Source: Candidatus Saccharimonadota bacterium
GTDB lineage: Bacteria; Patescibacteriota; Saccharimonadia; Saccharimonadales; Saccharimonadaceae
Length of the DNA stretch: 55,534 bases
Reading direction: 5' to 3'
Assembly: GCA_017510835.1 (NCBI GenBank)
Contig: JAFWLZ010000002.1
Location: 1-55,534, forward strand
The notes under the pieces were generated by a model. That model was not told the origin of the DNA, did not search any database, and saw only the letters and a list, made by a program, of their open reading frames with translations. The translations under genes were made by a program, and so were the position numbers. Positions 1-55,534 of this stretch are shown piece after piece (position 1 is the stretch's first letter; each line of letters starts with the position of its first letter).

Positions 1-532
1 ATTTTGTGAGCTCAAATTCGCTGAAGTCGCCTACGATCGCCCTGCCTAGTGCGGTCATATCGCCGCGCGTCATCGTAAAACTACGCGCGCCAACCCTTGC
101 GTTTACACAATCCAAGTCTGCGTTGTTCGGCGAGTAGGAGGTGACATATTCATATCTCTTTTCTCCACTCTCGAAGCGCAACACGGGCTGATTCGCGTCT
201 GATGAATAATCGAAAATCAACTTTCCTGCGTCGCCGACCCAGCCTGTTTCGGTTGCTTTATAGCCGTAACTATACAGGAATTGTTCTAGGTCGAGTACGC
301 CGTTATTGGTGTACCTCGTCAAGCGTTCGCCGCAGAGCTCATCTGCTTCTTCTTGCGTCTTGAACTCTTCAGTCTCTTTTTCCTGTTTTATCGTTTCCTT
401 TTCTAGACTATCAGCATTCCAACGATCGACTTTAACAATCACTATTACTGATGCTAGTATTACGATACTGGCAATCACGACGACTATCGCCTTTCCTTGC
501 CTTTCCGACAGCTCCTTATTTTTGTTGCTCAT
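1..532 (-). CDS. Single-pass membrane-anchored protein, 3' part outside the window
   Basis: The reading frame opens at ATG 532 (minus) and runs off the window edge after 177 codons. A purine-rich ribosome site (AGGAAGGGGGG) lies 5-6 bases upstream. Residues 1-14 are charged and cytoplasmic, about residues 15-35 form one hydrophobic helix rich in V and I, and residues 38-65 are E/K-rich and probably helical. The rest is a polar extracytoplasmic region with two cysteines. I recognise no family. It is transcribed from its own consensus promoter and sits downstream of, and in the same direction as, the giant surface protein gene. Confidence 0.75.
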   Translation of the reverse strand, partial: MSNKNKELSERQGKAIVVVIASIVILASVIVIVKVDRWNADSLEKETIKQEKETEEFKTQEEADELCGERLTRYTNNGVLDLEQFLYSYGYKATETGWVGDAGKLIFDYSSDANQPVLRFESGEKRYEYVTSYSPNNADLDCVNARVGARSFTMTRGDMTALGRAIVGDFSEFELTK

Positions 533-585
533 CTAATCCCCCCTTCCTAAAGGTGCTTGTCTACAAGTGACACTACAATATTTCT

Positions 586-614
586 ATTATATCACAGTTA
601 TGCTTAAAAGTCAA
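586..614 (-). promoter_or_regulatory. Sigma70-type promoter of the partial membrane protein gene
   Basis: Minus strand TTGACT-N17-TATAAT. The -35 box is at 609-614 and the -10 box at 586-591. An inverted repeat CTTGT-AG-ACAAG lies in the following leader around 555-566 and could be an operator or a small hairpin. Confidence 0.8.
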
Positions 615-625
615 TTTTGCATCTG

Positions 626-3600
626 TTAAGAGCGCATCCATTCGAGGATACAATATTCGTACCCGTCGAGATCAGTGTAGTACTTCGGTTCGTAATTATA
701 TTCTACATTCGCCGGCGTCTCAGGCATCGCCGAAGTGCTACCCGTAATCCTGCCGTCGTAGAAGTTGAAGAGGCCTGACATTACTTTTATGCCAATACCG
801 GTGTTCGTCGAGATGCCCCTAATACTCGGATCGGTTGTCGAGACATCCGCCGTCGCCTTGCCATAATCTTGTGAATTTGGATCTTCTGGAACGCCCATTG
901 TTACTTCTCCAGTATTAATATAGATACCATAGGCCGTATTCCAATCGCCAACTGCGTTAATTGCTGACTGGCCAGTGATTGAGATTGTTGCATCGTCATT
1001 ATTTATGCCGTACACTTGGCCACCGTTCACGCTGATTGTGCCATTCGCAATATTTGCCGTGCCGGCATCGATTATCAAACCTTGGTGATCATTATGGGTC
1101 GTGATTGAGCTGTCGAAGCTGGACGTTAGGCTTGAATCTGTAATGTTTAGTTCGCCACTCGTCTGCTTAATTAGGTAGTTCGTATCCGTGTTGCCCGTAG
1201 AGAATGTCTCAGTTGCCGTAGCGTTATTCGTGAAGCTGAGTTTGCCGGTGTTGTTAAACATAATAGTCGTTCTCGAGCAGGCATAGCAGGTCAAATCGGT
1301 GTGCGTGAAAGTAAGAGTTGTACCATTGAAAGTCGTATCAGCGCTACCGGTGTTTGAAACGAAGTCGCGTACGTTTACGCCCGAGCGTTCGACTGTACCT
1401 CCATTGAAGGTAAGCTTACCGCTGTTATTCGTAACTCTTCCATCAATCGTGCTGTTTGCGATTGTTGAATCGTAGGCTCCCGCCTGATAGTATGCGTGTG
1501 GTGCGGTAATCGATGTGGATGCAATGTTAATCGTATTAGCATTACCGCCTGAGTAGACGCCATAATCATCGCTCGTAATCGTGGAGCCATTTGAAATCGT
1601 AAGGTCGCCTGTCGTGCGAATCGCCGTATCGGTCGCGGTAATCGCGACATTCTTCAATGTTAGCGCTCCATCGTTTTTAATCACTTGATCGGATGCGAGA
1701 GGAATGTTCTCGATTTCGAGGCTTGCGCCACTATTATTGCGAATGAAGTATCCAGCTGGTGCATAAGAGATACTTGGATTGACGGAACTATTCGAGTTAA
1801 TGATTTTCACGTCGCCGTTATTAGTAATTGGGTTGCCCGCAATAATATCATTGCCATCAGTCTCAAGCGTAAAGTCTTTGCTGCTCGATATTTCGAGCGG
1901 ACTAAATAATAGTGCATCATCAATCAAAGTAATTGTATCGCCGGCATTAGCGGCATCGATTGCTGCTGGCAACGACTTGTAGCGCACTCCATTTATCTCT
2001 GCCACATCGTATTCCGCGATGAGGTAACGGACATCGCTGAAGGTTTTACCATGGGCAGAACCGCTAGTGATATACATCGTGTAATTATCTGGAATGTTCT
2101 TTATGACGCCGTCTTCGTAGGCATTTGTGTCGCCTCGCAGGACACCGTCATAGAAGTAGAAATTATGGCCGCCAAGCGCATAGAGATCACCGGAAATATC
2201 TGGTGAAACTGTACTAACCGAATCATCGTTAGCGCCAATCGTAAACTTCGCTTCTGCGGAAAGATAAGTGCCAGCATACACGCCATAAGAACTTCCGTAA
2301 ATCGTCCCGTCAGTAATAGTGTTAACCCCGCGGTCGCTGTATACGCCATAGCCCGCACCAGTAGTTGAAGCTGCCGTAATATCTCCACCAGTCATCGTAA
2401 TAGACTCTCTGTTTTCGACTCCGTATGCCGTTCCTATATTCGACTCAGCTACGACGGTACCGCCACTAATTGAAATATTGCCTTCATCGCCCGTCAGGCC
2501 GTACACTCTATGATTACTAGTATTATTTACTGCGTGGACCTGTGTCGTTGCGCCGCTCATACTGACAGAATCAGTAAAGACGCCATAAGTGTAACCGTTC
2601 TTGCCAGTTGCAGTGACGCTTCCGCTAGTCAAATATGAATGCGCGCCACCAATACCGTAAGTGTCGCCGGTCTGGCTGGCCGAAATCACTGTGCCGCCTC
2701 TCAGATATGTGTTTCTACATTTAATACCGAAGCTATCGTCGTTAGCATTCACGTTGATTGTGCCGCCTTCGAATGAGAAGGAAGAACAATCGAGTGTCGA
2801 GGAATAGAGCTCATAGCGAACACCAAAACCACGCCCGTCTGAAGTCGTAATATTAATTGTGCCGCCGGTCATGCTACCGCTACCGCCAATTGCGGTCGCT
2901 GTATCAGAAGTATTCATCGTGATTGTGCCGCCTGACATTTTAGTAGTGCCACCTGCTATCGCAATCTCTGCGGTTCCAGTACCTTCAACAACGCCATCGG
3001 TCGCGATTGTTGTTGTGCCATTGTCATTATCATTTTGGATTATAAAGTTTTTATTGTTTGTGACTTTGCCCGAAGAAATAGTCAGACTATTATTATTCAA
3101 AATGACCGGGTTATTATTGGTCGTCGTTAAGGTTCCACTTTGTCCTTGACTACTGTCTAAGATTTCAAGCGTCCCATCATTTTTCATAGTAGAGGAGTAG
3201 GCAAGATTGTGACCATTCAAATCAAAGTGTACGATTTTGCCGCTCGGGTTTGTTGGTAGGTCAGCGACAATTGTTGCATCGCGAATGACTTGAATAGTGC
3301 CTTCGCCAGAGATTGCATTGTATGCTCCGGTGAGGGAGTTATATGTCGTACCATTTACCGACAGGTAATCTTGGCCTGCTTCGAGCCAGACGTTGTGGCT
3401 GTAGCTTGCTGATGATTCATCGTGATACGTTGTGCCGTCCGGAATCGCTTTGATTACGCCTGCTTCGTAAGCGTCGGTATTGCCACGCAATACGCCGTCA
3501 TAGAAGTAGAAGGCATTGCCACTCAGCGCGTAATCTTCGCCCGCGATGTCTGGAGAAGCGATACTAAGTGTCGTGTCGTTAGTGCCGATTCGAATCTTTG

Positions 3601-6600
3601 AATTGCTACTGCTGTTGGTGAAAATACCGATATTGCTACCGTAGACGGTGCCGCCCGTAATAAAACAGTCAGTTTCGCGATAGGTTATATATACACCATA
3701 ACCCGTGCCGCCATCAGAGGTGCCACTGATTGAGCCATTAGTGATTTCGACTTTATTGTTGTTTTGGACGCCGTAGCCGATACCATTCTTCGCTTCTGCA
3801 GTAATAGTGCCGCCACTTACGCTAACAGTGTCTTCGTCGCCCATCAGGCCGTAAACTGGATGGCTGCCGCTTAGACTCTTTGCGTGAACTTCTGCTGTGC
3901 CGCTGAATGTTATTTTATCCGTAGCAACTCCATAGGAATTGTCGTCATCGCTCGTAGAATTAATAATACCAGCGGAAATTGTTGAATATGTACCGTAGAT
4001 GCCATAGCTATAATCAGATTCACTATGTGAATTAATTGTGCCACTGGTCATCGTCGTTGTTCGACAATAAATACCATAGCTCTCATCATTCGCATTTACG
4101 GTGATTGTACCGCCACTGAAATCAAATGTATTACATTCTCCTCGACGCACACCATAACCGTCTCCATTTGTGGTCGTAACGTTGATAGTACCGCCACTCA
4201 TAGCTCCGCTACCATTAATTGCCGTCGCGGTACTATTAGTATTGACCGTGATTGTGCCGCCTGTCATTGTCGTGGTGCCTAGGTAAACCGCATCCGTTGC
4301 AGAATTAATCGCCTTGATTTCGCCACCACTAACTGTTAGGGTAGCATTATTACTATTTTGAATCGTGCGATTACTGGTCGAGACGATCTCGCCAGAAGAT
4401 ACAGTAAGAGTACCGTTATTAATAACAGTCGGAACGCTATTATTTACAGTTAAGCTTCCGCCCGTGCCGCTATCGAGAATCTCCATTGTACCGTCATTTG
4501 GCAGACTATCCGAATAAATCAAATCATGCCCATTTAAGTCGAAGTGGATAGTTTTCCCGGATGGATTTGTTGGTAGAGCAGCAACGACTGAAATATCTTT
4601 TGTCACCATGACCGTATCGCCGTCCGCAGCTGCGGCATAAGCACTTGTTAGGGAATTATACTCGACACCATTTACGGAGAGATAATTCTGCCCTGCTTCT
4701 AGCCAAGTGTTGTAGCTATAGTCCGCCGATGACTCCGTATGGAAAGATGCCCCATCGGTAATTGCTGCAATTACGCCGGTATTATACGATGCCGTATTGC
4801 CACGCAGAACACCATCAAAGAAACTAAATACCGGCTCGCCATAAAGACCATATGTGCCGCCCGCAATATCTGGAGAGGTAGTACTAAGCGATGCGTCATC
4901 CGTACCAATTCGGATTGAATCAGTGTTGCTTTCGGCGCTTATGCCATAACTGCTACCGCGAACGGTGCCTCCAGTAATATAATTATTGCCGCCATTGATG
5001 CGAATGCCGTAACCATCGCCATTCGTCGAGCTAGCTGAGACATTGACATCCGTAACTTGAGTTGTATGTGTATTATACATGCCGTAAGCATTTCCGCTTT
5101 CTGTTTCTGCTACGATTTTACCGCCACTAATCTCAAGTGTCCCAACAGCTTCTATGCCGTAAACATTTCGATTCGAATTTTGATTTTTTGCATAAATCGA
5201 CGCTGTGCCACCGAAAGTAACATTATCAACCCAGACTGCTTCAACGAGGCTGGCATCGCTAAAAGCATTGATTGCTCCGCCAGTAATAGTTGTATAAGTG
5301 CCATATATGCCGATACCATAATCCGTCTCGCTGTTCGCATTGATTGTTCCACCGGTGATGGTTGTGGTTCGGCAGCGAAGGCCGTATGCTTCGTCGTTAG
5401 CATTGACCGTAATAGTGCCGCCGCTAACTGTAAATGTGTCGCATTCTCCTCGGCGCACGCCATAACCGTCTCCGTCTGAAGTAGTGACGTTAATAGTGCC
5501 GCCGCTCATGCTGCCGCTTCCGTTAATTGCGGCTGCGGTGCTGGAAGTGTTGACCATAATCGTACCGCTCGTAATATTTGTAGTACCACCATAAATTGCC
5601 GCTGATGCCGTGCCGGTTGCGCGCGCCTCGCCACCATTTATCGTCACAGTCTGACTGCTACTGTTGTTTCTAATCGCATAATTGCCTGTCGATTCGATAA
5701 TGCCAGAAGGTATTTCGAGTGGAGTAGTCTTTGTATTAAGTATCGTTGGATTACTCGAAGAACTGGATGTAATAATAGAAGTGCTATCCATATCGATCAT
5801 TGCCGTATTATCGTCTATCTCCATTACGGTGCCATCGATAGACGACAGCTTCGAACCGTTTGTTAGATTTACATCGCCGACATTTGTAATCAAGGTATTA
5901 CTTGTAATTTCCTGTATTTCTGTGCCGTCAATGTTCAGGACGCCATTCTGAGTAACACTGATGCCTTGGCGGACCGTAATCTTGCCTTTGATTGCTGGGT
6001 CTTCTTCTTTGCCGCTATCAGAAATGGTCAAATTACCATTAATGGTAATATTCTCGCCAGAACTGATAGTATAGCCTACTAAGTCAATATCTACATCCGT
6101 GCCATCCTTCGAAGTGATTGGATACGATGCAGGGAAATCGCGAACGACATAAATCTGATATCCTGTCGCTGCCGAAGTGTTAATATTGTCTTGTAAGTTG
6201 TAGTAATAAATGTCGCCACCAACCGAAGTCTTGGACACGGCGAGATCTGCGTTTGCGAGTTCGACATGCTGACGCTCGGTGTTCCCAATGTGATCAACGA
6301 ACGGGAAGTAATGAACAATTGATCCGTCATCGACTTTACGATATGATGGCGCATCGTGATAAGGTCCATCAAGGCCAATGTCGCCTTCAAGGAAGCCGTC
6401 GTAGAAATTATAGGTGCCATTCTGGTCAATGCCGACTGTTGAGCCGATTAGACGAACATAATTGTTATCGATATGCGCCGTTCCGTCAGGATTATAATCG
6501 TTTATCCCCATCGTGAAAGTGGCATTGTTAGTTACGGCTGCGCCATTTGCATTATTAACCTCACCATTGACGAGTGTGAGACTGCCATTGTTTGTAATTG

Positions 6601-7804
6601 AACCAGTGACGGTTTTTTCGTTCAAATCGAGCGTGACGGTTTTTGTTATTGTCGCATCTTCTGTCGTATTAACAAGAAGCGTTATCGTATCGTCGGTCTG
6701 TGCCGCGATATCTGCTTTTGTAATCGATGAGTAGAGTGTTCCGGTGCGCTCGATTCTTGCGACAGCTGGCGCCCAAGTTGCGCGAATCGTAACATCACTT
6801 GTGACAGTAAATGGACTTGTAATCGGCGTTCCGTCGGCCAATTCCCATCCTTCGAAGGCATAGTCTTCGCGCGTTGGCTCATCGGCTGTGAAACTCTGGC
6901 CGTCGGATACTTGGTAGGTACTCTGCGAAGTACTGCCATCATAAGTGCCGCCATTTGGATCGACTGTAACATTCCAAGTAATGCCGCTGTCCCAGTTTGC
7001 GACTAGTGAGATATCTTCGTTAGCAACTATTACTGAACCTGTGTAACTCGTATCACTGTTTAATGTCCAATCAATTAATTCATGATTAATGTATGACGTA
7101 TTTGATAAATCTATCGTAGTACCTCGCGGCACGCGTCCAACATAAGTCGATGTGCTGCCGTTATACTCGCCGCCATTTGGGTTTATGGAAACATCAAAAT
7201 AAGTATCGTCTGGGAATTGGCCATTTTCTTCGGTTGTCTGGACGGTCACGAAAACATGATAATCGCCACCTTCGTAAGGATCTTCAGGCTGTTCGCAAAC
7301 TTGTCCAGTCGGTGTATCATGACAAATCGTTTCTACGATAGTGCCACTATCACAGTTGTAAGTGACGGATTTGAGCAAGGAGCGTGTAGACGAACCCGGC
7401 GCAACCGTTCCTTTCCAATAAATCCAGCCATCGTGTCCGTCTTCCCAATCGTTTTGATTCTGTAGATTAATAGTCGTTAGGCGCTGTCCGTTTTGTTCAA
7501 CGGGGAGATAATTTATACCGTCTTGCGCAAGCCAGTACTCGTCGTATTTCATGCGCACTTTGATATCAAAAGTAGAACTATTTGACGTAACAACCTCTTT
7601 TGGCGCTTCGTCGCAACGCTTCCAGTCGTCTGGCGGAACAATATCAGTGAACGTGGTTTCTCCAGATTTCAGATGAAAGAGGCCATCAAAGATAGAGCTA
7701 TCATGACTAACTGCAATTACGCCACCGATAACCACAAAAATACCTAATGCGAGTACTCCAAGCAATAATCGCTTTTTATGGTTTATGCGTTTTGTGTTTT
7801 TCAT
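626..7804 (-). CDS. Giant secreted surface protein: SipW/TasA-type N-terminus, InlB-like repeats, modular beta-helix
   Basis: The protein has about 2392 residues. I chose ATG 7804; a GTG at 7807 is directly in front and GAGAGG precedes both. After a basic tail, a hydrophobic helix (about 13-33) ends in VIAVSHD, followed by a region to about 190 that resembles the N-terminus of the protein at 33631 and CalY/TasA-type (SipW-dependent) exported proteins. Two Listeria-Bacteroides type repeats follow (about 203-275 and 278-350; motifs PNGGEY, PNGGTY, FEGWEL). The rest is a Gly/Thr/Ser/Asn-rich array of short strands (SGGTI, TGGTI) typical of right-handed beta-helices, arranged as long modules. There is no LPXTG-like motif or C-terminal membrane helix. 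A role in adhesion or surface structure is inferred. Confidence 0.9.
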   Translation of the reverse strand: MKNTKRINHKKRLLLGVLALGIFVVIGGVIAVSHDSSIFDGLFHLKSGETTFTDIVPPDDWKRCDEAPKEVVTSNSSTFDIKVRMKYDEYWLAQDGINYLPVEQNGQRLTTINLQNQNDWEDGHDGWIYWKGTVAPGSSTRSLLKSVTYNCDSGTIVETICHDTPTGQVCEQPEDPYEGGDYHVFVTVQTTEENGQFPDDTYFDVSINPNGGEYNGSTSTYVGRVPRGTTIDLSNTSYINHELIDWTLNSDTSYTGSVIVANEDISLVANWDSGITWNVTVDPNGGTYDGSTSQSTYQVSDGQSFTADEPTREDYAFEGWELADGTPITSPFTVTSDVTIRATWAPAVARIERTGTLYSSITKADIAAQTDDTITLLVNTTEDATITKTVTLDLNEKTVTGSITNNGSLTLVNGEVNNANGAAVTNNATFTMGINDYNPDGTAHIDNNYVRLIGSTVGIDQNGTYNFYDGFLEGDIGLDGPYHDAPSYRKVDDGSIVHYFPFVDHIGNTERQHVELANADLAVSKTSVGGDIYYYNLQDNINTSAATGYQIYVVRDFPASYPITSKDGTDVDIDLVGYTISSGENITINGNLTISDSGKEEDPAIKGKITVRQGISVTQNGVLNIDGTEIQEITSNTLITNVGDVNLTNGSKLSSIDGTVMEIDDNTAMIDMDSTSIITSSSSSNPTILNTKTTPLEIPSGIIESTGNYAIRNNSSSQTVTINGGEARATGTASAAIYGGTTNITSGTIMVNTSSTAAAINGSGSMSGGTINVTTSDGDGYGVRRGECDTFTVSGGTITVNANDEAYGLRCRTTTITGGTINANSETDYGIGIYGTYTTITGGAINAFSDASLVEAVWVDNVTFGGTASIYAKNQNSNRNVYGIEAVGTLEISGGKIVAETESGNAYGMYNTHTTQVTDVNVSASSTNGDGYGIRINGGNNYITGGTVRGSSYGISAESNTDSIRIGTDDASLSTTSPDIAGGTYGLYGEPVFSFFDGVLRGNTASYNTGVIAAITDGASFHTESSADYSYNTWLEAGQNYLSVNGVEYNSLTSAYAAAADGDTVMVTKDISVVAALPTNPSGKTIHFDLNGHDLIYSDSLPNDGTMEILDSGTGGSLTVNNSVPTVINNGTLTVSSGEIVSTSNRTIQNSNNATLTVSGGEIKAINSATDAVYLGTTTMTGGTITVNTNSTATAINGSGAMSGGTINVTTTNGDGYGVRRGECNTFDFSGGTITVNANDESYGIYCRTTTMTSGTINSHSESDYSYGIYGTYSTISAGIINSTSDDDNSYGVATDKITFSGTAEVHAKSLSGSHPVYGLMGDEDTVSVSGGTITAEAKNGIGYGVQNNNKVEITNGSISGTSDGGTGYGVYITYRETDCFITGGTVYGSNIGIFTNSSSNSKIRIGTNDTTLSIASPDIAGEDYALSGNAFYFYDGVLRGNTDAYEAGVIKAIPDGTTYHDESSASYSHNVWLEAGQDYLSVNGTTYNSLTGAYNAISGEGTIQVIRDATIVADLPTNPSGKIVHFDLNGHNLAYSSTMKNDGTLEILDSSQGQSGTLTTTNNNPVILNNNSLTISSGKVTNNKNFIIQNDNDNGTTTIATDGVVEGTGTAEIAIAGGTTKMSGGTITMNTSDTATAIGGSGSMTGGTINITTSDGRGFGVRYELYSSTLDCSSFSFEGGTINVNANDDSFGIKCRNTYLRGGTVISASQTGDTYGIGGAHSYLTSGSVTATGKNGYTYGVFTDSVSMSGATTQVHAVNNTSNHRVYGLTGDEGNISISGGTVVAESNIGTAYGVENRESITMTGGDITAASTTGAGYGVYSDRGVNTITDGTIYGSSYGVYAGTYLSAEAKFTIGANDDSVSTVSPDISGDLYALGGHNFYFYDGVLRGDTNAYEDGVIKNIPDNYTMYITSGSAHGKTFSDVRYLIAEYDVAEINGVRYKSLPAAIDAANAGDTITLIDDALLFSPLEISSSKDFTLETDGNDIIAGNPITNNGDVKIINSNSSVNPSISYAPAGYFIRNNSGASLEIENIPLASDQVIKNDGALTLKNVAITATDTAIRTTGDLTISNGSTITSDDYGVYSGGNANTINIASTSITAPHAYYQAGAYDSTIANSTIDGRVTNNSGKLTFNGGTVERSGVNVRDFVSNTGSADTTFNGTTLTFTHTDLTCYACSRTTIMFNNTGKLSFTNNATATETFSTGNTDTNYLIKQTSGELNITDSSLTSSFDSSITTHNDHQGLIIDAGTANIANGTISVNGGQVYGINNDDATISITGQSAINAVGDWNTAYGIYINTGEVTMGVPEDPNSQDYGKATADVSTTDPSIRGISTNTGIGIKVMSGLFNFYDGRITGSTSAMPETPANVEYNYEPKYYTDLDGYEYCILEWMRS
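752..6420 (-). repeat. Tandem long modules inside the giant surface protein gene
   Basis: A motif of the form F-F/Y-DG-V/F/R-L/I-x-G occurs five times, near 6400, 4815, 3500, 2150 and 765, giving a period of about 1.3-1.6 kb. Modules begin with a conserved stretch (SVNGVEYNSLTSAY and variants) followed by LPTNPSGK and HFDLNGH in the two best conserved copies (about 4690-4540 and 3365-3210). The first and last modules are more diverged. Modules of this size can gain or lose copies by recombination. Confidence 0.8.
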
Positions 7805-7830
7805 CACCTCTCTTTGATGCTTATGTATAT

Positions 7831-7859
7831 ATTATATAGTGTTACTTCGCTTTCGCCAA
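7831..7859 (-). promoter_or_regulatory. Promoter of the giant surface protein gene
   Basis: Minus strand TTGGCG (7854-7859), N17, TATAAT (7831-7836). The predicted start site leaves a leader of roughly 20 bases containing the GAGAGGTG ribosome site. Confidence 0.65.
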
Positions 7860-7861
7860 CA

Positions 7862-7892
7862 AAAAAAGTCGCACCATAGGTACGACTTTTTC
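7862..7892 (-). terminator. Rho-independent terminator after the aquaporin gene
   Basis: Stem GTCGCACC / GGTACGAC with an ATA loop (7868-7886) is flanked by an A run on the left and a T run on the right, so it could act in both directions. It lies just downstream of the aquaporin stop codon at 7902. Confidence 0.8.
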
Positions 7893-7901
7893 TCTTGTTA
7901 T

Positions 7902-8918
7902 TTAAGCTTTGAGCTCTTTGTGCTGCAACTTGTTTGCGAAATCGGAAATATAGAAACCGAGAACGCCACCAAATACAGGGAAGATTACGTAGGTGACGAG
8001 CATTGGCATGAGCTGGCTCATTAATGCGTCGAAACCATCCGCGCTAGCAGGAAGTAGACCGTACATGAATGCACTTGCTGGATTCATGATAAAGACATTA
8101 TCCTGAATACCGAGGAAGTTGCTGCAGGTTACGACTGCGAAAAGCATAGCGAGAAATACGCCACTACCGACGATTGCGCCGAAAGTGAATGCGCCACGCT
8201 TGAATTCAAGTGCGCGCGCAAAGAAGAATGAAATAATCATTGCGCCAACGAATTCGAGCATCGTAATAGTCCAGAAGAAGCTATAGCCCTCCGTGTTTGC
8301 TTGAACGCCATCTGCTGCTGTCAAGGTTGGAAGCATGGTCGAAGCTGCATCGATATTGCCGCTTGCAACGCCTGCCTGATAGAACCAGTTGACAATCATG
8401 AAGCCAATCCATGCACCGATAAGCTGCGAGATGATGTAGAGAATACCGCGAATTGCAGAAACGCGGCGACTTGCCATCATACCAGCGGTGATGGTTGGGT
8501 TGAGATGTGCGCCAGAAAGAGCGAACACCGCAGCCGTAATACCGGTGTAAGCGAAGATGAGGTAGAGCGGATTGAATAGACCGAGCGTCAAAGCAACGCC
8601 AGTAACAAGCGCGGTACCGATGATCTCGCCGATGATTGCACCGATAATCTTGGTATCTTTAAAGATTGTTAGGATGTTTTCGTTTGGGTCGCCCTTACGA
8701 GCAAAGAATTCCTTGACTGGATTGCATTTCTTACCAGTCGTGGCTTTCTCGGAGACGATTTTGGTTTTGTTGCTGCCCACCTTTTCTGATTTGACTGCGG
8801 TTACCTTAGCGGTAGCTTTGACAGTCTTGACTGTAGTTTTCGACTTCGAAGCGGTCTTCCTAGCGGTAGTTTTCTTTGCCGCAGGCTTCTTGGTCGACTT
8901 GGCTTTGGTTGTTGCCAT
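7902..8918 (-). CDS. Aquaporin/MIP-family channel with Lys/Ala/Thr-rich N-terminal tail
   Basis: The protein has 338 residues from ATG 8918, chosen because AAAAGGAGGTG precedes it by 3 bases; a longer frame to 9026 lacks such a site. Residues 1 to about 75 are almost entirely K, A, T, S and V (AKSTKKPAAKKTTARKTASK), like histone H1 or Hc1-type tails. The remainder is a six-helix MIP channel with two pore motifs, NPT in GAHLNPTI and NPA in MNPASAF, so the first Asn-Pro-Ala box is changed to Asn-Pro-Thr. The role is passive flux of water or small neutral solutes across the membrane. The cationic tail should face the cytoplasm. Typical bacterial aquaporins of 230-280 residues have no such extension. 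Confidence 0.92.
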   Translation of the reverse strand: MATTKAKSTKKPAAKKTTARKTASKSKTTVKTVKATAKVTAVKSEKVGSNKTKIVSEKATTGKKCNPVKEFFARKGDPNENILTIFKDTKIIGAIIGEIIGTALVTGVALTLGLFNPLYLIFAYTGITAAVFALSGAHLNPTITAGMMASRRVSAIRGILYIISQLIGAWIGFMIVNWFYQAGVASGNIDAASTMLPTLTAADGVQANTEGYSFFWTITMLEFVGAMIISFFFARALEFKRGAFTFGAIVGSGVFLAMLFAVVTCSNFLGIQDNVFIMNPASAFMYGLLPASADGFDALMSQLMPMLVTYVIFPVFGGVLGFYISDFANKLQHKELKA

Positions 8919-8946
8919 CGCACCTCCTTTTAATGTATATGGGATT

Positions 8947-8955
8947 ATTATAGCA
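8947..8955 (-). promoter_or_regulatory. Extended -10 promoter of the aquaporin gene
   Basis: Minus strand TATGCTATAAT (-10 box at 8947-8952 with an upstream TG) has no clear -35 box. It gives a leader of about 22 bases with a full ribosome site before ATG 8918. Confidence 0.65.
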
Positions 8956-9031
8956 TACCTTTGCGCTTGTGGTAGATTGAGGCGAGAGAAAATGCACATT
9001 TTGACAAACGCTGGAAAATCGTTCAAAACTA

Positions 9032-9060
9032 TTGACGAAAACAGAGAAAAATGCTAGAGT
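9032..9060 (+). promoter_or_regulatory. Promoter of the exopolysaccharide operon
   Basis: TTGACG (9032-9037), N17, TAGAGT (9055-9060). The predicted start near 9067 places a structured leader of about 80 bases in front of the first gene of the operon. Confidence 0.65.
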
Positions 9061-9066
9061 AGAAAC

Positions 9067-9127
9067 ATAAATCCTATGGGTGGGAGGTACATAGGCGACC
9101 CGATACCGGAAGATCAGGTCGTTTTTT
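9067..9127 (+). promoter_or_regulatory. Two-hairpin leader with terminator in front of the exopolysaccharide operon
   Basis: The first hairpin is CCTATG (9073-9078) / CATAGG (9090-9095) with the G-rich loop GGTGGGAGGTA. It is followed at once by CGACC (9096-9100) / GGTCG (9117-9121), with an inner GAT/ATC pair, and six T residues (9122-9127). The second hairpin has the form of an intrinsic terminator and lies between the promoter and the first start codon at 9147. Read-through must therefore be allowed or regulated, as in attenuators, riboswitches or antitermination elements. I cannot assign it to a known RNA class. Confidence 0.55.
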
Positions 9128-9146
9128 GTACGAAAAGGCAAAAAAT

Positions 9147-9860
9147 ATGAGAGTAAACGCCAAATCCATAGAGAATACAGAACCACTCGCCGCCGCCAAA
9201 ATCGGAGCCATCGCTAGCTTCCGCAATTTTTGCTACCGCTTCGTAAAACGCAGCTTCGACATTGTGTTTGCGCTGGTTGGATGCGTTGGTGTGATTGCTT
9301 TGATTCCGTTTGTGAAAATCGGCAACATGGTTACTGGTGATTTTGCGCCGATTTTTTACCGTACTATTCGCGTCGGTAGGGGGGGCAGGAAGTTTAAATT
9401 CCTCAAATTCCGTTCTATGGTCGTGACCAAGGACGGTAAATCCGCCGAGGCTTTACTGGAGCAGACGCTTAATTCTGATCCGAAACTCCGTGAACAGTGG
9501 GAAAAATATCGCAAACTAGATAACGATCCGCGCATAACGAAGATGGGCGCATTTTTACGCAATACTAGCCTCGACGAATTTCCGCAATTTTGGAATGTGC
9601 TAAAAGGTGACATGAGTCTAATCGGCCCACGCCCGCTCATGGAAGGCGAACTCGATGAACATGACGGCGACCACGATCGTTATGAAGCTGTCCGTCCAGG
9701 CATTACCGGTTGGTGGGCTGCAAACGGTCGCAGTAAACTTAGCTACGACAAGCGTCTAGGGCTTGAGTATTGGTATGCCGAGCATGCCAGTATTGCTGTA
9801 GATCTAAAGATTATTGCTCGAACGATTCGGACCGTCATTATTCGAGAGGGGAGTAAGTAA
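9147..9860 (+). CDS. Undecaprenyl-phosphate sugar phosphotransferase (initiating enzyme)
   Basis: The protein has 237 residues from ATG 9147 (AAAGG nine bases upstream; a TTG further upstream falls in the terminator T run). It is the short, single-domain form of the bacterial sugar transferase family (PglC/WcaJ C-terminal type). One hydrophobic segment lies at about residues 30-55, followed by KFRSM, a DPRITKMG stretch, the catalytic LDEFPQFWNVLKGDMS motif with the Asp-Glu pair, and IGPRPL. Such enzymes move a phosphosugar from a nucleotide sugar to undecaprenyl phosphate at the inner membrane face and start repeat-unit synthesis. It is the first gene of the operon, consistent with that role. 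The sugar cannot be read from the sequence. Confidence 0.93.
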   Translation: MRVNAKSIENTEPLAAAKIGAIASFRNFCYRFVKRSFDIVFALVGCVGVIALIPFVKIGNMVTGDFAPIFYRTIRVGRGGRKFKFLKFRSMVVTKDGKSAEALLEQTLNSDPKLREQWEKYRKLDNDPRITKMGAFLRNTSLDEFPQFWNVLKGDMSLIGPRPLMEGELDEHDGDHDRYEAVRPGITGWWAANGRSKLSYDKRLGLEYWYAEHASIAVDLKIIARTIRTVIIREGSK

Positions 9861-9861
9861 T

Positions 9862-10704
9862 ATGACGGGTGAGAAATATTCGAAGTATTCGGCGTTGATG
9901 TCGGTGTATAAAAACGAAAAACCAGAATGTTTGTTGGCGAGCATAGCTAGCGTTCTGTATCAGACGGTGCTATGCGATGAATTTATTCTTGTCGAAGACG
10001 GACCATTAACTAACGAACTTTACGACGTAATTAATAAATGCGACGAAGCTTACCCTGGAATTATAAAAGAAGTAAAACTAGATTATAATCTTGGTCTCGG
10101 CCTAGCATTAAACGCGGGCATTAATCATTGTAAAAATGAATTAATTGCGCGTTTTGATTCTGACGATATTTCAGCAAAAGACCGCTGCGAGAAGCAACTT
10201 GCAGAATTCATGAAAGATCTAGAATTAGATATTATCGGGACGAATCATATTGAATTTGTTGATGATATTACTAATAAAGAATCGTTTCTATACAAGAAGC
10301 TTCCGGAATCTGACGAAGAAATTAAAAAGTATACCAAGAAGCGCAATCCATTTTCACATAGCGCAGTGATGTATAGGAAGTCTGCCGTTATAAAGGCCGG
10401 CAATTATCGCGATTATCGTTATGTTGAAGACTATGATCTATGGGTGCGTATGATTAAAACTGGCGCAAAATGCAAAAACATCAATGAGTATTTGAGTTAC
10501 GTAAAAGTTAGCAAAGATTTGTACAAGCGCCGCGGCGGCATTAAGTATATGCGTTCCATCCAATCGTTCAAAAAGGAATTATTGAAAACCGGCTACTTCT
10601 CGCGTAAGGAATATTATATTAGTGTAGTTCCGCACAGCGCCGTCTGCTTAATGCCGAGCCATCTACGTAAAATAGTATATGCAAAAATGCTGAGGGGGCA
10701 GTAA
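9862..10704 (+). CDS. Family 2 glycosyltransferase
   Basis: The protein has 280 residues from ATG 9862, with GGGGAG eight bases upstream and only one base after the previous stop codon. The GT-A fold signature is present: a strand-turn start (YSALMSVYKNEKPE), FILVEDGP, LGLGLALNAGI and the metal-binding FDSDD. A downstream EDYDLWVRM motif is typical of GT2 enzymes in polysaccharide loci. It would add a sugar from a nucleotide donor to the lipid-linked repeat unit on the cytoplasmic side. Its stop codon overlaps the next start by one base (TAATG), so translation is probably coupled. Confidence 0.9.
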   Translation: MTGEKYSKYSALMSVYKNEKPECLLASIASVLYQTVLCDEFILVEDGPLTNELYDVINKCDEAYPGIIKEVKLDYNLGLGLALNAGINHCKNELIARFDSDDISAKDRCEKQLAEFMKDLELDIIGTNHIEFVDDITNKESFLYKKLPESDEEIKKYTKKRNPFSHSAVMYRKSAVIKAGNYRDYRYVEDYDLWVRMIKTGAKCKNINEYLSYVKVSKDLYKRRGGIKYMRSIQSFKKELLKTGYFSRKEYYISVVPHSAVCLMPSHLRKIVYAKMLRGQ

Positions 10705-11795
10705 TGAAAAAAGTAGAACTAATTACATTACAAGACGTCCCAAATTACGGATCGGTTCTTCAGGCATATGCCACCCAAAAAACTTTCGAAAAGCTCGGCT
10801 ATGAATGTGAAATAATAAAATATACTCCAGAGAGAATGACTAAGCTTGGCATGCTTAAAAATATTAAGCACAAAAGTGAAAAATTCGGAAAATCATTGCT
10901 ATGGAGAACCGCGGCAAGAATCATTATTTTTCCATCATATATTAAGCGCTTCAGGACGTTTAAGAAATTCAGGAAAAAGTACCTAAATGAAACCAGTAAA
11001 ACATATCGCACAAATGAAGAAATAAAAGCGGCCAATCTAAAGGCGGATATTTATTGTACTGGTAGCGATCAAGTATGGAATAGTGGCTGGAATGATGGCA
11101 TCGACAAGGCTATGTTCCTAGATTTTGCTCCTAAAAACGCAAAATGTATTACTTATGCAGCATCATTTGGAAAGAATAAACTTGATAAAAACGAAATTAA
11201 GCAAACGAAGAAGCTCCTAGAAAAATACGAATCAATTTCTGTGCGCGAATCATCGGCAGTGGATATTTTGAAAGAGTTAGGTATTAAGAGTACTAACGTA
11301 GTAGATCCTACGCTTCTTTTGAGTGGTGATGAGTGGCGAGAATTGTCGTCAAATAAGTTCAAAAATGAAAAATACATTCTTGTATACAACCTCAATAGGA
11401 ACAATAAGATCGATGAATATGCGCAAAAGGTCGCAAAGAAAAATGGCCTGAAAGTAAAATACATAAGCTATCAATTACATGAAAAATATAAAAAGGGCAA
11501 AGTGTACTGTAGTCCAAGTATCGAAGATTTTATTGCGCTCATAGATAATGCGAAATTAGTCATATCCGACTCATTTCACGCTACCGCATTCTCTGTAAAT
11601 CTAAATACAGACTTTGCGATTGTATTACCGGATAAATATAGTACGAGATTAAGTAGTTTTCTCAGTTGCCTTAGTTTGAAAGAAAGAATTGCGGATAATA
11701 ATGACGAATTAGCTCAAATAAACTATCAGCTAGTGAATACGAAGTTATTGGCAATGAGAAACAAATCAATCGGCTGGATAAAAGAGAAAGCGTAA
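10704..11795 (+). CDS. Polysaccharide pyruvyl transferase family protein
   Basis: The protein has 363 residues and its ATG overlaps the preceding stop. It opens with VELITLQDVPNYGSVLQAYA, as in the WcaK/CsaB-like family, and contains the family markers TGSDQVWN, ITYAASFG, SVRESSAVDIL, DPTLLL and SDSFHATAFS. Members transfer pyruvate from phosphoenolpyruvate to sugars as a ketal, giving the polymer negative charge. The context predicts decoration of the repeat unit. Some members of this broad family have other or unknown acceptors, so the exact product is uncertain. Base use is A/T-rich, like the rest of the operon. Confidence 0.85.
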   Translation: MKKVELITLQDVPNYGSVLQAYATQKTFEKLGYECEIIKYTPERMTKLGMLKNIKHKSEKFGKSLLWRTAARIIIFPSYIKRFRTFKKFRKKYLNETSKTYRTNEEIKAANLKADIYCTGSDQVWNSGWNDGIDKAMFLDFAPKNAKCITYAASFGKNKLDKNEIKQTKKLLEKYESISVRESSAVDILKELGIKSTNVVDPTLLLSGDEWRELSSNKFKNEKYILVYNLNRNNKIDEYAQKVAKKNGLKVKYISYQLHEKYKKGKVYCSPSIEDFIALIDNAKLVISDSFHATAFSVNLNTDFAIVLPDKYSTRLSSFLSCLSLKERIADNNDELAQINYQLVNTKLLAMRNKSIGWIKEKA

Positions 11796-11811
11796 TTCTA
11801 GAAAGGATGAT

Positions 11812-13566
11812 ATGTATACGGAAGTAAAAAGTTATCAGTATGTAATAGCGCTATTGAAAGAATATGGCATTACGGACTGCGTCTTATCTGCGGGCTCAAG
11901 AAATGTCCCATTTGTTCACAGTGTTGAGGAGGATCCATTTTTCAACTGTTATTCAGTAGTTGATGAAAGAAGCGCTGGATATTTTGCGCTAGGGCTAGCT
12001 CAGGAAAAAAATAAGCCAGTAGTATTGTCATGTACTTCGTCTACAGCAACGTGCAATTATTGGCCGCCAGTTGCAGAAGCGTTTTATCAAGATGTACCGC
12101 TCGTTATCTTAACTAGTGATAGGGATCAAAGAATGGTTGGGCAATGGGAAGATCAATTGATTGACCAAGTTGGCATGTATGACAGACATGTAAGAAAGTC
12201 GGTTAACTTACCGATAATAAATGATAAAAATGACGAGGTCTATTGTCAGAGGCTAATAAATGAGGCATTGCTCGAATTAAACCATAATGGGAAAAAAGGA
12301 CCAGTTCATATAAATATTCCTACTAATACTTATAATAGATCGTTTATAGTAAAAAAATTGCCTGAAACACGAGTAATTAATAGAATTAAACTGAACGACA
12401 TAAAATTCGAGGAAAAGAAAAAACAAATTGAAAAGTATAAGAAGATTCTAGTTGTATGTGGTCAGCAATATTGTGTAACAGACGAATTAAAAGAAGGAAT
12501 AAGAAAATTTTTCGAAATCTATAATAGTGTCATCGTAGGCGATTATACATCTAATATAAATATTCCCGAAATGATAAATACTACGGTATGTATGGATTCG
12601 AACTGTGTGTCTGAAAAAGTATTAAATAAACTAATGCCTGATCTCGTGATTTCGCTTGGCGGTCAAGTATTTTCGTCCATTAAGGAACAACTCAAAAATA
12701 ATAGCGGAAAGTTCGAGCATTGGGCGATAGAGCCAGATGGACGAGTCGTAGATATGTATAAGTCTCTGACGACAATTTTTGAATGTACCCCCTTAGAGTT
12801 TTTTGAAAACATAACATCAAATCAGACTAATGCAAATAATAAGAAGTATTATGGTGAATTTAAAAAATATCATGATTCAATAAAACTGCCATCCTTTGAT
12901 TTTTCCCATGCATATGCGATAGGACGTTTAGTGACAAATATTCCAGAGAAATCATTGTTGCACCTAAGTATTAATGACAGCATTCGTATTGCTAATTTCT
13001 TTTTAATCCCAGAATCGACTGAGGTATATGCGAATATAGGTACTCACGGCATAGATGGCTGCTTGTCGTCATTCATTGGTCAATCGGTCGCTAATCCGAA
13101 AAAGGAGAGTTTCTTGATTATTGGTGACTTAGCATTCTTTTATGATATGAATGCTCTGCGAATTAATTCGCTTTGCAACAATACCCACATTCTCTTAATA
13201 AACAATCACGGCGGTTCTGAATTTTATTATAATAAAATTCAACAGAACAATGACAAGCACACAACTGCAAGACATAACAATATCGCAGAGGGATGGGTTA
13301 AAGACTGCGGGATAGATTATCTAAGTGCGCATGATAAAAAATCGTTCGACAAAAATCTCGGTGCTTTCATTAATAGCGAAAAACCAGTAGTGTTTGAAGT
13401 ATTTACTGAGATGAGTAAGGATGCTGGTGTTATTCACTCATTCTATAAAGAATCCCGGCCGAAAGATATCAAATCCGAAATCAAAAGAAGGACTAAGGAT
13501 CTAGTTAAGGAAAAAATTGGTCAGGAAAAAATCCAGAGAATACTAATGAATGTGAAGAAGAAATAA
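11812..13566 (+). CDS. MenD-like thiamine-diphosphate enzyme within the exopolysaccharide operon
   Basis: The protein has 584 residues, starting at ATG 11812 after AAAGGATG. The N-terminal half has GSR (28-30), VVDERSAGYFALGLA with the conserved catalytic Glu 52, TSSTA in place of the usual TSGTA, ILTSDRD and DQVGMYDRHVR. The C-terminal half carries the ThDP-binding motif from GDLAFF to INNHGG. These are hallmarks of MenD, which joins 2-oxoglutarate to isochorismate in menaquinone synthesis, and residues I recall as isochorismate-binding (Ser-Arg pair, second Arg, Gln) are retained. No other menaquinone gene is visible, and the gene is embedded between a pyruvyl transferase and a glycosyltransferase. 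It may make or attach an acidic or acyloin-type decoration; that role is inference. Confidence 0.82.
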   Translation: MYTEVKSYQYVIALLKEYGITDCVLSAGSRNVPFVHSVEEDPFFNCYSVVDERSAGYFALGLAQEKNKPVVLSCTSSTATCNYWPPVAEAFYQDVPLVILTSDRDQRMVGQWEDQLIDQVGMYDRHVRKSVNLPIINDKNDEVYCQRLINEALLELNHNGKKGPVHINIPTNTYNRSFIVKKLPETRVINRIKLNDIKFEEKKKQIEKYKKILVVCGQQYCVTDELKEGIRKFFEIYNSVIVGDYTSNINIPEMINTTVCMDSNCVSEKVLNKLMPDLVISLGGQVFSSIKEQLKNNSGKFEHWAIEPDGRVVDMYKSLTTIFECTPLEFFENITSNQTNANNKKYYGEFKKYHDSIKLPSFDFSHAYAIGRLVTNIPEKSLLHLSINDSIRIANFFLIPESTEVYANIGTHGIDGCLSSFIGQSVANPKKESFLIIGDLAFFYDMNALRINSLCNNTHILLINNHGGSEFYYNKIQQNNDKHTTARHNNIAEGWVKDCGIDYLSAHDKKSFDKNLGAFINSEKPVVFEVFTEMSKDAGVIHSFYKESRPKDIKSEIKRRTKDLVKEKIGQEKIQRILMNVKKK

Positions 13567-14660
13567 TGGCAGCCGTACGTGTATTACAAGTAGTATCTGA
13601 ATTAAACCAAGGCGGTATTGAGAATTTTTTGATGAATATCTACAGAAATATTGATAGAGAAAAAGTACAGTTCGATTTTATTGTTCATCATATGCGCAGA
13701 GGCTGTTTCGAGGATGAGATTGAAAAAATGGGTGGCAAAGTTTATCATTTTTCGCTGCTTGATGATAAAAACATCATGAAATATATCAAAAACTTAAAGT
13801 GTTTTTTTAGGAAACATAAGGATTATTCGATATTGCACGGCCACTTGGCTAGTATAGGATTCTTGTATTTATCAATTGCAAAGAAAGAAGGGATAAAATG
13901 TCGAATTGCACATAGCCACGGTACAGCCACGCCGAAATCTATAAAAGGTAGAATTAAATCCATTCTTTTCAAAGGGTTTAAAAAGAATGCAAACATATTA
14001 TTCGCTTGTTCCGATGAAGCTGGAAAATTTTTGTTTGGCGATAGCAACTATACTGTTGTTCCAAATGCAATTGATTTTAATCGTTTTAGTTACGACGAGA
14101 AAAAAAGGCTGACAATAAGAAAACAGAACAACATAAAGAATGAGATGGTAGTTGGCCACGTTGGCAGGTTTACTATCGAAAAAAACCATGAATTTATTAT
14201 TGAGATACTAAAGAATATGTCGAATAAAGAGCCCAATATAAAATTTCTTCTAATTGGAGATGGTTCGCAAAAGAAAAGAATAATGCAAAAAGCATTAGAA
14301 GAAGGCGTAGACGATAAAATAATATTCGCGGGAAATCGACTTAATGTAGAGGATTACTATTCGGCTATGGATGTATTTATTCTCCCATCCCTCTTTGAAG
14401 GTTTTCCGGTTGCATGCGTCGAGGCGCAAGCGAACGGCTTAAAATCTTTCTTTTCTAGTAACATATCTAAAGAAGTTAAAATTACCAACTTAGCGAGTTT
14501 TATAGATGGGTTTGATGCTGAAATATGGTCCAAGAAGATACTATCTATCGATCGAAATTATGACAGAAAAAGAGGATCAATAAATAAAAAGTATGATATC
14601 TGCGAGCTAGCTAAGAACATGGAAGAATATTATATTCGTAACGATAAAGGCAGGCTATGA
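13566..14660 (+). CDS. Family 4 glycosyltransferase
   Basis: The protein has 364 residues and its start overlaps the previous stop by one base. It has the GT-B layout. The N-terminal domain begins VRVLQVVSELNQGGIENF and includes HGHLAS and AHSHG. The C-terminal domain has VGHVGRF, EKNHEF, LLIGDG and the nucleotide-sugar binding region PSLFEGFPVACVEAQANG, which includes the E-x7-E motif of GT4 enzymes. It adds a sugar to the lipid-linked intermediate at the cytoplasmic membrane face. It overlaps the next gene by four bases (ATGA). Confidence 0.92.
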   Translation: MAAVRVLQVVSELNQGGIENFLMNIYRNIDREKVQFDFIVHHMRRGCFEDEIEKMGGKVYHFSLLDDKNIMKYIKNLKCFFRKHKDYSILHGHLASIGFLYLSIAKKEGIKCRIAHSHGTATPKSIKGRIKSILFKGFKKNANILFACSDEAGKFLFGDSNYTVVPNAIDFNRFSYDEKKRLTIRKQNNIKNEMVVGHVGRFTIEKNHEFIIEILKNMSNKEPNIKFLLIGDGSQKKRIMQKALEEGVDDKIIFAGNRLNVEDYYSAMDVFILPSLFEGFPVACVEAQANGLKSFFSSNISKEVKITNLASFIDGFDAEIWSKKILSIDRNYDRKRGSINKKYDICELAKNMEEYYIRNDKGRL

Positions 14661-15838
14661 GCAACAAGAAAGATAGCGGTATTTTTGATAGAAAAGGGTC
14701 GATCGTATTAATCCTTTCTCTTTTTGAACCTACTATCTTCTATAAAATACCAGTCATCCACGCTGCGTATCTAGTGTTACTAATTATATCTTTTGCATTT
14801 ATTATTATGCATCATATAAAGCATAGAATTAGGCTCTCCAAGCTTACGATGGCTGTCATTATTTATAGGCTCACGCTTTTGATGCCTACAATTTGCTATT
14901 CCGGAGACTACTTAACATGGGGTTACTTGTCGATAACTACGGTACTACTATCAATGATTGTTGGCATTGGGGTAAAAAATAGTAAAAATGCATTTTTGAA
15001 CAAACTGCTGACAGTAATATGCTTGCTGCTGCTAATGAACTTGATTCTAGAAGTCATGCATCCAAATGGATTGCTTGGATATAGCGGTTTGAATTTCTTA
15101 GGGATAAGAACAAGGATTACCGATTATGCATTTCCGGCTATAACTATATCGGCTTTTATGCTTATCAATAATAAGAAGAGAAAGATCTATTATGGAACCC
15201 TCATATTATCATTTGTGAGTATTATTATTAACTCGGTAAGCACAGCTTATGTGGGAATAGCGATTATGATAATAACTTATATATTAGCGACAAGGAGGAT
15301 TCTAGGAATTAAAAAAATAGGAACAGCTCTGTTTATTATAAGCATCATAATATCTTCTCTCATTGTCTCGTTTAGAATTGGCGATTTCTTCTCTTCGTCG
15401 ATAACTAGTCTGTTCGGAAAAACATCTTCTTTTAGCGGAAGAACCGAGTTATGGGATTCCGCTATAAAAATAGTTAAAGAACGGCCTTTAATAGGCTATG
15501 GTATTAATAATAATGGGAACTTCGTTCCAGCTATCGTCTATAAAGGGCGAGGAGATGTAGTAGCTTTGCGACAAGCTCATAATCAAACAATTCAGTTATT
15601 CCACGATGGGGGAATAATGGCCTTTTTGGCATTCTACTATCTAATGTATATATGTTATAAAGGTTGCGATAAGGCGAAAAGGAACAAGAATAGTATTCTC
15701 CTAGCGTCGTCACTATTTGCTCTTAACATAATGATGATAACCGAAATATACTCCTACTATGTTGCTCCATATATAATAATGTTCTTATGTTTCTATGCCG
15801 ATTATCTATTACCTAAACAGAAGGAGCCTAATATATGA
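14657..15838 (+). CDS. Wzy-type O-antigen/exopolysaccharide polymerase
   Basis: The protein has 393 residues with about ten hydrophobic segments. A large non-membrane loop near residues 250-310 contains the O-antigen ligase/polymerase family signature: SGRTELWDSAIKIV, PLIGYG and AHNQTIQLFHDGG. Polymerases of this type join undecaprenyl-linked repeat units on the outer face of the membrane. With the flippase two genes downstream it defines a Wzx/Wzy-dependent pathway. A ligase role is possible in principle, but the operon has no other polymerase candidate. It overlaps both neighbours by four bases. Confidence 0.88.
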   Translation: MSNKKDSGIFDRKGSIVLILSLFEPTIFYKIPVIHAAYLVLLIISFAFIIMHHIKHRIRLSKLTMAVIIYRLTLLMPTICYSGDYLTWGYLSITTVLLSMIVGIGVKNSKNAFLNKLLTVICLLLLMNLILEVMHPNGLLGYSGLNFLGIRTRITDYAFPAITISAFMLINNKKRKIYYGTLILSFVSIIINSVSTAYVGIAIMIITYILATRRILGIKKIGTALFIISIIISSLIVSFRIGDFFSSSITSLFGKTSSFSGRTELWDSAIKIVKERPLIGYGINNNGNFVPAIVYKGRGDVVALRQAHNQTIQLFHDGGIMAFLAFYYLMYICYKGCDKAKRNKNSILLASSLFALNIMMITEIYSYYVAPYIIMFLCFYADYLLPKQKEPNI

Positions 15839-16881
15839 GCCGGGTAGTATTATCGGTCATCGTTCCTGCGTATAATGCCGAAAAGAGCATAAGAAAATGC
15901 ATATCGTCTATCTGCGATGATAATCATACGGGTGAGGTAGAAATAATAGTCATAAACGATGGTTCGAAAGATCTTACGGCGAATATCGTTGAAACGATGG
16001 CGCAAAAGGACTCTAGGATACGCCTTATCAATACAGGCAATAAGGGTGTTAGCGGCGCTAGAAACCGTGGGATAAAAGAGTCAAGAGGGAAGTATGTGAC
16101 TTTTATCGATTCGGACGACTACTTCGCAGAAGGTGCCATTAGGAAAGTATTATCCTGCATTAAACAGGGTGACAATCTCGACTACATAAAATACAATTAT
16201 TACAGAGTAGCCGTTGATGGAACTCGATCAAAAATGACTTTTCCGGCAGAAATAAAAAAAGGAAAAACAATAGGAGAAAATGACTTCAAGCCGATGGCGG
16301 CTAAAACGATAGCTAAGAGCTACCTGTTAAATACCGTATGGGGCGAAGTAATAAAACGAGATCGAATAAAGAACGCATTTAATGAAAATATAATATATGG
16401 CGAAGATTTGCTCTTCAACATATCTGTGTTTGAAAATATAAAAAAGGCTCTTTTTCTAGACGAACATATATATTGTTATGCAACTAATGATGAAGGCGTA
16501 AGTAGGGATATTTGTCCGACCGTATCAAAGACAAAAATAGATAATATAAATGAGGTCTATAAAATCGTTATTCCGTTCGTGAAAGCGAATTGCGAAAAAA
16601 GATACAGCACGCTTATTCTTGCGAGATTCCTGGTAGAGCTTAGTAACAATATTATTAAACTATTCATATACGGCAAAAATGAAGAACGATTAAACATGGA
16701 AAACAGTTCATTTCCTATACTAGAGGAAGAAAGTTATGACTGGAAGGCGATAGTAGAGGCTATACGATCGAGAATAGATAAACATAATGCGTCGCTCGTC
16801 CTCAAAAAAAGATATAGAAAGCTATTCTTTATCTCCAAGATAATATACGGCCCAATTTATAGAAGGAAGAGATTGCAATGA
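15835..16881 (+). CDS. Family 2 glycosyltransferase
   Basis: The protein has 348 residues and shows the classic GT-A start LSVIVPAYNAEKSIRKC, VINDGSKD, NKGVSGARNRGI and the metal site FIDSDDYF. The WGEVIKRD and GEDLLFN motifs in the second third are common in GT2 enzymes of capsule loci. The C-terminal third is basic, with KKRYRKLFF, and may associate with the membrane. It shares four-base ATGA overlaps with the polymerase before it and the flippase after it. Confidence 0.92.
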   Translation: MSRVVLSVIVPAYNAEKSIRKCISSICDDNHTGEVEIIVINDGSKDLTANIVETMAQKDSRIRLINTGNKGVSGARNRGIKESRGKYVTFIDSDDYFAEGAIRKVLSCIKQGDNLDYIKYNYYRVAVDGTRSKMTFPAEIKKGKTIGENDFKPMAAKTIAKSYLLNTVWGEVIKRDRIKNAFNENIIYGEDLLFNISVFENIKKALFLDEHIYCYATNDEGVSRDICPTVSKTKIDNINEVYKIVIPFVKANCEKRYSTLILARFLVELSNNIIKLFIYGKNEERLNMENSSFPILEEESYDWKAIVEAIRSRIDKHNASLVLKKRYRKLFFISKIIYGPIYRRKRLQ

Positions 16882-18395
16882 CGAGGACGAAGAATAGCAT
16901 CAAAAACCTGTATATTAGTCTATTGTCGCAAGGCGTAGGCTTTTTGATGAGTTTTTTGGCAAGATTCTTTTTCGTAAGAACACTAGGCGATGAATGTCTA
17001 GGACTTAATGGACTCCTTACTAATGTAGTCGCCGTACTATCGCTAGCCGAGCTTGGAGTAGGAGAAGCGATTATATATAGTCTTTATAAGCCATTAGCGG
17101 TTGGGGATACGAAGAAAGTTGCCGCCATAATGAGACTATTTAAAAAAATATATACCGTAATAAGTATCGCAATAGCTGTACTTGGAGTTGCGATTATGCC
17201 GGTAATTCCGCATTTAGCGAACAACTATAGTGGTGTGTATAATATTTATTATTTATACCTCCTTTTTCTGTTGAATACAGTTGTTTCATATCTAATGTCC
17301 TATAAACGAAATCTAATAATTGCTGATCAGAAACGATATATAGCGACAGTGTATCGTTATCTATTCTATTCGGCTATGTGCGTTGTTCAGAGTATTATTT
17401 TGATTTTGACAAAAAATTATAGTTTATTCCTTGTATTACAGGTAATCTTTACGGTATTAGAAAACTATATGCTCTCTAAGAAAGCGGATAAACTATACCC
17501 GTTCCTAAAAGAAAAAAACAGTTTTTCGCTCAAGGAAGAAACGAGAAAAGAGATCTCTAGTAATACAAAAGCTATGCTAATGCATAAAATTGGCGGAGTA
17601 GTTGTTAATTCGACGGATAATATCGTCATATCAAGTTTTGTGAGCTTAGTAGCTGTTGGTCTATATTCTAATTACCTTCTTATCATTAATGGCGTTCATA
17701 CTATTCTATCGCAAATATTTACTTCGATGATGGCCAGCGTAGGGAATTTATGCGCAATCGAGTCGATAGAAGAGCAAAAGAAAATATTTAAGAGTATCTT
17801 TCTCGTTAATTTTTGGGTTTATTCTCTATTTTCGATTTGTTTTCTTTTTCTCGTTAATCCTCTCATAAAGATATGGCTCGGAGAGAGCTTTTTGTTTAGT
17901 GACGGTGTTGTTATGATTTTGTTTCTCAATATGTACGTTACGGGAATAAGAAAAAGCGCCCTTACCTTCAGGGAAGCAAAAGGGCTATTCGTGAAGGATA
18001 AATGGAAGGCGATTATTGAATCGATGATGAATATTATTTTATCAATTATACTCGCGCAAGTGTATGGCGTCTTCGGTGTATTCCTCGGGACATTATTGAG
18101 TTCACTGTTTGTATGCGTTTGGGTTGAGCCATATATACTTTATAAATATGGTTTTAAGGAGAAAGTATCAAAGTATTTCAAGACACTAATTAGCTATTCA
18201 GTATTAATGGGTTTAATATGTATGTTGCTATCCGGACTGTTTATGATAAGGCTTAATAACCTATTAGTCGACGCAATTATAAGGCTATCCATTTGCTTAA
18301 TTGTGCCAAATGCTATCTATTATCTGTGTTTTAGAAGGACAAAAGAATTTTGCTATATTGCCACTAAGCTTCTAAAAAGAAAAAGGAAGTCATAA
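16878..18395 (+). CDS. Wzx-type polysaccharide flippase
   Basis: The protein has 505 residues and about 12-14 predicted membrane helices. It begins TRTKNSIKNLYISLLSQGVG and has FFVRTLGDECLGLNGL, a start common to oligosaccharide flippases of the MOP superfamily in Gram-positive capsule loci. It would move the undecaprenyl-linked repeat unit to the outer membrane leaflet for the polymerase. It is the last gene of the operon. Degraded gene fragments follow directly, so the operon ends at a recombination-prone boundary. No clear terminator is visible after the stop. Confidence 0.9.
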   Translation: MTRTKNSIKNLYISLLSQGVGFLMSFLARFFFVRTLGDECLGLNGLLTNVVAVLSLAELGVGEAIIYSLYKPLAVGDTKKVAAIMRLFKKIYTVISIAIAVLGVAIMPVIPHLANNYSGVYNIYYLYLLFLLNTVVSYLMSYKRNLIIADQKRYIATVYRYLFYSAMCVVQSIILILTKNYSLFLVLQVIFTVLENYMLSKKADKLYPFLKEKNSFSLKEETRKEISSNTKAMLMHKIGGVVVNSTDNIVISSFVSLVAVGLYSNYLLIINGVHTILSQIFTSMMASVGNLCAIESIEEQKKIFKSIFLVNFWVYSLFSICFLFLVNPLIKIWLGESFLFSDGVVMILFLNMYVTGIRKSALTFREAKGLFVKDKWKAIIESMMNIILSIILAQVYGVFGVFLGTLLSSLFVCVWVEPYILYKYGFKEKVSKYFKTLISYSVLMGLICMLLSGLFMIRLNNLLVDAIIRLSICLIVPNAIYYLCFRRTKEFCYIATKLLKRKRKS

Positions 18396-18425
18396 AAGCA
18401 AACTATTTATGGCGAACTGCAAATA

Positions 18426-18895
18426 CTACAGCGTCCAGTCCTGTCCGCCAATCCCTAGAAACTTTTTGTCGCGAAAACCGATGCAGATTCCGTGCTCTTC
18501 GTCGCATTCGCAATCGCCGTAAAACGAAATCTCCGGATAGACAAATTCGTGCCCAAACTCATCCGGCTTGGATTTCTAAATCTTAGTCACATTGGTCGCG
18601 ATGCGGCGAATATCGACCTCGTCCTCCACATCCTTCGGCCCAATCTCCTTGTCGCACACCACATTGAATATTTATCGTTGCAATAGTTTACAATTTCTTG
18701 CCGATAATCCTCAATCTTCACATTCTCTAAGAACCAGTTCAATACTTCCAATTCCTTCTCATTCAAATCATATTCTACGTTCTTGTAACGATCGCCCTCG
18801 TACTTACCATCGCCGGTGCAGAAAACATCCATATATTTTTCTTCACCAAAATAATTAACTTTGACTTGGTCGTAATTTTTAAAGCTCGTAATCAT
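18426..18895 (-). pseudogene. Decayed DUF6985-like gene
   Basis: The frame from ATG 18895 reads sensibly for about 79 residues (KNYDQVKVNYFGEEKYMDVF, then NEKELEVLNWFLENV), then shifts frame near 18650. It continues in another frame as DKEIGPKDVEDEVDIRRIAT, meets an in-frame TAG, and reads on as FVYPEISFYGDCECDEEHGI and FLGIGGQDWTL before TAG at 18426-18428. The EHGICIGF and GQDWTL ending resembles DUF6985-type proteins, small cytosolic proteins often found in toxin-immunity and surface loci. One frameshift and one stop make a working product unlikely. Confidence 0.7.
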
Positions 18896-18993
18896 ACTGT
18901 CATTATGTTTTTAAAAAGCGCGCGGGGAAGAAGGCTAACCAGATAAACCCCTAGAAAAATCCCCTAAATTATTGTATAATTACCCCCCCTAAT

Positions 18994-19269
18994 ATGGAAC
19001 CAAAAACCACTACTATCAACGGCCAGACCGTCAAGATTCCGACCCATGTCGCAATCATTGTTGACGGCAACGGTCGCTGGGCAAAAGAACGCGGCCTCAC
19101 TAGTATGTAAGGCCATGACGCTGGCTTCAAAAATCTCAAAGCTCTCACTAATCATATCTTCGACCGCGGCGTTAAAGTCGCTAGCTTCTATGTTTTCTCG
19201 ACCGAAAATTTCAAACGTAGCGCCGAGGAAGTCGGCCACCTCATGGACATTCTTCGGGTTTTACCATAA
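18994..19269 (+). pseudogene. uppS: Truncated undecaprenyl diphosphate synthase remnant
   Basis: From ATG 18994 the translation gives HVAIIVDGNGRWAKERGL, the diagnostic start of cis-prenyltransferases with the catalytic Asp. Codon 39 is then TAA (19108-19110), where the family has a residue before GHDAGF. The same frame continues through FKNLKALTNHIFDRGVKVAS and FYVFSTENFKRS and ends at TAA 19267. Only about 90 of the usual 230-250 residues remain, so both the stop and the truncation inactivate it. A TATAAT box (18975-18980) is still present upstream. A functional uppS must lie elsewhere if the polymer pathway works. Confidence 0.88.
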
Positions 19270-19352
19270 GGTATCTCCTGTTTACATATTTGTATTTCGC
19301 CTCCAGCATGAGCATATTATGATAAGAAATCTTTGTCGGACGAGGCCGACCC

Positions 19353-19587
19353 ATGGCAGCCTATCGCCACCTCGACTTAAAGAAAATATGCAAAAATCAA
19401 ATACCGCGCTTCCGATATTATTCTCGCCATCCTCGGCTTCGTAATCGTTTCGGTTCTATACTATCTCGGCAACTTCTATGGCTTCGTCGCCGGCGCCGTC
19501 TTCGCCATGCTATATGCGATTATCGCGAACTGTTGGTTGTGGCAGAAAGTATACTCGCTAATTGTCATGTCGGTGAACTATAGCTGA
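19353..19587 (+). pseudogene. Frameshifted small two-helix membrane protein
   Basis: ATG 19353 opens MAAYRHLDLKK. Within the A-rich stretch near 19381-19388 the frame must shift by one base to continue as YAKIKYRASDIILAILGFVI and then through two hydrophobic helices to TGA at 19585-19587. The rebuilt product would have about 77 residues. I do not recognise the family. Either a single indel in a short A run has broken it or there is a sequence error. Confidence 0.5.
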
Positions 19588-19600
19588 ATTCTGTTTACGA

Positions 19601-19628
19601 TTGCAGGGGGTTAAACGTATGGTACAAT
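19601..19628 (+). promoter_or_regulatory. Promoter of the 186-residue coiled-coil protein gene
   Basis: TTGCAG (19601-19606), N16, TACAAT (19623-19628), followed by a leader of about 40 bases that contains the ribosome site before 19671. Confidence 0.5.
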
Positions 19629-19670
19629 TTGAGGCAAAGCAAGCTATATGCTAATTGAGGAGAAATTGCA

Positions 19671-20231
19671 ATGAGTGATAACGATGTGCTCATGAAAGCC
19701 GGAGCAGATCTGGCTGTAGTAGCTATTAATAATACTGCGTCTTTGGTTCATGAAAAAATAAAATCCATAAAAACAAATAAGGACCTAAAAGAGCAAAACA
19801 GCGAACTTCAAGGCATAATAACTGATTTACTAGACGATAAAGCGGAGCTACTGAGGATTGCGCAAATTTACGAACAAGAACTTGCTTCTCAAAAAATCAC
19901 GGATGATGATATAGAATTTATTACGAAGAATATTTTTCCGATTCTACTTCATTTTATTTCCGACGACCAAATAAAAGATCTTAATAAAATCAAGCAGCTT
20001 CTTTCAAAAGAAATGATTACGATACTCCAGCTCGTTGGCTTTAACTACAAAAAAGCAATCGGCGAGCCGCTGACTCGTCTCGTAGGGAGTTTTATAGAAT
20101 CAAAAATTAAGCCAACGGCTCAGGTTGACCAAAATCAGGTCTTAATGGCAATGATAGAGTTGTCGAAAGATAGCGAATCATTCGATCGTTTTAAAGAAAT
20201 GGCTAGTTGGGAAAAACGGGATTCTTTATAA
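19671..20231 (+). CDS. Uncharacterised helical cytoplasmic protein
   Basis: The protein has 186 residues with a good ribosome site (GAGGAG, seven bases before the ATG) and its own promoter. Residues 30-75 are rich in K, E, L and Q (EKIKSIKTNKDLKEQNSELQ) and look like a coiled coil. The rest is predicted helical without membrane segments or signal peptide. I recognise no domain. It stands alone among pseudogenes on the flank of the exopolysaccharide operon, which suggests accessory DNA. Its codon use resembles that of the A/T-rich operon. Confidence 0.7.
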   Translation: MSDNDVLMKAGADLAVVAINNTASLVHEKIKSIKTNKDLKEQNSELQGIITDLLDDKAELLRIAQIYEQELASQKITDDDIEFITKNIFPILLHFISDDQIKDLNKIKQLLSKEMITILQLVGFNYKKAIGEPLTRLVGSFIESKIKPTAQVDQNQVLMAMIELSKDSESFDRFKEMASWEKRDSL

Positions 20232-20274
20232 TTGGCCGCCCGATAGGCTCGGAGGATGCTAGCTCGACGTCTAG

Positions 20275-20547
20275 CTATGCATTACTATCATTCTCCTCGA
20301 CAATCTCAATCTTAAAGATAGGCAGTTCATCGTATGGCACAGATCCGTATCCTTCGGATAACGAGATATAGTTTGCTATATCCGTGGCTAAATCGCTCTT
20401 TTGCGAGATGCTGCCGCATAGACATTTACTGTCAATATGCCACAGATCGTCAGATTTTGTGACAATGCATATACATTTATCATATTTCTGCATTAGGGGG
20501 CGCCATTTATCGGCTATCGTTTCTGCGATGTGTAGTATTATTTTCAT
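20275..20547 (-). CDS. Small uncharacterised protein
   Basis: The frame encodes 90 residues from ATG 20547, with varied composition and alternating hydrophobic positions (FKIEIVEEN near the end, CICIVTKSDDLWHID in the middle) that look like a small alpha/beta protein. Only a weak ribosome site (GAAG) precedes it. It has three cysteines and no membrane segment. It converges with the gene before it. The call rests only on its coding-like appearance, so the confidence is moderate. Confidence 0.45.
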   Translation of the reverse strand: MKIILHIAETIADKWRPLMQKYDKCICIVTKSDDLWHIDSKCLCGSISQKSDLATDIANYISLSEGYGSVPYDELPIFKIEIVEENDSNA

Positions 20548-20619
20548 CTTCGTGTGCTTTCTGATTATTAGTTAATACTCTTAGTCTCATTATTTCATGG
20601 AGATTAGCTGAAAAAATAA

Positions 20620-20781
20620 AAAATAGCTATAGCCATAGTCTTTCAAGGCAAGGAAGTCTGTGCCTCGCTCGCTCAGGCTAGAGTTTTTAGTGCTGCTAGA
20701 TTATATAATCGTCTCGGCAAAATCGACGAAGCGGACATGGCTAGAATAAAAGATGGCTTCGCAAAGCTGTATTTGTCTTAA
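20620..20781 (+). pseudogene. C-terminal gene remnant without a start codon
   Basis: After a TAA at 20617-20619 the frame reads 53 coding-like residues, including VFQGKEVCASLAQARVFSAA and LGKIDEADMARIKDGFAKL, and ends at TAA 20779-20781. There is no plausible start codon or ribosome site. It looks like the end of a deleted helical protein. I do not recognise the family. Confidence 0.4.
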
Positions 20782-20872
20782 GAAAAAATCTCCCCTAATC
20801 TTTCGACTAGGGTGCGAGAAATACTCGAATATGCATATATTATATCTCATTGACTTTTGCTAGTCAATCGCC

Positions 20873-20922
20873 AACAAAAAACAAGGCCTTGGCCCCGCTA
20901 TTCAGCGGTGCTGTACCTTGCT
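20873..20922 (+). repeat. Hairpin repeat, copy 1
   Basis: This 50-base element begins with an A-rich run, then CAAGG, CCGCT-ATTC-AGCGG and GTGCTGTACCTTG. The outer CAAGG/CCTTG and inner CCGCT/AGCGG arms can pair, giving a two-part hairpin. A second copy lies about 290 bases to the right. The A run in front and the pairing resemble a terminator, but no T run follows. Confidence 0.65.
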
Positions 20923-21163
20923 CTTGACCTAATTTACCAATAATTGTTTGTGCCGTCAAATATGCCAACCTTCATTCTGCTAGCATAAATCCGCCAGCCT
21001 CAAATCAATAAGATTATTTTCGTCACGAAAAAGCGGGAAGTAATCAAAATTGACAAATAGCCAGATTAGCAATATCATAAAAGTATTGAAGCAATCGCAC
21101 GGTGCAGTATGTACCTACCGCGAAGGCTTCATTTTTTTTATCACAGAGTCATCGAGCAAGCTA

Positions 21164-21214
21164 AACAAAAAAACAAGGCCTCGGATCCGCTATTCAGCAG
21201 TGCTGTACCTTGCT
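21164..21214 (+). repeat. Hairpin repeat, copy 2
   Basis: This copy matches copy 1 at nearly every position over about 50 bases. One inner-arm change (AGCAG for AGCGG) weakens the central hairpin, while the outer CAAGG/CCTTG arms are kept. Confidence 0.65.
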
Positions 21215-21303
21215 ATTCGTATTATATCACGCTAAAGCGCCTCAAACCGTAAAATGCACCTAGCTATGGTGTGCTATACTAATTAAGTAATTAGGAGGTA
21301 ATA

Positions 21304-21531
21304 GTGGGAGTTTTAGTCCAAAAAGACGAAGATAACAGTGAATTAAGTCGCCGCATTAATGCGAATTTACGTGAGCGCGCATCGAGCACGAGCAAGCAGG
21401 AAGATTACGACGGCGTCATGGATTCTGAATATCTTCGCAATATGAAGAAGACTAGTAGCTCGCTCTGGTTTTGGGCTTTGCTCGTAATTCTCGCTGTCGC
21501 CGCACTTGTCGTCATCTTTGTCGTCCGCTAA
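21304..21531 (+). CDS. Small C-terminal-anchored membrane protein
   Basis: The protein has 75 residues from GTG 21304, chosen because AGGAGG lies five bases upstream. Residues 1-50 are polar and charged, with a serine-rich part (RASSTSKQED). About residues 54-73 form one hydrophobic helix ending in VIFVVR, so most of the protein should face the cytoplasm. It precedes pheS but is separated from it by a second -10 box. The function is unknown. Confidence 0.7.
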   Translation: MGVLVQKDEDNSELSRRINANLRERASSTSKQEDYDGVMDSEYLRNMKKTSSSLWFWALLVILAVAALVVIFVVR

Positions 21532-21560
21532 TCGGATTCGCCAACAGGGTATAGATGTGC

Positions 21561-21566
21561 TAAAAT
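21561..21566 (+). promoter_or_regulatory. Leaderless-type -10 box of pheS
   Basis: TGTGC-TAAAAT ends nine bases before ATG 21576, so transcription should begin within about three bases of the start codon. No ribosome site is present, which fits a leaderless mRNA. Confidence 0.65.
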
Positions 21567-21575
21567 ATATCTATT

Positions 21576-22538
21576 ATGGCCACTATTCAGGAACTAAAAA
21601 ATGAGCTCAAAAAGCTCAACGCAGAATATGCGAAAATCAAGGACCTGCCGGCCGACCAACGTGCAGATTTCGGTAAGCAACTCAACATTAAAAAACAGCA
21701 AATAAACGCCGAAATCGCAGCCGCCGAGGCCGCTGCCGAACAGGAAGACGTCGCGCCGCTAGACATTAGCGCTCCTTGCGACATTAACGGAGAGCTTCCA
21801 CAGTTTTTGACAGCAGACTTTGGCAGCAAGCACCCACTTATGACTGAGCTTGATCGCGTCATTGCAATCTATCAGAGCATGGGCTTTGACATCGCCGAAT
21901 CCGTCCAGCTCGACGACGAATATCATATGTTTGATAGCCTTAACTTTGCGAAGGGCCATCCCGCACGTGATGGTTACGATACCTTCCGCACCGAAGAGGG
22001 CTTTATTCCGCCAGCTCACACAAGCACGATGCAAAACCGTGTCCTCAAGGCTAACGCTCACAAGCTCGCCGAGGGCAAGGCAATCGCTGTCGCCGTTCCG
22101 GGCCGCGTCTATCGCAACGAAGATGTCGATGCCACGCACGAGCATACTTTCTACCAGTGCGAGGGCGTCTATGTTTCCGAGGATTGTACGCTCGGTAATA
22201 TGCTCGCTATTCTTCGCGAATTCTTCGAGAAGTACTATGGCCAGAAGCTCAATATTAAGACTCAGCCAGGCTACTTCCCATTCACTGAACCTAGCCTTGA
22301 ATTTCTCATCGAAAAGCCGAAATCGCTTGGCGGCAAAGGTGACGGTTGGCTCGAGATGCTCGGTTGCGGCATGATTCATCCAAATGTTCTCAAAGAAGCT
22401 GGCATTGATCCGACCAAGTATCAAGGCTTCGCTTGGGGCGGTGGTATCGATCGCCTCGTCATGCTTCGCTATGGCCTCAATGATGTCCGCAATTTCGAAT
22501 CCGCAAAACTTGATTTCTTAAAGGAGTTCGCATGTTAA
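21576..22538 (+). CDS. pheS: Phenylalanine--tRNA ligase alpha subunit
   Basis: The protein has 320 residues. A coiled-coil N-terminal arm (about 1-60: K, E and A-rich) is followed by the class II synthetase core with LTADFGSKHPLM, a motif 1 region, AHTSTMQNRVL, motif 2 (VYRNEDVDATHEHTFYQCEG) and motif 3 (GGGIDRLVMLRYG). It pairs with PheT to charge tRNA-Phe in the cytoplasm. It is slightly shorter than the usual 330-350 residues. It overlaps pheT by seven bases, with a good ribosome site for pheT inside its end, so the two subunits are probably coupled. Confidence 0.97.
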   Translation: MATIQELKNELKKLNAEYAKIKDLPADQRADFGKQLNIKKQQINAEIAAAEAAAEQEDVAPLDISAPCDINGELPQFLTADFGSKHPLMTELDRVIAIYQSMGFDIAESVQLDDEYHMFDSLNFAKGHPARDGYDTFRTEEGFIPPAHTSTMQNRVLKANAHKLAEGKAIAVAVPGRVYRNEDVDATHEHTFYQCEGVYVSEDCTLGNMLAILREFFEKYYGQKLNIKTQPGYFPFTEPSLEFLIEKPKSLGGKGDGWLEMLGCGMIHPNVLKEAGIDPTKYQGFAWGGGIDRLVMLRYGLNDVRNFESAKLDFLKEFAC

Positions 22539-24961
22539 TTTCAATGAATTGGCTCAAGGGCGGCCTGCAACTCGACGGCATTTCCGACGAAGAGCTCGTT
22601 AAATTAATTGGCGCTCGCCTCGTAGAAGTCGAGGGCGTGACCGACCAAACTGGCAAATACGACAAAATCTATGTTGTTGAAGTAAAATATGGTGAGAAAA
22701 TCCCAGATACTCATCTTACTCTTTGTAAAGTCGACGACGGTGGCATTGCAAAAGATGTCGAGCGTGACGAAAAAGGCTATGTTCAGGTCATGTGCGGTGC
22801 GCCAAATGTTTATGAGGGTATGCTTGCGGCTTGGATTGCACCGGGCGCAATCGTTCCACAGACTTTTGGCACCGACGAGCCATTTAAGATTGGCATGCGC
22901 AAGATGTTCGGCAAATATGATAGCTATGGCATGATGGCTGGCGCCGACGAATTGGATTTCGGCGACGACCATACTGGTATTGTCGAGCTCGATCCAGTCT
23001 GGGCAAAGCCAGGCAAAACTCTCTCGGCTACTTTTGGCGGTCTCGACGACAAGATTCTTGATATTGAAAACAAATCGCTCACGCATCGCCCAGATACTTT
23101 CGGTATTCTCGGTTTCCGCCGTGAAGTTGCTGGCATTCTTGGCCAGAAACATGTTACGGAAGATTGGTACTTTAATCCGGAGCAGAATTTCAAGAATGAT
23201 CCAAAAGTAAAGCTCGATATTGAAATTGATGAGAAACTTTGCCCTCGTTATACGGCAATCGTTTTCGAGTCTAATCTAGACGGCGTCAAACGTTATTTGG
23301 ATTTTGAGTCGACAATGCTTGCTCGTTCTGGCATGCGTCCAGTTAATATGATTGTCGACGCGACGAACATGATGATGCTTGCTTTCGGCCAGCCGCTCCA
23401 CGCCTTTGACTATGATAAATTCGTGAAAGTTGGCGGCACGAAGCATCCGAAGATTATTGTCCGCGCCGCAAAAGAAGGCGAGACTCTCGAACTTCTTGAT
23501 GGCACGACTGTAGAACTGAATACGGACGACATTATCATCACGAGCAATAATGTTCCAGTTGCTCTCGCCGGTGCGATGGGTGGAGCCTCGACTGCAATCG
23601 ACGATAAGACCAAGCGTGTCATTCTCGAATCCGCAACCTTCAGTCTCTATAATCTTCGCAAGACACAGATGGCGCACGGTATTTTCTCTGAGGCGATCAC
23701 TCGCTTTACGAAGGGCCAGCCGGCCGGTCAGACCAAGGCAGTTGCTCTTCGCTTCGCCGATAAAGTCCGTAAATATCTCAAGCCTCTCGCGCTTTTCGAT
23801 ACGCAGACTACTCCGCCGAAGCCGATTGAAGTTTCGCTCACTCTGACTCAGATTAATAATCTTCTCGGTACGGACTTTACTGCTGAAGACGTCAAAAAGA
23901 CACTTGAAAACGTCGAATTCCAAGTTAAACTTGATGGTGATAAGATTGATGTCACGGTGCCATTCTGGCGCACGGATATTCATATTGCCGAAGATATCAT
24001 CGAGGAAGTTGGCCGTCTTACTGGCTTCGATAATATCAATCCAGTTCTTCCGCTTCATGCGACTGCCGATCCGAACCCGCTCTACGAGCTCAAGACTCAG
24101 CTTCGTAATCATCTCTCCGCTCGCGGCGCAAACGAAGTGCTTACTTATAGCTTTATTCATGGTGGCCTCATGCAAAAAGTCGGCCAAAATCCAGACAATG
24201 CCTACAAGATCGTAAATTCGATTTCTCCAGATTTGCAATATGTCCGCCAGAGTATTGTTCCGAGCCTTCTCGATAAAAGCTATGGAAACTTGCGTGCTGG
24301 CCACGACCGTTTCGCGCTTTATGAATATAACCAAGTCTATCCGCGTGACCTCGGTACTGACAACGAAAATGTCCCTCGTGGCCGCCATGAACTCGGCTTC
24401 CTCTTCGTCGATCAGGCAGGGAAGAGCAATTACTATATTGCCAAGAAATACCTCGAGAGCCTTCTCGATAGCCTGAATATTCAATATACGATTGAGCCTT
24501 TTGTGGCAGATTCAGTCCATACTTACTACGAACCAAAGCGTTCTGCGATAATCAAAGCTGGCGAAGATGTAATCCTTGGTTGCATCGGCGAAATTCAGGG
24601 GCGCATCTCGCGTGGCTTCAAGCTCCCAGCCGGCGTCGCTGCTTTTGAGCTTAATCTCATCGCCCTACTTAAGACAGAACGCGCTGCTAATACGAAAGAT
24701 TTTCGCCTCAGCGACTATCCATCCGTTTCGCGTGACCTCACTTTGACAGTCCCAGTCGACACTAGCTATGCCAAGATTGAATCTGCGATTCGCACGGTTC
24801 TTGCAGACTATATTTACTCGCTCCGCCCGACCTCGATTTATCAGGCCGACGGTGCCGAGACTAAGAATTTGAGCTTCCACCTAGAGTTCGCTGCGCCAGA
24901 TAAGACTCTGACAAAAGACGAAATTCAAGGTATAATGAAACAATTGGAAGCAATAAAGTAA
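22532..24961 (+). CDS. pheT: Phenylalanine--tRNA ligase beta subunit
   Basis: The protein has 809 residues, the usual length. ATG 22532 follows AAGGAG by five bases. In order it shows the N-terminal region (MLISMNWLKGGL), an OB-type tRNA-binding domain with VMCGAPNVYEGMLAAWIAPG, the B3/B4 editing region (LSATFGG to NKSLTHRPDTFGILGFRREV), the B5 domain, the catalytic-like core and a C-terminal anticodon-binding FDX-ACB domain (FRLSDYPSVSRDLTLTVP). It forms the heterotetramer with PheS. A large antisense frame exists here but is not credible. Confidence 0.97.
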   Translation: MLISMNWLKGGLQLDGISDEELVKLIGARLVEVEGVTDQTGKYDKIYVVEVKYGEKIPDTHLTLCKVDDGGIAKDVERDEKGYVQVMCGAPNVYEGMLAAWIAPGAIVPQTFGTDEPFKIGMRKMFGKYDSYGMMAGADELDFGDDHTGIVELDPVWAKPGKTLSATFGGLDDKILDIENKSLTHRPDTFGILGFRREVAGILGQKHVTEDWYFNPEQNFKNDPKVKLDIEIDEKLCPRYTAIVFESNLDGVKRYLDFESTMLARSGMRPVNMIVDATNMMMLAFGQPLHAFDYDKFVKVGGTKHPKIIVRAAKEGETLELLDGTTVELNTDDIIITSNNVPVALAGAMGGASTAIDDKTKRVILESATFSLYNLRKTQMAHGIFSEAITRFTKGQPAGQTKAVALRFADKVRKYLKPLALFDTQTTPPKPIEVSLTLTQINNLLGTDFTAEDVKKTLENVEFQVKLDGDKIDVTVPFWRTDIHIAEDIIEEVGRLTGFDNINPVLPLHATADPNPLYELKTQLRNHLSARGANEVLTYSFIHGGLMQKVGQNPDNAYKIVNSISPDLQYVRQSIVPSLLDKSYGNLRAGHDRFALYEYNQVYPRDLGTDNENVPRGRHELGFLFVDQAGKSNYYIAKKYLESLLDSLNIQYTIEPFVADSVHTYYEPKRSAIIKAGEDVILGCIGEIQGRISRGFKLPAGVAAFELNLIALLKTERAANTKDFRLSDYPSVSRDLTLTVPVDTSYAKIESAIRTVLADYIYSLRPTSIYQADGAETKNLSFHLEFAAPDKTLTKDEIQGIMKQLEAIK

Positions 24962-24979
24962 CGGGTGGACGGAGGTAAT

Positions 24980-25714
24980 ATGATCGTTAACGAAGAAAGA
25001 AAAACTACTGGAAAGCAGCGCCTGATTATTCTCGGTATTGCTATATTTATGCTTTTTAGCACCTTTGCGCTTTATGTTAGCATCGTTTTGAATTATCAGA
25101 ACGCCGAGACTCAGTCGCAAATTGATCAAGAGAAACAGACCAAGCTCAGCAATCTCTATAGTCAGTATCAGTTGAAACTGAACGAACAAGCGAATGAATT
25201 GTCGAAGAAATACTTCGATACTTTCAAGCCGTATCTATCTAATGTCAAAGCCTTCAATGCCGCAGAGGTCGGTGAGCTTAAGACGAACGACCTCGTTAAG
25301 GGTACTGGTCGCAAGATTGAAAACAAATATAGCGAGGATGGCAGTGTCTCGGAAGCCGACGTCGATTATGCTGCATACTATATCGGTTACCTCTCTGATG
25401 AGAAGATTTTTGACTCTTCCTTTAATGATACGACGAATCCGGTTTCCCTCAAGAATCCGCTTGATGGTTCTGATCGTATGATCGAAGGCTGGCTCGAGGG
25501 TATTGATGGCATGCATATTGGCGGTATTCGCGAGATTACGATTCCGTCCGTTCTCGGCTATGGCGATCAGGAGCAGAATAGCATTCCAGCTAACTCGCCT
25601 TTGAAATTCATTGTTATGCTAATCGAAAAGCCAACAAAGCCAGAAGTTCCAGATGACCTCGAGAATCTTTATAAAGAAGTCTACGGCCAATCACTTCGCG
25701 AGCAGCTAAATTAA
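24980..25714 (+). CDS. Membrane-anchored FKBP-type peptidyl-prolyl isomerase
   Basis: The protein has 244 residues from ATG 24980, four bases after GGAGG. A basic tail and one hydrophobic helix (about 12-37) anchor it, followed by a helical E/Q/K-rich linker. The FKBP domain (about 110-225) contains IFDSSF, MIEGWLEGIDGMHIGGIREI, TIPSVLGYGDQ and IPANSPLKFIVMLIE, matching the family core including the Trp and Tyr of the binding pocket. It should help fold exported proteins at the outer face of the membrane. It lies 18 bases after pheT and is probably cotranscribed. A terminator follows. Confidence 0.93.
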   Translation: MIVNEERKTTGKQRLIILGIAIFMLFSTFALYVSIVLNYQNAETQSQIDQEKQTKLSNLYSQYQLKLNEQANELSKKYFDTFKPYLSNVKAFNAAEVGELKTNDLVKGTGRKIENKYSEDGSVSEADVDYAAYYIGYLSDEKIFDSSFNDTTNPVSLKNPLDGSDRMIEGWLEGIDGMHIGGIREITIPSVLGYGDQEQNSIPANSPLKFIVMLIEKPTKPEVPDDLENLYKEVYGQSLREQLN

Positions 25715-25721
25715 TCAAAAA

Positions 25722-25750
25722 ACGCCCTCTGGTAAAGAGGGTGTTTTTTT
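25722..25750 (+). terminator. Terminator of the pheS-pheT-FKBP operon
   Basis: Stem ACGCCCTC / GAGGGTGT (25722-25744) is followed by a run of T to 25750. Confidence 0.9.
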
Positions 25751-25783
25751 GTTGTCTGAAGAGAGTAAAAGCATAAGCAGATA

Positions 25784-25812
25784 TTGACTTTTTTGCTAAA
25801 GTGTGCTATAAT
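25784..25812 (+). promoter_or_regulatory. Consensus promoter before a structured leader
   Basis: TTGACT (25784-25789), N17, TATAAT (25807-25812) with a TG two bases upstream of the -10 box (extended). The predicted start near 25819 gives a leader of about 150 bases for the membrane protein at 25969. Confidence 0.85.
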
Positions 25813-25818
25813 GTAGGC

Positions 25819-25968
25819 ATGATGTTCTTTTGAGCATCATTGTACCTAAATAACCTACATCTTAATATTCTCTCTCAAGCATTTGTCTGCAGTTCGGCGC
25901 ACGATTATCGCGCTTCGAACTGCAGATAAATGCAAAAAATCATATGAAAAAGTAGGGAGGATATTAAA
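25819..25968 (+). promoter_or_regulatory. Strongly structured 5' leader
   Basis: A hairpin lies at the predicted 5' end: ATGATGTTC / GAGCATCAT with loop TTTT (25819-25840). A long hairpin follows at 25879-25933: GCATTT and TCTGCAGTTCG pair with CGAACTGCAGA and AAATGC, and GCGC pairs with GCGC further in. The ribosome site AGGGAGG (25954-25960) lies after both. Between the hairpins, AACCTACATCTT (25852-25863) is the exact complement of AAGATGTAGGTT at the gene's stop codon (26360-26371). The 5' hairpin may stabilise the mRNA. A regulatory role is likely, but the ligand or partner is unknown. Confidence 0.6.
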
Positions 25969-26361
25969 ATGATCAATGATTACTATCAGGCAGGATTTGT
26001 ACCATCATTTCCAAAGGAGCTTATATTGACACTGCTAATCGCATTTGCAGCAGCTGCAATCACTGGAGCTTTTTATAGAGTTCCAAAGTTCCTTGAGAAA
26101 AGGGGCCTTGATGGCTATGACAACTTAGCACAGACAGTCACTGTCATGGTCGCTACTATTATAGTCATTGGGCTATACAACTACGATGGTGTAGTTCAGC
26201 TACTGGCGAACATTCTTCGCCTAAACACCGACACAAGCATCCTTTATGTAGATGCAGTTGCTTCCGTCCTTTGTGGAGCATTTGTCATCGCCGTCGGTCT
26301 ATTATTTATGCAAATCAAAAAAGTCTGCTACAGGAAATTCCATTTTCTTGCAAGCAGATAA
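25969..26361 (+). CDS. Uncharacterised three-helix membrane protein
   Basis: The protein has 130 residues with AGGGAGG eight bases upstream. There are three hydrophobic segments: about 18-40 (ELILTLLIAFAAAAITGAFY), 57-75 and 95-118. The loops are short and the C-terminus is basic (KKVCYRKFHF). I recognise no family. It has an isolated transcription unit with a consensus promoter, a long folded leader and its own terminator, which is more regulation than most genes in the window show. Confidence 0.75.
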   Translation: MINDYYQAGFVPSFPKELILTLLIAFAAAAITGAFYRVPKFLEKRGLDGYDNLAQTVTVMVATIIVIGLYNYDGVVQLLANILRLNTDTSILYVDAVASVLCGAFVIAVGLLFMQIKKVCYRKFHFLASR

Positions 26362-26379
26362 GATGTAGGTTCAACCCCT

Positions 26380-26409
26380 GGGCCAGCAGCAACATCGCTG
26401 GCCCTTTTT
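26380..26409 (+). terminator. Terminator of the three-helix membrane protein gene
   Basis: GGGCCAGC (26380-26387) pairs with GCTGGCCC (26397-26404), followed by five T. The stem is perfect over eight pairs. Confidence 0.9.
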
Positions 26410-26422
26410 CCATGCCTTGAAA

Positions 26423-27775
26423 TTAGTAAGGCAGTAGTGATTGATACCAGAGCTGAAGCTCTTCAAGTAGGAAAGAATCGGCGCCGGTCTCAGCTAACTC
26501 TTGGATGCGTTTAATATAATGATTCGTTTGTGATTTGATACGCTCGACGCGATATTTTTCCCATGCCTTATGTTCGTCCTCGGAAAGTGAATTCTCATAG
26601 TTTCGCGCCTTGTAATGTAACAGCAAATCTGGCAAGCGCGGATCGTCGAAATCCGGATGAAAATCTGCCAAGTCGTTAGCCGTCGCCCTCGAAACTGCGC
26701 GGCACTTGACACGATCTTGGTCATTCAAGAAGCCATCATAGAGCGCGCTCTCGGAATCTGGTGCGGGTGGAAATTCTGGGCGCTCTTCGTTTTCGCTCCG
26801 CATCCGTTCAATAAACTCCGGATGAGCAAGCAGACTCTTCAGGTTTTTATCGATAGTTTCTTTGTCGAGGCCGATCTTTTTCCAGCCATCGCCTTGCTCG
26901 AGCACGTCAAGTGGTGCCACGGCCGGGCAGTGATTATATTTCAATTCCTTTACGGTTGGATAGAATTTCGGCTCTTCTTGTCCAAGTAACTCATCAAGGT
27001 TTTGGCGCAAATCAAAAACCAACACATTGCCGTTCTTTGCCGGCGCAATTGGGAAAGCGACGGATGTTTTTTCGTGCGCGCTCGAATATTGTCCGCAGGA
27101 GTAAACGAACGGTGTCGGTTTTTCGAGATTTACAAGCTGCTGTACGGCTTTTTTGCTGCGCATTTTAAATAAGTAATTATATAATTGCGGCTGTTTATCG
27201 CGAATCAGTCGCGTCACGTCAATAAGTGCGTTTACATCCGCGAGCGCATCGTGGGCATTTTCGTGCGAAATACCATTTTCCTTTGTGATTAGTTCGAGTC
27301 GGTTCGTCGCCTTGCCTTCGGGTGTGACTGGCCAGTTGATCCCCTCTGGGCGCAAAGCACGTGTCATTCGGACGACGTCGAGCATATCCCAACGACTGCG
27401 CTCATCTTTCCATTGCCATTCATAAGGATCATAGAAATTTCGCCAGAAACAATGGCGCATATGTTCGTCGTCAAAACGAACCGAGTTGTAGCCGCAGGCG
27501 ATTGTGCCGGGTGTAAAAATCTCCTCCGTGACATATTTGCAAAATTCGGCTTCGGTAAGACCGTCGAGTTGGGTGCTTTGCGGCGTAATTCCGGTGACCA
27601 TAATTGCATCCGGGCTTGGTAGAGTGTCATTCGCAAGTTTTACGAGAATGTTTACTGGCTCGCCAATCGGCTCCAAATCTATTGTCGTGCGCCGGCCAGC
27701 AAACTGCATAATGCGATCTGTGCGCGGACTTAAGCCCGATGTTTCGAGATCATAAAAGAAAAACGTCTGCTCCAT
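26423..27775 (-). CDS. sbcB: Exodeoxyribonuclease I
   Basis: The protein has 450 residues. The N-terminal DEDDh exonuclease domain starts FFYDLETSGLSPRTDRIMQF (first Asp and Glu). It continues with GYNSVRFDDEHMRH and ends with ENAHDALADVNALIDV, giving the His and the last Asp. The SH3-like and C-terminal helical parts of ExoI follow (LVFDLRQNLDELLG, KYNHCPAVAPLDVL, RLPDLLLHYKARNY). Length and motifs match E. coli SbcB, a 3'-5' single-strand DNA exonuclease in recombination and mismatch repair. The -10 box TAGAAT (27782-27787) lies six bases before the ATG with no ribosome site, so the mRNA is probably leaderless. Confidence 0.93.
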   Translation of the reverse strand: MEQTFFFYDLETSGLSPRTDRIMQFAGRRTTIDLEPIGEPVNILVKLANDTLPSPDAIMVTGITPQSTQLDGLTEAEFCKYVTEEIFTPGTIACGYNSVRFDDEHMRHCFWRNFYDPYEWQWKDERSRWDMLDVVRMTRALRPEGINWPVTPEGKATNRLELITKENGISHENAHDALADVNALIDVTRLIRDKQPQLYNYLFKMRSKKAVQQLVNLEKPTPFVYSCGQYSSAHEKTSVAFPIAPAKNGNVLVFDLRQNLDELLGQEEPKFYPTVKELKYNHCPAVAPLDVLEQGDGWKKIGLDKETIDKNLKSLLAHPEFIERMRSENEERPEFPPAPDSESALYDGFLNDQDRVKCRAVSRATANDLADFHPDFDDPRLPDLLLHYKARNYENSLSEDEHKAWEKYRVERIKSQTNHYIKRIQELAETGADSFLLEELQLWYQSLLPY

Positions 27776-27795
27776 GCCACTATTCTAACAGATAC

Positions 27796-27824
27796 TTGAA
27801 AGATTATCTTGCTTATGCTATAAT
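27796..27824 (+). promoter_or_regulatory. Promoter of the MucBP surface protein gene
   Basis: TTGAAA (27796-27801), N17, TATAAT (27819-27824) preceded by TATGC. It gives a leader of about 30 bases before ATG 27860. It lies back to back with the exonuclease promoter. Confidence 0.75.
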
Positions 27825-27859
27825 TATCTCTATAAAAGTCAAAAGATAAACAAGAGAAA

Positions 27860-30097
27860 ATGAAAAAACGGTTCTGTCTGTCATCCCGTTCAATTATTTC
27901 AGCGAAGTTTTTTGTTGCTCTCGGAATCATTCTGTCTCTAATGGCATTTGCGATTATAGACGCCATTAAGCCAAGCGAAGCTGACGCCGCAGACCTCATA
28001 GTGAATCGCACTGGTGTTAACCAATTTGGCGCCGCTTCGGCCCAGCTGACTGCGACAGCTGCGCTTAATGCGGATACTTTTACTTCTGGTAATCAAAATA
28101 TTATTTTAAAAAGCACTTACAAATATACTGCCGCAGATGTCGCAAATGGCGTCATGATTGCTGACAAGGCTATGCATGATTATGTAACTTTTGCTGGCGT
28201 GCTGCAGGCGAATTCTACGTCGACCGGAGAAGCGGAAGTCTATGTTATGTATAACGGCGGCATTGCAGCGAATTCGTCAGTTACGATTAACGACGCTTTC
28301 AAGATGCGCTATCCTGGCAGAGTAGTCGATGCAGATAACAATACCTACGATTTGATGCTTTATTTTCGCAGCGTAAAAATAGAGAACCGTGCAAACCGCG
28401 CCATTACGAAGCCAGTCGGCTTATTTAATGGGCGTAGTCTCTCCGCTTGGACTTCGTTACAGGAAGCTGCAAACCAGCAAGAAATCAATAATCGCTCCAG
28501 CATTAACAGTTCGATTATCCGCAATCATGGCGTCGAAATGACAGTCGAAGCAAAAGTCGTGAATCCGGGCACCGAAACTCCGGTCTCGGGCAAGCTTATT
28601 CCGTTCCGCTGGACTGATCTTGATGTTTACGATTTTAACTCGAGTAATCGTCAAGACTGGACTGGCCCTTATGTTGAATCAATCATGTTAGCAAGCGGCA
28701 TCTACGGTAATACTTATGTCGAATCGAACACACTCTTGAATGTCATTGGCTCAACCTATGGCAATAATACTTGGTATCGCGCCACTGCATCTGACGATAA
28801 TACGGTTCGCTCCGGAGTCGGCTATCTTGCGAATAGCGCATCAAGTACTTTTGTTTGGCGCGGCCGCGACTGTGCGACTTCGATGGGCGCTCTGCAGACG
28901 AGTAAAGTCACGACTTCGACCTATGGTGACTATGCAAGTAAGGCGACGATTGATTCGTCTGATAATGCGGTCCTCTGGAAAGAGAATAAAACCGTCAATA
29001 TGTCCGCTATGAGCGGTTACTATATTGATGAGATAAAAGTAGACGGAACAATCGTTTATAGTGGCACCGACCAAACTAAAACGAGCCACCAGTATACGCT
29101 AAATAGTGTAACTACGAATCATACAGTTGCTGTTTCGGTGGCGCGAAAGACCGGCAGCACGACCATTCACCACTACATCGAAAATACTTCTTCGAAATTA
29201 TATGACGACACTATCGTAAATGGCTTTGCTGGCGATAGTTTCAATTGTGCAGATTATGTCCAGACTTCAAAAACTAAGTATGAAAACTCGTCGCTCCCGG
29301 CCGCAAGCGCCTGCGTAATTGGCGAAAATGGTTATTCGATAAATTATTATTACCGCAAAAAATCCGGCGTTATTCATGTTTTTTATATCGACCAAGACAA
29401 CGGTGCTCAACTCGGTACGCAAGACTTTTCTGGCGCTGTCGATAATACTGTTACGATTACTGCGCGCGGTTTTAGTCGCTATTTGCTCGTGACTGAGCCA
29501 GAAGAAGTAACCTTGACGTATACGGTCGACGAACAAAACGTAATATTTAATTACCGTAAACTTTGGCGAATTACGACGCGTTATGTGGATTATGATAATT
29601 CAGGTAATCCGATTGCGGAAGATAAAATTTCGGAGTCCTTTGCGGGCGAAGCGTATAGAAGTTCGCCAATCGAAATCGAGCAGTATAAACTATTCCAGGC
29701 TCCAGAAACGGATACTTATACTTTTGGTGGCGAGGATCAGGTGATAGTTTATTATTATCGCCCGCGGGCTACGATTAAAATTCGCTATATCGATATGGAC
29801 GGCAACGATATTCGTCCAGCGTATTTTGATAATGATGGTTTTGACGGTGATGCAGGTGTTTGCGAAGTTCTCGAATTTCCGGAATATGAATTAATCGAAG
29901 CGATTGATCCCACTGACTGTGTTTATCATTTGGACGGCAGGGAATTAAACGTGCGTTATCGCAAAAAGAAGCCTGCGCCAAAACCATCCGAAAACCCAAC
30001 AACGAGCGATACAAATCCACTGCCAAATATTGCGATTCTATCGTCGCTCGGACTAGTTACTGGCTTATTGCTCATGAAATTGCTAAAACGACGTTAA
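27860..30097 (+). CDS. MucBP-domain surface protein with a possible sortase sorting signal
   Basis: The protein has 745 residues. A signal-anchor helix at about 16-38 ends before AEAADLIVN-like mature sequence. A long Asn/Ser/Thr-rich region follows. From about residue 435 there are repeated MucBP-like units: TTIHHYIENTSSKLYDDTIV, GVIHVFYIDQDNGAQLGTQD, ITTRYVDYDNSGNPIAEDK and IKIRYIDMDGNDIRPAYF, each with a Y-x-x-x-x-D-N/D-G core. The C-terminus is PKPSENPTTSDTNPLPNI, then a hydrophobic helix, then KLLKRR. That layout is like an NPxTx-type cell-wall sorting signal. MucBP proteins bind mucins or host glycans, so an adhesin role is likely. The class B sortase at 50943 could be its partner; this is inference. 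Confidence 0.87.
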   Translation: MKKRFCLSSRSIISAKFFVALGIILSLMAFAIIDAIKPSEADAADLIVNRTGVNQFGAASAQLTATAALNADTFTSGNQNIILKSTYKYTAADVANGVMIADKAMHDYVTFAGVLQANSTSTGEAEVYVMYNGGIAANSSVTINDAFKMRYPGRVVDADNNTYDLMLYFRSVKIENRANRAITKPVGLFNGRSLSAWTSLQEAANQQEINNRSSINSSIIRNHGVEMTVEAKVVNPGTETPVSGKLIPFRWTDLDVYDFNSSNRQDWTGPYVESIMLASGIYGNTYVESNTLLNVIGSTYGNNTWYRATASDDNTVRSGVGYLANSASSTFVWRGRDCATSMGALQTSKVTTSTYGDYASKATIDSSDNAVLWKENKTVNMSAMSGYYIDEIKVDGTIVYSGTDQTKTSHQYTLNSVTTNHTVAVSVARKTGSTTIHHYIENTSSKLYDDTIVNGFAGDSFNCADYVQTSKTKYENSSLPAASACVIGENGYSINYYYRKKSGVIHVFYIDQDNGAQLGTQDFSGAVDNTVTITARGFSRYLLVTEPEEVTLTYTVDEQNVIFNYRKLWRITTRYVDYDNSGNPIAEDKISESFAGEAYRSSPIEIEQYKLFQAPETDTYTFGGEDQVIVYYYRPRATIKIRYIDMDGNDIRPAYFDNDGFDGDAGVCEVLEFPEYELIEAIDPTDCVYHLDGRELNVRYRKKKPAPKPSENPTTSDTNPLPNIAILSSLGLVTGLLLMKLLKRR

Positions 30098-30147
30098 AAT
30101 TAATGCTTAAGATTTTAATCTATCTGCAAACTCTATATAATTAAAGT

Positions 30148-31998
30148 ATGCATAAGTTGGTAGGTATTAATTCACTTCGTTTTTTTGCGATAATCTTTAT
30201 CGTCGCCTACCATCTATTTCGTGAATTTATGCCAGGTGGATTCCTAGCGGTTGAAATCTTTTTCTGTTTGTCCGGTTTTCTTATCGCGTCAAAATTTATC
30301 AATCAAATCGACGCAAATCGCGAAGTGAAATATTGGGGGTTCATCAAGTCGCGTCTTAAAAGACTCTACCCGACTTTGCTTGTGGTGGTTATTTTTTCGC
30401 TTGCGCTCGGTATTTTTGTGGCACCGGATGTTTTGACTGGCGCTCGCCATAACACTTTTACGGCGCTGACGTTTACGACGAATATTTCGGAAATTATTGC
30501 AGGCGGGAATTACGAAAATACTTACTTGCCAAATATTTTTGAGCATACTTGGTTCTTAGCTTTGCTATTCCAGTTCTATTTGTTGCTGCCGCTCGTGCTG
30601 AAATTGCATCTAAAAATCTTCAATAAAAAACGTGACGCAATCAAATTCTTTGGAATTACTTTACTCGCGCTCGGTATCGCTTCGATGGTCTTAATGGCTT
30701 GCTACGGCGGTCTTTTTGAGATGCAAAATCGCGCCTACTTCGCGCTCGATTCGCATATGGCCGCTTTCTGTATCGGCGGCGCTTTTGCGGTCTTCAAATT
30801 CTTTGTTCCGCGCACGCCGCGCACAGTCAAAGGAATTCCGATGGCTGGCTTGCTGCTCAGTGCTGTCGCGATGGTCGTTCTTGCGTTGAAGGTTGAGTAT
30901 AATAGCGCCTTTGCCTTCATTTTCGCTTTGCCATTCATGACTTTCCTGACAATTGTAATGTTGGCCTGTATTATTAAACTGCAACGCAATATTCGCGAGC
31001 GTCGCAAGACGCGTAATGTCGTGCGCGTATTAGAAGGGCTAGGCAATCTAAGTTTTGGCGTATATCTTTTCCACTGGCCACTTTATATTTTGCTTCCACA
31101 TTTACTCCCGTCCGATACAGCGCGCTGGGGTTATGCGCTAATAAACATCCTAATTAGTTTTGCATTGTCGTCAGTACTATATGAAGTGCTACGTATCAAA
31201 GATCTATGGCAGAAAATCCGCAAATCTCGTCGCGTCATTAAGATTAGCGACGCGACGGCTGCTGCTTGTATTATCGCTGCGGCGACAGTTACGCTCGTTC
31301 GTGCACCGCAAGCATCAAGCATCGCTGAGCAACTAAGCCAGGAAGAGTCGCATAGCAGTAGCACGGAACTTATTTCGAACGCCTCGGCAAATTCTGATTT
31401 TATCAATGCTTCGAGGCTGCTCGATGATACAGTCAAAATTCTAAATACCGAATTATCGCTCGCGCAAAATGCCGAAACTTTGCCAGCTCCAGGCGGTTCT
31501 TTGGCGGCGTCAAATGCGAACGAAGCAAAAGTTCTTGTTATTGGCGATTCGGTTACGCTCGGCGCAAAGCAATCCATCGAGGCGACAATCGCGAAATCGT
31601 TTGTCGATGCAAAAGAAAACCGCGGCATCGAAGCGGCAACCGGTATTCTTTCCGGCTACTCCGCTTCTGGTAAACTTCCGGGCACGATCGTGATTAGTCT
31701 CGCGACTAACCAGCGCACGATTACTGATGCGATTTTGCAGGATATCGTAAATGTAGCCGGTACCGGACATAAGTTTATTCTCGTCACTGCCTATGCCGGA
31801 CCGTTGCAACCGCGTGAAGAGCAAAATACCGCACTGAAAGCATTTGCGAATAAGCATGATAATGTCTATATTGCCGACTGGTGGGAAGTATCGCACGATA
31901 ACTGGTCGCTGATGTATGCTGATCATATTCATCTTAATCCGGCTGGACGTGCTGCCTACGCGAATTTGGTTAGTAATGTAATAAAGGGGATGCGATGA
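30148..31998 (+). CDS. OatA-like membrane O-acetyltransferase with SGNH domain
   Basis: The protein has 616 residues. The acyltransferase-3 domain (about 1-390, some ten or eleven helices) starts GINSLRFFAIIFIVAYHLF and has FFCLSGFLIASKF, RLKRLYPTLL and EHTWFLALLFQFYLLLPL. An extracytoplasmic SGNH hydrolase-fold domain follows (about 450-616) with VLVIGDSVTLGAK (Ser) and ADHIHLNPAGRAAY (Asp and His). This two-domain plan is that of OatA, which O-acetylates peptidoglycan muramic acid and gives lysozyme resistance. Other acceptors such as exopolysaccharide are possible. TATAAT ends six bases before the ATG, so the mRNA is probably leaderless. It overlaps the next gene by four bases. Confidence 0.9.
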   Translation: MHKLVGINSLRFFAIIFIVAYHLFREFMPGGFLAVEIFFCLSGFLIASKFINQIDANREVKYWGFIKSRLKRLYPTLLVVVIFSLALGIFVAPDVLTGARHNTFTALTFTTNISEIIAGGNYENTYLPNIFEHTWFLALLFQFYLLLPLVLKLHLKIFNKKRDAIKFFGITLLALGIASMVLMACYGGLFEMQNRAYFALDSHMAAFCIGGAFAVFKFFVPRTPRTVKGIPMAGLLLSAVAMVVLALKVEYNSAFAFIFALPFMTFLTIVMLACIIKLQRNIRERRKTRNVVRVLEGLGNLSFGVYLFHWPLYILLPHLLPSDTARWGYALINILISFALSSVLYEVLRIKDLWQKIRKSRRVIKISDATAAACIIAAATVTLVRAPQASSIAEQLSQEESHSSSTELISNASANSDFINASRLLDDTVKILNTELSLAQNAETLPAPGGSLAASNANEAKVLVIGDSVTLGAKQSIEATIAKSFVDAKENRGIEAATGILSGYSASGKLPGTIVISLATNQRTITDAILQDIVNVAGTGHKFILVTAYAGPLQPREEQNTALKAFANKHDNVYIADWWEVSHDNWSLMYADHIHLNPAGRAAYANLVSNVIKGMR

Positions 31999-32768
31999 GT
32001 AAGGTTCGTAGAAAAATCCGCAAGCTAAACCGCGAATCGACGCGCAGCGGGAAGCGTACTGAAATTCGCCGCCGAAATTTTGCTATTTTATTATTTATTC
32101 TAGTTCTAGCTTTCTGTGCGGGCGAGATGATTGCGGTCTTTACGGCGAAGAATCATCACGATTATCTTCAAGCGCAAAAAAGCTCCGAAGAATTGTCGGT
32201 CGAATTAAGTCTCATTTCGTCAGCCCTGAAATCTGGCAACAAGACTCTTTACGATAATTCGATTTCTCGCTTCCAAACGACCTTGCAGAGTTTCATAGAT
32301 AACGATTACGTTCGCGCACATAAGGTCGAGCTTTCTTCAAAGCTTCGCGACTATAATAAGACCTTGAACGATAATAGTGAAAACATTAATGAACTACTCG
32401 AGCTCGACGCCGCGTTGGATAGTCTATCGCTTGAACTCGACGAAATCGAGACAGATAAATTGAACGCCGTGTCGTTTTATCGGGTCCAACAGTCGTTCCA
32501 GCGCCTAAGTGATACGCTCGGAAATCTTAAGACTGAAGAATATAAAGAATTACGCGACCGCATCGACTCCTTCGCGCGCAAAATCGCTGAACTCGCAAAG
32601 AACTCTGCCGTGTGTGTTTCGGTCTGTCCGCGAGAAAGTTTTGTCGGCAAGCAAAAACAGCTCGAGAATTATCACAAAGAATATGCTGAGGATTTCAAAA
32701 CACTTGGCAGTTCAGTGTCGGAGAAATATAATCCTAGCGCGCTAATCATCGAACTCGGGCAAATCTAA
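31995..32768 (+). CDS. Membrane-anchored coiled-coil protein
   Basis: The protein has 257 residues. Residues 1-28 are very basic (VRRKIRKLNRESTRSGKRTE), residues 29-51 form one membrane helix, and the rest is a helical, heptad-like extracytoplasmic part rich in L, E, S and K. A CVSVC pair near residue 203 may form a disulfide. The ATGA overlap with the O-acetyltransferase gene suggests coupled translation and a linked envelope role. I recognise no family. Confidence 0.75.
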   Translation: MSKVRRKIRKLNRESTRSGKRTEIRRRNFAILLFILVLAFCAGEMIAVFTAKNHHDYLQAQKSSEELSVELSLISSALKSGNKTLYDNSISRFQTTLQSFIDNDYVRAHKVELSSKLRDYNKTLNDNSENINELLELDAALDSLSLELDEIETDKLNAVSFYRVQQSFQRLSDTLGNLKTEEYKELRDRIDSFARKIAELAKNSAVCVSVCPRESFVGKQKQLENYHKEYAEDFKTLGSSVSEKYNPSALIIELGQI

Positions 32769-32785
32769 CATGGTAAAATATTCTT

Positions 32786-33556
32786 ATGTATAAAGTTATT
32801 TTCCCTGAAGCAAATAATGAATATGTAAAAGAGGCTGCCACGCGTCTTAGCGAGATCTGTGAGCCGGTCTTAGTGGAGGCGGACTTACAAACTGCTGCCG
32901 CGAAAGTCCATGATGGCGAAGCAGACGCAATGGTCGCTGGTATCGATTATTCGACGCGTGATGTAATTCTTGCGACGCGCGACACAATTGGTGTTGCGGA
33001 AGGGAAGAAAACTTTTTCGAGCCTCTTTGTCGCGAAGTTTCCAGATGGTCGTCGCATTATCTTATCTGACGGCGCTACCTGCAAAAATCCAACTGCTGAG
33101 CAACTTGCGGATATTATTGAGCTTACCAATGATGCCGCGGCGAAGATTCTTGACGATACGCCGCGCGTTGCGATTCTGAGTTTTTCGACCTTTGGCTCTG
33201 GCGGAAAAGATCCTTCGATGGATAAGACTGCCGAGGCGATTAAATTAATTCGCGACCATCGCTCGGATATTCTTGTTGATGGGGAAATGCAACTTGATGC
33301 TGCCGTTAATTCTCGTGTTGGCGAGAAGAAGGCTGCTGCTCATGGCGGTTCAGAAGTTGCTGGCCGTGCCAACGTTTTGATTACTCCGGATATTAATTCT
33401 GGCAACATTCTCTATAAATCGCTCGAGCAATTCGCTGGTGCAACTGTCGCAGGCCCGATTTTACTTGGCTTCGCAAAACCAGTTTCCGATCTCTCGCGCG
33501 GCTCTACAGTCGAGGATATTATTCTTACGACCGAATCGCTTCTAAAACTTGTCTAG
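32786..33556 (+). CDS. pta: Phosphate acetyltransferase, short form
   Basis: The protein has 256 residues. It carries the PTA/PTB fold markers VIFPEANNEYVKEAA, MVAGIDYSTRDVILATRDTI, SSLFVAKFPDGRRIILSDGA, ILSFSTFGSGGKDPS, LVDGEMQLDAAV and NVLITPDINSGNILYKSLEQ. Standard enzymes have about 320-330 residues, so this form appears trimmed, mostly in the N-terminal half. It interconverts acetyl-CoA and acetyl-phosphate and links to the acetate kinase and phosphoketolase genes elsewhere in the window. TAAAAT ends six bases before the ATG, so the mRNA is probably leaderless. Confidence 0.92.
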   Translation: MYKVIFPEANNEYVKEAATRLSEICEPVLVEADLQTAAAKVHDGEADAMVAGIDYSTRDVILATRDTIGVAEGKKTFSSLFVAKFPDGRRIILSDGATCKNPTAEQLADIIELTNDAAAKILDDTPRVAILSFSTFGSGGKDPSMDKTAEAIKLIRDHRSDILVDGEMQLDAAVNSRVGEKKAAAHGGSEVAGRANVLITPDINSGNILYKSLEQFAGATVAGPILLGFAKPVSDLSRGSTVEDIILTTESLLKLV

Positions 33557-33559
33557 ACC

Positions 33560-33588
33560 TTGACAATTCACTAGTGATGAGTTAAAAT
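33560..33588 (+). promoter_or_regulatory. Consensus promoter of the SipW-type surface protein gene
   Basis: TTGACA (33560-33565), N17, TAAAAT (33583-33588). A leader of about 36 bases ends with AGGTC before ATG 33631. Confidence 0.85.
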
Positions 33589-33630
33589 AACCACAAGCTC
33601 TATATCAATAAAAACAAAAACAGGTCAAAA

Positions 33631-35505
33631 ATGAAAAAGAAAATAAATATCAAGAGCAAGAAAACGCTGGTTTTTGCGTTGCCGGCGCTATTTTTGCTTT
33701 CGTTCGGCGTTTCGCTCGCCGTCAGTCATGATCGCGCTACTATGGCAAATAACTTTAAACTTGGCGGAGCATATGAGACGCTATTCGTGGAGACCTTCGA
33801 CTCTCCCCAAAATTGGATTACTTGCGAAACTATCGACAAGTCTCTCGTGGTAACGAATGATACTGATTCTTCTGGTTCAATTTCAGTCCGTCTAAAGCTT
33901 GAGGAACAGTGGATTGCGGCTGATGGTACGACGGTGCTTCCGCTTGTTTCTGCTGCTTCTGGCCTCACGATGGCACAGATTGACTTTACGCCTAATTCTG
34001 GCTGGACAAAGCAGGGTGTCTATTATTACTACGATTCTGACCTGGCAAAAAATGCGACGACCAGTTCGCTTATTACTGGCGTAACGCTCAACTGTAACGC
34101 AAATATCGACAGTGTTGCTGGCGCCGACAGCGCATATGGCGATGCGACCTATCACTTGAAGATTACTGCGCAGGCGATTAATGCGGAGAGTAAGAGTGAG
34201 TGGGATAAAGAGTTCGCTAATATGATAGCGAAAAAGGCGAATCCAGATTCAAACATTGACTTTACGCAAGCAGCTAACATTGCAACTGGCAACGGTAATG
34301 GCGTAAATCGCGCGATTGAAAACGGACAGGATGTCTATTACTTCCGTGGCGAGGTATATGATAATAACGTCATCTGGGCGGATAAGTGCTGGAAGATGGT
34401 AAGAACTACTGCTACTGGCGGCACAAAAATGATCTACAATGGCGAACCAACCGACGTTGTAGTTGATGGCGAAACTGTCAAGCAATGTAATGCTACTGGC
34501 GCAGATAGCCAGATAACTGTCAATATAAATGGCACTGATACGAATACATTTAAATTTAATAACGATAGCAACTCTCCAGCCGATGTCGGCTATATGTACG
34601 GTACTCGTATAGAGGTAAGCGCTCTCTCTGCCGGATCCACCTCTTTTGTATTCAGTAATAACGTAAGTCGTAGTGACAATACTTATACTCTTGATACTTC
34701 GCCCGGCCAATCCATCGCTGGTACCTGGGAAGCCGAGCGCACTAATGCCGCAGTTAAATATCACTACTTCTGCACTGACGGTGCAAGCGTCTGTGACAAT
34801 ACTAAGATTGGCTACATTCACGACTTTAACGGCAGCTATATCTACTATCTAAAGGTAGATGGCTACAATAACATTGAAGATATGAAGACGGCTATGTTCA
34901 CTAATACTACCGATTCTAATGCCAAGACAATGATAGAAACCTGGTTCGAGCAACAAAACCTCGATGGCCATATCGCCAACACGAAGAATTATGAAGACGA
35001 TCTTGAAGATACGGTATTCTGCAACGATCGCAGCTACTACTCTGGTGCTCTCAAAGGTAAAGATAGTGATGCTACTCCAAGAGGAATTACAGGACATAGC
35101 AACCACGGCGCCTATATTCGTAATGTAGAAATGAATGCTCAAAGCAACCACGAGCCAAGCCTAGACTGTATAAATTCAAACGATGCCTTCACGAAAGACA
35201 GCGCTAATGGCAACGGTAAACTCGACCACAAAATAGGCCTTATTACTGCCGATGAGCTCACTATGGCAGGCAATAGCTATAGTTATTTTGACTCCAATGC
35301 TTACCTTTATACCGGTCAGAGTACGTGGTCGGCTTCGCCGAGTCGCTTCGGTGAGCGCGCGGTCGAGTTCTACTGGTATTCGGATCTGCTCCACTTTCCC
35401 GTTGACGACGACGCGTACGGCTTGCGCCCCCTCGTTTCGCTAAAAGCCGGCACTAAATGTGCTAGCGGTACCGGCACTACTGCCGATCCATACATCGTCG
35501 AGTAA
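33631..35505 (+). CDS. Exported surface protein with SipW/TasA-type N-terminus
   Basis: The protein has 624 residues. Residues 1-32 form a basic tail and hydrophobic helix ending in VSLAVSHDRAT, and the following region to about 180 (NNFKLGGAYETLFVETFDSP, then SISVRLKLEEQWIAADG) parallels the start of the giant protein at 7804. This is the plan of CalY/TasA/BsaA proteins. From about residue 205 it has ENGQDVYYFRGEVYDNNVIW, ADKCWKMVRTTATGGTKMIY and a C-terminal GLRPLVSLKAGTKCASGTGT ending, a module common in surface proteins of Firmicutes. It may be a matrix or adhesion protein. There is no C-terminal anchor. A bidirectional terminator follows. Confidence 0.85.
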   Translation: MKKKINIKSKKTLVFALPALFLLSFGVSLAVSHDRATMANNFKLGGAYETLFVETFDSPQNWITCETIDKSLVVTNDTDSSGSISVRLKLEEQWIAADGTTVLPLVSAASGLTMAQIDFTPNSGWTKQGVYYYYDSDLAKNATTSSLITGVTLNCNANIDSVAGADSAYGDATYHLKITAQAINAESKSEWDKEFANMIAKKANPDSNIDFTQAANIATGNGNGVNRAIENGQDVYYFRGEVYDNNVIWADKCWKMVRTTATGGTKMIYNGEPTDVVVDGETVKQCNATGADSQITVNINGTDTNTFKFNNDSNSPADVGYMYGTRIEVSALSAGSTSFVFSNNVSRSDNTYTLDTSPGQSIAGTWEAERTNAAVKYHYFCTDGASVCDNTKIGYIHDFNGSYIYYLKVDGYNNIEDMKTAMFTNTTDSNAKTMIETWFEQQNLDGHIANTKNYEDDLEDTVFCNDRSYYSGALKGKDSDATPRGITGHSNHGAYIRNVEMNAQSNHEPSLDCINSNDAFTKDSANGNGKLDHKIGLITADELTMAGNSYSYFDSNAYLYTGQSTWSASPSRFGERAVEFYWYSDLLHFPVDDDAYGLRPLVSLKAGTKCASGTGTTADPYIVE

Positions 35506-35512
35506 TCTAATA

Positions 35513-35544
35513 AAAAAATAAGCCCCACGAAGGGCTTATTTTTT
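35513..35544. terminator. Bidirectional terminator between convergent genes
   Basis: AAAAAATAAGCCC (35513-35525) pairs with GGGCTTATTTTTT (35532-35544). It serves the plus-strand surface protein and the minus-strand GH57 gene, whose stop codon lies inside it at 35536. Confidence 0.92.
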
Positions 35545-36750
35545 ACGTCTTGTAATTCCGTCTAGTCGGCCGCGCATGTCGCGTAGGGAATTCATATAAT
35601 ATAGAAATGCGTCATAAGGCGAATCGTATGGCGAAAAGTAAGCATGAACATCGCCGTCATTGAAATATTTTGTGCACATATAATATGGATGGTCGGAAGT
35701 CTGTAGCCGACGCCAATCTTCGATAATCTTCGGATCGCCGCTTGCTAGCACCTCATTCTTTATGCCATAGACGGCTTTCATTGCTTCGTGTTGCATTGAG
35801 TTGCCGAGCCAAGCCGACAAATCACGCTCCGTGTCCGCCCAGGTCACTGTCCATGGCATTGAGATTTCTGCCGTTGGCTCCGCCGAATCGCAAGCTTCAG
35901 AAACAGTCAAGAAATTATTGTCTTTATCGCGATCCCAGCGATAAATCAGATGTTCAAAGAACTTAAAAATGCCCGTATCTTCCCAAATGTTTTCACCAAA
36001 AGTTTCAAAGTCCATGAATAGATTAATCAGCGGTCCGCGCAAGGTGTCAGTCTCGAGCCACTGGATATATTTGTCAACCGTGAGCGGCCACTCCTTCCAA
36101 TGTTTGTCGGAAAAACGAAATGCTACGTCGTCGGACAAACGATAGTTTTTCATTAGTAGCTTAATATTCTTGCAGCCTTCTGGGCGATAAACGAAGTTTG
36201 GGCTGCGCCATTCGAGAATCTTATCCCAACCCTCAGCGAGGATGCCCTTGAAGCCGTATTCGTCTGCCCAGCGCGCGAGTTCGTTATTATAAGAAAGCTC
36301 AGTGTTGCGATAAACTTGGCTGCGGACGCCGAATAGTTTATGAATCTTGTCTTGATGCTCCTTAACCTGCGCTTCAAATTCTTCGCGGTCATAGAAGAAT
36401 GCCAGCGAATGGTAATAAGTCTCCGCAACAATCTCGACACGACCAGATTTGACGAGTCGCTTCAAAATATCGATGAGTTCTGGATCCCATTTTTCCGCCT
36501 GGTCGAGCCAGGTGCCAGTAATTGAAAGTGAGAATTTAAAACCGGCATAAGTATTAATACATTTCTCGAGCACGGCAAGCATCGGGCGATAGGATTTCTC
36601 GGCAACCTTCTTAAAAATACGCTCATTATTCGTGCCGGCATACCAATCTTTTTCCGTCCAGTAATCGTGGTCGTGGTCAACGGAAAAAATACTGTAGTGC
36701 TTCAAGCGCCACGGTTGATGCATGTGCAAATATAAGACTATTGAACGCAT
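35536..36750 (-). CDS. Glycoside hydrolase family 57 alpha-amylase-like enzyme
   Basis: The protein has 404 residues without a signal peptide. It starts SIVLYLHMHQPWRLKHYSIF, the first conserved GH57 region with its two histidines. Region 3 includes VYRNTELSYNNELARWAD with the probable nucleophile Glu. Region 4 contains LINLFMDFETFGE with the probable acid/base Asp. GH57 enzymes cleave or branch alpha-glucans inside the cell. It follows a glycogen-synthase-like gene by 18 bases on the same strand, so both probably act on a storage alpha-glucan. Amylase versus branching activity cannot be told from the sequence. GCGAGG before the ATG is a weak ribosome site. Confidence 0.9.
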   Translation of the reverse strand: MRSIVLYLHMHQPWRLKHYSIFSVDHDHDYWTEKDWYAGTNNERIFKKVAEKSYRPMLAVLEKCINTYAGFKFSLSITGTWLDQAEKWDPELIDILKRLVKSGRVEIVAETYYHSLAFFYDREEFEAQVKEHQDKIHKLFGVRSQVYRNTELSYNNELARWADEYGFKGILAEGWDKILEWRSPNFVYRPEGCKNIKLLMKNYRLSDDVAFRFSDKHWKEWPLTVDKYIQWLETDTLRGPLINLFMDFETFGENIWEDTGIFKFFEHLIYRWDRDKDNNFLTVSEACDSAEPTAEISMPWTVTWADTERDLSAWLGNSMQHEAMKAVYGIKNEVLASGDPKIIEDWRRLQTSDHPYYMCTKYFNDGDVHAYFSPYDSPYDAFLYYMNSLRDMRGRLDGITRRKK

Positions 36751-36768
36751 TGATTAGTATTACCTCGC

Positions 36769-37986
36769 CTAAAACCGATTTCTCTTATGTTTCCTTACTT
36801 CATCATACACTTCAACGCACTTTTTCGCAACGTCATCCCAAGAGATGCGGGCGTATTCGTGTTTGATGCCATCGCGTAAGGAATCCACGAGAGCAGGGCT
36901 TTCAGCGATGTTTACTAATGCTCCAGCAAGCTTATCTTCGTCCCAGAAATCATAGCGTAAAATCGAATGCAGAACCTCGCCGACGCCGGATTGTTTCGTG
37001 ACGATTAGCGCGTTGCCGTGATGTGCTGCCTCGAGCGCGGTGAGACCGAACGGCTCGGAGACGGAAGACATGACAAAAACATCGGAAATACTATAGATAT
37101 CGCGTAACTGCTTCCCGCGGATGAAGCCAGTGAAGATGACGTTCTGTGAAATGCCGAGATCGGCGCTCATGCGCATCAGTTCGTCTTTTTGCTCGCCGTC
37201 TCCAGCAAACAAGAAAACCATCTTTGGGTGAAAACTAATCGCTCGTGCGGCTGCTCGCATGAGATGGAAGAGACCTTTTTGCAAAGTGAAACGGCCAACT
37301 GTCGAAACAATCGTGTAACCTTTTTTCTTGAGATTCTCAAGATATTGATAGCTCGAACCGTCAAAATGATAATCGTCGTTCGGAGACGTCCAGCCATTGT
37401 AGGCAACATCAATCTTGCTTGCCGGAATCTTATATTTTTCGACGATAATATTCTTCGTTGCTTGGCTGACCGCAATAATCTTATCAGCCCACACGAGACC
37501 CTGATATTCAATCTCGTGAATCAACGGATTGCCGCCATTTTCGCCGCCGCGATCAAATTCGGTCGCGTGTACATGTGCGACAAGCGGGATGCCGTACTGC
37601 TTCTTTGCGAGAATACCCGCCTCATAGGTGAGCCAGTCATGCGCATGCACGACGTCTGGCTTAAACTCCATTAGATACTGCTCGACAAACTTACAATAAT
37701 TCTTCTGGATGTCACGAATAGATAATGTCTGTTTTGTACTTGTGTTGTGAAATTTCTTCACTTCGATTTCTTTTGATTCATAGGCGCCGCCATAACGAAT
37801 GAGCGGGTCTATCTTCATCGCCGAGAGAACTTTCATATATTCTAGATGATGCTCTGCTTCATAAGGTACGACAAAATCGATATCTGCCCCCATCTTGGCG
37901 AGAGATTTAGACAGATTTAGGCATGCTACGCCCAGCCCACCACTATTGTGGGGAGGGAGTTCCCATCCTAGCATCAAAATTTTCAT
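36769..37986 (-). CDS. GT4/GT5 glycosyltransferase, glycogen-synthase-like
   Basis: The protein has 405 residues with a GT-B fold. The start KILMLGWELPPHNSGGLGVA, with the Gly-Gly-Leu-Gly loop, is typical of glycogen and starch synthases. HAHDWLTYEAGILA and HVHATEFDRGG follow. The C-terminal domain has STVGRFTLQKGLFHLMRAA, FAGDGEQKDEL and SVSEPFGLTALEAAHHG with the E-x7-E donor site. It is shorter than classical GlgA (about 480), as in archaeal-type GT5/GT4 enzymes. It likely extends an alpha-1,4-glucan from a nucleotide-glucose donor. TGC-TATACT ends nine bases before the ATG. Confidence 0.88.
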   Translation of the reverse strand: MKILMLGWELPPHNSGGLGVACLNLSKSLAKMGADIDFVVPYEAEHHLEYMKVLSAMKIDPLIRYGGAYESKEIEVKKFHNTSTKQTLSIRDIQKNYCKFVEQYLMEFKPDVVHAHDWLTYEAGILAKKQYGIPLVAHVHATEFDRGGENGGNPLIHEIEYQGLVWADKIIAVSQATKNIIVEKYKIPASKIDVAYNGWTSPNDDYHFDGSSYQYLENLKKKGYTIVSTVGRFTLQKGLFHLMRAAARAISFHPKMVFLFAGDGEQKDELMRMSADLGISQNVIFTGFIRGKQLRDIYSISDVFVMSSVSEPFGLTALEAAHHGNALIVTKQSGVGEVLHSILRYDFWDEDKLAGALVNIAESPALVDSLRDGIKHEYARISWDDVAKKCVEVYDEVRKHKRNRF

Positions 37987-38054
37987 CTACCTATTAGTAT
38001 AGCACTAGCGGAATGATTTTGCACCTGTTTGAAGCGTAAAAAATGACCTTGCGG

Positions 38055-38060
38055 TATAAT
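38055..38060 (+). promoter_or_regulatory. Leaderless-type -10 box
   Basis: TATAAT ends seven bases before ATG 38068 and no ribosome site is present, so the transcript should begin at or next to the start codon. Confidence 0.65.
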
Positions 38061-38067
38061 AATTTTA

Positions 38068-38754
38068 ATGAAAAGATCGACGAAAATTATAATCGCAATT
38101 TTGGCTGTATTTTTGGTCGGTTTTATTATTTATTGGAATATTCCTGAGCACGTTTTCGCGCGCGAAATTAGCCAGCTCCGCAATGTCTATAGTTCAGACA
38201 ATTATAATAATCTGAATGTTTTATTAAATCGCACGCTCGCCAGGGGTGAGTGGGGCGAAATGGAGAGCGCTGTAAAGCAATATGTTAAAAATCGTTGCGA
38301 AGCGCTCGATGAATTGGAGAAGATTCAGGACGACGAAGAGCTTACGGCTGCGCTCGATGTTGATAAAATTCGTGCAAACGGACCAGAGTTTTCGCAGATT
38401 CTAGAAAAGCTAAAAACGACTAAGAGAACACTGGAATCATCGCGCGAGAAATATCGTAAAGTTCAGAGTGTTGATGCTGCGACTGATGCATTTGCTAGCA
38501 ATCTTAATGATTCGCTGAAAGAGCGCTATAAAAACGAATTAAACAATGTGTTTGCCGAGAAAAAACCGGGCACAAATAATGCCGATGCTTTCAAGATGTT
38601 GCAGGGGATGATCGAAACTTATATTGCCGAGCTTGAATTGTTGGCTAAAAATCCGAAGGCCTATGATGCTTCTGGAAAAGAATTAAAGTTTTCTGACGCA
38701 AAGGTCAAAAACGAATATTACGCGATTCTTGAAAAAGTGAAAACTATTAGGTAA
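38068..38754 (+). CDS. Membrane-anchored helical protein of unknown function
   Basis: The protein has 228 residues. A short basic start (KRSTK) and one hydrophobic helix (6-25, IIIAILAVFLVGFIIYW) anchor it, and the remainder is almost entirely charged and helical, with EKLKTTKRTLESSREKYRKV in the middle. It resembles in plan the anchored coiled-coil protein at 31995. It converges on the ABC exporter operon with no gap between stop codons and no visible terminator. The function is unknown. Confidence 0.7.
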   Translation: MKRSTKIIIAILAVFLVGFIIYWNIPEHVFAREISQLRNVYSSDNYNNLNVLLNRTLARGEWGEMESAVKQYVKNRCEALDELEKIQDDEELTAALDVDKIRANGPEFSQILEKLKTTKRTLESSREKYRKVQSVDAATDAFASNLNDSLKERYKNELNNVFAEKKPGTNNADAFKMLQGMIETYIAELELLAKNPKAYDASGKELKFSDAKVKNEYYAILEKVKTIR

Positions 38755-40563
38755 TTACAGCGAAAACTGCGAATTATAAAGATCAGCGTAGAAGCCTTTC
38801 TTTTTCATGAGTTGGTTATGATTGCCAGTCTCGATAATATTGCCCTCGTTCATTACGAGAATCAAGTCGGCGTTTTTAATTGTTGACAAACGATGCGCGA
38901 TGATAAAAGAAGTGCGTCCTTGCATAAGCTTATCCATCGCTTTTTGAACCAATTCTTCGGTGCGCGTATCAACGTTTGATGTTGCCTCGTCGAGGATCAG
39001 GAATGGCGCGTCTTCGACCATACCGCGCGCGATTGTGAGCAGCTGCTTTTGTCCAGCAGAAATCGATTCGTTTTCAGAAATATCGGTCGACAGTCCTTTC
39101 GGCAAAGTCTTGATAAAGTGCGATAAGCCGACAGTATCGCAGATCTTCATTACCTCATCATCTGAAATGCCGCGGCGATTATAGACGATATTGTCGCGCA
39201 CGGTTCCCGCAAAGACCCAGGTGTCTTGTAGTACCATCGTGAAGAGCGAATGGATTTCTTCGCGCGACATTTCGCTCGTCGAAATATTATCGATTAAAAT
39301 GTCGCCGGAATTTATGTCGTAGAACTTCATGAGCAAGTTTACGATTGTTGTTTTACCGGCGCCAGTCGGGCCGACAATTGCGATTTTTTGTCCGGCTTTT
39401 GCTTCGGCGGAGAAATCTTTGATAATTAATTTATCATCGTTGTAGCCAAATTTTACGTGCCTAAATTCGATATCGCCACGGATTGAATTTTTGTCGATTT
39501 TTTGCGATGTTAATTTTTGTTGCGGCATTTCTTTTTCGTCAATAAACTCAAAAACACGTTCGCTTGCTGCAGCCGCAGACTGAAGGCTTGTAGCAGACTG
39601 TGCGATGCGTTGCAGTGGGGAAGTGAATAGGCGAACGTAAGTAATGAATGCGACAATAACGCCAAATGAAATTATGTGGTCTGCCGTGAGCAGAGCGCCA
39701 ACAATACAAACCGCTACGTAGCCGAAATTACCGATAAAAATCATAATTGGCGACATCAGACCGGACAAAAATTGGCTGCGTTGATTTGCCGTGTAGACGC
39801 GCTTATTTAGACGGTCAAATTTCTTATCGCTATCAGCCTTGCCGTTGTAGGCTTTTACGATTTCAAGCCCAGAATACACCTCTTCGATGTGTGCGTTTAG
39901 TTTGCCAAGCTCTTTCTGACGCATCTCGAAATACTTTTGCGACTTGCCTAAAATTGCGCCCATGCCAATAAAGCCAATAATGCTCGCACCAACCGCGACT
40001 AGTGCTAAGGTCCAGTTCGTGACAAACATCATTATTGCGACACCAATCATTAAAGCTGCTTCGCTAATGATTGTCGAAAGCGAAGTATTTAGGCTCGTCG
40101 CAACAGTATCGACGTCATTCGTGACGCGCGACAAAACATCGCCGGTTTGGTGATTGTCGAAATATTTGAGAGGCAATAAGTTAATCTTTTTTGAAATTCG
40201 TTCGCGCAAATCACGTGCAAAAACATTCGAGACGTGCGACATGATAAGGCCTTCGCCGAGTTCGACTAGTGCGGCCGAACCGTATAGAATTACCATCAAT
40301 ATTAAAATACCGTGTACTGTGTCAAAATTGATATCAACGCCGGGAACGAAGCCAAGTCCTTTTGCGACTTCGTCTGTCAAATCTGCAATAAAACCAGGTG
40401 CGACAATCGTCAAAATCGATCCGCCGACTGCTAATAAAATGCCGAGTGCGACTAAGAATTTAAGTCCGCGCAACTCTTTTATTAGACGCTTCATTGCGGC
40501 GCTGAAGTTTTTGCTTCTACTTTCTGGGCCTTCACCAGGTCTTCGTTTGCCGCCGTTAAACAT
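38755..40563 (-). CDS. ABC exporter half-transporter, catalytically complete ATP site
   Basis: The protein has 602 residues from ATG 40563, with AAGGAGG eight bases upstream. Six membrane helices (about 45-330) precede the ATPase domain. The latter has Walker A GPTGAGKTT, signature ISAGQKQLLT, Walker B FLILDEATSNVD with the catalytic Glu, and switch His in IIAHRLSTI. The signature is the weak form SAGQ rather than SGGQ. With the upstream partner it forms a heterodimeric exporter of the LmrCD/BmrCD/TM287-288 type: its intact Walker B and His pair with the partner's good signature. The substrate may be drugs, lipids or peptides. It overlaps the partner gene by eight bases. Confidence 0.93.
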   Translation of the reverse strand: MFNGGKRRPGEGPESRSKNFSAAMKRLIKELRGLKFLVALGILLAVGGSILTIVAPGFIADLTDEVAKGLGFVPGVDINFDTVHGILILMVILYGSAALVELGEGLIMSHVSNVFARDLRERISKKINLLPLKYFDNHQTGDVLSRVTNDVDTVATSLNTSLSTIISEAALMIGVAIMMFVTNWTLALVAVGASIIGFIGMGAILGKSQKYFEMRQKELGKLNAHIEEVYSGLEIVKAYNGKADSDKKFDRLNKRVYTANQRSQFLSGLMSPIMIFIGNFGYVAVCIVGALLTADHIISFGVIVAFITYVRLFTSPLQRIAQSATSLQSAAAASERVFEFIDEKEMPQQKLTSQKIDKNSIRGDIEFRHVKFGYNDDKLIIKDFSAEAKAGQKIAIVGPTGAGKTTIVNLLMKFYDINSGDILIDNISTSEMSREEIHSLFTMVLQDTWVFAGTVRDNIVYNRRGISDDEVMKICDTVGLSHFIKTLPKGLSTDISENESISAGQKQLLTIARGMVEDAPFLILDEATSNVDTRTEELVQKAMDKLMQGRTSFIIAHRLSTIKNADLILVMNEGNIIETGNHNQLMKKKGFYADLYNSQFSL

Positions 40564-42313
40564 TGAGTTCCTCCTTCGTAAGCTGCGAAAGAGCAATTTG
40601 CTGGTAAACCTCGCAATTCTTCATCAGTTCCTTATGGGTACCAATGCCGACGCATTCGCCTTTGTCGAGCACGAGAATTTTGTCAGCATGCATGATTGTG
40701 CCGACGCGCTGTGCGACGATGAGTTTCGTTTTGTCGCTGGCGTGTTTTTCGAGATCCTTACGCAATGCCGCATCTGTCTTGTAGTCAAGCGCTGAAAAAC
40801 TATCATCAAAAATCAAAATTTCCGGATCGCGAGCGATTGCGCGCGCAATGGATAAACGCTGCTTCTGGCCACCAGAAATATTTGTGCCGCCTTGTGCAAG
40901 ATGACTATCATACTGCTTTGGCATTTTCTCAACGAAATGTTTTGCCTGCGCGATATTGATTGCGTCCTTGATGGCTTTCTCGGATTTTTTGCCCTTGCCG
41001 TTATCGCCGTAGGCGACATTTTTCGCGACTGTGTCGTCAAATATTACGGCTTTCTGCGAAATATAACCAATTTTATTATGAAGCGCGTCCTGGCGATACT
41101 CGCGCACGTCAATCCCGTCGACGAATACCTCGCCGTCCGTTACATCATAAAAACGTGGCACTAGATTGATTAGTGTCGATTTACCTGAACCAGTCGAGCC
41201 GACAAATGCGACCGTTTCGCCCTTATTGGCTTGGAAAGAAATATTGCGCAATAAATATTCTTCTGCGTCTGGATACTTGAATGATACATTTCGGAATTCG
41301 ATTGTGCCAGTTTCAGCCGTATCGCCCGCAAATTCGCCGTCCTTGATTGTGATTTTCGTATCTAAAACTTCGTTGATACGTGCTGCTGAAACTTGCGCGC
41401 GCGGCAAAATCATCAAAGTAATCGCGACCATCAAGAAACTAATAATCACGTGAATCGCGTAAGATGAAAATACAATCATATCGCTAAATAACGTGAGTTT
41501 ATCGCTGGCCGCCGCATTTGCGATAATGTATGCGCCAGAAACATAAATCGCGAGCGTCACGCCATTCATAACGAAATACATCGTCGGCGACAAAATTGCC
41601 ATCAACTTCGCGTTAAAGAGATTGATTTTTGTCAATTCTTCGTTCGTTTTTGCGAATTTCTTTTCCTGGTATTTTTCTGCATTAAAAGCACGTACGACAC
41701 GAATACCAGTCAAATTTTCGCGCGTGATACCATTAAGCTTATCGGTCAATTTTTGAATAATTTTGAAGCGCGGGATTACAATCGACATTATCGTAATAAT
41801 CATTGAAAGCATAATTACGACCGCGATTCCAGTAATCGTGCTCCATTGCCAACTCTTGCCGGCAATTTTTGTAATCGCCCAAATCGCCGTGAGTGGTGCT
41901 CGGACGAGCATTTGTGCGCCCATCGCTACGAACATCTGAATTTGGGTTATATCATTCGTCGTACGCGTGATCAGGCTACTTGTCGAGAACGATTTGATCT
42001 CATGCATTCCGAGTTTTTCGACTTTATCGAACAGTTTTTTGCGCGTATTCATTGAAAGGCTAGCGCTGGCTGTCGCAAAGAAAAAGCACGCGCCGACATT
42101 TGCAACGAAGCTGCCAAGCGCACAGGCGAGCATTAGGCCGCCGTTGCGCATAATATCGCTCATCTCGCTACCTTCGGTCTCGACGAGTTTCGTGATTTCG
42201 GACATATAATCCGGCATCTTTAGCTCAAGTCCGACCTGCAAAACGACGGCAATCACGCCGCCTAGCAAGAGCAATAAATCTTGCTTTCTAAAATTTCTGA
42301 AGATTCTGAACAT
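40556..42313 (-). CDS. ABC exporter half-transporter, degenerate ATP site
   Basis: The protein has 585 residues with six membrane helices in the first 310 residues (KQDLLLLLGGVIAVVLQVGL at the start) and a C-terminal ATPase. The motifs are Walker A GSTGSGKST and signature ISGGQKQRLS. Walker B is ILIFDDSFSALD, where Asp replaces the catalytic Glu, and the switch is VAQRVGTI, where Gln replaces His. These are the changes expected in the non-hydrolysing half of a heterodimeric ABC exporter. It is the first gene of the pair, with promoter TTGACT-N17-TATACT whose -10 box is nine bases from the ATG. Confidence 0.93.
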   Translation of the reverse strand: MFRIFRNFRKQDLLLLLGGVIAVVLQVGLELKMPDYMSEITKLVETEGSEMSDIMRNGGLMLACALGSFVANVGACFFFATASASLSMNTRKKLFDKVEKLGMHEIKSFSTSSLITRTTNDITQIQMFVAMGAQMLVRAPLTAIWAITKIAGKSWQWSTITGIAVVIMLSMIITIMSIVIPRFKIIQKLTDKLNGITRENLTGIRVVRAFNAEKYQEKKFAKTNEELTKINLFNAKLMAILSPTMYFVMNGVTLAIYVSGAYIIANAAASDKLTLFSDMIVFSSYAIHVIISFLMVAITLMILPRAQVSAARINEVLDTKITIKDGEFAGDTAETGTIEFRNVSFKYPDAEEYLLRNISFQANKGETVAFVGSTGSGKSTLINLVPRFYDVTDGEVFVDGIDVREYRQDALHNKIGYISQKAVIFDDTVAKNVAYGDNGKGKKSEKAIKDAINIAQAKHFVEKMPKQYDSHLAQGGTNISGGQKQRLSIARAIARDPEILIFDDSFSALDYKTDAALRKDLEKHASDKTKLIVAQRVGTIMHADKILVLDKGECVGIGTHKELMKNCEVYQQIALSQLTKEELNV

Positions 42314-42322
42314 TACTAGAAA

Positions 42323-42351
42323 AGTATAGGTTTTTTAGGGGGCGAAGTCAA
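42323..42351 (-). promoter_or_regulatory. Promoter of the ABC exporter operon
   Basis: Minus strand TTGACT (42346-42351), N17, TATACT (42323-42328). It starts directly after the T run of the preceding RNA's terminator. The predicted leader is only 2-3 bases. Confidence 0.75.
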
Positions 42352-42352
42352 T

Positions 42353-42518
42353 AAAAAGCCCCCCTCTTCATAGATGAAGGGAGGGCAGAGATGTAACTCG
42401 GGATAGCCGAGGGAGGCATGCTCCGAGATTTCTACCTTAGGCGGCAGAGGCGGTCCAGTGTGCGAGACTACCGGCCGCATGCCGCTTATAAGGAAGGTGC
42501 CAGTCATACTAGATGTCT
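42353..42518 (-). ncRNA. Candidate structured small RNA (RNA2) with C-rich motifs
   Basis: An extended -10 box TGT-TATAAT (42525-42530, minus) leads into about 165 bases. The first hairpin is long: CUUA and GCGGCA pair with UGCCGC and UAAG, and GCGGCCGGU pairs with ACUGG-A-CCGC inside, with one bulged A. Two smaller hairpins follow, GGAG-CAUGC-CUCC and CUCGG-CUAUC-CCGAG. The 3' end is a terminator: a GCCCTCC arm against a GGGGGGC arm at 42358-42386, then five T. Two CCUCCC segments could pair with ribosome binding sites. No coding frame is convincing. It could be an attenuator for the ABC operon, but that operon has its own promoter after the terminator. Confidence 0.55.
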
Positions 42519-42554
42519 TTTTTATTATAACAAGAAATATTATTGAAAGGAAAA

Positions 42555-42581
42555 ACCGGCGTCACATTTTGTGGCGCCGGT
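42555..42581 (-). terminator. Terminator of RNA1
   Basis: Minus strand ACCGGCG and CACA pair with TGTG and CGCCGGT around a short A-rich loop, followed by five T (42551-42555 on the plus strand as A). Confidence 0.85.
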
Positions 42582-42728
42582 AAAGTAGGGGAATTAGATA
42601 TATTAACTGCTCCTGGGAGGTGAAACCAGGAACAACTGTCTGGCGTTGCGAAGATAAGATCGAAATAAATAAAAACATAACAATAAATATAATCATGAAC
42701 AAGACTTTTTATCTTATCTTCGCGTCTA

Positions 42729-42827
42729 CTAATTGAAAGGAACACCCTTTTCTTCCCATTGCTGTGAGTAATCCGCACGCCCTAGTGCGCAATTCAAATG
42801 AATTACAGCGGGGAAGATGCTTATCAT
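42729..42827 (-). CDS. Possible 32-residue small protein in RNA1
   Basis: ATG 42827 lies six bases after GGAGG (42834-42838) and the frame ends at TAG 42729. A second in-frame ATG (42833) directly abuts the GGAGG. The product starts MISIFPAVIHLNCALGRADY and ends KGVPFN. The ribosome site is one of the best in the window, which argues for translation. However, the same bases can also fold into a branched structure (CGCAC/GTGCG and AATTC/GAATT hairpins), so the sequence may instead be kept for RNA folding. Confidence 0.4.
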   Translation of the reverse strand: MISIFPAVIHLNCALGRADYSQQWEEKGVPFN

Positions 42828-42879
42828 TTTCATCCTCCATTCCCATCCTGATAGAGAGTGAGCGATAAGCTATAACATT

Positions 42880-42908
42880 ATTGTATCACAGATTGCGAAA
42901 AAAGTCAA
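42880..42908 (-). promoter_or_regulatory. Promoter of RNA1
   Basis: Minus strand TTGACT (42903-42908), N17, TACAAT (42880-42885). It is divergent from the promoter of the gene at 42966, with -35 boxes only about five bases apart, so the two may be controlled together. Confidence 0.8.
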
Positions 42909-42912
42909 GTAA

Positions 42913-42941
42913 TTTACAAAAAAAGTGTTATTGACTATAAT
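42913..42941 (+). promoter_or_regulatory. Promoter of the membrane protein gene at 42966
   Basis: TTTACA (42913-42918), N17, TATAAT (42936-42941), followed by a leader with GGGAAGG just before the ATG. Confidence 0.7.
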
Positions 42942-42965
42942 AAGCATAAATAAAAAGGGAAGGTC

Positions 42966-43529
42966 ATGGCAAATAGGAAACTACGCCGTTCTTATCAGGA
43001 CAGCTATCGAAAGATGGTCTTTGTTTGGATAATTACGCTATTTTTCTTGATGCTCTTAGTTGTCCTAGAAGTGATAACTGTCTATAATCAGCTTCATCCA
43101 CCTAATAAGGCACTTTCTGCTGAGCTAGATTACTCGAAAATCCACTTTAACGGCCTCGCAATTGGCAATGAGATACCGGCTGAAGCCCTCGAAAATCGCA
43201 TTATTGATGCCGAATTCGACTATTCTTATGATGATATTTCGATTTCAGTAGATGATAACAATATTATTGATCGTCTCGCCTTCTATACAACCGAGCTATC
43301 TGACGGTAACGGGACTACTATAAATGATGTTATTATCGACTACCGCGACTATCCACTAAAAGTTATCTCTGATTTTGTCACCTACTTTGGTTATACGAAG
43401 ATTGTGAACTTCGGTCACTATAAATATTTAAGCTATGGCGATGATAATTATGGCCTCGACCTTACTTTGATGGATGGTGATGTCTATAACGTCGACCTCT
43501 ACAAAAAAGCGCCTCCAATCGAACAATAA
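42966..43529 (+). CDS. Membrane-anchored protein of unknown function
   Basis: The protein has 187 residues. The basic start ANRKLRRSYQDSYRK is followed by one membrane helix (about 18-40, VFVWIITLFFLMLLVVLEVI) and an acidic extracytoplasmic domain of about 145 residues rich in D, Y and I (DAEFDYSYDDISISVDDNN). I do not recognise it. It stands alone with its own promoter and a strong terminator. Confidence 0.75.
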   Translation: MANRKLRRSYQDSYRKMVFVWIITLFFLMLLVVLEVITVYNQLHPPNKALSAELDYSKIHFNGLAIGNEIPAEALENRIIDAEFDYSYDDISISVDDNNIIDRLAFYTTELSDGNGTTINDVIIDYRDYPLKVISDFVTYFGYTKIVNFGHYKYLSYGDDNYGLDLTLMDGDVYNVDLYKKAPPIEQ

Positions 43530-43568
43530 ATAAAAAGAAATCCGCGACATGCGCGTGGATTATTAATC

Positions 43569-43606
43569 AGAACAAAAAATCAGGACATGTGCCTGTTTTT
43601 TGTTCT
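43569..43606. terminator. Bidirectional terminator
   Basis: AGAACAAAAAA (43569-43579) pairs with TTTTTTGTTCT (43596-43606), with an inner CAGG/CCTG. It can end the plus-strand gene at 43529 and minus-strand transcripts from the tRNA. Confidence 0.9.
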
Positions 43607-43625
43607 ATAATAAGTTTCTTTTGCC

Positions 43626-43653
43626 CAAACTTTTCTTTTCAAAGAAAAGTTTG
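43626..43653 (-). terminator. Palindromic hairpin downstream of tRNA-Trp
   Basis: CAAACTTTTCTTT pairs perfectly with AAAGAAAAGTTTG around a two-base loop, seven bases beyond the tRNA 3' end. It may mark the 3' end of the precursor or help terminate transcription. It lacks a classic T run. Confidence 0.45.
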
Positions 43654-43659
43654 AGTATT

Positions 43660-43735
43660 TGGCAGGGGCGGCAAGACTCGAACTCGCGACACCTGGTTTT
43701 GGAGACCAGTGCTCTACCAACTGAGCTACGCCCCT
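43660..43735 (-). tRNA. trnW: tRNA-Trp (anticodon CCA)
   Basis: The 76-base cloverleaf has acceptor stem AGGGGCG / CGCCCCT, D arm GCTC-AGTTGGTA-GAGC, anticodon stem CTGGT / ACCAG around loop CTCCAAA (anticodon CCA), and a T arm with GTTCGAG. The 3' end is G followed by an encoded CCA. UGA serves as a stop codon in this window, consistent with a tRNA-Trp that reads only UGG. Confidence 0.97.
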
Positions 43736-43808
43736 ACACTCCAGTAATTATATCATAAAAATTGTCTATCTTATGATACAATAAAACCATAAGCAAAAAG
43801 GGCAAAAT

Positions 43809-44846
43809 ATGGACGACGAAAACGACAAAAGAATTGATGAAACGGAAATCACGGCAGAAGACTTACCGAACGCTGATGAAGCGGACGTAAAACCGAGCGT
43901 AACTGATGCCGGCGAACCGGAACCTTTCGATCCATATAAGGACACCGCTCCTACTCCGAAATCCGTCGCTGCTGATCTAAAGACTGCGACCTCAGAAGGT
44001 GTCGAAGATGAGCCTGAAGAATCGAAACAGTCCGAAGAAGAGTCAGAACGGCCTGAAGAATCAAAGCAGCCCGAAACGCCAGAGCAACCGGAGGAGCCAA
44101 AGCCGACCGAACCGGAAGAGAAAATTGATGCTCCGAAACCGCAAATTATAGAAGATAAATCCAGCAAAAGATTCGTTATTTTTATTATCATCGCCGCAGT
44201 CATTGTGGTTGGTTGTGTTGCTGCTGGTATTTTTCTCCTTGGGCCGGCGATATTTGGCGGTAGGATTAGTAATGGTGGTGGCGGCTCGGTGCGGCAAAAA
44301 TATGAAGAAGAGGGCAATAGCGTCAATCTTCCTGAGAAAAATAATTATAAAGACGTCCTCGGTGTTTGGCAGACGCCGACTGAGGGCGGTGAGTGTTATA
44401 TATTCACTCCGGCAAACACCTTCTATATTCTTCAAAGTTGCGGCGATTTCAACGATAACTATAGATATGGCACCGTTGAATCGAAAACCGGCACGGATGC
44501 TCTAGAGGATCTAGGCCTAACGAAAGAGCAGCTCGCGGCGACGCTTGCACTTGGTATTAATGATTTCATGCTTCCTGATATTCATTCGCTTACCTTGACG
44601 CAATCGGAACAGGTTGCGGGCGGAGCAAACATTGATGAGGAAGTGCCTACTATCACAAAGATAGGCTTCGTTAGGATAAGAGGCGCCGAAGCAAAGGCTT
44701 ATTTCCCAGATTCCGACGCAAGTGTTCAACTTACAAAGCGCACCGATATTCAAGTTCCAACTCGCGTGAAGTGCGGCCAATCATTCTTCGATTTTGAAAA
44801 TCTCGATAACAACAAATCTTGCGGTGCTCCCGACGCGGAAGACTAG
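43809..44846 (+). CDS. Membrane protein with long acidic/proline cytoplasmic tail
   Basis: The protein has 345 residues. Residues 1 to about 118 are disordered and dominated by E, P, D and K (PEESKQPETPEQPEEPKPTE). One membrane helix follows at about 122-148, then a short Gly-rich linker (SNGGGGS) and an extracytoplasmic domain of about 190 residues with four or five cysteines (GGECYIFTPANTFYILQSCG near its start), suggesting disulfides. The domain start (VLGVWQTPTEG) looks like a lipocalin-like or DUF-type beta domain, but I cannot name it. AAGGG lies a few bases before the ATG. The inverted repeat TATCATAA / TTATGATA overlaps the -10 region. Confidence 0.78.
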   Translation: MDDENDKRIDETEITAEDLPNADEADVKPSVTDAGEPEPFDPYKDTAPTPKSVAADLKTATSEGVEDEPEESKQSEEESERPEESKQPETPEQPEEPKPTEPEEKIDAPKPQIIEDKSSKRFVIFIIIAAVIVVGCVAAGIFLLGPAIFGGRISNGGGGSVRQKYEEEGNSVNLPEKNNYKDVLGVWQTPTEGGECYIFTPANTFYILQSCGDFNDNYRYGTVESKTGTDALEDLGLTKEQLAATLALGINDFMLPDIHSLTLTQSEQVAGGANIDEEVPTITKIGFVRIRGAEAKAYFPDSDASVQLTKRTDIQVPTRVKCGQSFFDFENLDNNKSCGAPDAED

Positions 44847-44886
44847 TGTGCTATACTAGAATAAATTAAAAGTTCGAGGAGAAGTG

Positions 44887-45132
44887 ATGGACCTAGGTTA
44901 TCTCAAGGACTTGCTTTCGCGCGGTCGTGAAGTAGAATTCGTATTTGCTTCACGCCACTACACGGTTAAGCGTGTCTTATTTGCATCAACAACTGAATAT
45001 GCCTTTGGGCAGAAGTGGGGCGACAAAGTTACGTCGAGCTATTTTGACGAGCTCTTCTATCGCCGGATTGATGGCTATTCGCTATCGGAAATGCTTCAGC
45101 GGGTAAGTAGCAATCAGATTTATATCTATTAA
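44887..45132 (+). CDS. Small uncharacterised cytoplasmic protein
   Basis: The protein has 81 residues from ATG 44887, five bases after GAGGAG. It looks like a small mixed alpha/beta protein (FVFASRHYTVKRVLFASTTE, then YSLSEMLQRVSSNQIYIY). It has no membrane segment and I recognise no family. TGC-TATACT upstream (44851-44856) gives it its own promoter. It precedes the NrnA-like gene, which has a separate -10 box. Confidence 0.65.
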   Translation: MDLGYLKDLLSRGREVEFVFASRHYTVKRVLFASTTEYAFGQKWGDKVTSSYFDELFYRRIDGYSLSEMLQRVSSNQIYIY

Positions 45133-45137
45133 TATGC

Positions 45138-45143
45138 TAAAAT
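45138..45143 (+). promoter_or_regulatory. Leaderless-type -10 box of the NrnA-like gene
   Basis: ATGC-TAAAAT ends seven bases before ATG 45151. No ribosome site is present. Confidence 0.65.
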
Positions 45144-45150
45144 TATCTTA

Positions 45151-46113
45151 ATGTACGATAAATTTAGTGATTTTATAAAAGACAAACAACATATCTGTGT
45201 AATTCAGGCCGAGAATCCGGACGGTGATTCGCTGGGCTCTGCTTTGGCGCTCGAAGAGGCGCTCGATGGTAAGGAAGTTTCGCTTTATTGCCCAGTCGAT
45301 ATTCCGAAATATATGCGCTACTTTTCGGGCTGGGATCGCGTGACGAACGATTTTTCTTACAAGGCCGACGCCTATATTATCGTCGATACCGCGAGCGCAA
45401 CTTTGCTTAGCAAATTACTCGATGATCCGGCGATTCGTAACTGTCTTTATACTTCGCCAGTACTCGTGATCGATCATCATGAAACTGAGGCTGACTTAGA
45501 TTTTGATTACGAGAGCATTATTGAGACAACTTCGAGTTGCTGTGCTTTGTTATTCAAAATTTTTACCGAGCAGAAAGTATCTATTAACGCGCAATGTGCC
45601 GAGCATCTATTCTATGGCATTCTTGCCGATACACTCGGTCTTACTTCACCTTCGACGACCGCTGATGATTATCGTGCGGCAGCCAGCCTTATCGATGATG
45701 GTGCGCAGGTTGCCGAGATGGAAGAACGACGTCGTGAATTCTCGAAAAAATCACCACGCATTCTCGATTACAAAGCTGACCTTATTAAACGCGTCGAATA
45801 TCATCTCGACGGTCGCTTAGCGACAGTTTTGATTCCGTTCGAAGATATCCAGGAATATTCCGATGAATACAATCCAAACGTTCTTATCCTCGAGGAATTG
45901 CGCCTCGTTGAAGGCGTAGAGGTTGCGGTTGCGATTAAGACTTATCCAGACGGGAAATTAACTGGAAAGATCCGCGCCAGCAAACCGATTGCTGACCAAC
46001 TTGCCGGATTCTTTGGCGGCGGCGGTCATCCTTATGCGGCCGGTTTCCGTATCTACGAAGATTACGATACAGTTTTGCCAGATTTAATCGGCGCGACACT
46101 AAAACTGCTATAA
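45151..46113 (+). CDS. nrnA: DHH/DHHA1 phosphoesterase, NrnA-like
   Basis: The protein has 320 residues. The DHH domain has ENPDGDSLGSALAL, VDTASATLL and VLVIDHHETEADLDF with the Asp-His-His triad, plus LFYGILADTLGLT. The DHHA1 domain ends with GFFGGGGHPYAAGFRI, the substrate-binding glycine motif. NrnA proteins degrade short oligoribonucleotides and 3'-phosphoadenosine 5'-phosphate, and related enzymes cleave cyclic dinucleotide products such as pApA. Metal-dependent activity in the cytoplasm is expected. The stop codon forms part of the -10 box of the next gene. Confidence 0.92.
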   Translation: MYDKFSDFIKDKQHICVIQAENPDGDSLGSALALEEALDGKEVSLYCPVDIPKYMRYFSGWDRVTNDFSYKADAYIIVDTASATLLSKLLDDPAIRNCLYTSPVLVIDHHETEADLDFDYESIIETTSSCCALLFKIFTEQKVSINAQCAEHLFYGILADTLGLTSPSTTADDYRAAASLIDDGAQVAEMEERRREFSKKSPRILDYKADLIKRVEYHLDGRLATVLIPFEDIQEYSDEYNPNVLILEELRLVEGVEVAVAIKTYPDGKLTGKIRASKPIADQLAGFFGGGGHPYAAGFRIYEDYDTVLPDLIGATLKLL

Positions 46114-46114
46114 T
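46109..46114 (+). promoter_or_regulatory. Leaderless-type -10 box overlapping a stop codon
   Basis: TGC-TATAAT includes the TAA stop codon of the phosphoesterase gene and ends six bases before ATG 46121. The hydrolase gene should therefore also be transcribed on its own. Confidence 0.65.
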
Positions 46115-46120
46115 ATACTT

Positions 46121-46948
46121 ATGTTTAAATTCTTTCGCAATTGGTTTCGTCGACCGCTCACGATGCGGGTGCGTTATGACCATTGTATTGCCGCAAAACC
46201 GGAGCTCACGGTTGTGTTTTTGCATGGGATTGCGTCGAGTTATGCGACCTGGCGAGAAGTCTTGCCGCCGCTCGCGCGCGACAAAGATTTATCAAAGGTG
46301 CGATTTATCGCGCTGGATTTGATCGGTTTTGGCAAATCGGAAAAACCGGAAAACTTCGATTATACTTACGAAAGCTATCGCCATACTTTAACGAGAACAC
46401 TGAAAAAACTCAAAATTCACACTCCGTTAATTCTTTGCGGCCATTCAATGGGCTGCTTGATTGCGATTGATTATGCTTCAAACGGCGACCATTTAGTCGA
46501 CCAGTTGATTCTCATTTCGCCGCCAGAAATACGCGCGAATGAAATCGCCGGCTATAAAGATCAGCTCTATACTCGCCTTTATGGCGGATTGCGCAACCAC
46601 ACGGACGCGAAAGTCGTGGGGCAAATCGCCGGCTTCGTCGACGCCTTGTCAAGCTTTGAGAAGAAAGCGCTTAATACGCCCGCGTTTCGTAAGGCGATGG
46701 ACAATGTTATTTTGAATAGTAAAAATTATGAAGCAGCCGTGAGTCTGAAAATCCCAATGGAAGTAATTCACGGACGTTTCGACCCACTCGTTATTACTTC
46801 AAATCTTCGTCACATCGCGAAACGCAATAAATATTTTCATCTGACTGAGACCTTTGGCGGACATGATATGACCGGCGCGAAAGCGAAGAAAATTGACAAG
46901 ATTGCTAAAGAAACACTTCTTCATTTTCTCCTTCACATTGACTTTTAA
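46121..46948 (+). CDS. Alpha/beta hydrolase
   Basis: The protein has 275 residues. The strand before the oxyanion loop is TVVFLHGIASSYATW, the nucleophile elbow is LCGHSMGC (Ser), the acid is in IHGRFDPLV (Asp) and the base in FGGHDMTG (His), so the triad is complete. DLIGFGKSEKP is a typical second-strand motif of esterase and haloperoxidase-like members. There is no signal peptide, though the N-terminus is basic and hydrophobic (FKFFRNWFRRPL). The substrate is unknown; lipid or peptide-ester hydrolysis is the general expectation. Confidence 0.9.
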   Translation: MFKFFRNWFRRPLTMRVRYDHCIAAKPELTVVFLHGIASSYATWREVLPPLARDKDLSKVRFIALDLIGFGKSEKPENFDYTYESYRHTLTRTLKKLKIHTPLILCGHSMGCLIAIDYASNGDHLVDQLILISPPEIRANEIAGYKDQLYTRLYGGLRNHTDAKVVGQIAGFVDALSSFEKKALNTPAFRKAMDNVILNSKNYEAAVSLKIPMEVIHGRFDPLVITSNLRHIAKRNKYFHLTETFGGHDMTGAKAKKIDKIAKETLLHFLLHIDF

Positions 46949-46966
46949 TATATCTAGTGGTATAAT
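46938..46966 (+). promoter_or_regulatory. Strong consensus promoter of a candidate RNA gene
   Basis: TTGACT (46938-46943), N17, TATAAT (46961-46966). It overlaps the end of the hydrolase gene and points into a stretch without genes. It is among the closest matches to consensus in the window. Confidence 0.85.
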
Positions 46967-46972
46967 CAAACA

Positions 46973-47149
46973 GACTTTTAAAAGTAGCAGTTTTTGATGT
47001 AGTACACGTCTAGGCGCGTGTTTACATAAATTGAAAAAAGGGGAGCCTTTGCCATGTGTAGTAGTTTTTAAGACTTTATACCTTCGGTCGTAACTACTTT
47101 AATCCCCTTGGGGTGTCCTTTCTATACCCATTTAGGACACCCCCTTTTT
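46973..47149 (+). ncRNA. Candidate structured RNA or leader with alternative pairings
   Basis: About 177 bases run from the promoter to a terminator. The hairpin ACACG / CGTGT (about 47003-47021) is followed by a rod: AAGGGGA (47038-47044) with TCCCCTT (47103-47109), enclosing AGTAGTT / AACTACT and ACC-TTC-GGT. Next is the terminator GGGGTGTCC / GGACACCCC (47110-47143) with a T run. TCCCC can pair either with the early GGGGA or with the first G's of the terminator. GGGGAG also precedes a tiny frame MCSSF-stop (ATG 47054). The next gene has its own -10 box, so a free-standing RNA is favoured over an attenuator. I cannot assign a known class. Confidence 0.55.
47110..47149 (+). terminator. Terminator of the candidate RNA
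   Basis: A perfect nine-pair stem, GGGGTGTCC (47110-47118) with GGACACCCC (47135-47143), is followed by C and five T. Confidence 0.92.
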
Positions 47150-47187
47150 CTTGCGGCAAAAACTGACGCTTATGCTAAAATAAAAGT

Positions 47188-48117
47188 ATGCATGGGTCGG
47201 GCATCAACGAAATTAACCGCCGTATAAGATTTTGCAACTATCTTTCGGTTGCCCAGATTTTTTTGCAGGATAATTTCCTGCTCAATCGCCCGCTTGAATT
47301 CTCGGATATTAAACCGCGATTGCTTGGTCACTGGGGCTCATGCCCGGGCATTAATATTGCCTATGCGAACCTCAAGGCACGTTTTCCGAAGATGGAATTT
47401 ATCCTTGGCCCTGGTCATGGTTTTCCGGCGCTACAGGCGAATCTTTATTACGATGGCGTTCTCTATGATTATTACCCAGATGCGACGCCGAATCTTCATG
47501 GTATTGAATATGTCTGCAAGAATTTTTCGTGGCCTTATGGCTTTCCGAGCCATGCCAGTCCGATGACGCCGGGTGTGATTTCTGAAGGTGGCGAACTCGG
47601 CTATGCGCTTGCAACGGCTTATGGTGCCGCGCTTGGCAAGCCAGAGAAATTCATTGCTGTTTTAATCGGCGACGGAGAACTAGAGACGGCTACTGCGCTC
47701 GCGAGTCTTAACTTGAATAAGCTGCTTGATTCGGATAAAAATGGCCACGTCCTTCCAATCCTTCACTTGAATGGTTATAAGATTTCCGCCCCAACTGTCT
47801 ACGGTCGTAGCAGTGAGCGCGAATTACTGAATCTTTTCCGTGGTTTTGGCTACGACCCGATAATTATTGACGGTACGAATACCGAGGAATTTCAGATTGC
47901 TCTGAAAAATCTAAAGAAAAATACCTTCATCATCATGGAGACGCCAAAAGGCTACACTGGTCCAAAAGAAGTAAATGGCGTAAAAATCGAAGGAAATTGT
48001 GCTGCTCATCAGGTCCCGCTGCCGAACGCAAAGACTGATCGCGAACAGCTGGAAATGCTCGAAAACTGGCTAAAATCGTATAATTTTGAGGAGCTTTATC
48101 ATGAATTTGCCCGATAG
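47188..48117 (+). CDS. Phosphoketolase, N-terminal half (split gene)
   Basis: The protein has 309 residues covering the N-terminal ThDP-binding domain of xylulose-5-phosphate/fructose-6-phosphate phosphoketolase. Visible motifs are YLSVAQIFLQDNFLL, KPRLLGHWGSCPGINIAYA, LGPGHGFPALQANLY, PSHASPMTPGVISEGGELGY, the ThDP motif GDGELETATALASLNLNK, LHLNGYKISAPTVY and GNCAAHQVPL. Full-length enzymes have about 790-825 residues. Here the chain stops at EELYHEFAR, in the linker before the second domain, and the rest is encoded by the next overlapping gene. TAAAAT ends six bases before ATG 47188, so the mRNA is probably leaderless. The product would cleave ketose phosphates to acetyl-phosphate together with its partner. 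Confidence 0.92.
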   Translation: MHGSGINEINRRIRFCNYLSVAQIFLQDNFLLNRPLEFSDIKPRLLGHWGSCPGINIAYANLKARFPKMEFILGPGHGFPALQANLYYDGVLYDYYPDATPNLHGIEYVCKNFSWPYGFPSHASPMTPGVISEGGELGYALATAYGAALGKPEKFIAVLIGDGELETATALASLNLNKLLDSDKNGHVLPILHLNGYKISAPTVYGRSSERELLNLFRGFGYDPIIIDGTNTEEFQIALKNLKKNTFIIMETPKGYTGPKEVNGVKIEGNCAAHQVPLPNAKTDREQLEMLENWLKSYNFEELYHEFAR

Positions 48118-49273
48118 AATTGATCGCCCAGGTGCCGAAAAAGGCTCAAGCGCCCAGGTTTTTGGTGAATGTCTACGCGACGAAATGCAGAAACATGATG
48201 ATTTCTATTTCTTCTCACCAGACGAAACGACGTCCAATCGCCTCTCGACGGTCTACGATGCTTCAGATCGAGCGTGGCAACGTGAAATTAAGGAATGGGA
48301 TCAACATCTCTCGTCGGACGGACGCGTTATTGAGATGCTTTCTGAGAATACATTGTTCGCGGCCCTTGCCGGACATATCTTGAGCGGCGGTCGGGGTTGC
48401 ATGACCTCTTATGAATCGTTTTTACCAATCGTTTCGTCGCAGCTCGATCAACATATCAAATTTCTTAAGCAGAGCAGTGAAATTGAATGGCGAAAAGACG
48501 TCCCGGCGCTCAATATTCTTTCAACTTCTTGCTGGCAGCGTCAGGATCATAACGGTTACACGCATCAAAACCCAGCCCTGATATCTAGTCTTCTTGCAAA
48601 ACCGTCAAACTTTGCGAACTGTTTCTTCCCGGTAGATGACATTGCGTCGGCGGCGACTTGGGAATACATGTCGCAATCTAAGAATGTTGTAAATCTTACA
48701 ACATTTAATAAGAATGAACAGCCTCGTTGGATCGATATTAACCATGCTCGTTATCAGTTGCTCGATGGCCACGGTTGTTCAGTTTTTCAGTTTGCTTCTG
48801 ATGATAATCCAGATATTGTCGTGGCGGCAATTGGTGATATTCCAACCAATGAAACTATCGAAGCAATCAAGCTCGCTAAAGCCGAAGCGCCGGATCTGCG
48901 TATTCGCTTTATTGGAATTACAGCTTTATCCTATGCGGCCATTGGCACAACAGATAATAAACTTAGTTCACGCGAATTTGACGAGTTATTTACACTCGAC
49001 AAACCAGTTGTCGTAAACTTTCATGGTTATCAGGAGACGATTCGCTCGATTTTCTCACACTATCTTAATCCGATTCGTCTTTCGGTACATGGTTTTGAGG
49101 ATCAGGGTTCGACTACTAGTCCGCTCGATGAGCTCGCGCGCAACCATTGCTCGCGCTATGATCTTGCGGCAGATATTCTTGAACGTTCTGGCAATTATGG
49201 TCATACCTCGAAATTTGACGATATGCTTCTCATGAATGCACATCACGCCCATTTAACTGGACTTGATAAATAG
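48101..49273 (+). CDS. Phosphoketolase, middle and C-terminal half (split gene)
   Basis: The protein has 390 residues from ATG 48101, seven bases after GAGGAG, which lies inside the upstream gene. Motifs are FFSPDETTSNRLSTVYDASD, GRVIEMLSENTLF (conserved Glu), GCMTSYESFLPIVSSQLDQH, CWQRQDHNGYTHQNPALI, VVAAIGDIPTNETIEAI and NFHGYQETIRSIF. It supplies the second ThDP-pocket domain and the C-terminal domain. Compared with fused enzymes, an interdomain linker of roughly 60 residues is absent. The 17-base overlap and a proper ribosome site argue for a true two-subunit enzyme made by coupled translation rather than a random frameshift. Confidence 0.92.
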   Translation: MNLPDRIDRPGAEKGSSAQVFGECLRDEMQKHDDFYFFSPDETTSNRLSTVYDASDRAWQREIKEWDQHLSSDGRVIEMLSENTLFAALAGHILSGGRGCMTSYESFLPIVSSQLDQHIKFLKQSSEIEWRKDVPALNILSTSCWQRQDHNGYTHQNPALISSLLAKPSNFANCFFPVDDIASAATWEYMSQSKNVVNLTTFNKNEQPRWIDINHARYQLLDGHGCSVFQFASDDNPDIVVAAIGDIPTNETIEAIKLAKAEAPDLRIRFIGITALSYAAIGTTDNKLSSREFDELFTLDKPVVVNFHGYQETIRSIFSHYLNPIRLSVHGFEDQGSTTSPLDELARNHCSRYDLAADILERSGNYGHTSKFDDMLLMNAHHAHLTGLDK

Positions 49274-49276
49274 GGC

Positions 49277-49304
49277 TTGACTTTTATTCTGAATTTGCTA
49301 AAAT
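49277..49304 (+). promoter_or_regulatory. Promoter of the pilus operon
   Basis: TTGACT (49277-49282), N16, TAAAAT (49299-49304). The leader of about 70 bases contains a small hairpin CTGCT / AGCAG (49351-49365) directly before the GGGG ribosome site, so translation of the pilin could be tuned by folding. Confidence 0.7.
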
Positions 49305-49378
49305 AACCTTAAGTGGTTTAGTGGAAACAAAAACGAAAGGTCAAAATAATCTGCTTTTTGAGCAGGGGAATACAAACA

Positions 49379-50401
49379 ATGAAAACTAAATTCAAGAGAA
49401 TATTGTCGTTTTCGACAATCGCGGCCTTAGGTGTCGCTGGCTACGCAAGTGCAGCCGCTGTACCAATTTCTGATAATCCAGATTCGCCACAATCCGTAGA
49501 TATTTGTAAGACGATTACAAATGCCTACGATAATACGACGGCAACCTTTAACTATACTTTTGCTGCTCAGTCTACTGGGCTAACCAATGTTCCGTCCACG
49601 CAATCAATTGTGTTTAACAATGATGCTCCAACAAATCATGAGGTCAAAAAATGTACTACTGTAAGTCTTGCTAACGTGGCCTTCACTGATAATTCGCCAA
49701 AGCAGGTTGAAGTTGAAGTTACTGAAACTCCAGTCAGTGGTTTTTCTGTTGACTCTACTACCTATAAAATATTATTTGACCTTCGTAATACTGTTGACGC
49801 TAACGATAATATTACTGGCCAGATCGCAACTGCGTATCTTCATGACGATTCCGGCCAAAAGGTAAGCAAATTCGATTTCGCTTCCGCTAAGCAATACGGC
49901 GACAAAGACATTACGCTCACTAAGACCGTTAAAGGCAATGGCGGCGATGTAAATAAATACTTCAAGTTCACCGCAAATATCTCCGGTGCAGCCGGCACGA
50001 CCTACACAGTTTACGGCTCAAGCAGCACTGATTCTGCTAGCAGCTGTGCTGCAAATACTGCCTGTGTTATCTATGCAAAGCACGGCGAAACAATTCGCAT
50101 CGGCTTTGATGGTACAGATAGTGAGATTCCTGTAGGCGAAACCTATACCATTACTGAGGATGCTTATAGCGATTACACGACTTCGGTTGCGGTTGGCGGC
50201 GGTACTGCTTCCAGCTCGAGCACGACTGGTCAACAAACAATCTCCGCTACTTCCGCAAATAATACAGCAGCATTCACAAACGTAAAAGGCATTAACCCTC
50301 CAACCGGTCTCTTCCTCAATCTCTGGCCATACATCCTTCTTGGCGCAATCTCCGCCGGTGCAATTATCTACGGCAAAAAACTTCGCTCATCAAAGAAATA
50401 A
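49379..50401 (+). CDS. Sortase-assembled major pilin, Spy0128/FctA-like
   Basis: The protein has 340 residues from ATG 49379. A signal peptide (about 1-26) ends near YASAAA. The mature part has two Ig-like domains. The second (about 175-304) follows the FctA/T-antigen pattern: ITLTKTVKGNGGD with Lys 182, GETYTITEDAYSDY with Glu 260 and AAFTNVKG with Asn 301, the expected Lys-Glu-Asn set for an internal isopeptide bond. The first domain has Lys 161 in GQKVSKF, placed like the pilus-linking Lys of Spy0128. There NFASA-type Asn is replaced (FDFASA), but Cys 43 and Cys 92 could form a disulfide; Cys 223 and Cys 229 are a second pair. The C-terminus is the sorting signal NPPTG (306-310), a hydrophobic helix and KKLRSSKK. 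Confidence 0.88.
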   Translation: MKTKFKRILSFSTIAALGVAGYASAAAVPISDNPDSPQSVDICKTITNAYDNTTATFNYTFAAQSTGLTNVPSTQSIVFNNDAPTNHEVKKCTTVSLANVAFTDNSPKQVEVEVTETPVSGFSVDSTTYKILFDLRNTVDANDNITGQIATAYLHDDSGQKVSKFDFASAKQYGDKDITLTKTVKGNGGDVNKYFKFTANISGAAGTTYTVYGSSSTDSASSCAANTACVIYAKHGETIRIGFDGTDSEIPVGETYTITEDAYSDYTTSVAVGGGTASSSSTTGQQTISATSANNTAAFTNVKGINPPTGLFLNLWPYILLGAISAGAIIYGKKLRSSKK

Positions 50402-50413
50402 CGCAACATAACT

Positions 50414-50953
50414 ATGCAACAAAAACAAACAGAAAAGTCGGCTAAGACTCAGGCGATCAAGCCTGAGTTACGCCGTAAATTAATCATCCTCGGAGCCAAG
50501 CTAGTCGGCACGATTCTGCTGCTTTATATTCTCCTATTTCGGATTTACGGCTTCGTTCGTATCGACACGAATGTGATGTCTCCGAATGTGAGAGGCGGTG
50601 ATTTAGCTCTCATGTTTCATCTCATGGGTGATTATAGTATCGGCGATGTCGTAACTTATCGCTGTGGCGATCACGCTTGCGTTGGTCGCGTAGCGGCAAA
50701 GGAAGGCGATGTCGTTAATATTAAAGACGGTAAAGTATTGGTTAATGGACATCCGGAAGAAAACACCGCTTATGGCGACGACATCTATCCAGACGGAAGC
50801 TCAGTGAAATATCCGTACACTGTCGCAAAGGAGCAATACTTTATTCTCGGTGACAATCGCAATGAATATGATGATTCGCGTAGTTTTGGTGCAATCAATA
50901 AATCTGAGATTACAAGCTTAATAATCGGAGTATTTAGGACTCATGAACTCTAG
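50414..50953 (+). CDS. Signal-peptidase-like pilus assembly protein lacking the Ser-Lys dyad (SipA-like)
   Basis: The protein has 179 residues: a basic N-terminus, one membrane helix (about 22-47) and a type I signal peptidase fold. The catalytic box reads NVMSPNVRGGD where active enzymes have S-M-x-P-T, so Val 54 occupies the Ser position. The lysine box reads VGRVAAKEGD where active enzymes have K-R-V-x-G-x-P-G-D, so Gly 91 replaces the general-base Lys. The last box, LGDNRNEYDDSRSFG, is intact. From memory, S. pyogenes SipA also lacks both residues yet is needed for pilus polymerisation. The place between pilin and sortase supports the same chaperone-like role. Its stop overlaps the sortase gene by 11 bases. 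No ribosome site is visible. Confidence 0.85.
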   Translation: MQQKQTEKSAKTQAIKPELRRKLIILGAKLVGTILLLYILLFRIYGFVRIDTNVMSPNVRGGDLALMFHLMGDYSIGDVVTYRCGDHACVGRVAAKEGDVVNIKDGKVLVNGHPEENTAYGDDIYPDGSSVKYPYTVAKEQYFILGDNRNEYDDSRSFGAINKSEITSLIIGVFRTHEL

Positions 50954-51671
50954 AATTCAAATACTCTTAGATTTAATCGATCGCTTTCTAAGTCAGATCA
51001 TTATCATTGTCTTCGTCGCGGTGCTCACGCTTTGTCTATATGTAGTTTATGATGCATTTTGTATCCATAATGAAACACAAGTAATATCTGGCGCTGCTGA
51101 GCTCGTCAAAAACGTTCCAGACGATCAGCGTATCTCCGAGCTGAAGCGTACGAACGAGGATATTAAAGCCTGGATTAAACTTGATGATACGGAGATTGAT
51201 TATCCGATTACTCAGACTAGCAATAATCAGTTCTATCTCACTCACGATTATAAGAAGGAATATTCGATCGCCGGTAGCATCTTTGCTGATTATCGCAGTA
51301 ATCTTACTGCTGACAACTACTCAGTCATTTATGGTCATAATATGAACGGCAATTCGATGTTCGGATCGCTCAATCAGTTCCGTGACGGCGACTACTTCTC
51401 TAAGCATAACTCGGGCAGAATCTATCTAGAAGATGGCAAAAATTATAGCTTGCAGGTTCTTGGTTTTGCAGTAGTTGAGGATAGTCAAAATCCACTCTAT
51501 GATCTAGATAATAACGCCAACGGCGCAAACGAGACAATCATAAATACAGTTAACTCAGCCGCAATCAATAAAAACACCCCGGCAGATATGCCAAATACGC
51601 TTCTTCTTCTCTCGACCTGTTATCAGCATTCCTCGCAGCGCTCGGTTCTCCTAGTAGGGTATAATAGATAA
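50943..51671 (+). CDS. Class B sortase
   Basis: The protein has 242 residues. An N-terminal membrane helix (about 15-37) leads to a sortase B fold with NEDIKAWIKLDDTEIDYPIT, FADYRSN, VIYGHNMNGNSMFGSL (catalytic His 132), FSKHNSGRIYL and LLLLSTCYQHSSQRSVLLVG (catalytic Cys 226, Arg 233). In streptococcal FCT-3 pilus islands the polymerising enzyme is also of class B type, next to a SipA and an FctA pilin. The same trio occurs here, so this is probably the pilin polymerase. It may also attach pili or other NPxTx proteins to the envelope. Translation is coupled to the upstream gene. Confidence 0.92.
   Translation: MNSRIQILLDLIDRFLSQIIIIVFVAVLTLCLYVVYDAFCIHNETQVISGAAELVKNVPDDQRISELKRTNEDIKAWIKLDDTEIDYPITQTSNNQFYLTHDYKKEYSIAGSIFADYRSNLTADNYSVIYGHNMNGNSMFGSLNQFRDGDYFSKHNSGRIYLEDGKNYSLQVLGFAVVEDSQNPLYDLDNNANGANETIINTVNSAAINKNTPADMPNTLLLLSTCYQHSSQRSVLLVGYNR
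51660..51665 (+). promoter_or_regulatory. Leaderless-type -10 box after the sortase gene
   Basis: TATAAT lies in the last codons of the sortase gene and ends seven bases before ATG 51673, giving the next gene its own, probably leaderless, transcript. Confidence 0.6.
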
Positions 51672-51672
51672 T

Positions 51673-52260
51673 ATGAATAAAGTTGAGCGTGCAATTATCT
51701 ATGCTATTCGTGCCTGTTTTATCATTTTGGCAGCGCTCTTTCTTATAAGAATTATTGTTGATCCAAACTACAATAAATGGGGCGGCGTAATTGCCGGCGT
51801 CGGCTTGCCGTTCCTTCCGCCAATTATTGAGAAAGTTTATAAAAGTCACATTTCTTTCCGAATTCAGCTTATTTATTATATTTTTCTCTTTGTAGCGCTT
51901 GATCTTGGCATCTGTATGGACTGGTATAAGACTGCGCCGTATTTTGATAAAATAATTCATTTCGGCTCTGGAATTCTTTCGGCGCTTGTTGGCTATTATG
52001 GTTTAGAGTATTTCAAAGTTCACAAAGCGCCGCGCGGTTTTAAATTCCTGTTTATCATTTCGGTTTGTATGCTGGTCGCGGTCGGTTGGGAATGTTTCGA
52101 ATTCTGTTGCGACAAGTTCCTTGGTCAGAGTATGCAGCAACTCGTGTCCGTCGGCGTAGACGATACGATGTTTGATTTGATTGCTGCTTTTGTTGGCTCG
52201 CTTATTGGTGCAGCCCTAATGACGACGCCTGGTTTTGCCAAAATGCTCGAAAAAGACTAA
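51673..52260 (+). CDS. DUF2238/YjdF-like integral membrane protein
   Basis: The protein has 195 residues with five or six hydrophobic segments. Family-like motifs are DKIIHFGSGILSALVGYYGL, VGWECFEFCCDKFLGQSMQQ and VGVDDTMFDLIAAFVGSLIG, with the conserved His, Trp-Glu and Asp residues of the DUF2238 group. The function is unknown; some relatives are linked to membrane or envelope stress. It lies between the pilus operon and dnaK but has its own -10 box, so a pilus role is not required. Confidence 0.75.
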   Translation: MNKVERAIIYAIRACFIILAALFLIRIIVDPNYNKWGGVIAGVGLPFLPPIIEKVYKSHISFRIQLIYYIFLFVALDLGICMDWYKTAPYFDKIIHFGSGILSALVGYYGLEYFKVHKAPRGFKFLFIISVCMLVAVGWECFEFCCDKFLGQSMQQLVSVGVDDTMFDLIAAFVGSLIGAALMTTPGFAKMLEKD

Positions 52261-52283
52261 AAAATCTCGTCTCTACCTCTGTA

Positions 52284-52310
52284 TTAGCACTCTTGACAGT
52301 AGAGTGCTAA
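52284..52310. promoter_or_regulatory. CIRCE operator 1 (perfect)
   Basis: TTAGCACTC-N9-GAGTGCTAA is the full consensus for the HrcA repressor. The dnaK -35 box TTGACA lies inside the nine-base spacer, so HrcA binding would directly block RNA polymerase. Confidence 0.97.
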
Positions 52311-52321
52311 TGATATAGAAT
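52293..52321 (+). promoter_or_regulatory. dnaK promoter
   Basis: TTGACA (52293-52298), N17, TAGAAT (52316-52321). It overlaps CIRCE 1 and is followed by CIRCE 2 in the leader. Confidence 0.9.
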
Positions 52322-52333
52322 TATCTGTAAGAA

Positions 52334-52360
52334 TTAGCACTAATCCACCGTGAGTGCTAA
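52334..52360. promoter_or_regulatory. CIRCE operator 2
   Basis: TTAGCACTA-N9-GAGTGCTAA departs from the perfect palindrome by one base in the left arm. It lies in the transcribed leader, 50 bases from copy 1 (centre to centre), about five helical turns, so two HrcA dimers could sit on the same face. As RNA it can also form a hairpin. Confidence 0.95.
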
Positions 52361-52393
52361 ACGTAAAAGAATTTCTAAATGGAGGAAATTTAA

Positions 52394-54286
52394 ATGAGCA
52401 AAATTATTGGTATTGACCTTGGTACAACCAACTCGGCATTTGCCTATATGGTTGCCGGTAAGCCAGAGGTTATTACAAACAGCGAAGGCGATCGCACTAC
52501 GCCATCTGTTGTTGCGATCACGAAGAAGAATGAACGTCTCGTTGGTAAGGTTGCGCAGCGTCAGCGCGTGACGAACCCAGAGAATACGATTTATGGCATC
52601 AAGCGCCTTATTGGCCGCAAGTTTGACGATAAAGAAGTCCAGAACGATAAAAAGAATGCTCCTTACAAGATTGTAAAGAAGGGTAGCGGTGTCGCTGTTG
52701 AGTTTGGCGGCAAGGAATATACGCCAGAAGAAGTTTCCGCAATGATTCTATCTAAGATTAAGGCCGACGCAGAGGCATTCCTCGGCGAGAAGGTTACTGA
52801 GGCTATTATCACGGTTCCTGCCTACTTCGATGATTCTCAGCGCCAGGCTACGAAAGATGCTGGTAAGATTGCTGGCCTCGAGGTTCGCCGTATTATTAAT
52901 GAGCCTACCGCCGCTGCGCTTGCTTACGGTCTTGAGAAGAACGAAGATCAGAAGATTGTTGTCTTCGATCTCGGTGGTGGTACTTTCGATGTTTCCGTCC
53001 TCGAGCTCGGTGATGGTGTCTTTGAGGTAAAGTCTACGAATGGTGATACTCACCTTGGTGGTGAAGATTTCGACAACAAGATTGTCGATTATATTCTTGA
53101 TAGCTTCAAGGGTGATACTGGCATTGATCTTCGTAATGATGCTGCTGCTATGCAGCGCGTCAAGGACGAAGCAGAGAAGGCAAAGAAAGAGCTCAGCTCT
53201 GCTACTGAAGTAGAAATTAACCTTCCATACATTACGGCTGACGCCGATGGCCCTAAACATCTCGAACTCACGCTCACTCGCGCTAAGCTCGAAGAGCTCG
53301 TTGAACCGCTCCTTACGAAACTCGATGGTCCGGTCGAGCGTGCTTTGAAGGACGCTGATCTCAAGCCGGGTGACATTTCCGAAGTTGTTATGGTCGGCGG
53401 TATGACTCGTATGCCAGCTGTCGTCGAACGTGTAAAGAAGTTCTTCGGTAAGGACCCAATGCAGGGCGTGAACCCAGACGAGGTTGTTGCGGTTGGTGCG
53501 GCTATTCAAGGTGGCGTTCTTGCTGGCGACGTGAAGGATGTTCTTCTCCTTGATGTTACGCCACTTACTCTCGGCATTGAGACGATGGGCGGCGTCCGCA
53601 CTCCACTTATCGATCGCAACACTACGATTCCGACCAGCAAATCTCAAGTTTTCTCGACCGCTAGCGACAATCAGCCACAGGTCGAAATCCACGTCCTCCA
53701 GGGTGAGCGCGAGATGGCTGCCGACAACAAATCTCTCGGTCGCTTCATTCTCGACGGTATCGCACCAGCTCCACGCGGCGTTCCACAGATTGAGGTTACT
53801 TTTAATCTCGATGCTAATGGTATCTTGAATGTTACGGCCAAGGATAAGGGCACCGGCAAAGAGCAGAGCATTACGATTCAGAACTCTGGCAACATGAGCA
53901 AGGAAGATATCGAGAAGGCTCAGCGCGACGCAGAGGCTCATGCTGAAGAAGATAAGAAGAAAAAGGAAGCAATCGAGGCTAAAAATATCCTTGAAAACAC
54001 GATTTATCAGGCAGAAAAGATGCCGGACGAATACAAGGATAAGATTTCCGATGATGACAAAGAAACTATTAAGAAGGCCGTCGCTGATGCGAAGGATGTT
54101 CTTACTAATAAGTCTGACGATAAGGATGCTCTCGAGGCAGCCACTAAGGAGCTGAACGATAAAATTATGCCTATTGGCGCGAAGCTTTATCAGTCTGCTT
54201 CCGAGGATGCAAAGAAATCTGACGATAAATCTAGCGACAATAAAACCGATGACGATGCAGTCGAAGGTGAAGTAGTCGACAAATAG
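52394..54286 (+). CDS. dnaK: Chaperone DnaK (Hsp70)
   Basis: The protein has 630 residues, the usual length. GGAGG lies nine bases before the ATG. The ATPase domain has [35 protein letters not shown]-type sequence, [29 protein letters not shown] and [15 protein letters not shown]. The substrate-binding domain has [14 protein letters not shown] and [16 protein letters not shown], followed by the helical lid and an acidic tail ending VEGEVVDK. It folds and protects proteins with DnaJ and GrpE. No dnaJ, grpE or hrcA is adjacent, so dnaK is a single-gene unit controlled by two CIRCE sites and closed by a terminator. Confidence 0.98.
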
Positions 54287-54307
54287 AATAGTCGCGGCTA
54301 TAAAAAA

Positions 54308-54341
54308 GACCGTAACTCCTCGATGGAGTTGCGGTCTATTT
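54308..54341 (+). terminator. dnaK terminator
   Basis: GACCGTAACTCC (54308-54319) pairs with GGAGTTGCGGTC (54325-54336) with one G-U pair, followed by TATTTT. The A run in front suggests it may also act on the convergent minus-strand gene. Confidence 0.9.
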
Positions 54342-54352
54342 TGGTAGTGACC

Positions 54353-54805
54353 TTAGGCTTTTATTCGATTCTTATGGTTTGCTGCCGCCTTGATTCTTTG
54401 GGTAAAGTCGCGAACTTTCCGGTAATCGTAGCTACCGAGACATCCGTTGCATGCATACTCGAGCAGCTCTACGAATCCGAACAAGAATTCTTTTTCTTCC
54501 TGCCTGAGATTTATATGGAGTTTCTCTAGCTCGCTTCTACTCTCGATTGCGTTAAGACGATTAAAAAGTGTCAGCGCATTCTCGTATGACTCCTTGAACA
54601 GCTCCCAGTCCGTTTTGATAATGCCTCGCTTCATTTTTCGACGCGAGCTTCGTTCGTAATTCATTATCTTGCGGTAAGCTTCCAGCGCTGTTTTGTCGAA
54701 ATTAGTCATTTTCGCTTCTTTTATCATAAGATAATTTAGCTCGATAAATGCAGCTCTATAAGCCTTCCAGGCCGAGTGACAAGCCTTAATTTTTGGCCTC
54801 TTCAT
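54353..54805 (-). CDS. Uncharacterised basic helical protein
   Basis: The protein has 150 residues with AAGGGGGTG nine bases before the ATG and a consensus promoter. It is strongly charged, predicted all-helical (YRAAFIELNYLMIKEAKM, ESRSELEKLHINLRQEEKEF), with no signal or membrane segment and three cysteines (one in ACHSAWK, two in YACNGCLGS). I recognise no family. It converges with dnaK. Confidence 0.72.
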   Translation of the reverse strand: MKRPKIKACHSAWKAYRAAFIELNYLMIKEAKMTNFDKTALEAYRKIMNYERSSRRKMKRGIIKTDWELFKESYENALTLFNRLNAIESRSELEKLHINLRQEEKEFLFGFVELLEYACNGCLGSYDYRKVRDFTQRIKAAANHKNRIKA

Positions 54806-54837
54806 TAAAGAACACCCCCTTCATAGAATGATTATAT

Positions 54838-54866
54838 ATTATAGCACACTTTCTCTAAATAGTCAA
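54838..54866 (-). promoter_or_regulatory. Promoter of the basic helical protein gene
   Basis: Minus strand TTGACT (54861-54866), N17, TATAAT (54838-54843), with TGTGC in front of the -10 box. Confidence 0.85.
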
Positions 54867-54911
54867 TATCTGTATCTGTTAGGAGGCGTCTTTTTTTCTA
54901 TTTTTGAGTGC

Positions 54912-54948
54912 TATAAAACTGGTTTCCGTTTTGGGAACCAGTTTTATA
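54912..54948. repeat. Long inverted repeat upstream of ackA
   Basis: TATAAAACTGGTTTCC (54912-54927) and GGGAACCAGTTTTATA (54933-54948) pair over 16 positions with one mismatch and a five-base loop. No T run follows on either strand. It may be an operator, an RNA hairpin or a terminator-like element between the divergent genes. Confidence 0.6.
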
Positions 54949-55006
54949 ATACATTCGACTAGCCTTATAGGCAGGCGGCATTATCGGAAAAAGAGGTAAA
55001 TTGCGG

Positions 55007-55012
55007 TATAAT
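55007..55012 (+). promoter_or_regulatory. Leaderless-type -10 box of ackA
   Basis: TATAAT ends six bases before ATG 55019 and no ribosome site is present. Confidence 0.65.
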
Positions 55013-55018
55013 ACTCTT

Positions 55019-55534
55019 ATGAGCAAACTTATTTTAATTACGAACCCGGGCAGCGCCAGCCGTAAATATGCGCTTTACGATGGCGATCAACTCTTAGCGC
55101 AGCTTCACTTTGAATATGAGGGCAAGAAAGTAATTTGTACTCTCAAGGACGAAAAAGGCAGCAAAAAAGATATTAAGGTTACGATCAAGCATCTTAATGA
55201 GGCGGCATCAGTTGTTCCTCAGATTCTAACCGACGAACAGTATATAAATGAGAAAAACAAACTTGTCGCAATCGTGACTCGTATGGTTGCACCTGGCGAT
55301 TACTTCGTCAAGGATCGCGTTGTTGACGCAGAGTTTATGAAGAAGCTCGCCGAAGCAGAGAAGCGCGCTCCAATCCACGTTCCAAATATCGCAAACGAGA
55401 TTAAGCTCCTTCGCGAATCGTTCGCCGATACTAAGCTAATAGCCGTCTCTGACACCGCTTTCCACTGGGATAAGCCTGACACGATGAAGTATTATAGCTT
55501 CGACACTGAACTTGCCGACAAGTATGAAATTAAG
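55019..55534 (+). CDS. ackA: Acetate kinase, N-terminal part (cut by the window edge)
   Basis: The frame is open for 172 codons to the end of the window. It begins KLILITNPGSASRKYALYDG, the ASKHA-type phosphate-binding start of acetate kinases (NPGS-x-S/R-x-K). It later has FVKDRVV and EKRAPIHVPNIANEIKLL, where the family has the HNP region, and VSDTAFHWDKP, the conserved DTAFH motif. It converts acetyl-phosphate and ADP to acetate and ATP. With the split phosphoketolase and Pta it would form the acetate branch of energy metabolism. Identity over the rest cannot be checked here. Confidence 0.9.
   Translation, partial: MSKLILITNPGSASRKYALYDGDQLLAQLHFEYEGKKVICTLKDEKGSKKDIKVTIKHLNEAASVVPQILTDEQYINEKNKLVAIVTRMVAPGDYFVKDRVVDAEFMKKLAEAEKRAPIHVPNIANEIKLLRESFADTKLIAVSDTAFHWDKPDTMKYYSFDTELADKYEIK

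What the first reader, a model, noticed from the sequence alone, without database searches (positions are those of the whole stretch)
49277..51671. Compact FCT-like sortase pilus operon with a catalytically altered signal peptidase
Seen in sequence: three coupled genes encode a pilin with NPPTG sorting signal and FctA-like isopeptide residues, a type I signal peptidase homologue with Val 54 and Gly 91 at the Ser and Lys positions, and a class B sortase with His 132, Cys 226 and Arg 233. Established: streptococcal FCT-3/4 pilus islands use exactly FctA, SipA (also lacking the Ser-Lys dyad) and a class B sortase. Inference: a reduced, single-pilin version of that machine operates in a CPR-type bacterium and may mediate attachment to its host cell or to mucosa. 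Finding it far from streptococci raises questions of transfer and of how such a minimal system works without tip and base pilins.
Basis: partly seen in the sequence, partly recalled or inferred. Interest (0 to 1): 0.88.

Follow-up and report, generated by a model that had tools for sequence, protein, structure and literature searches.

The report
Streptococcus-type pilus operon in a Saccharibacterium
A tiny episymbiont-type bacterium (Saccharibacteria) carries the same three-part kit (backbone pilin, dead signal peptidase SipA, class B sortase) that streptococci use to build covalent pili, and its relatives carry natural shrunken versions of SipA that could finally show what this puzzling assembly factor does.

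Summary
Window 49379-51671 encodes a pilin, a SipA-like protein and a class B sortase in coupled genes. Profiles or folds tie each to the streptococcal SipA-dependent pilus: the pilin to Spy0128/FctA, the SipA-like protein to SipA far above working signal peptidases, and the sortase to class B enzymes with intact His132/Cys226/Arg233. The acceptor lysine (Lys161) and the sorting signal are in place. One correction: only the C-terminal domain keeps a Lys-Glu-Asn isopeptide triad. The lysine of the signal peptidase dyad is absent in all 22 Saccharibacteria homologues read.

The 'single-pilin minimal machine' reading is only partly right. Sister genomes carry one or more sorting-signal adhesins at the same operon. 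The nearest sister has two, exactly where the window has none. The window's genome holds a related adhesin on another contig and a second pilin-sortase pair. Within Saccharimonadia the pilin is confined to two of 152 sampled genera.

Unexpectedly, that second pilin locus carries natural mini-SipAs (72-105 aa: membrane helix plus three strands, central domain gone) or no SipA in related genomes. Some of these loci also hold conserved in-frame UGA codons. Pilus formation itself is inferred, not shown.

The parts
49277..49304 (+). promoter-like TTGACT-N16-TAAAAT upstream of the operon
   Evidence: read in sequence; the element and the following 40 bases align with the promoter region of the 656-aa adhesin gene of sister L071
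49274..49378 (.). junction where sister L071 carries a 656-aa SpaA+DUF7601 sorting-signal protein and the window has none
49379..50401 (+). FctA-type major pilin, 340 aa; signal peptide about residues 1-25
49859..49861 (+). Lys161 codon, equivalent of the Spy0128 acceptor lysine
   Evidence: HMMER alignment to 3b2m; Lys at this column in 17 of 19 relatives and within a few residues in the other 2
49907..50287 (+). DUF7601 domain (pilin domain 2) with Lys182-Glu260-Asn301 isopeptide triad
50294..50308 (+). NPPTG sorting motif, followed by hydrophobic helix and basic tail to 50398
   Evidence: helix 309-339 in the model
50414..50953 (+). SipA-like protein, signal peptidase fold without the Ser-Lys dyad (Val54 codon 50573-50575, Gly91 codon 50684-50686)
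50943..51671 (+). class B sortase, His132 / Cys226 / Arg233
51673..52260 (+). DUF2238-like membrane protein, one base after the sortase; conserved behind the sortase in the two nearest relatives; role unknown
52261..52393 (.). junction (before dnaK) where sister L071 carries a 791-aa SpaA+DUF7601 sorting-signal protein and the window has none

Best explanation
The operon encodes a covalent pilus of the SipA-dependent, class B sortase type known from streptococcal FCT-2/3/4 islands and pilus islet 2. The pilin is exported by Sec; its signal peptide is presumably removed by the separate Ser-Lys signal peptidase on contig 30. The membrane-bound sortase cuts the NPPTG-type motif at Thr309 and joins it to Lys161 of the next pilin, making a shaft. 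The catalytically dead SipA assists at the membrane as a scaffold or chaperone for pilin and sortase. Tip or adhesin subunits are supplied from elsewhere in the genome (contig 37 SpaA+DUF7601 protein) because the copies at this locus, still present in the nearest sister, are absent here. A third class B sortase (contig 3) is a candidate for wall anchoring. Shown here: gene content, homology, key residues, synteny and distribution. Inferred: polymerisation, the role of SipA, use of the adhesin in trans, anchoring, and attachment to a host cell or surface.
For: Three neighbouring genes independently match the three parts of one known machine. Acceptor lysine and sorting threonine are conserved in the family. 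Sortase catalytic residues are invariant. Gene order pilin-SipA-SrtB holds in nearly all of about 20 relatives, with adhesin-like sorting-signal proteins in the operon of most. The dyad Lys is missing in every Saccharibacteria homologue read, while it is present in nearly all of about 90 other S26 proteins fetched with the same query. Streptococcal precedent: SipA is essential for polymerisation and its Asp/Lys at the old active site are dispensable (PMC4049620); Spy0129 is a class B pilin polymerase with Cys221/His126/Arg229 (PMC3019223); S. suis makes pili from the major subunit alone when its ancillary pilin gene is dead (PMC2797073).
Against: No experiment shows a polymer. Domain 1 of the window pilin lacks the Asn of its isopeptide bond. 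The window protein itself misses the Pfam FctA model and is joined to Spy0128 only by profile and fold. No dedicated base pilin was identified. The sortase scores just under the NCBIfam class B cut-off. The genome is a 73-contig assembly (91.6% complete), so gene absence is provisional. The second pilin-sortase pair of the same genome works, if at all, without SipA.
Confidence: 0.8

Rival explanations
1. Anchoring cassette, not a pilus: the sortase attaches single copies of the DUF7601 protein to the cell wall and no polymer forms.
For: Class B sortases of S. aureus type anchor monomers; Spy0129 is structurally close to them (PMC3019223). Some sorting motifs in the family are degenerate.
Against: SipA-like partners are known with pilus polymerisation; the loop lysine that serves as acceptor in Spy0128 is kept in 17 of 19 relatives by column, nearby in the other two; the protein matches shaft pilins, not wall proteins.
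Confidence: 0.12
2. The 50414 protein is a working, pilin-specific signal peptidase using other catalytic residues.
For: Signal peptidase fold and TIGR02227 hit above cut-off; Ser is still present at the nucleophile position in several relatives.
Against: Lys is never present; the Ser column is V, A, N, I, S or G; the genome has a normal Ser-Lys signal peptidase on contig 30; mutating the equivalent positions in S. pyogenes SipA does nothing (PMC4049620).
Confidence: 0.04
3. Home-grown look-alike: the SipA-like protein arose from a Saccharibacteria signal peptidase and the resemblance to SipA is convergent.
For: Other Patescibacteria signal peptidases are full of S26 relatives; the source of the operon is not resolved.
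Against: The single window sequence picks SipA over all active signal peptidases by many orders of magnitude (2.2e-22 against 7.7e-05), and two other genes of the same machine are next to it.
Confidence: 0.08
4. Relic: with its adhesins gone the window operon is decaying and no longer makes a working pilus.
For: Two sorting-signal genes present in sister L071 are absent at the window locus.
Against: All three genes are intact with catalytic and acceptor residues, start-stop coupling and a promoter; a homologous adhesin persists on contig 37.
Confidence: 0.06

Closest known systems
Streptococcus pyogenes FCT-2/3/4 pilus (Cpa, FctA/Spy0128, SipA/LepA, class B sortase SrtC1/2, FctB)
   Same: FctA-type shaft pilin, SipA without dyad, class B sortase, acceptor lysine in a loop before the last strand of domain 1 (Lys161), xPPTG-type motif (PMC7900414 reports VPPTG and QVPTG in FCT-3)
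   Different: No adhesin or base pilin at the window locus; gene order pilin-SipA-sortase; one of the two pilin isopeptide bonds missing; found in Saccharibacteria; second pilin locus with reduced or no SipA
Streptococcus pneumoniae/oralis pilus islet 2 (PitA, SipA, PitB, SrtG)
   Same: SipA plus shaft pilin; PitB structures are among the top fold matches
   Different: PitB longer; locus carries its tip protein
Streptococcus suis srtF cluster (SipF, Sfp2 pseudogene, Sfp1, SrtF)
   Same: pili of the major subunit alone after loss of the ancillary pilin (PMC2797073)
   Different: SrtF is called a class C sortase there; SipF is dispensable (PMC2797073), and PMC4049620 describes a SipA-like homologue of this kind as keeping an intact dyad
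Type IV pili of Saccharibacteria and other CPR
   Same: proposed host attachment of CPR cells
   Different: non-covalent, unrelated machinery; the usual explanation of CPR pili (PMC8672522)

Membership tests
SipA-dependent class B sortase pilus (FCT-2/3/4, PI-2 type) | two-domain FctA-type shaft pilin | tested here: met
   profile to Spy0128 E 1.8e-19 over both domains; top fold match. The Pfam FctA model PF12892 itself does not hit the window pilin, only DUF7601 does
SipA-dependent class B sortase pilus (FCT-2/3/4, PI-2 type) | acceptor lysine of the Spy0128 Lys161 kind, no YPKN motif | tested here: met
   Lys161 aligned; no YPKN in the translation
SipA-dependent class B sortase pilus (FCT-2/3/4, PI-2 type) | C-terminal sorting signal | tested here: met
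   NPPTG, helix 309-339, KKLRSSKK tail
SipA-dependent class B sortase pilus (FCT-2/3/4, PI-2 type) | isopeptide bond residues in both pilin domains (as in Spy0128) | tested here: inconclusive
   domain 2 triad present, domain 1 Asn replaced by Ser; bond formation itself not testable
SipA-dependent class B sortase pilus (FCT-2/3/4, PI-2 type) | SipA: signal peptidase fold without Ser-Lys dyad, in the operon | tested here: met
SipA-dependent class B sortase pilus (FCT-2/3/4, PI-2 type) | class B sortase with His, Cys, Arg, in the operon | tested here: met
   0.95 bits under the NCBIfam cut-off
SipA-dependent class B sortase pilus (FCT-2/3/4, PI-2 type) | tip adhesin gene in the operon | tested here: not met
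   absent at the window locus; present there in sister L071 and in most relatives, homologue on contig 37. Taken as variable rather than defining, since S. suis makes pili without it
SipA-dependent class B sortase pilus (FCT-2/3/4, PI-2 type) | base pilin with LPXTG for the housekeeping sortase | tested here: inconclusive
   none identified; second DUF7601 pilin (contig 73) and NPRTN/NLPTS-tailed proteins exist but their role is unknown
SipA-dependent class B sortase pilus (FCT-2/3/4, PI-2 type) | covalent polymer on the cell surface | not testable with these tools
   needs protein or cells
Active type I signal peptidase (S26A) | Ser nucleophile and Lys general base | tested here: not met
   Val54 and Gly91; Lys absent in all relatives

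The most novel reading that the evidence does not exclude
In this genus SipA has been cut down by evolution to its working core. At the second pilin-sortase locus it survives as a 72-79 residue peptide made of the membrane helix and the three membrane-lying strands (b1, b2, b10 of the crystal structure). The whole peptide-binding and former catalytic domain is gone, and in other species SipA is absent. If these micro-SipAs work, SipA acts as a membrane platform for pilin and sortase, not by binding peptides in its cleft. In addition, some of these loci appear to be translated through conserved UGA codons.
Probability: 0.45. Interest if true: 0.85.

Novelty: new variant of a known kind. Interest (0 to 1): 0.72.

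Why it matters
I found no paper in the searched library that reports sortase-built pili in Saccharibacteria or other CPR bacteria (judged from abstracts and term counts only, except one paper opened); attachment of these cells is normally ascribed to type IV pili. A second, covalent attachment system would matter for how episymbionts hold their hosts or live in the gut. It also bears on an open question: why class B sortase pili need SipA and what SipA does (PMC4049620, PMC7900414). This genus offers a natural series (full SipA, 94-105 aa mini-SipA, 72-79 aa micro-SipA, none) beside related pilins and sortases, so the needed part of SipA can be tested directly. It also shows apparent exchange of the domain 2 isopeptide triad for a cysteine pair within one pilin family.

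Tried and rejected
- phmmer of the single pilin sequence against PDB found nothing relevant; only the family profile and the fold did.
- An SipA alignment too diverse for the contig scan failed and was replaced by five closer sequences.
- Searching other phyla around the Atopobiaceae genome was not possible, so the donor of the operon is unresolved. The sortase tree puts the two outsiders on long branches that meet and cannot place them.
- The idea that TGA is recoded genome-wide was rejected: TGA ends 52 of 407 long genes, and among the tRNA loci fetched from 11 genomes every tRNA-Trp found has anticodon CCA with an ordinary sequence. The probe pattern would miss a diverged suppressor tRNA.
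- A 168-aa S26 protein near two second-pilin loci (L178, L192) proved to be a Ser-His SipW-type enzyme by its motifs, not SipA.
- Foldseek with the 72-aa micro-SipA model was not significant; SipA came third at E 2.7, so its homology rests on sequence, position and the predicted helix-plus-three-strands only.

Full report
OBSERVATION. The pilin (340 aa) has a signal peptide ending in ASA (the Ala is nearly invariant in relatives), a DUF7601 domain (E 1.2e-16), NPPTG, a membrane helix and a basic tail. The 179-aa protein has one N-terminal membrane helix and a signal peptidase domain. The 242-aa protein is a class B sortase. Sortase and SipA-like genes overlap by 11 bases; the next gene, a DUF2238-like membrane protein, begins one base after the sortase.

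WHAT EACH PART IS. The SipA-like protein alone retrieves S. pyogenes SipA (2.2e-22) ahead of any working signal peptidase (7.7e-05); a family profile gives 2.4e-49 against 6.5e-17 (the profile included the SipA fragment). In 18 aligned Saccharibacteria homologues the Ser position is V, A, N, S or G and the Lys position is G, S, L, Y or A, never Lys; four further ones (L071, L073, L074, L075) likewise have no Lys. Of the other S26 proteins fetched by the same query nearly all read Ser and Lys; the Atopobiaceae L080 (Ser/Gly) and the Mogibacterium L103 (Asp; Lys column gapped in the alignment, Gly by eye) lack the pair and sit beside a class B-like sortase. The genome's own Ser-Lys signal peptidase is on contig 30. 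The sortase keeps His132, Cys226 and Arg233, invariant in 20 relatives, the residues equivalent to Spy0129 His126, Cys221, Arg229 (PMC3019223). The pilin profile finds T18.1 (3.5e-33), Spy0128 (1.8e-19), PitB (6.5e-12) and the C-terminal part of Cpa (2e-08); the AlphaFold2 model (pLDDT 83) has Spy0128, T-antigens and PitB as top fold matches. TM-scores over the full length are modest (0.37 to 0.55).

RESIDUES. Read from the HMMER alignment to 3b2m and tabulated: Lys161 of the window precursor aligns with the Spy0128 acceptor Lys161 (identified as such in PMC7900414). Domain 2 has Lys182, Glu260, Asn301. Domain 1 has Lys44 and a conserved Glu but Ser169 for Asn168, and Cys43 and Cys92, which could form a disulfide (inference). 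Across the family, members that lost the domain 2 Lys or Glu carry a Cys pair in domain 2 (nine of nine SipA-operon members lacking both residues; one more member with the pair lacks only the Lys, and another has both triad and Cys pair), while members with the triad mostly lack that pair. This looks like replacement of an isopeptide lock by a disulfide lock; bonding is not shown.

CONTEXT AND HISTORY. In sister L071 (Candidatus Saccharibacteria MAG, SipA 79% identical) the same chromosomal locus reads phosphoketolase - promoter - 656-aa SpaA+DUF7601 protein (SVPTG) - pilin - SipA - sortase - DUF2238 - 791-aa SpaA+DUF7601 protein (IPTG) - dnaK. The window has the identical frame without the two large genes, and the window promoter region aligns with the L071 adhesin promoter. 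In G322/L051 (SipA 61%) an 804-aa relative precedes the pilin and is flanked by murB and folD; in the window's genome a homologue (at least 800 aa, cut by the contig end, about 31% identical) lies next to murB and folD on contig 37 (murB and folD named by eye). So the adhesin gene has been separated from the pilin genes, or lost here and kept elsewhere. More distant relatives have adhesins of other kinds in the operon: vWA plus DUF285 repeats, InlB-type repeats, up to 1761 aa. Adhesins turn over while pilin, SipA and sortase stay.

DISTRIBUTION. SipA-like proteins of this type occur in 16 of 24 genomes of the window's genus and two of a second genus in the same family, among 393 Saccharimonadia. 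The pilin occurs in 22 of 24 plus the same two, and nowhere else in 152 genera. In a phylum-wide sample only the window's genus has SipA; of the other Patescibacteria hits, the seven read are Ser-Lys enzymes. This narrow spread suggests gain by transfer in this family, but the donor is not resolved. Named relatives include a sheep rectum MAG.

A SECOND PILIN LOCUS AND SHRUNKEN SIPA. Nearly every genome of the genus has another locus: 121-aa membrane protein - 540-aa protein (glycosyltransferase-like, by eye) - pilin - (SipA remnant) - class B sortase. In the window's genome it is on contig 73, with no SipA. In ten species a short gene sits between pilin and sortase: 94-105 aa in L177, L180, L181, L190 and L191; similar but interrupted by a TGA in L176 and L182; 72-73 aa in L183, L185 and L193. 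The SipA profile picks exactly these ten out of 341 short ORFs (E 1e-10 to 3e-4; next ORF 0.5). They keep the membrane helix, the RxxG...DGDL stretch (strands b1 and b2) and the C-terminal RVRG strand (b10), and lose the centre. AlphaFold2 of the 72-aa form gives a helix (5-31) and three strands (pLDDT 73; no significant fold match). In S. pyogenes SipA b1, b2 and b10 form the sheet that lies on the membrane (PMC4049620). The inference is that this sheet is what the pilus machine needs most; a slow loss of an unneeded gene is the alternative. A third class B sortase (contig 3 type) is in nearly all genomes of the genus and may be the wall-anchoring enzyme.

IN-FRAME UGA. In the second locus of nine species the pilin, mini-SipA or sortase frame is interrupted only by TGA, never TAA or TAG, with no frameshift (one of these, L180, may lie before the true start). 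Two sites, one in the pilin and one in the sortase, are shared by G062, G148, G186 and G225, three lineages about 51% identical with saturated synonymous sites; sequence before and after the codon is under purifying selection (L190/L191 dN/dS about 0.06). TGA is otherwise a normal stop and every tRNA-Trp found has a CCA anticodon. Read-through or split products are both possible. None of this affects the window genes.

HOW IT WORKS, AND LIMITS. See Best explanation. Shown: anatomy, homology, residues, synteny, distribution. Inferred: polymer, SipA role, anchoring, attachment. The literature library holds only open-licence papers and most hits were judged from abstracts and term counts, so 'no earlier report' is limited to that.

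Noticed in passing
L176, L177, L182, L184, L186, L190, L191, L193 (second pilin loci of related genomes): In-frame stops in pilin, mini-SipA and sortase genes are all TGA; two positions are conserved across three lineages about 51% identical with purifying selection on both sides. UGA read-through or split products; unexplained.
   Followed up: partly
L183:2897-3118, L185:2959-3177, L193:2768-2986, L177:2723-3022, L180:4474-4791, L181:2938-3222, L190:4204-4506, L191:3892-4194: Mini- and micro-SipA genes (72-105 aa) between pilin and class B sortase, keeping only the membrane helix, b1-b2 and the C-terminal strand.
   Followed up: yes
alignment A2, domain 2 of the pilins (window residues 182-301): Isopeptide triad Lys-Glu-Asn replaced by a cysteine pair in many members of the genus; one member has both.
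   Followed up: partly
window:52240-52420: Two CIRCE-like inverted repeats (TTAGCACTC...GAGTGCTAA type) upstream of dnaK, conserved in sister L071; recognised by eye, suggests HrcA control.
   Followed up: no
window:47188-49273: Phosphoketolase split in two overlapping ORFs (XFP_N in one, XFP and XFP_C in the other); the same two-ORF arrangement in sister L071.
   Followed up: no
L080:4437-8693: Atopobiaceae (Actinobacteria) MAG from sheep jejunum with a SipA-like protein (Ser/Gly), a pilin-like VIPTG protein weakly matching FctA, a class B-like sortase and a further sorting-signal-like protein: a SipA-type cluster outside Firmicutes.
   Followed up: partly
L044:8445-8999 (contig 73 of the window's genome): Partial surface protein ending NPRTND + hydrophobic helix + basic tail, an NPxTN-like signal that might be a class B sortase substrate.
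   Followed up: no
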